A program made the translations under genes and the position numbers. Below, one piece after another: positions 1-21,124 of a DNA stretch of 21,124 nucleotides. Each line of letters begins with the position of its first letter. The stretch's first letter is position 1. The stretch comes from a virus: IMG/VR virus record IMGVR_UViG_3300033886_000117, positions 1 to 21,124 of that record. One strand, given 5' to 3'. Under the pieces are notes generated by a model. That model worked only from the letters and a program-made list of their open reading frames with translations, did not search any database and was not told where the DNA came from.

Positions 1-1540
1 TGTCGGCAATCGCCGTTCCCTCCGTGCCGCTGTTGATCGAGTATTGGCCAAGCGGTCCATCGCTGCCCGGCTTCACCCAGTATTGGTTGGGGTCTCCTTG
101 GCCACCCGTAGGCCACAAGCCAATGATCCAGTTCGAGCCATCCCAACGGATGTACCACTCGATATCTGAAGCGATTTTCCATTGCGGCCTGCCGTTGTAG
201 AACCCATCATACTGGAAGTACTCGCCAATGGCCGTATTAGGCGTGATCGCGCCATCCACGTAAATGCAGTCCGGATAGGCCTCACTGCTGCTTTCGCTGC
301 CGCTGCTCTCACTGCTGGATTCAGAGCTACTTTCACTGCTCGATTCGGAGCTGCTCTCCGAACTGGATTCCGAACTCGACTCCGAGCTAGACTCTGAACT
401 GCTCTCACTGCTTCCGCCACTCGATTCACTGCCGGAACTACCGCTGCCCTCACAGCAGAGATAGACGGAAACGGTAGGCCGATCCTCCTGGCCAATCAGG
501 CAACCTTGCTGAAAGGTGAAGCGCTTTACCGGGAAGACCAGGTAATCGCCTTGCCGGCTGGGCGGGGCGACCAGAAGATCAAAAGAGCCGGTCAGCCCAT
601 TTTCGCAGCCACCGCCGCCGCTGCTGGAACCGCTGGAACTACTGGACTCTGAGCTGCTCTCGCTGCTGGATTCAGGGCTGCTCTCGCTGCTAGATCCTGA
701 ACTCGACTCCGAGCTGGACTCCGAACTCGACTCAGAACTGGATTCAGAGCTACTCTCTGAACTGGACTCTGAACTACTGGAACTGCTGCTACAGGGACAG
801 TGCCGGATCATCACCAGCATCCAATGATTCGGACCGGCCATGTGCCGCAGGAGCACTTCCGTATCTTTCGGTAGATACTGGCAGCCGGTCTGCGGATCGA
901 TCAGAGCGGCCGGATGGATGCTAATCAGGCCGTAGTCGTCATGGGCCAGACCGGTAATTTGTGTGTCGCGTCCCTGCTCGTAGGCGTCCTGGAAAGAGAC
1001 TTCTGCTTGTTGGCATGCGAACCATTGGTCGCTCTTAACCTTGGCCGGGACCAGCTGTTCGTAGGTGTCTAGCAACAGCCAGAGGCCGCTGGGGTAATGG
1101 TAGATAGCCCACACCCAATCGCCCTCCGCATAGCGGGGAGGAAGCAGATGGTCTTGGCCGTCTTGGCCACGGAAGGGGTTGCGGTTCAGGCCGGGGTAGG
1201 CCGTTGGGGCCCAGAGGCGGATGCGCTGCTCCGGTACAGCCGGCGCCCAGGCTTCCGCCGGGCCTAAGCCCCGCTGCAAGATCACCGCTTCGCAATAGTG
1301 CCAGGCCGTGGGCAGAAGCTCCTGGTCTTGGCCGGGGGGTACATGCTGCCAGCCAGATGCAATCTGCACTAGCTGGATCGGCTGTCGCGGACGGACCAGC
1401 AGCCGCTGGCCTTCGGCCGACTGATCCAAGTCCATGCCATCGACGGTCCAGTTCAAGGCGGCCTGAGTGCCGCGGAGATGTTCGGCGGCATGGGCCGCCA
1501 GGATCGGATCGCCCGGCTTTGGTATCGGAAGCGTGCGCAT
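1..1540 (-). CDS. Large tail-tip / receptor-binding-like protein with Ser/Glu linkers (3' end outside window)
   Basis: An open frame starts at the ATG at 1540, just after an in-frame stop at 1562-1564, and runs off the left edge for at least 513 codons. Residues 1-250 form a Trp-rich, globular-looking region. Residues about 251-307 are mostly ESSS tetrads. A Cys-containing domain (about 308-370) follows, then a second ESSS tract (375-420). The last 90 or so residues are Trp/Tyr/Gly-rich (for example YNGRPQW and IEWYIRWDGSNW) and continue past the window. Position after the tape measure and distal tail-like genes suggests a fibre or adhesin at the tail tip that contacts the host. I recognise no named family, so the function is inferred from position and architecture. 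No clear Shine-Dalgarno precedes the start. Confidence 0.7.
   Translation of the reverse strand, partial: MRTLPIPKPGDPILAAHAAEHLRGTQAALNWTVDGMDLDQSAEGQRLLVRPRQPIQLVQIASGWQHVPPGQDQELLPTAWHYCEAVILQRGLGPAEAWAPAVPEQRIRLWAPTAYPGLNRNPFRGQDGQDHLLPPRYAEGDWVWAIYHYPSGLWLLLDTYEQLVPAKVKSDQWFACQQAEVSFQDAYEQGRDTQITGLAHDDYGLISIHPAALIDPQTGCQYLPKDTEVLLRHMAGPNHWMLVMIRHCPCSSSSSSSESSSESSSESSSESSSESSSESSSGSSSESSPESSSESSSESSSSSGSSSGGGGCENGLTGSFDLLVAPPSRQGDYLVFPVKRFTFQQGCLIGQEDRPTVSVYLCCEGSGSSGSESSGGSSESSSESSSESSSESSSESSSESSSESSSESSSESSGSESSSEAYPDCIYVDGAITPNTAIGEYFQYDGFYNGRPQWKIASDIEWYIRWDGSNWIIGLWPTGGQGDPNQYWVKPGSDGPLGQYSINSGTEGTAIAD
281..418 (-). repeat. ESSS tetrapeptide-repeat tract B
   Basis: On the minus strand this encodes about eleven ESSS-type tetrads (residues 375-420 of the tail protein). 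Ser codons are mixed (AGC, AGT, TCA, TCC, TCG, TCT) and Glu uses both GAA and GAG. The repeat is therefore kept at protein level rather than being a fresh DNA slippage expansion. It is probably a flexible, charged linker, and the serines could be modification sites. Confidence 0.85.
620..790 (-). repeat. ESSS tetrapeptide-repeat tract A
   Basis: Residues 251-307 of the same protein, starting just after a CPC motif. About nine ESSS tetrads carry single Gly and Pro variants and end in a Gly-rich stretch. With tract B it brackets a Cys-containing domain of about 65 residues, giving a bead-and-linker architecture. Confidence 0.85.
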
Positions 1541-1586
1541 GGCCGTTTGTTTTCGGATCTTTCAGGAAAACGGTGGCTTCGGCCTT

Positions 1587-2384
1587 TCAGCTGAACATGT
1601 TGGAAAAATCGACCTTCTGGTATCGGTCCACCCACTGGCCGCTGCCATTGTTCATCTTGATGCGTTGCCAGCCATCAGGCCTGTACTCATGGTTCCAGCC
1701 GTAGGTGTTCTGTCCGACCTTGATCCCACGGTAGGAGAACTTCGCCGTCAGTTTCCAACACCACGGCATGGTAATGCTAGCGCGGGTAGAAGGGGCCATT
1801 TCGTAGCCGAGAAATAAGATGGTCTCCGGCGGGCAACCCAAGAATGATCCATTGTTCACGCAGCCCAGCTTTTCCCGCCAGCTGCTAATTGGGGGATTGT
1901 CTACATAGTCCCATATGAGTGTATATTCCGCTTTGCGCACAAGGATGCGGCCTGCCGGGGAGTCATCTTCCGGCAGTGGCTGGCCCGGATAACCATTGGA
2001 ATTATCCTCCCAGCGGACGGCCCGGGCAGGCAGGCGCATCCACTCACCTCCAGCCTGTATCATCAGCATCAGAGCGGTATCAGGGCGGACTGATGGTTTA
2101 GGAATCGGCCAGGGCTGATTGGCAAAATCGGTGGCGTATTCCGCTGTCAGTTTAGCCCAGTCGTAGCTGATTTCCCCTGCGCCGCCGTAGGCCTTGGCTT
2201 CGCCGGGAAACGGCTCGATCTTGACCTGGTTGCACCAACAGTAGGGGATGCTCGGATGCGCAGAACCGAGCAGCGATTCTGCTACAGCCAAGCGACTTGC
2301 CCACGGCACGCGAAAAATGCGGGTAGCGGAATTGCCGCTTCCGATCTGATGGGTGGAACTGTTGCTGCCGGTAAACTCGCTCAT
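1587..2384 (-). CDS. Distal tail-like structural protein, unknown family
   Basis: A 265-aa protein directly downstream of the tape measure, where siphoviruses usually encode the distal tail or baseplate hub protein. A strong AAGGAGG lies 8 nt before the ATG at 2384. The C-terminal half is rich in Trp, Tyr and Cys and contains PPETILFLGYE, then a beta-like run and GWNHEYRPDGWQRIKM. The segment from ILFLG through KFSYRG to the WNHEY-like motif resembles proteins I associate with planctomycete phages, but I cannot name the family. There is no signal peptide or membrane segment. Its role as a tail-tip structural protein is inferred from position only. Confidence 0.7.
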   Translation of the reverse strand: MSEFTGSNSSTHQIGSGNSATRIFRVPWASRLAVAESLLGSAHPSIPYCWCNQVKIEPFPGEAKAYGGAGEISYDWAKLTAEYATDFANQPWPIPKPSVRPDTALMLMIQAGGEWMRLPARAVRWEDNSNGYPGQPLPEDDSPAGRILVRKAEYTLIWDYVDNPPISSWREKLGCVNNGSFLGCPPETILFLGYEMAPSTRASITMPWCWKLTAKFSYRGIKVGQNTYGWNHEYRPDGWQRIKMNNGSGQWVDRYQKVDFSNMFS

Positions 2385-2401
2385 GCGGCCAGCCTCCTTG
2401 C

Positions 2402-4195
2402 TCAGCCGTAGGCGGCTTGCAGGCGGCCGCCGACGACTTGAACGCGCACGGTGTTGCCGTCGACGGCCTGGGAGAGTTTGTCGGTGGCTTCGGCGGTTTT
2501 TTGCGTGGCGTCGACGATTTTTTCTTCTTGCCGACGTGCCGCTTCTTCCTGCATCTGGTCGGCCAGGGCTTCCAGAGCCACAAAGCGAATCCGCGCTTCC
2601 GTGCCGGCCTGTTTGGCAGCCTGGGCGGCAGCGGCAGCCGGAGCGGCGGCAGGTGCTGTAGCGGCCTTGATTTCCGATTCCGCTGCCGCCGCGGCCTTCT
2701 TTTGCTTGCGGGCGTAGAACTCCTCACGCCTTTTCGCTAACTCCGCTTCCAATCGCTCCAAGGCTGGGGTGGTCTTTTTAATATCCGCCTCCACAAACTC
2801 CGGCATTTTTTTGATGGCCGACTGGAACCCTTGCGTAAGCGGGGTCCAATCGAACTCCCACCGGCCGCCTTTAACCCAGGTCCAAAAGGCATTCCACAGG
2901 TTCTTTAGGTTCGTGATCAGATTGCTGAACGTGGTCTTGGCCAGGTTCCAGATATCCGTTAGCACGTCGCGCCAGTTTTCCAGGAACCACGTAAGCAGAA
3001 TCCAGGCGTTCTGGAAGAAGGCTTTGATCTGGGGCCAGAGGTTTTCACACCAGAGCTTAAACCGCTCCCAGGCGATGGCTAGATACAGACGCCAATTCTC
3101 AAAGAAAAACTGCACCGAGGCGAGCCAATTGGTCATCGTGGTTTTGAACTCTTCGGTACTTTGCCCGAGCAGCCCGCCCAGCAAGGTGGAAAATATCTGC
3201 TGCAGCAGATTGCCGATCCAGGAGAAAACCGTCGAAACTACTTCCCAGATCATGCGGCATGCGGCAGCGAAGGTTTCATAGACTTGGATGACGGTCTCTT
3301 TCCACTGATCCAGAAAACCGCGGACCCATTCCCCGGCGGAGCGGATTTTTTCGCCCAAGCCACCGAGCCAATCGCCCAGACCGGCCAGCAGCCCTTTGAC
3401 GTTAAAGGTTTCGATGAAGGCCGTGCCCAGTTCGGCAAGAGCCGTTTTCAGGTTGCCGGTCACGGTGCTCCACAGGCCGCCGGTGGTCCTGGACAGGCGT
3501 TCCATGCCGCCGGCAAACTGGCCGCCGGCATCTGTGAGGCGGGCGATGGCTGCCTGCACATGGGAAAAGCCGACCCGGCCCTCGCTGACCAGCTCCCGGA
3601 CCTGGGTTTCGGCAACGCCCAGCACCGCGGCCAGTTCTCGGGTAATGGGGATACCGCGGGCCTGCCAGGATTCGAGCGTTTCGGCGGTCAACCGGCCCTG
3701 GGCTTGTACTTTGCCGTAGATGGCGGCAAGATCGGCTAAACGGGCTCCGCTTAATGCGGCAATATCGCCCAAGCGCCGCATGGTAGGCAGGATGTCTTGG
3801 GCCGCCGTGCCGTAGGCCAGAAGCTGCTTGGCCACTTCGCCTAGTTCCATCTGCTCAAATGGGGTGCCCGCGGCGAACCGGTTGATCTCGGCCATCATCT
3901 GCTTGGCCGCGTCGGCAGAGCCCAAGAGCACCTCAAACTGGGTGGCCAGGCTTTCGGTTTGTGCGGCAAGGCTCATGATACCGCCGGCGCCGGCTACGCC
4001 GGCTGCGCCGAGAGCAGCGCCAGCCAGTCCGGCGGGGCTAGCCAGACCTGCCAGGACATTGCTCAGGCCGCGGATCGGAGCCGTAGCGGCGCTGGCCAGG
4101 CTCTGTAGGCCCCAGCGCACCGAGCCGAAGGCCGCCTGCACGCCGGCCAGGCCCCGAACGCCAAGTTCCGCATAGTACTGGCCGATCTTGGGCAT
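2402..4195 (-). CDS. Tail tape measure protein
   Basis: A 597-aa protein that should set tail length and sit inside the tail tube. Residues 1-90 are Ala/Gly-rich and hydrophobic. Residues about 80-260 match the tape-measure N-terminal domain style (QTESLATQFEVLLGS, WQARGIPITRELAAVLG, FSHVQAAI). The middle (about 270-450) is Trp/Phe-rich amphipathic helix. The C-terminus is coiled coil with a poly-Ala stretch (ETAAAAAES-like, about 505-545). It starts 3 nt after the stop of the frameshifted chaperone extension, with AAGGG as Shine-Dalgarno. The length is short for the family, so the tail is probably short to medium (very roughly 90 nm at 1.5 angstrom per residue, an estimate). Confidence 0.92.
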   Translation of the reverse strand: MPKIGQYYAELGVRGLAGVQAAFGSVRWGLQSLASAATAPIRGLSNVLAGLASPAGLAGAALGAAGVAGAGGIMSLAAQTESLATQFEVLLGSADAAKQMMAEINRFAAGTPFEQMELGEVAKQLLAYGTAAQDILPTMRRLGDIAALSGARLADLAAIYGKVQAQGRLTAETLESWQARGIPITRELAAVLGVAETQVRELVSEGRVGFSHVQAAIARLTDAGGQFAGGMERLSRTTGGLWSTVTGNLKTALAELGTAFIETFNVKGLLAGLGDWLGGLGEKIRSAGEWVRGFLDQWKETVIQVYETFAAACRMIWEVVSTVFSWIGNLLQQIFSTLLGGLLGQSTEEFKTTMTNWLASVQFFFENWRLYLAIAWERFKLWCENLWPQIKAFFQNAWILLTWFLENWRDVLTDIWNLAKTTFSNLITNLKNLWNAFWTWVKGGRWEFDWTPLTQGFQSAIKKMPEFVEADIKKTTPALERLEAELAKRREEFYARKQKKAAAAAESEIKAATAPAAAPAAAAAQAAKQAGTEARIRFVALEALADQMQEEAARRQEEKIVDATQKTAEATDKLSQAVDGNTVRVQVVGGRLQAAYG

Positions 4196-4198
4196 AGG

Positions 4199-4405
4199 TT
4201 AGCCCTTTTTGCTTGCCAGGAATGCCTGCACCTGCTGAGGAGTCATCCAGACCGTTCGCTTGGGTCGATCGACCGGCAGCCCCAGAACCATGGCCGCTTC
4301 CAGCGGCGTAAGCTCCAGCACGACCTGAGGCGGCCAGCCGAACCGCTCCGCACAAGCACGAAACAGGTCCTGCCAATTTAGGCTGTCTGGGTGGTGGTAG
4401 GGTTT
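4199..4405 (-). CDS. Tail assembly chaperone -1 frameshift extension (GT product)
   Basis: This frame has no convincing start of its own but reads through the end of the upstream chaperone gene in the -1 frame. A slip at 4399-4405 would add 66 residues beginning YHHPDSLNWQD and ending in FLASKKG, giving a GT protein of about 217 aa. The added part contains LTPLEAAMVLG, similar in style to the T portion of phage GT chaperones, which binds tail tube subunits while G coats the tape measure. Position between the tail tube and tape measure genes is the classic place for this pair. The stop at 4199-4201 lies 3 nt before the tape measure ATG. Confidence 0.75.
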   Translation of the reverse strand, partial: KPYHHPDSLNWQDLFRACAERFGWPPQVVLELTPLEAAMVLGLPVDRPKRTVWMTPQQVQAFLASKKG

Positions 4406-4851
4406 TCGCTGCTGGAACCTCCGACAGCGCCTTCATTGGCCGCTGCCGTCAGGATGGCACTGATCTGCGGACCGTACTGCTCCTGGGCCTGTGCGATCCA
4501 GACGAGAGCATCGTCCAGGGTCTTGATCTGCTGGCCATGATGCCGCCGGAGCACAAGAAATGCCGCAGCGGCCAGTTGCAGACTTTCGGGCAGTTCCTTC
4601 AGGTTTTCTAAGCGGAAACGCCGCTGCTGAGCCGCTGCGGCAAACGCGGTCTCCCAGTACCGAGCTTGCTGCTCTGGCGGCACCAAGTGGGCATGGCGAG
4701 CTGCCTGTTCGATCGGATCCGGTAGCCGCGACAGGATGGCCGATTCCAGAGCGGCCAGGTCCTCTAGCCGCGGGGCAGCCAGGCGCCACATCTGGCTGCC
4801 CACAGCAATCTCCCGATACAGATGGCCGGTTATGCGGGCAAGTCCATCCAT
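4378..4851 (-). CDS. Tail assembly chaperone (G-like)
   Basis: A 157-aa acidic, helical protein between the tail tube and the tape measure. AGGAGA precedes the ATG at 4851 by 7 nt. Its helical core (LEDLAALESAILSRL, WETAFAAAAQQRRF, LQLAAAAFLVLRRHH) and Ser/Thr-rich tail fit lambda G-type chaperones, which keep the tape measure soluble while the tube assembles. In-frame translation ends at the TAA at 4378-4380. A minority of ribosomes probably slip at AAACCCT and make the longer GT form. Assignment rests on position, size and the overlapping extension, not on a strong sequence motif. Confidence 0.78.
   Translation of the reverse strand: MDGLARITGHLYREIAVGSQMWRLAAPRLEDLAALESAILSRLPDPIEQAARHAHLVPPEQQARYWETAFAAAAQQRRFRLENLKELPESLQLAAAAFLVLRRHHGQQIKTLDDALVWIAQAQEQYGPQISAILTAAANEGAVGGSSSENPTTTQTA
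4399..4405 (-). promoter_or_regulatory. Candidate -1 programmed frameshift site A AAC CCT
   Basis: In the chaperone zero frame the bases read A AAC CCT (codons 150-151, Asn-Pro), an X XXY YYZ heptamer. Slipping back one base lets both tRNAs re-pair at their first two positions and opens a 66-codon frame with no stop. The site is seven codons before the zero-frame stop. I saw no obvious stimulatory hairpin or pseudoknot downstream. Confidence 0.6.
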
Positions 4852-4890
4852 GCGTACATCTCCTGTAGGCGTAGGTTGCGGACCGCCGAA

Positions 4891-5271
4891 TTAGCTTCCG
4901 CCGCCATAGGTCCATGCGCCGCTGGAAACAAAGCTGGCCTTAAACCCTACCGGTGCGCCGGTGTCGATGTCCACCTCGTAGGCGATCTCGGAGACGATCG
5001 CATTTCCGGAGAGCTTTAGGTTGCCGGTTTCCAGCACCAAACCAATGATGCTGCTGACGCTAATCGGCGCGCTGACAGCGTCCGATTGCAGTTTGGCTTC
5101 CAGATCGCCGCTGATCTCTTCGGTGCCGGCAACGGCCAGTTTCCAGCCGCCGGAGTCGCTGGAGCCAAACGTGGTCACGTTCGATTTGTGCGTGGCCGAC
5201 CACTTGGTCACGTCGGCCAAATGGTTCTGGCCCACTTTCACCTTTCCGCTTCTTCCGCTAAAGGCTGCCAT
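4891..5271 (-). CDS. Major tail tube protein
   Basis: A 126-aa protein preceded by a perfect AAGGAGG 6 nt before the ATG at 5271. It is a compact beta-rich sequence with KVKVGQNHLADVTKWS near the N-terminus and GWKLAVAGTEEISGDLEAKL in the middle, followed by further beta strands (NLKLSGNAIVSEI and GFKASFVSSGAW). This is the pattern of phage tail tube proteins of the gpV/Hcp-like fold, whose rings stack into the tail shaft. Length is normal for a minimal tube protein. It lies between the tail terminator and the chaperones, as expected, and a GC hairpin upstream may support high expression. Confidence 0.85.
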   Translation of the reverse strand: MAAFSGRSGKVKVGQNHLADVTKWSATHKSNVTTFGSSDSGGWKLAVAGTEEISGDLEAKLQSDAVSAPISVSSIIGLVLETGNLKLSGNAIVSEIAYEVDIDTGAPVGFKASFVSSGAWTYGGGS

Positions 5272-5319
5272 CGGCGTCCTCCTTGATAGATCACCAACAT
5301 TCTCGGTTGTTTCTACTCT

Positions 5320-5339
5320 CCGGGGCGAATCCGCCCCGG
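5320..5339 (-). promoter_or_regulatory. GC-only hairpin upstream of tail tube gene
   Basis: A perfect 8-bp inverted repeat (CCGGGGCG / CGCCCCGG) with a 4-nt loop lies in the 78-nt gap before the tail tube gene. No T-run follows on either strand, so it is not a typical terminator. It could protect or define the 5' end of the tail tube transcript, or act as an attenuator. Confidence 0.5.
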
Positions 5340-5349
5340 CCCATGGAAG

Positions 5350-5757
5350 CTATAAGGTCATGGCGTCAAACTGGATCGCCGCTTCGGCAATCCAGCAGCG
5401 GGATGGGCTTGTCTCTGGGCGCTGGATCGTCATCTGCAGGCTAGCCAGTTGCATGGGGCCGTACCGCTGCGAGGTCCAGCCGTCCAGATGCTCCCGCATG
5501 GATTCCCGCAACGCCTCCAGGGTCGCTAGGTCCTGGGCCTGCGCCACTGCCTGGATGGTAATCTGCGGGTAGCGTCGGCTGCTGGTCTGCAGACCGTCGG
5601 CAATTTGCTCTGCGACCAGTCCCAGACACGGTAAGGCCGCTCCGGGATTGGGCGGCCCCAGAAAGACCCGCTCGGCCGGTACAATGGCCGTAAGCCCCGT
5701 CTTCGTACTCCAATGGGCCTGGATGGCTTCCAGTACGCTCGGAGCAGGATCTGGCAT
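5350..5757 (-). CDS. Tail terminator / tail completion protein-like
   Basis: A 135-aa protein. I start it at the ATG at 5757 (MPDPAPSVLEAIQ), preceded by GGAG at about 8-9 nt; the open frame extends further upstream but only through sequence overlapping the previous gene. It contains PAERVFLGPPNPGAALPCLGL, then RRYPQITIQAVAQAQDLATLEALRESMREHLDGW, and ends with a beta hairpin. This pattern (short protein, beta strand, long helix, strand) resembles the DUF3168/gpU-like tail terminators that cap the tube and join it to the head. Location directly after the gp10-like gene and before the tail tube fits that role. Confidence 0.7.
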   Translation of the reverse strand: MPDPAPSVLEAIQAHWSTKTGLTAIVPAERVFLGPPNPGAALPCLGLVAEQIADGLQTSSRRYPQITIQAVAQAQDLATLEALRESMREHLDGWTSQRYGPMQLASLQMTIQRPETSPSRCWIAEAAIQFDAMTL

Positions 5758-5777
5758 AGCAGGTTCTCCGGTTCGGG

Positions 5778-6230
5778 TTATTCCGATTGACCATGTCGCT
5801 GCAGGGCGGAACGAAGGAGGTTTTCCACGGCCCCGCGGCAGCGGTCCAGCGTGGGCCGAAGCCAAGGCCGTGGCTCAATTCGGTCTGTCCCCAGCTCCAG
5901 GTAGGCCATGTAGGCCGCATTGGTGGCCGGCCCCACGCGTGCCGTTTTCGTCTCAGGGTAATACTCCATCAGGATGTTGCGCCGTCCAAAACTGGTACGG
6001 ACCATCGGCGCCTGCCCGGGAGCTGAACCGATAAACACGGTGTATTGGCTCCCTTTGGGGCCGGCCGAGGTTGTTCTCCGGCGTTTTCGCCTGATCCGTT
6101 TGGCCGGTCGATTACACGCTAGCCGCGCTTGCGTCAGCAGCAGGCTGGCCGCCCGCTGCAAGGCTTGATCCAACGTCCGGTCCAGGTCCTGCAGGACCCG
6201 ATCACCCAGCCACCGCACCGTAACACCCAT
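5778..6230 (-). CDS. HK97 gp10-like head-tail / tail completion protein
   Basis: A 150-aa basic protein with GAGGAG as Shine-Dalgarno before the ATG at 6230. The C-terminal motif YMAYLELGTDRIEPRPWLRPTL is the signature of the HK97 gp10 family, with GSAPGQAPMVRTSFGRRN earlier. The Arg/Lys-rich segment at about 44-53 is variable in the family. These proteins act at the head-tail interface or during tail completion. It lies directly upstream of the tail terminator, the same order as in many siphoviruses. Confidence 0.85.
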   Translation of the reverse strand: MGVTVRWLGDRVLQDLDRTLDQALQRAASLLLTQARLACNRPAKRIRRKRRRTTSAGPKGSQYTVFIGSAPGQAPMVRTSFGRRNILMEYYPETKTARVGPATNAAYMAYLELGTDRIEPRPWLRPTLDRCRGAVENLLRSALQRHGQSE

Positions 6231-6242
6231 CGCCTCGACTCC

Positions 6243-6452
6243 TCAGGTGTAGCCGGCGCTCAGGATCTCTACGGCATCCGGATCCACTGCACCGGCGGCG
6301 TCGTACTCGGCAATCAGCTGCTGGAGTTTTTCGATCTGCGCACACAAAAACTCTTCGTATTCGTTCCAACTGTAATCGGGCGGCGGTTGCTGTGCGGCCA
6401 GTTCCGCCGCATACCGATCCCGGGCGGCAATCAGGTCCTCTCGGTATCCCAT
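6243..6452 (-). CDS. Small head-tail region protein, unknown function
   Basis: A 69-aa acidic, mostly helical protein with AAGGAG 8 nt before the ATG at 6452. It has a central PDYSWNEYEEFL followed by a helix (IEKLQQLIAEYD) and a C-terminal VEILSAGYT. Similar short proteins with a W-N-E-Y core are familiar to me from head-tail regions of planctomycete-type phages, though I know no function. Position before the gp10-like gene suggests a virion or assembly role. Confidence 0.65.
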   Translation of the reverse strand: MGYREDLIAARDRYAAELAAQQPPPDYSWNEYEEFLCAQIEKLQQLIAEYDAAGAVDPDAVEILSAGYT

Positions 6453-6477
6453 CCGTGGGACTCCTTGCTTCTGGGGC

Positions 6478-6711
6478 CTATCTGACGGTCCATCGGGAGC
6501 GTCGGCGGCCTAGGAGTTGCTGGTGTTCCTCGGTTTCTTCCCGCATCAGCCGCCGTAGGGCGTCTCCATAACAGCGAGCACAGTAGGGCTCCTTGATCGG
6601 ACGGCCATGCGGGCTTTGCCAGTACAGGTCCCGGCTCATCCTGCCGCACTGGCGGCAGACGGCTTTTGGTGGTCGTCGGCTGGCTTGGGCGTGTCGGCGG
6701 CCTGCGGGCAT
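6478..6711 (-). CDS. Small zinc-ribbon protein
   Basis: A 77-aa strongly basic protein with GGAGG 5 nt before the ATG at 6711. Cys19, Cys22, Cys44 and Cys47 form two CxxC knuckles (CRQC and CARC) separated by 21 residues, a classic treble-clef or zinc-ribbon arrangement. An Arg-rich tail follows. It probably binds zinc and perhaps nucleic acid. It is embedded in the late operon between a membrane protein and a head-tail gene. I do not recognise a named family. Confidence 0.65.
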   Translation of the reverse strand: MPAGRRHAQASRRPPKAVCRQCGRMSRDLYWQSPHGRPIKEPYCARCYGDALRRLMREETEEHQQLLGRRRSRWTVR

Positions 6712-6720
6712 GGCAGCCTC

Positions 6721-7005
6721 CTACCGAAATAGGGCGGCAATCGTCTGCGCGGCCAGCAACACCGTAAAACCGGCCACGCCGCTTACGACCCATAAAATGG
6801 CCGATACCTTGGTGCAAAGCCCTGTCGCACCGTTGCCGTACAGGGTTCGTTCGACCCGTTCGAGCCGCCGTTGTTGTTCCGTGTAAATAGCTCGGATTTC
6901 TGCAATGCCAACCTGAATGTCGGCAAGCCGAGCGTCGATCTGTTTGAAATGTTCCAGACAGCCCGGTTTGGGAACGCCCAGATCACAATCGATCTTAGGT
7001 GTCAT
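6721..7005 (-). CDS. Holin/XhlA-like small membrane protein
   Basis: A 94-aa protein overlapping the protease stop by 4 nt (ATGA), so translation is probably coupled; AAAGGAAA lies just upstream. Residues 15-55 form a coiled coil (IDARLADIQVGIAEIRAIYT, QQRRLERVERTLYG) and residues about 68-90 form one transmembrane helix. A soluble coiled coil plus a C-terminal membrane helix is the XhlA/haemolysin-type holin-accessory plan. No endolysin is adjacent, so a lysis role is only a possibility. It could instead be a membrane partner of the neighbouring anchored protease. Confidence 0.6.
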   Translation of the reverse strand: MTPKIDCDLGVPKPGCLEHFKQIDARLADIQVGIAEIRAIYTEQQRRLERVERTLYGNGATGLCTKVSAILWVVSGVAGFTVLLAAQTIAALFR

Positions 7006-8342
7006 GCAGGTTTTCCTTTCTTGGCCGAAGCGGCAGGTTCTCCAGGCGTCGGTCGCGGCAGGACCAAGTCCAAGGCTTTGCTCAGTTTATCCACGAACCA
7101 ATCATCGATGGTCGAAGGAGTTTTGGCTGCCCATCGCTGAAGCAGTTTTTCCACCTCCAGCGGATCACCGGTTCGGGTGCGATTTCGTATATCACGCCAA
7201 ATAAGGAAAGCGGCTACAAGCAACACGATGACAATCGGCACCCCCCAACCGATAGGCAGTAGACCAAGGACGTATTCTTTTATCTGCCCCATGAGGGATT
7301 GCCCCAGTTCTTGGGCTTGACGTTTCGCTTCCACAGCCAGTCCGATGGCGTTTTCGGCTTTAGCCACCGCCGAACCGTTATGGCTTTTCAGATCGGCTAC
7401 CACTCCGTCTAGCTGGCTTACTTTGGCTTCGAGGGCCGCAAGCTTGGACTCGACCCCAGCCAAACGCTGTAAGACTTCCAGGAAGGCGGGGTGCGCTGGC
7501 GGCGATCCGGCGGGTGGTTGGGGTGCTGGGACGGGCGCCGGTTGCGAAGAAGCCGGTGGCGGTAGAACAGGTGCGTTGGGCATCGGTTGTGCTGGCAAGA
7601 CCTGCCCATGCTGGCGGGCATCCTTACGGTCTTCCAGCCAAGCGTTCCAGGGAAAGACGTATCGCTTCGATTCAAAGAAGTTCACCAGTTGCGGCAGGCT
7701 CGTGCAAAGGGTTTCACGACCATCCGTGCCCCAGATGACACCCACAATGCCTTCGTTAGTCCACACCGGTCCGCCGCTATCGCCACCACGTGCTGGTCCG
7801 GTGATCACCCAATCCCCGGTGCTCGTTTGCCGGACCAAACGCCCGGCCCGGTGTTGCCAACCTTGCCTCCCATCAAACCCACCGTACCAGACCACAGCGT
7901 GCATGGCCGGCAATTCCGACGCCACAAAAGCCAGTTGGGGGGCACGACCTTGAACGACCACGATAGCCGCATCCGCTTCGTAACAAATAACCGCTGTATA
8001 TCCAGACAGCCGGGTTCCATCCGGAAAGATTGCGACGACCGGTGTGTTCACCCGCTCCACGACATGTCGGGCGGTTAAGATCGCCGACTGCTGGCCATTG
8101 CTGGAAATGGCCGTGCCGGTCCCGACCGATTTCATCTGGCCTGCGCCAACTTCCAAGCGGCAGACCGCCAAGCTCGGCGGTGTGGTTTCAATACCCTTAG
8201 GCGGTGCTGGCCGATCCGACGGCGTCGGCTGGTAGTGGGGTGGACGGCAAAATCCGCTGTCACACTGGGCCAAGATGGGGCGCTGTAGCCCCACAGCCAA
8301 CAGCACACAAAAGCCTACGAGCACGTAGCTGAGCGGTCGCAT
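7002..8342 (-). CDS. Exported, membrane-anchored trypsin-like serine protease
   Basis: A 446-aa protein with a perfect AAGGAGG 8 nt before the ATG at 8342. Residues 1-25 are a signal peptide (hydrophobic core YVLVGFCVLLAVGL, probable cleavage near LA-Q). The catalytic domain (about 50-240) shows the full trypsin triad: His93 in TARHVV, Asp124 in EADAAIV and Ser189 in GGDSGGP. A Pro/Ala-rich hinge (240-290) and a coiled coil (about 285-350) follow, then a transmembrane helix at about 366-382 and a cytosolic tail. The protease domain would face the periplasm. It lies inside the virion operon, between the capsid and head-tail genes, which is unusual. Possible jobs are host-envelope processing, lysis, superinfection exclusion, or virion processing. 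Confidence 0.85.
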   Translation of the reverse strand: MRPLSYVLVGFCVLLAVGLQRPILAQCDSGFCRPPHYQPTPSDRPAPPKGIETTPPSLAVCRLEVGAGQMKSVGTGTAISSNGQQSAILTARHVVERVNTPVVAIFPDGTRLSGYTAVICYEADAAIVVVQGRAPQLAFVASELPAMHAVVWYGGFDGRQGWQHRAGRLVRQTSTGDWVITGPARGGDSGGPVWTNEGIVGVIWGTDGRETLCTSLPQLVNFFESKRYVFPWNAWLEDRKDARQHGQVLPAQPMPNAPVLPPPASSQPAPVPAPQPPAGSPPAHPAFLEVLQRLAGVESKLAALEAKVSQLDGVVADLKSHNGSAVAKAENAIGLAVEAKRQAQELGQSLMGQIKEYVLGLLPIGWGVPIVIVLLVAAFLIWRDIRNRTRTGDPLEVEKLLQRWAAKTPSTIDDWFVDKLSKALDLVLPRPTPGEPAASAKKGKPA

Positions 8343-8539
8343 TGTACGTCCCTCCTTGGACCTGGGATTTCGGTTTTACTCTTCTCTGCCAGCCTAGCCG
8401 CAAGCGGTGCCAGGCATGCCAGGATGTCGGTAGCCGCCCGGATCAGTGCGGCGGCTTCCGGCAAGCCAAGCCGCTCGTCTTCCAGGGCATCAAGGACCGC
8501 CTGGCGGAGTTTTTCAGCCTGGCTGAGCAGTTCCATCAT
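8315..8539 (-). CDS. Small helical protein, unknown function
   Basis: A 74-aa protein beginning 3 nt after the major capsid stop, with two successive ATGs at 8539 and 8536 and no clear Shine-Dalgarno. Its end overlaps the protease gene by 28 nt. Most of it is helical (LLSQAEKLRQAVLDALEDE, LPEAAALIRAATDILACLAPL) with a mildly hydrophobic second helix. The tight packing and coding-like composition make it likely to be real. I do not recognise it. Confidence 0.55.
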   Translation of the reverse strand: MMELLSQAEKLRQAVLDALEDERLGLPEAAALIRAATDILACLAPLAARLAEKSKTEIPGPRRDVQCDRSATCS

Positions 8540-8542
8540 GCA

Positions 8543-9748
8543 TCAGGACGGCATCTGTCGGCTCCAAAGCCGCGGTTCGACCACCACGGGAGTGCCCCGC
8601 TCGCTGGCCTTGAAGGCAGCCACCACGTCGTGGCTAAAGGCCAAGGCGCCGCTTCGGTCTTCTTCGACCTGTAGGTCCCAGTTCCGGTAATACCTGAAGC
8701 CCCGCACCAGATCGCCGTAGAACCAGATGCCTGCGGCCGTAGCAGCCGGTTGCCCCGACGCCACCAGGCGGCTATAGACCAAGGGGCTAACCACGACCTG
8801 CAGGTTCATGCCGGCCAAGGGGTTGCCGGCCACGACCACGTTGCTCGATCCGCTTCGGGTCTCCGTGGCCGAGACGATCCGGTTGGCCGTGGAGCGCAGT
8901 TGTGGCGGGACGAGAATCACCCGCTGCGTCAAGATGGGCGGCTGCCCCGTGCCTGGCATCTGGATACCCAGGAACAGGTCTTCGGCCGCATCGACATCGG
9001 TCCAGTCGGCCAGGGCGTTGACCTGCTGATTCACGTAGCGGCTGCCTGGGGTCGAGTAGAACAGGTTGTAACTGCCTTCGGCCGAATCGCCCACGCGTTT
9101 TTCCACGACACAACCGCTCACAGCGCCGACGATGTAATCGACCAGAGCCGTCTCTTTTTCTAGTCCGATCCGCTCGCCAATGCGGCGGGCTTGGTCCAGA
9201 ATCTGGCCGGTCTCATCTTGCAGGATGGCCTCTTTGGTGATCCGGACAATGGCCCCGCGTTTGACGGTCTCCGGCGTCTTGACGTACTCGTCGTACATGC
9301 CAAGAGCCGGGTATTCCTGGCCTTCGGCGACCTGGAGCGTCTTGCCGTCGGCAAGCGGCAGGCTTACGCCGGTCAGCCGGGCCTGTCGGGCGCGGCCGTC
9401 GATGGCCGGCACCAGACGGCTGAGCGTAAACTCAGGCAATTGGTAGCCTTCCAGCACCGCGGCGTTGAGAATCTGCCCTGTGATCGTAGCGAAGGCCGAT
9501 GTAGTCAGCGCGCCGTCGGCTTCTAGCAAGTGGGTGCCGCGGCAATAGGCTTCCAGGCCGGCCAGGCCGATCGGCTCACCCTGCCGGTCGGTGATGAAGT
9601 AGGCGGCAAGATCACGCAGGGAAAAGTCTTCCGGACGTAATCCGCCCGGCTTGCCTGTACGCCCACGCTCCAGCGCTTCGTGCAAATCCTGGAGCGTGGT
9701 CTTGGGGTCCGCACAAAACTGTCGGAAAATCTCTTGGGCTTTGACCAT
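8543..9748 (-). CDS. Major capsid protein (HK97 fold)
   Basis: A 401-aa protein with AAGGAGG 6 nt before the ATG at 9748. The N-terminal 50-60 residues are helical and charged, like a delta region. The rest has HK97-fold traits: a spine-helix-like segment with RGAIVRITKEAILQDETGQI and ARRIGERIGLEKETALVDYI, then VILVPPQLRSTANRIV in the A-domain and a C-terminal FRYYRNWDLQVEEDRSGALA, FSHDVVAAFKASERG. This resembles Mu T-type and related capsid proteins. It sits downstream of the protease-scaffold and decoration genes, the expected order. No cleavage site is obvious by eye. Confidence 0.88.
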   Translation of the reverse strand: MVKAQEIFRQFCADPKTTLQDLHEALERGRTGKPGGLRPEDFSLRDLAAYFITDRQGEPIGLAGLEAYCRGTHLLEADGALTTSAFATITGQILNAAVLEGYQLPEFTLSRLVPAIDGRARQARLTGVSLPLADGKTLQVAEGQEYPALGMYDEYVKTPETVKRGAIVRITKEAILQDETGQILDQARRIGERIGLEKETALVDYIVGAVSGCVVEKRVGDSAEGSYNLFYSTPGSRYVNQQVNALADWTDVDAAEDLFLGIQMPGTGQPPILTQRVILVPPQLRSTANRIVSATETRSGSSNVVVAGNPLAGMNLQVVVSPLVYSRLVASGQPAATAAGIWFYGDLVRGFRYYRNWDLQVEEDRSGALAFSHDVVAAFKASERGTPVVVEPRLWSRQMPS

Positions 9749-9800
9749 TGTGTACCTCCTTGTACTCCTGGTAACCCTGGGAAAACTGCCTTAGCCGCCG

Positions 9801-10439
9801 TTAAGCACCGGCGGAAACTTTGACGGTTCCATTGTCATTCCACAGTGCGCCGGCCACGCCGGGATTGGTCGTCGGCAGCGAAGCGAGGATGTTGTTGCCA
9901 CTGCGCGACAGACTCCGACTGCCGAAGATAATGGCGGCCCCGTCGGCTAAGTTCAACGTGCCGACAGCCGACGCGTGCAGTCCCAAGTGCGAGAGCCGGC
10001 TCAGGATGCGGCAATACACGGCCGTCTCGGAGGTGCTCTTCGACGCTACGGCCACACCGATCCCCTCGGCCGTGGAACTGGCTGCGGAGACGGTCTGATT
10101 GGCCATCGCCGTGCCGTTGCCGCCAGCAAGGACTTGGCCCACTTCCATGCCGGTGCCGTCGCCGCTAGGAGCAGCAAAAAGAAAATCCCCTTCCGTGGCG
10201 ACCAGCACTTGGCCAGTCCGGCCGGCTTCTTTGGCCGACAAAGCAACCCCCACAAACGCCGTGGCCAGGTTGGTCTTCTTTTCGGTGTAGTTGGCCCCGC
10301 TAACCACGGAGGCCGGGCGCACCGCATCGTGGGTCGCATCCCACCAGACCAGGTCGCCGATCTCCACCGCATCGGCCGCATAGGCCGGCAGGCTTACGGC
10401 CCGCACATCCCCACGCACAAACCGAAATTGATTCGCCAT
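9801..10439 (-). CDS. Capsid decoration / head protein (DUF2190-like)
   Basis: A 212-aa protein with AAAGGAG before the ATG at 10439. The sequence is beta-rich and small-residue-rich: DAVEIGDLVWWDATHDAVRP, TAFVGVALSAKEAG, VLVATEGDFLFAAP. It ends with a second module, TLNLADGAAIIFGSRSLS and LPTTNPGVAGALWNDNG, a motif seen in phage head proteins. The first part fits the DUF2190/decoration family that coats expanded capsids. The order scaffold, decoration, major capsid fits this role. Confidence 0.75.
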   Translation of the reverse strand: MANQFRFVRGDVRAVSLPAYAADAVEIGDLVWWDATHDAVRPASVVSGANYTEKKTNLATAFVGVALSAKEAGRTGQVLVATEGDFLFAAPSGDGTGMEVGQVLAGGNGTAMANQTVSAASSTAEGIGVAVASKSTSETAVYCRILSRLSHLGLHASAVGTLNLADGAAIIFGSRSLSRSGNNILASLPTTNPGVAGALWNDNGTVKVSAGA

Positions 10440-10471
10440 CGTTCAAACTCCTTTGGGAAACTAAGGATCCG

Positions 10472-10840
10472 TCATTTCCACATTCGTACCCGGTCTTCAA
10501 AGCTTCCGGGCAAACCGCCCAGCGGACGGCTCGACAGGACCGTGCTGGGCCGGATGAGCCGGCGCAGGTCTTCCAGCATTGCCTTGCGCCGAGCGTCGTC
10601 GGCCTGCTGCAGGGCTTCCAGCAGGCTCTGGGGCACATCCTGTGGACTCAGCCCCGCCTGCTGCAGCTCCTGAGCGAGCTGCTCTTTACGCCGCAGCGCG
10701 TCCAGCTCCGCGGCCAGCCTGTCGCGCTCTTCTTTGAGCCTGATCCGTTCGGCCTGCGCTTCCCCGGCCGCCTGAATCTGAGCGACCAGATCCGGCCGGG
10801 CCTGCTTGAGTTGTTCCAGCGTCAGATTCTCCAGGTCCAT
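10472..10840 (-). CDS. Internal-start scaffold protein (nested, same frame)
   Basis: Inside the protease-scaffold gene, a perfect AAGGAGG lies 5 nt before an in-frame ATG at 10840. It would give a 122-aa protein beginning MDLENLTLEQLKQARPDLVA. This protein is almost all coiled coil (KEERDRLAAELDALRRKEQL) with a short basic C-terminus ending RVRMWK, the usual shape of a scaffold with a capsid-binding tail. Nested scaffold translation from a protease-scaffold gene is well known (lambda Nu3, Mu Z). The start strength here equals that of the capsid gene, as needed to make many scaffold copies per protease. Confidence 0.72.
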   Translation of the reverse strand: MDLENLTLEQLKQARPDLVAQIQAAGEAQAERIRLKEERDRLAAELDALRRKEQLAQELQQAGLSPQDVPQSLLEALQQADDARRKAMLEDLRRLIRPSTVLSSRPLGGLPGSFEDRVRMWK

Positions 10841-12028
10841 AACACCCTCCTTGGTTCCAGTAACGTCCGAAACATCCAGTCCGAATTTCCGTGCAGCATC
10901 CAAGGCACGCTGTCGGGCCAAGGCCAGATGCTCCTTGGCCAGTTTCCGATTGGCGGCAATCCGCTCCAGACTCCGCCGCACCGCCTGCGGCGTGTGGATC
11001 GGGAAATACCGCTTATGAAGCGGCCAGGTGCGGTTGCCAATTTTCACCCCACCCGGAAGCACCAAGGCAAAGGCCTCATCCGGCAGCCGATCTACGTCTT
11101 CCCCATCTTCCGGCGGCTCCTCGGCAGGCTCCGTCGGGTTGCTGTCCGGGGCGGCCGCTGGCTCTACGTTCGCATCCGCTGCTGGTTCGGCCACTGCCCC
11201 GGTCGAGCGATCCTCGTACAGGCTCCGCGTGGTAGCCGGCTCGGCCACCAGATCCACACTGCGCACCTGCTGGATCGACTCGACGATCAGCCGACCGCCT
11301 TCCATGCGGGTGCGTCCTTGGGCGTCGTGCGAAAGACCGACGTTTTCCGGACAGTTCTCCGCATCCCAAAGCAACTGCTCGGCCAGCGGATGCTTCGGGT
11401 TAACGAGCAGATCGCCGTACAGCCCGTTGGCTTCCATCCGCACGTTCAAGAGCCTGCCGATCCGGTCCCGGTAGCTGCGGCGTCCTGCGTCCTGATGATC
11501 CACGTTGACCGGCCGGCCTTCATACAGATGCTTGGCCTCTAGCAGCGCTTGGGGCAGGTAGCGCCGGCCGTTTTGGCTTTCTAGGCCCAGCACCTTGACG
11601 CCCAGGATCATGCTGCGCTGCCGGTCCACGCGAAGCGTCAGTCCCCTGTTGGTCGTGTATTCCAAAAGCCGCTGGGCGCCGTCCTGGCTGGCGTCCTTGC
11701 CCCCAGCGGCCGGAGCAGGCTGGGATTCCCGGATGACGGCGGGCATCTCCTCGGGGTCCGCGTCCGGATGCACCTTCTTCCACGCCCGGCGTATCCGCTC
11801 TTTAACGGCAGGCAGGTCTTCCGGCGGAATCTGGACCCGGTTGCCCCGGAAACCGCCGGGTCCCAGGGCGGCAATGGCCATGCCGACTTGCCGGGCTGTT
11901 TCCTGCTTTTCCGGGTCTTCCCACAGACGCAGTTTCCAGGTGCTGGGCCGTTCCGGGTCCGGCACATAGGCGTAGGCCTCGGCCGGAAACTGCATCCCGT
12001 TTTCCGTTTTGGTCGGTCGATCGGCCAT
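10472..12028 (-). CDS. Prohead protease-scaffold fusion
   Basis: A 518-aa protein. I choose the ATG at 12028 (MADRPTKTEN) because CGGAGGG lies just upstream; an in-frame ATG at 12079 has no ribosome site. Residues 1-100 contain STWKLRLWEDP and a helical segment typical of phage protease N-termini. Residues about 120-275 are the protease-like domain, with His178 in GRPVNVDH and Ser233 in NVGLSHDA as candidate catalytic residues, then RSVDLVAEPA. Residues about 280-395 are a Pro/Glu/Ala linker plus a helical segment. Residues 397-518 are coiled-coil scaffold. The enzyme would mature the procapsid by cleaving scaffold. The arrangement parallels Mu I/Z and lambda C/Nu3. Confidence 0.83.
   Translation of the reverse strand: MADRPTKTENGMQFPAEAYAYVPDPERPSTWKLRLWEDPEKQETARQVGMAIAALGPGGFRGNRVQIPPEDLPAVKERIRRAWKKVHPDADPEEMPAVIRESQPAPAAGGKDASQDGAQRLLEYTTNRGLTLRVDRQRSMILGVKVLGLESQNGRRYLPQALLEAKHLYEGRPVNVDHQDAGRRSYRDRIGRLLNVRMEANGLYGDLLVNPKHPLAEQLLWDAENCPENVGLSHDAQGRTRMEGGRLIVESIQQVRSVDLVAEPATTRSLYEDRSTGAVAEPAADANVEPAAAPDSNPTEPAEEPPEDGEDVDRLPDEAFALVLPGGVKIGNRTWPLHKRYFPIHTPQAVRRSLERIAANRKLAKEHLALARQRALDAARKFGLDVSDVTGTKEGVMDLENLTLEQLKQARPDLVAQIQAAGEAQAERIRLKEERDRLAAELDALRRKEQLAQELQQAGLSPQDVPQSLLEALQQADDARRKAMLEDLRRLIRPSTVLSSRPLGGLPGSFEDRVRMWK
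10846..10852 (-). promoter_or_regulatory. Shine-Dalgarno for internal scaffold start
   Basis: AAGGAGG followed by 5 nt (GTGTT) and ATG, in the middle of the protease-scaffold frame. It encodes the TKEGV residues that lead into the Met. Confidence 0.75.
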
Positions 12029-12122
12029 CCGTAGCCCTCCGGTGGGGCCGAAGTTTTTCTCTGCACTGGTCCGAAGCATGGGGGGGCGTGCTTGTCAGGC
12101 CCGCCGCTCCCACAAAAAGGGG

Positions 12123-12152
12123 ATTTTATCCGAACTTGTCTGAACTTGTCCG
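12123..12152 (-). promoter_or_regulatory. Possible promoter for the head/tail gene block
   Basis: On the minus strand CGGACA (4 of 6 to TTGACA) is separated by 18 nt from TAAAAT (5 of 6 to TATAAT). Transcription would start about 85-90 nt before the protease-scaffold ATG. It lies just downstream of a strong terminator, where a new promoter is needed. The -35 overlaps three tandem 10-bp repeats. Confidence 0.4.
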
Positions 12153-12154
12153 AA
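12125..12154. repeat. Three tandem 10-bp repeats in promoter region
   Basis: On the plus strand the units read TTTATCCGAA, CTTGTCTGAA and CTTGTCCGAA, end to end. A 10-bp period places each unit on the same face of the helix. Position over the putative -35 suggests an operator or activator site. The CTTGTCC core resembles the iterons at 19471-19561. Confidence 0.65.
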
Positions 12155-12198
12155 GTTATGGGATTTTTGACGCCTTCGGTTGGCAAAATCAGGCCAAT

Positions 12199-12251
12199 AA
12201 AAAAGGGCCAGACGCGATCCCGGCTCGTTGAGCCGAGACGGCGCCTGGCCC
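12199..12251 (-). terminator. Rho-independent terminator of the packaging operon
   Basis: On the minus strand an 11-bp outer stem (GGGCCAGGCGC with GCGTCTGGCCC, one G-U) encloses a perfect 6-bp inner hairpin (CGGCTC, AAC loop, GAGCCG). Six T residues follow. It would stop transcription from the terminase-portal-MuF block before the head genes. Confidence 0.9.
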
Positions 12252-12397
12252 CAGCTATTCTGGTAGCCTGAGGTGCCTTCTATAGTAATTTCGTAGCGCG
12301 TTGCCCCGGAAGCGTCAAGGGGGCAAAAGAAAAATTTTTCCCGTCGCTACCCGTTTCCCCTGGCCTAGGAACATCGGCAATCAGCCCCATGGGCCGG

Positions 12398-12670
12398 TTA
12401 GGCCTTATCTCGGCCTTCTAAGCGGCGGTGGATCAGCCGCACCGTGCCGCCTTCCCAGGTGATCTCAATGCCCACAGTACCCCAGAACTTGGCCCGTTCG
12501 GCTTCGTCAAACAGTTGATCCAGGCGTTGGTGAGCAAGAAGCCGCATCCTGGCGTTATGATCCTGGGGGACAGCCTGGGCAGGCTGCACCACTGCCCCAG
12601 GAGTCTCGCCAGGAACTCGCTTCGCCATGGAACTGGCCCCATCCCTAGGCCGTGATCTGTGCTCTTCCAT
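12398..12670 (-). CDS. Small protein, unknown function (end of packaging operon)
   Basis: A 90-aa protein starting 16 nt after the previous gene. GGGGA lies before the ATG at 12670; an in-frame ATG at 12628 (MAKRVPGETPG) is an alternative. The N-terminus is Pro-rich and looks disordered. The C-terminal half is helix (LLAHQRLDQLFDEAERAKFW) followed by a two-strand beta unit (TVGIEITWEGGTVRLIHRRL). It is the last gene before the terminator. I do not recognise it. Its position after a MuF-zincin fusion makes it a second candidate for an immunity or accessory protein. Confidence 0.55.
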   Translation of the reverse strand: MEEHRSRPRDGASSMAKRVPGETPGAVVQPAQAVPQDHNARMRLLAHQRLDQLFDEAERAKFWGTVGIEITWEGGTVRLIHRRLEGRDKA

Positions 12671-12686
12671 AAAGTCTTTCCCCTGA

Positions 12687-13013
12687 TTACGCTAACGCAT
12701 CGTCTTTAGGTAGCGGTGGGTATCGCTGCAGGTACTCTTCTACGTTGAACAGCTTTTCTCGCACAATCTTGGCCCCAATGCGCTGAGCGACTACCCGCCC
12801 CACGGTCGTTGCCCAGTCCGGGAACCCTGTGGTGCTGGATACGCACTGGCCTTCCTCAAAGGCCCTCATGGTTTCTAGGTCCAGCGCCGCTTTGACGCCG
12901 GGGTCAGGGCAAATCCAGTAGGAATACCTGTCCACAAAAGGTACTGGATTCTGCAAAATGGCCCTATAACCCCACAGTTCCACCTCAATTTCACTCAAGG
13001 GTTCGTAATTCAT
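12687..13013 (-). CDS. Small protein, candidate immunity partner of the MuF-zincin protein
   Basis: A 108-aa acidic protein starting 6 nt after the stop of the MuF-zincin gene, with AAGGTGAG before the ATG at 13013. It shows EVELWGYRAILQNPVPFVDR, ICPDPGVKAALDLETM and a C-terminal helix (KLFNVEEYLQRYPPLP). A sampled line of its DNA is 48% GC, like the end of the MuF gene and unlike the 73% of the MuF core. Shared composition and tight linkage suggest the two were acquired together. No family is recognised; immunity function is inferred from context only. Confidence 0.6.
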   Translation of the reverse strand: MNYEPLSEIEVELWGYRAILQNPVPFVDRYSYWICPDPGVKAALDLETMRAFEEGQCVSSTTGFPDWATTVGRVVAQRIGAKIVREKLFNVEEYLQRYPPLPKDDALA

Positions 13014-13019
13014 CGGATC

Positions 13020-15251
13020 TCACCTTATCCCAGTTAAGAGAAGCTCAAACAATTCCGGGTCTTCTCGCGCCACCTTTTCAGGCTCCTTGAACAGAAACTC
13101 AATTCCCTCTGAAACAATTTCCCACATTTGATCATCGTCATCCACGCGCCCCATGTAATCCGACAGCCACTTTCTCCCATCCGTTCGCTGCAGGTAAGAC
13201 CACCTCTTACGCATACTATCGACTCTGCCGCTGTCGATCTTGCAGCTTCCCCTGGTGACTTTTTTCCCCCATTTTAAGGCGGTCTCGTTCAGGCCTGGAA
13301 TCCAGTACTGCAGGTGGTGCCCTAGCTCATGGGCGAACGTGTCCGCACTCGTTGTCCCGTGGTAGGCCACTTTGCCCTGCCTTGGGTAGTAGGCTCCACC
13401 TCCAGGTACAAGCCGTGGATTTTCTTCTATTATAACCTTCTTTTGCGCCACTTTCGTTTTGTTAGTTATGGCACCAACGAAACGGCTCGCCTCGTTGGCG
13501 GCTTTTCCGATGTCTTCTTGAAAAGTCCCCTCCACCTTGAACCGTGTGCGATATTTGGGCGGTAGCATCATAGTGCGGACGATGTCCTCTCTTGCCTGCT
13601 GTTTACAACGGGTTTCGATCTCATAGAGGGCTTTGTGGAGTTCTCGCTGATAATGGGGGGGCCAGTCTATCTCAAGCCATGGTCGCCGAGCCGCCTTCAG
13701 AGCACGCTCAGCAGCATCAGCCCGGCGAAGCAATTCTTCGCGGACTTCAGATGCCGAGAGAATCTGTTTCTGCGCCCGTCGATCGAAGTGCCGCCGCCGG
13801 GACTTTTCCTCGGGCGAAAGGGCAAACTTCTTCTGGTACTCCTGGACCATGCGTTGAATTTCGCGCTCCATGGCCTCCGGCCCTTGGAAGAAGAGATGGG
13901 CCGGATGCCCAGGCTGAAGTGGTGTGGGGATTCCCGTGGAAGCCACCGCCTGAAAGAGAGCTTTGCGCTGGGCGATGCGCAAATCCACTTTGGCCAGGCG
14001 CTCGGCCCGTTCCTGGGGGGTTTCGGCCTGGAGGGTTTCGATCGGTAGCAGACGGCCCTCCGGGTCGATAAAGTCGGCCCATTCCGGTTTTCTGGGGATC
14101 GGTTCTTTTTGCAGTAGGTCCCGCACGGTCTGCCAGCGCCGCACGCCGACAGCGGTCATCTGCTCCCGTTCGCTGGCCTGCTGCCACCACTGCTGGTAAC
14201 TGGCCGGATCGGGAATCAACTGGCCGGTGGCAGTCTGGAAGGCGGCCATAGCGGCTGGGTTCTGGGCCCATTCCGGCGGCGGCCGGAGCACCGGGATGGT
14301 CATGCAGCGGCAGTTTGGTTCGTCAGGTAGGTCCGGCAGAAGCTCGCCTCGCTCGTCCCGGTACAGGCCGTCGGGACCTTGCCAATAGATGCGGCCGTTG
14401 CGGGCGGCATGGTGCGGCCGGGTCCACTCGTCCATGACGGCCACGATCTGCAGGCCCTGGAGCATGCCGCCCATGCCCTGGAAGGCGCTACGGCCAGCCC
14501 GCTCTGCCACCCGACAGCCTTCGGTCCGAGCGATCCGCTGCGCTTTGTAGGCCAGGCCGTCGGTCCACCGCTCCAGCCGAGCCCGGAGTCCATCGACGTT
14601 TTCCCCGGCCACCAGGCCATGAACCAGGTCATTGAACATGGCCTGCCGGACTGGTTCTTCCCAGCGGCGCAAGCGCTCCTGCCACGACAGGCCGCCCGGC
14701 GGGGCAGAAATGAGCCAATCCGTGACCTGCTCTTCCTTGGGTGGCGGGAAAAGCAGCGACTGGACAAACTCCTTCGCCTTTTGCCCCCGAATCGCTCCCC
14801 GAACGATCGGCTCCCAGTCGTAGCGGACCTGCCAGGCTGGTTGTTGGGGTTCTGGCACGGTGGCTTCTCGGACCGGCAGTTTGGCTTTGGCCGCCGCCAG
14901 CCCAGCAAACACCGGAAGCCACTCGGCAGGCAGGGCGTCCAGCACGGCCTGGCCGGCGGTTCGGTAGCCCAGAAGGCCCAGCGGGATGAGCTGGTCTTGC
15001 AGGGCCTGCCGTGCCTGGCCCAGAAGTTGCTCGATCCGGCGGCGCAGGCTGGCTAGGCCTACCAGGCCCACGCGGCTAGCCAGTTCGGCGATCGGGCCGG
15101 CCAGACTGCGGTATCGTCGTCGGATGGCCACGGCGGCCTGCTGCACGGCCTGAAGCAGCTGGACTTGACGCTGGTGGAACCGTGCAGCCAATCGCTCTTG
15201 CAACAGGCTGGTCCTGGGCCGGCCTGGTTTGGCTTCCAGCAATGGGATCAT
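13020..15251 (-). CDS. MuF head-morphogenesis protein with C-terminal zincin-like domain
   Basis: A 743-aa protein with AAGGAG 9 nt before the ATG at 15251. Residues about 203-322 are a MuF/SPP1-gp7 domain: KAQRIARTEGCRVAE (236-250), DEWTRPHHAARNG (274-286) and EPNCRCMTIPVL (311-322). The core family is minor capsid proteins packaged with or near the portal. A long charged helical region (about 390-530) leads into a C-terminal domain whose FAHELGHHLQYW gives a zinc-metalloprotease HExxH (His641, Glu642, His645). Glu711 or Glu715 in WEIVSEGIEF is a candidate third ligand. From about 13640 leftwards GC drops to about 50%, a sign of separate origin. MuF proteins carrying C-terminal toxin domains are known in phages. 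Toxic or capsid-processing activity here is inference. Confidence 0.88.
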   Translation of the reverse strand: MIPLLEAKPGRPRTSLLQERLAARFHQRQVQLLQAVQQAAVAIRRRYRSLAGPIAELASRVGLVGLASLRRRIEQLLGQARQALQDQLIPLGLLGYRTAGQAVLDALPAEWLPVFAGLAAAKAKLPVREATVPEPQQPAWQVRYDWEPIVRGAIRGQKAKEFVQSLLFPPPKEEQVTDWLISAPPGGLSWQERLRRWEEPVRQAMFNDLVHGLVAGENVDGLRARLERWTDGLAYKAQRIARTEGCRVAERAGRSAFQGMGGMLQGLQIVAVMDEWTRPHHAARNGRIYWQGPDGLYRDERGELLPDLPDEPNCRCMTIPVLRPPPEWAQNPAAMAAFQTATGQLIPDPASYQQWWQQASEREQMTAVGVRRWQTVRDLLQKEPIPRKPEWADFIDPEGRLLPIETLQAETPQERAERLAKVDLRIAQRKALFQAVASTGIPTPLQPGHPAHLFFQGPEAMEREIQRMVQEYQKKFALSPEEKSRRRHFDRRAQKQILSASEVREELLRRADAAERALKAARRPWLEIDWPPHYQRELHKALYEIETRCKQQAREDIVRTMMLPPKYRTRFKVEGTFQEDIGKAANEASRFVGAITNKTKVAQKKVIIEENPRLVPGGGAYYPRQGKVAYHGTTSADTFAHELGHHLQYWIPGLNETALKWGKKVTRGSCKIDSGRVDSMRKRWSYLQRTDGRKWLSDYMGRVDDDDQMWEIVSEGIEFLFKEPEKVAREDPELFELLLTGIR

Positions 15252-15298
15252 CGGCCGAAACTCCTTAGCCTTTTCCCAACAGTTGGGGATAGCAGGGG

Positions 15299-16702
15299 TT
15301 ACTCGGCGGCCTGGTCCATGAGGGAGCGTTCTTGCTCGTAGTTATAGCCGTGGCGGGCCGCTACGGTTTGCGGGCTGACCACGCCCAGGGTCAAGAGAAT
15401 CTGATCGGCCTGGGCTTCTTTGAGCCGGTCCCGGCTCAGCACGATGGGGGCCTCGGCGTCGATTTCCACCAGGCGGCTTACGCCGTCGGGCAATCGGCCC
15501 GCCCGTTCGGCCACCTCCAGCGCTCGGCGCAGGATCTGGATATCGTACCAGATCATCTCCGCCTGGAGCCGCTCGCACATTTTGACGGCCGGTCCCTCGG
15601 CCACCATGGTCGACGCGTAGTTGGCGTTGCTGGCGTCGGCCGAGAGCATAAACTCTGGCATACAGAGCCGGGCGGCAATGGCGCGCAACTCCGCCTGGAG
15701 GGCCACGACGTACTTGGCAACGTCGATGCCACTTGCTGGGAAGGTGTACTCCACGCCAGGCGGAGTGTCCACAATGGCGCCGGGGGGAAACTGCTGGTAA
15801 GTTTTCGTCTGGCCGGTCGAAGAGTCGGTCTGTTGCAAGCTGGCCAGCCGGGCCACGTACTGCTGGATACTGCCGGCCGTGGCGCCGGTGTGCCGACGCA
15901 CGATGGCAATGGCCGATTGGATGCTGGCAACTGTGCTCATGTTACGCAACAGTTTCCAGGCCCGGCGCAGGTTGTGCCGGACCGGCCACAAGAGCGGCAG
16001 GCCACGCGGAGCGGTGCGATCCACGTTGGCCTTGCGGTGCTGGACCTGAGTGGCCGCAATCCGCTGAAAACTGCCTGGCTGGTGGAGGTCCAGTTGGACC
16101 CAGTAGGCCCGGACCGTTTCCGCATCCAGCGGATCGGTCTCGATGCCGAAGGGCGCTTCCTGTCGGCCAGGCGGCTGGCGAACCTGCTCCGGCTCAACAA
16201 ACCGCACGGTCAACCGTCCGGCGTCGTCAAAGAGACGCAAAAAGACTTCGCCGTCCCGGTCCATGCGGCGCTGGATTTCCTGTTGGCGTAGGCCCCAGTC
16301 GTGCCGCTCCTGGAAGTCCAAGAGTTCCGCGTCGATCCGTTCCATGGTGGTCTGGTCGATTTGGGCTGCTGGCCTAGGACGCAGCTTGTACTGATGGCCG
16401 CTTCCGACCACGTAGCTGATGCGGTTTTCGATGGCCGAAAAAGCAAACGGGTGGCTTGCGGCCAGCCAGCGGCACTCCTGCCGGATCAAAGCCAGGTCGC
16501 CCTCGGTCCGGTACGGCGTGCTGCCGTCCTGGTCCATGACCAGACCCAGCGGAATCCAACTGGGTAGATCATCTTCCCGGTCCAGCCAGCGGGTAAGCAG
16601 CTGGATGGATTCCAGCAGGGGGTCCAGGGGCGGACCGCCGGGCCTGCCGTCTTGCGGCTGGTCATGGACCGGCAGGGGGGACGTCGTGTGGTTGTTCGTC
16701 AT
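15299..16702 (-). CDS. Portal protein
   Basis: A 467-aa protein whose ATG at 16702 has GGAGG 8 nt upstream and lies within the end of the terminase gene (41-nt overlap). After a disordered Pro/Asp-rich N-terminus, it has RTEGDLALIRQECRWLAASH, FAFSAIENRISYVVGSGHQY and RMDRDGEVFLRLFDDAGRL, then GLPLLWPVRHNLRRAWKLLR and AIAARLCMPEFMLSADASNANYAS. These are standard phage portal features. It would form the dodecameric channel at the capsid vertex that DNA passes through, docking the terminase and later the tail. Order (terminase large, portal, MuF) is canonical. Confidence 0.92.
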   Translation of the reverse strand: MTNNHTTSPLPVHDQPQDGRPGGPPLDPLLESIQLLTRWLDREDDLPSWIPLGLVMDQDGSTPYRTEGDLALIRQECRWLAASHPFAFSAIENRISYVVGSGHQYKLRPRPAAQIDQTTMERIDAELLDFQERHDWGLRQQEIQRRMDRDGEVFLRLFDDAGRLTVRFVEPEQVRQPPGRQEAPFGIETDPLDAETVRAYWVQLDLHQPGSFQRIAATQVQHRKANVDRTAPRGLPLLWPVRHNLRRAWKLLRNMSTVASIQSAIAIVRRHTGATAGSIQQYVARLASLQQTDSSTGQTKTYQQFPPGAIVDTPPGVEYTFPASGIDVAKYVVALQAELRAIAARLCMPEFMLSADASNANYASTMVAEGPAVKMCERLQAEMIWYDIQILRRALEVAERAGRLPDGVSRLVEIDAEAPIVLSRDRLKEAQADQILLTLGVVSPQTVAARHGYNYEQERSLMDQAAE

Positions 16703-17915
16703 GGTAAGAGCCTCCGGCTAGTTCCAGGATGAGTCGGATAGCCATTTCCAGGGCGTCCGGACCGTCATCGTGCTGTCCGTTGGGAAAATCTTGCAGCTGT
16801 CCCACCAGGAGCCTGCCGCCGGGATCATCCAGCACGCGTAGCTCTCGGCGGGTAATGTACTGGCCCAGGCGTCGGATGCGCACTAACTTGGGCACGCGGT
16901 TGTCGATCTGGAAGGTCGGCCAACTGAGTCCAAATCGCCCCGCCGTCTGCCGCTCAAACTCATGCACAAGCAGTTGCTGAAACTGGTTGGCTTCGATCCC
17001 CACAAACTGCGGCTGCCAACGATCGCACCAGCGGATCGTATCCTGCACGATCTGGTAGGGTGGCCGGCGTTGCAAGTCGGCGGCCACCCAGAGCAGGCCC
17101 CGGCACAGCCCCAAGAAGACAATGGCCGAGTAGTCGCCCTGCTTGTCTCGCTTACCCAGACTGGGATCGACGGCGATGACCCGCACCTGGTAGTCGGCCA
17201 GCCTAGGCATTTGGTCCTGTTGGACCCAGATCCAATCGCCCCAGAACTCCGCGGGCCATTCGGCCCCTTCCATCGAGATGAACTGGCCCTCTAGTTCCTG
17301 GGCCGCTAGTCGGCCTGTGGCCTCCTGCTGGACCAGGCGGAGAAAGTCTGCTGGCAGAAAGGGGTTACTCCGGGTAGGCGCATGGACCAGTGTGCAATCC
17401 GCTGAGGGCCGCCCGAACCGCTCATAGGTCCAGTGCCGCATTCCTTGCGGGGTGAAGGTGGCTGCCAGCCACGCGCCAGGCTGCTCCCGCAAGGTAAACA
17501 GCACCACCTCATAGACCTGCCGGTCCATGAGACTGGCTTCGTCCAGCCAGGCCCCGGCTACGGAAAGGCCACGGAGCCGATCAGGTTGATCGGCCGAGCG
17601 AAAGAGCACCTCGGCCCCATGGTGCAGTTCTACGGCCATGCGACTGGGCCGGATCGAGCGGACCGTGTGCGTCAAGCGGCCTAGGCGCAAGAGCGTCGGC
17701 CAGGCAAAATCACGCAACATCGTGTACGTCGGCGCAACGACCAGATAGGTTCGGCCCGGCTCGGCCCGGCGGAGAACGCGATAGGCGCCGGCCGTGGTCT
17801 TGCCTGAGCCCCGGCCGCCCACCAAGCCCACTAGCGGCGTCCGCGCCAGCACAAACTCCCGCTGCTGCGGCGTGAGCTGAATGATGAGCCTGCTTTTAGC
17901 CGACATGGGCTTCAT
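16662..17915 (-). CDS. terL: Terminase large subunit
   Basis: A 417-aa DNA-packaging motor. AAGGAAG lies 5 nt before the ATG at 17915, which overlaps the small-terminase-like gene by 20 nt. The ATPase domain shows Walker A GGRGSGKT (33-40), Walker B with catalytic Glu in GAWLDEA (121-127) and coupling motif ATFTP (152-156). The RNase H-like nuclease shows Asp250 in AVDPSLG, Glu308 in GIEANQF and the C-terminal DDGPDALEMA (383-392), covering the usual acidic triad. Both halves look intact and length is normal. It acts with the portal to cut and pump concatemeric DNA into proheads. Confidence 0.95.
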   Translation of the reverse strand: MKPMSAKSRLIIQLTPQQREFVLARTPLVGLVGGRGSGKTTAGAYRVLRRAEPGRTYLVVAPTYTMLRDFAWPTLLRLGRLTHTVRSIRPSRMAVELHHGAEVLFRSADQPDRLRGLSVAGAWLDEASLMDRQVYEVVLFTLREQPGAWLAATFTPQGMRHWTYERFGRPSADCTLVHAPTRSNPFLPADFLRLVQQEATGRLAAQELEGQFISMEGAEWPAEFWGDWIWVQQDQMPRLADYQVRVIAVDPSLGKRDKQGDYSAIVFLGLCRGLLWVAADLQRRPPYQIVQDTIRWCDRWQPQFVGIEANQFQQLLVHEFERQTAGRFGLSWPTFQIDNRVPKLVRIRRLGQYITRRELRVLDDPGGRLLVGQLQDFPNGQHDDGPDALEMAIRLILELAGGSYHDEQPHDVPPAGP

Positions 17916-18273
17916 CCTGGCTTCCTTGCCTGGGATCGTTCTGGGAAGCTTCCTGCGGGTCTTCGGGCCAGACGACCTGTTCGACGATTTCGACCGTCCG
18001 CTGAGTCTGCAGGATGTCTTGGCGGTCGCGCTGGCCCAGGTACTGCTTGCCGAGCCAGATGAGCATGGGCACCGAGCCGCGGCGTGCCATCTCCAACTGC
18101 TTGCGCCGTAGGCTCTTTTGCAGCTGCGCCCGGCCCTGATCCAACGCCTGTCGCGCTTTGCGCCGCAAAAGATTCTCCGACACGCCTAGGATGAAGGCGA
18201 TCTCTCGGTCCGTACAGCCGCAGGCGGCCATACGCCGAACCTGCTCTAGATCGATCGTCTTCGGCTTGGGCAT
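17896..18273 (-). CDS. Terminase small subunit-like HTH protein
   Basis: I start this protein at the ATG at 18273 (MPKPKTIDLEQV, 125 aa), because AAGGAGG lies 13 nt upstream; the in-frame ATG at 18312 has no ribosome site. Residues about 8-45 form a helix-turn-helix of the TDREIAFILGVSENLL type. Basic helices (RRKARQALDQGRAQLQKSLR) and a MLIWLGKQYLGQRD segment follow; the latter is frequent in phage small terminase or HTH packaging proteins. The C-terminus is acidic. It would recognise the packaging site and recruit the large subunit encoded next to it. Confidence 0.82.
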   Translation of the reverse strand: MPKPKTIDLEQVRRMAACGCTDREIAFILGVSENLLRRKARQALDQGRAQLQKSLRRKQLEMARRGSVPMLIWLGKQYLGQRDRQDILQTQRTVEIVEQVVWPEDPQEASQNDPRQGSQDEAHVG

Positions 18274-18328
18274 CCGTGCCGCCAAGCCTCCTTGGATGGT
18301 GGGTTGATACATAGACGGCCGCAGGCGG

Positions 18329-18364
18329 TTCGACGGCTCGCCCCCTTTTTTATAGGCCGTCGAA
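18329..18364 (-). promoter_or_regulatory. 9-bp inverted repeat upstream of terminase operon
   Basis: A perfect inverted repeat (TTCGACGGC / GCCGTCGAA) encloses 18 nt that read, on the minus strand, CTATAAAAAAGGGGGCGA. TATAAA there could serve as a -10, but the best -35 (TTACAG, 18 nt upstream) is poor. It lies in the 167-nt gap between the resolvase and small terminase genes, the natural site for a late promoter or operator. It could equally be an RNA hairpin in a read-through transcript. Confidence 0.4.
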
Positions 18365-18440
18365 TGGCCTTGCTGTAAGGTATTTTATGCGCTCCCTGGC
18401 CCCCGAACCAGGGGGTTCTGGACCGCCGGTTGGCTGTAGG

Positions 18441-18917
18441 CTACTTAGGCAATCGCCAGACCGTGATGCTCGCGCCGGGGCTGCCGTCTTTGGCGGCGTA
18501 GTGTTTCATGGTGCGGATTTCGGCCACTTGGGCGTCGTCGGCAATGACCACCCCGGTCAGGGCGTCCAGCACAGCCCGGAGCAGTTTGTCCAGGTCAGGC
18601 CTACGGGTAACCGACTCGGGAGCGTCGGGCCGAAGGCGTCCTGGACCAGGTTTGCCGCCCCGGTAGTGGCTCTTAGGCCGGGGGAACGTAAACCATACGT
18701 ACACCCGGACCGGACCGGTCCAAGGCGGCTCCGGCCCAAAGACCTGAGCGGCTATGGTCCGCACGGTGGCCACCCAGTCGGAAATCCGCCGATCCTGCAC
18801 CAGCCGCATGGTATGCGAGCCGTCGGCCCGTCGGATCGGCACAGCCCGTAGGCTCCCCTTGGCCGCCGGCAGCCCAGAAACCCAGAACACTACTCCCACT
18901 TCACTGCGGTAAAACAT
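18441..18917 (-). CDS. rusA: RusA-family Holliday junction resolvase
   Basis: A 158-aa protein that overlaps the initiator gene by 17 nt. It shows the RusA signature RRPDLDKLLRAVLDALTG (105-122) with Asp108, Asp110 and Asp118, followed by VIADDAQVAEI with Asp127/Asp128. These acidic residues bind the catalytic metal in the family. The basic FTFPRPKSHYRGGKPG segment would contact DNA. RusA dimers cut four-way junctions, here probably resolving branched replication or recombination intermediates before packaging. Length is slightly above the 120-aa E. coli enzyme. Confidence 0.92.
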   Translation of the reverse strand: MFYRSEVGVVFWVSGLPAAKGSLRAVPIRRADGSHTMRLVQDRRISDWVATVRTIAAQVFGPEPPWTGPVRVYVWFTFPRPKSHYRGGKPGPGRLRPDAPESVTRRPDLDKLLRAVLDALTGVVIADDAQVAEIRTMKHYAAKDGSPGASITVWRLPK

Positions 18918-19932
18918 CGGCAGGGGGACTCCGTAAGTGGAGCGATCCCACTATGCCACCCCGGACCACGGCCAGGCACTCCTGGAGCATCGCCTTGGTA
19001 GCGGCGATTTCTTCGGGGCTGCGGGGCGGCGAGCCGTTGGGCGGCGGCTTGGAGCAGACGCAGGCCGGCTTGCGAGGCAGTGGCGCCTGATGCACCCAAT
19101 CCGGCACGGCAAGCCCGTTGAACCAGGCTAGCTCGTCCGACGGCACTTGCCGCATGGCCAACGACTGCAGGTAGGCCCCGGGATTTCGGGGCTTTGGCCC
19201 AGCCTGCAGTGCTTCCCAGAAGGCGTCCAGGATGGCTTTAGCCCAAGGTTTTCCCCTGGCTTGAGCCACCAGGAGCCGTGCTAGCAGGCGGCGATCCCGC
19301 TCCTGTCGTGGCCAGCCACGCGGCCAACCGGCGGCCAAACGCTCAAAATCCGAGCGCAGACCCGCATCGTTTTGACCAGACGGGTCCTCCAGGGCCACCT
19401 CCGGAGTTTCCTCCGGAGTGTCGCCTATATACGTCGTCGACGACGACGTATATATATTCTCTTCTCTTCTATAGTCCACTTCTTGTCCACTTTCTAAGTG
19501 GACATTTTGTGGACAAATTGTAGACAAATTGTGGACAAATTGTGGACAAGAAGTGGACGTACTTGTTGGGGGATTGGGTATCCCCTTTTGGCGGAGTTGC
19601 CGTTTCCAGGAGCGTTCTTGCAGCCGGCGTTTGGCCGCTCCCGTGAACCACCGATCGAAGGCCGGGATGCTCACCCCCGAATCTGAAACCAGGAGCCAGC
19701 CCACCTTTTGCAGCTCGACAAAAAACGCCTTTCGTATATGGGTAGCCACCGCCAGGGTATCAGCATCCATATACGGCAGCGATCCATCGGCTGTGTGGGC
19801 CTGGGCCCAGCTCCAGAAACGGACTAGCAGACCGACAACCTCGTCCGTGGAACATTTAAGCGCCATAGCCAGCCGGACCACTTCCGGTTTATTCGGCAAC
19901 TCCACCGAGATGGGAATCCAATCGCCTGCCAT
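18901..19932 (-). CDS. Replication initiator-like protein (lambda O type)
   Basis: A 343-aa protein starting MAGDWIPISVELPNKPEVV, a form typical of phage replication proteins. Residues about 1-115 look like a winged-helix DNA-binding domain (DEVVGLLVRFWSWAQAH, WLLVSDSGVSIPAFDRWF) ending in a basic helix. Residues about 124-169 are a low-complexity linker whose DNA is the iteron/palindrome block. Residues about 190-270 are helical (RRLLARLLVAQARGKPW, AILDAFWEALQAG) and may recruit a helicase or loader. The rest is Pro-rich. N-terminal origin-binding domain, origin DNA inside the linker and C-terminal interaction domain match the plan of lambda O. It is the only initiator candidate here; no helicase, loader or polymerase is visible. 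Confidence 0.75.
   Translation of the reverse strand: MAGDWIPISVELPNKPEVVRLAMALKCSTDEVVGLLVRFWSWAQAHTADGSLPYMDADTLAVATHIRKAFFVELQKVGWLLVSDSGVSIPAFDRWFTGAAKRRLQERSWKRQLRQKGIPNPPTSTSTSCPQFVHNLSTICPQNVHLESGQEVDYRREENIYTSSSTTYIGDTPEETPEVALEDPSGQNDAGLRSDFERLAAGWPRGWPRQERDRRLLARLLVAQARGKPWAKAILDAFWEALQAGPKPRNPGAYLQSLAMRQVPSDELAWFNGLAVPDWVHQAPLPRKPACVCSKPPPNGSPPRSPEEIAATKAMLQECLAVVRGGIVGSLHLRSPPADVLPQ
19426..19454. repeat. Perfect palindrome with 14-bp arms
   Basis: TATATACGTCGTCG, one central A, then CGACGACGTATATA. The arms match exactly. Encoded residues are a low-complexity Ser/Thr/Tyr run, so the symmetry is probably selected at DNA level. Confidence 0.9.
19471..19561. repeat. Eight 11-bp iterons
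   Basis: Six direct units run end to end from 19496: AAGTGGACATT, TTGTGGACAAA, TTGTAGACAAA, TTGTGGACAAA, TTGTGGACAAG, AAGTGGACGTA. Two more in the opposite orientation (GTCCAC cores 11 bp apart) lie at 19471-19492. The 11-bp period equals about one helical turn. Since 11 is not a multiple of 3, the protein shows only an 11-residue periodicity (CPQ-VH). Confidence 0.88.
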
Positions 19933-19986
19933 GGAGGAGTCCGTCCTGGTATTCTATAGGTCTTCTGCTTTGAGCGTCTAGCCGGG

Positions 19987-20078
19987 GCCTGTCGGGGGGA
20001 GTCGAACCCCCTTTCGCTGCGTACGAGTCAGCGTTGTGGTCACCATCGACCTGCTATTTCTGTAAGCTACTAACAGGG
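19987..20078 (-). tRNA. Degenerate tRNA-like element
   Basis: The minus strand has a perfect T arm (GGGGG, TTCGACT loop, CCCCC) at 19995-20011. A class-II-like fold is possible: acceptor CCTGTT (20077-20072) with GACAGG, D-like stem GCT/AGC, a GGTC/GACC stem, and a long variable-arm stem CGCTG/CAGCG. The D loop lacks GG and the putative anticodon loop has 6 nt, so no identity can be given. A shorter fold would read a CGT anticodon but has a poor D arm. It overlaps the end of the nuclease-like gene. It may be a decayed tRNA, an attachment-site remnant, or chance. Confidence 0.3.
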
Positions 20079-20602
20079 TTTCCGCCGAACTCTTCGTAAA
20101 TAGCTCGCCATACTACTTGGCGAGGCACAAACACGCATTCACTATGGTAGTTTCGTTCCGGCGTTTTTTGGCGAAACACAGGATACATCCTGGTCCAACG
20201 CTGCCAATGGCGCTGGAAAACACGACACAGTTGGGGAAACGAAACCAAACACCACCGTCCGGTGTCTTGCCAAAACCACAAGATGTAATCACAGCCTTTC
20301 TGCTCATCTCGTGTCCAACCGACAATTCGCTCTTCGACTACCGACCATGTTTCCAAAGCAAGGTCATCTTCTCCCCGTTTGGCCAGGTAATCTACGTCCC
20401 GTACCTTCACGTCGACGGCAAGCGGTCTGCCCCGAGCGTGATCGACCCAGTAGTCTACTCCGGCACGGTCGTCGTGGGCGCTTGCTTGCCGGACACGCCA
20501 TGCGCCAGGGATGGCATGAAGCAAAATGTCAGCAATGCGTTGACCTGCCGACTGCCCTTGGCTCCACAAAAGTTTCTCTCGAAAACTATATGCCTTCACC
20601 AT
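20054..20602 (-). CDS. PD-(D/E)XK nuclease-like protein
   Basis: A 182-aa protein beginning within the methyltransferase gene (17-nt overlap). It has an N-terminal helix with GQSAGQRIADILLHAIPGAW. The candidate nuclease core follows: Asp50 in GVDYWVD, then the hydrophobic strand LAVDVKVRD with Asp64 and Lys66, fitting the D...(D/E)xK pattern. LALETWSVVEERIVGW and CDYILWFWQDTGRW resemble the downstream core of such folds. A sampled line is about 50% GC, lower than the virion genes. Partnered with a methyltransferase it could be a restriction-like or DNA-processing nuclease. Family and substrate are not certain. Confidence 0.65.
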   Translation of the reverse strand: MVKAYSFREKLLWSQGQSAGQRIADILLHAIPGAWRVRQASAHDDRAGVDYWVDHARGRPLAVDVKVRDVDYLAKRGEDDLALETWSVVEERIVGWTRDEQKGCDYILWFWQDTGRWCLVSFPQLCRVFQRHWQRWTRMYPVFRQKTPERNYHSECVFVPRQVVWRAIYEEFGGNPVSSLQK

Positions 20603-21124
20603 CCGGCGGTCCCCAGGTGGTCCATCCTGGGCGCTCCCGTCGAGCGAACATTTCCAAGTACGGGCCGGGGCTGCAAGATTCCACTAGATCAAAGAACTCT
20701 TGGGGTTTACTGGAATGCCCGTCCGGTCCACGGGCTGCCTGAAACCACGTTCCGACATCATGCCGCCGCAGCGGCAAATTCCCCCGCACACCGAACAGCA
20801 CATGTTCCGTCGATCCCCGAAAGTAATTCCCCATGCCAAAGGAAGGTTTACACCACGTGAGAGTGGTGATGTACCGGAACCCCCATTCCCGGAGCAGACC
20901 AAAACCTTTGGGAAGGGACCGGCAGGTAATCCACAGGTACAAATGGGCGTTGTCTTCGGCTAATTGGCCAACCGGCAGGTCCAACAGTTTCTCATAGGGC
21001 AACATCGCATAGGTTGGTCTTCCCCGGCCAAACTGCTCGTGGTCTTCTTCGTCGTCCCAATCCCATGGTGGGTCCAGCACAATCGTCGCAAACCGTTTTC
21101 CTGCCTCGATCAGTTCTGCCAGGG
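20586..21124 (-). CDS. MT-A70-family adenine methyltransferase (5' end outside window)
   Basis: The frame is open to the right edge, reading LAELIEAGKRFATIVLDPPW, so the true start lies outside. The catalytic DPPW motif is followed by NAHLYLWITCRSLPKGFGLL and the characteristic EHVLFGVRGNLPL. The C-terminal HSSKPQEFFDLVE and LEMFARRERPGWTTWG segments are hallmarks of MT-A70 proteins. The family transfers methyl from AdoMet to adenine N6; phage members usually modify DNA. Likely roles are protection from host restriction or the methyl half of a module with the overlapping nuclease-like gene. All catalytic motifs expected in the visible part are intact. Confidence 0.9.
   Translation of the reverse strand, partial: LAELIEAGKRFATIVLDPPWDWDDEEDHEQFGRGRPTYAMLPYEKLLDLPVGQLAEDNAHLYLWITCRSLPKGFGLLREWGFRYITTLTWCKPSFGMGNYFRGSTEHVLFGVRGNLPLRRHDVGTWFQAARGPDGHSSKPQEFFDLVESCSPGPYLEMFARRERPGWTTWGPPDGEGI

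Follow-up and report, generated by a model that had tools for sequence, protein, structure and literature searches.

A probable replication origin nested in a phage initiator gene and its layout across the phrog_2509 family

The initiator gene and its linker

The window, that is, the whole stretch of DNA analysed here (21,124 nucleotides), is a 21-kb linear virus record and represents a fragment. It carries a structural gene set comprising tape-measure, capsid, portal and terminase, while its right end holds a replication module with an MT-A70 methyltransferase, an unknown ORF, a replication initiator and a RusA resolvase (Table 1). A trypsin-like protease domain protein (PF13365; 7002-8342, minus strand) is found among the structural genes. 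The ORF at 2-1540 (minus strand) contains long SSSES serine/glutamate repeats that derive from 12/24-bp tandem DNA repeats, and the 182-aa ORF beside the initiator (20054-20602, minus strand) looks nuclease-like by eye and has no Pfam or PHROGs match. A protein search for relatives of the window among genomes, aimed at the host, found none.

Residues 1-116 of the initiator match the phrog_2509 'replication initiation protein' family of PHROGs with an E-value of 7.4e-28, which places the N-terminal domain in that family. The domain reads as a winged helix in a model predicted with confidence; by sequence, it gave no match to solved structures. Three close relatives of the initiator (L003-L005) share 99, 95 and 81% amino-acid identity with it.

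Table 1. Coordinates of the initiator gene, its neighbor and the elements of its linker
Feature	Position in window	Strand	Remarks
RusA-like Holliday junction resolvase, just 3' of the initiator gene	18441-18917	-	Replication/recombination module context
Replication initiator gene	18901-19932	-	343 aa; phrog_2509 / phrog_9474 N-terminal domain
N-terminal winged-helix domain (predicted), presumed iteron-binding	19582-19932	-	AlphaFold model, pLDDT 85
Iteron core 1, direct, GTCCAC	19553-19558	-	
Iteron core 2, direct, GTCCAC	19542-19547	-	
Iteron core 3, direct, GTCCAC	19531-19536	-	
Iteron core 4, direct, variant GTCTAC	19520-19525	-	GTCCAC in all three close relatives
Iteron core 5, direct, GTCCAC	19509-19514	-	
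Iteron core 6, direct, GTCCAC	19498-19503	-	
Iteron core 7, inverted relative to the gene, GTCCAC on plus strand	19485-19490	+	13-bp step from core 6, the usual +/- step in phrog_2509 homologues
Iteron core 8, inverted	19474-19479	+	Adjoins purine tract
AT/pyrimidine-rich stretch	19455-19473		Contains purine tract 19457-19470
Purine-rich tract AGAAGAGAAGAGAA	19457-19470	- (coding strand)	Flanks TAT and TATATATA; presumed DNA-unwinding element
Perfect inverted repeat, 14-bp arms, 1-nt spacer	19426-19439 / 19441-19454 (19426-19454)		Presumed hairpin element

About 375 nt into the gene, the linker carries an array of eight GTC(C/T)AC cores, six of them direct and two inverted (GTGGAC on the minus strand of the gene), with start-to-start steps of 11, 11, 11, 11, 11, 13 and 11 bp. 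The original prediction described eight 11-bp units. All eight are present, but the conserved unit is the 6-bp core; its flanks are variable, and 11 bp, about one helical turn, is only the spacing. The array is retained in the three close relatives, and among the members found the GTCCAC core is confined to the window and these relatives. Nucleotide divergence between the window and L005, the 81% relative, amounts to 2.3% in the N domain, 3.5% in the iterons and 21.9% in the C-terminal part. Because the first two diverge far less than the third, the N domain and the iterons are either transferred or conserved together.

The AT/pyrimidine-rich stretch and the perfect palindrome with 14-bp arms are both located inside the linker, as had been predicted. 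The purine tract aligns by position with AGAGAAGAGAAGAGAAGA of the homologues and is a short form, with 14 purines beginning 3 nt from the last core and without the ACC prefix; we count it as a tract of the AGAGAAG type. Both arms of the palindrome are kept in L005, where the spacer is 4 nt rather than 1 nt, and folding of the window strand yields z = -8.9 against shuffles. Two nearby TCCGGAG copies (ACTCCGGAGGAAACTCCGGAGG on the gene strand) lie beside the palindrome at 19387-19418 and are not intact in L005. An Rfam search for a known RNA family returned only sub-threshold chance matches. The GC-skew change proposed as a check is not seen: the skew does not change sign at the array and lends no support to an origin, and on a 21-kb fragment the measure is uninformative.

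Codon shuffles, in which the amino-acid sequence of the linker was fixed and codons were sampled by their frequencies in the phage's own genes, produced 1.0 cores on average and 5 at most (5000 shuffles) against the 7 exact copies observed. The longest inverted-repeat arm averaged 4.9 and reached at most 12 in 1000 such shuffles, against 14 in the window, and a purine run of 14 was attained in 0.6%. As protein-preserving shuffles fail to reproduce the units or the palindrome, the array and the palindrome are not a by-product of the encoded protein.

Layout of the linker among homologues

The proposed comparison of homologous linkers finds the repeats kept and so leaves the original prediction unrefuted. 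A protein search yielded 56 distinct homologues (<85% N-domain identity). In 48 of them the linker contains a purine tract of the AGAGAAG type, with ACC, ACT or CCT before it in 45 of the 48, and all 48 contain at least two core copies upstream of the tract. Of 83 steps between cores of the same orientation, 74 measure 11 or 12 bp, and of 51 +/- steps, 45 measure 13 bp. The commonest order is ++--; the window, with ++++++-- and steps of 11 and 13, displays a longer version of this plan. The core itself is specific to the clade (GTAACG, GTCCGC, GTCACG, GTAGAC, GTCCCG or GTCAGA, and GTCCAC in the window). The C-terminal parts of the initiators are mosaic, being DnaT-like in epsilon15 and of other kinds elsewhere. 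Several homologues, most of them enterobacterial, have perfect DnaA boxes TTATCCACA at a distance of 30-50 nt past the tract (L025 at +39; L222 at +30 and +45; L224 at +48; L243 at +33; L251 at +45 nt after the tract end), and L009, L013 and L017 also have perfect boxes beyond the tract. Host DnaA involvement is possible in these homologues.

The three reading frames of the tract are used 29, 15 and 4 times in the protein-found set and 69, 36 and 7 times in a set collected solely by DNA pattern, with the translations TREEKRREE, PEKRREEK and QRREEKR. Since a near-invariant tract, ACCAGAGAAGAGAAGAGAAGA, is read in all three frames, it is the DNA rather than the protein that is selected; on this point the original prediction is strongly upheld. 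That the same DNA is read in three ways shows with unusual clarity how selection at the DNA level overrides the protein sequence.

As an unbiased probe, the exact 21-mer ACCAGAGAAGAGAAGAGAAGA was used to scan IMG/VR and 84,980 species genomes by DNA pattern. In IMG/VR, 112 of 119 usable stretches have it within an ORF bearing a phrog_2509-type N domain; of the others, three are truncated by the start of the contig, and the N domains of L204 and L217 are of other kinds. The species genomes contain the 21-mer only 64 times, 54 of them in an ORF with a phrog_2509-type N domain (Pseudomonadota 37, Planctomycetota 10, Verrucomicrobiota 5, Bacillota 1 and one unassigned). Wherever the tract sits in a gene with such an N domain, the purine strand is the coding strand. 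In L204 and L217 the tract ACCAGAGAAGAG stands behind unrelated N domains and is preceded by other repeats (GATATC-type and GGCGTCA-type), which indicates that it is not exclusive to a single DNA-binding domain.

Folding energy anchored on the tract end in 109 distinct loci exhibits two peaks, one corresponding to the inverted iterons and the other to a hairpin that starts roughly 0-10 nt past the tract, and is near flat elsewhere in these loci. Hairpins with a perfect stem of at least 6, a loop of 3-6 nt and a start within 15 nt of the tract occur at 36 of 143 loci (25%), compared with 423 of 14,502 background windows (3%). Their stem sequences differ, and paired changes are observed within one clade (CCGTATC/GATACGG, CCGTACC/GGTACGG and CAGTATC/GATACTG). 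The bottom-strand loop reads cGNNAg or cGNAg in 18 of the 36 hairpins against 3 of the 423 in background, and the polarity is 18:0, with none in the opposite sense. Loops of these types occur in exceptionally stable DNA hairpins. In the phrog_2509 family the GN(N)A-loop hairpin is frequent but not universal and so is not a defining trait. The window hairpin is the strongest among the compared homologues and is placed as theirs are, but has a gtc/gac loop rather than the GN(N)A bottom-strand type of the family, and its equivalence to the hairpin of the homologues consequently rests on position.

The core co-varies with the N domain. Pairs with at least 60% N-domain identity have an identical core in 97-100% of cases, and pairs below 50% in 5-18%, with related sequences being non-independent. 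The core undergoes 20 changes on a maximum-likelihood tree, compared with 52 in shuffles (0 of 200 shuffles are as low), a statistic to which shared ancestry contributes and for which the core classes were set by eye. For the same two reasons the co-variation falls short of proof, though it is consistent with recognition, as expected if the N domain binds the core. The main core classes are well separated by alignment columns that include 51, 52, 55, 59, 62 and 66, which fall in the strand and helix predicted for the winged helix, and 105/109, which fall in the helix after it. The two Rac prophage ydaU alleles have a common C-terminal half and differ in both N domain and repeats: the MN652886 allele has GTAACG repeats, and the K-12 allele is a DUF1376 protein with TGTTCAAAC-type repeats. 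The linker of K-12 ydaU (L286:6120-6977) features TGTTCAAAC/GTTTGAACA repeats and a C/G-rich inverted repeat, and its sequence makes it a candidate Rac origin. The origin of Rac is presumably oriJ. It cannot serve as experimental support here, because K-12 ydaU is a different allele that lacks the tract, and the record annotates no origin there. We note that co-evolution of an initiator with its DNA target is testable in this family, since a single layout and a single N domain are common to many clades whose cores differ.

Interpretation and alternatives

The linker array is very probably the replication origin of the phage, nested in its own initiator gene and composed of iterons, an unwinding tract and a hairpin, in a lambda-type theta arrangement. 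The original prediction of an origin embedded in the initiator gene is thus supported, with tract and repeats together in 48 of 56 homologues. The initiators form a separate, widespread family, for which an initiator-nested theta origin of this lambda type is the most likely mechanism. The N-terminal winged-helix domain would bind the GTCCAC iterons, six direct and two inverted at intervals of about one helical turn, and the iteron-bound domains would build a nucleoprotein complex. The neighboring purine/AT-rich tract would then open, the inverted repeat beyond it could fold on single strands, and the C-terminal part of the initiator would bring in the helicase, either via a loader or directly. 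The outcome would be theta replication as at lambda ori.

Beyond the original prediction, the analysis adds a family-wide code of exchangeable iterons, fixed spacings and a near-invariant three-frame tract, together with a polar hairpin loop; a description of neither was found in the searchable literature, nor was a paper on hairpin loops of these types. No literature on the AGAGAAG tract or on the origin of the phrog_2509-type family was found either, and subscription papers lay mostly outside this search, so such work may exist. Tentatively, these features could define a large and apparently undescribed class of phage origin, in which the iterons co-evolve with the N domain, the AGAGAAG unwinding string is recognized by a factor common to many phages (the initiator core or a host factor), and the polar cGNNAg/cGNAg hairpin serves as a signal in single-stranded DNA that directs helicase or primase loading to one of the strands. 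Origins have been mapped in only a few temperate phages. The 21-base string and the repeats beside it point to where the origin, and which sequence the iteron, is likely to be in phages and prophages from at least four phyla of bacteria. The polar hairpin loop provides a quantifiable element of these putative origins.

A variant of the origin reading, which we regard as unlikely, has the tract opened by an RNA:DNA hybrid (R-loop) arising from transcription of the initiator gene, with the hairpin acting in the transcript. It would agree with the identity of purine and coding strand in these genes, although a single ancestral orientation would yield the same strand rule. Twelve of 28 strong hairpins also read C-UNAC-G on the sense strand, which we assume to be an RNA tetraloop type. 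The triloops and other loops fit the bottom-strand DNA rule (cGNAg/cGNNAg) better than the UNAC rule, however, and for this reason the RNA reading is kept only as a rival.

It is improbable that the repeats are DnaA boxes through which host DnaA would fire the phage origin. The sequence TTGTCCACA is one mismatch from TTATCCACA, the array holds three exact copies and two more with one mismatch, and perfect boxes are present beyond the tract in several enterobacterial homologues. Yet the eight units have no more than the GTCCAC core in common, and half of them do not have the following A that a DnaA box needs, and homologues carry GTAACG, GTCCGC, GTCACG, GTAGAC or GTCCCG at the same place, none of which is a DnaA box. 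With 3 of 8 units exact to TTGTCCACA, unrelated cores in other clades and no box trait running through the family, an oriC-like origin was rejected.

That the region is only a recombination joint, in which low-complexity linker DNA permits swapping of initiator N and C halves, is very improbable. The mosaic C-terminal parts, the Rac ydaU alleles with only the C part in common and the occurrence of the tract behind other N domains all agree with such swapping, but it leaves the clade-specific cores, the fixed steps of 11/12 and 13 bp and the strand-polar hairpin loop unexplained. A joint of this kind may hold alongside the origin reading. It is equally hard to credit the repeats as an operator for initiator self-repression and the inverted repeat as a transcription terminator (a sense pause or an antisense stop): the antisense strand has a T-rich stretch after the inverted repeat and scores terminator-like, but the array lies deep inside the gene, far from its start, no T run follows the hairpin on the sense strand of homologues, and the near-invariant purine tract is not accounted for.

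Comparison with known systems

The modeled N domain has an arrangement similar to the winged-helix N domains of RepA-type plasmid initiators (PDB 5kbj, 4pql, 4pt7 and 4pta, which we take to be RepA_N family members). These are among the top VIA-align rows, with Z of 5.0-5.4 over 82 residues at 7-10% identity, values that are weak (Z <8) and come with no sequence match, and the resemblance is suggestive only. RepA_N-type plasmids also have iterons inside rep. Much closer are the phrog_2509 initiators of epsilon15, SPN1S, Rac (MN652886), phiPSA1 and CP2, which share with the window a homologous N domain and, at the same place, the repeat layout and the tract. They differ in their cores (GTCCGC, GTAACG), in having fewer units and in their C-terminal parts.

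The gene had been called O-like, a description that is valid for its organization and not for its sequence: against the lambda O family (PF04492 / phrog_277) the initiator has no Pfam match and no PHROGs O-family match, and the hhalign probability is 0.2%. Lambda ori in gene O (Phage_rep_O, PF04492) and the probable origins of the phrog_2509 family are both nested in the linker of the initiator gene, and on the coding strand both run in the order of iterons, purine-rich AT tract and hairpin. Lambda ori comprises four iterons and a purine-rich tract, followed directly by a hairpin with a 10-bp stem that includes one G-T pair; the window likewise has iterons and an adjoining AT/purine-rich tract within its initiator gene. 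The AT tract of lambda unwinds, and the minimal unit for this consists of two iterons with the tract (PMC7466680, PMC6022878); O also binds single-stranded DNA of the AT-rich tract (PMC7466680). The iterons are unlike, each being an inverted repeat of ~18 bp in lambda, whereas the window family has 6-bp asymmetric cores in 11-bp steps with a switch of orientation, and its tract is a near-invariant AGAGAAG string, unlike that of lambda. The original prediction saw the logic of lambda ori with different repeats, spacing and palindrome; the palindrome is no departure, as lambda and about a quarter of the homologues fold a hairpin after the tract.
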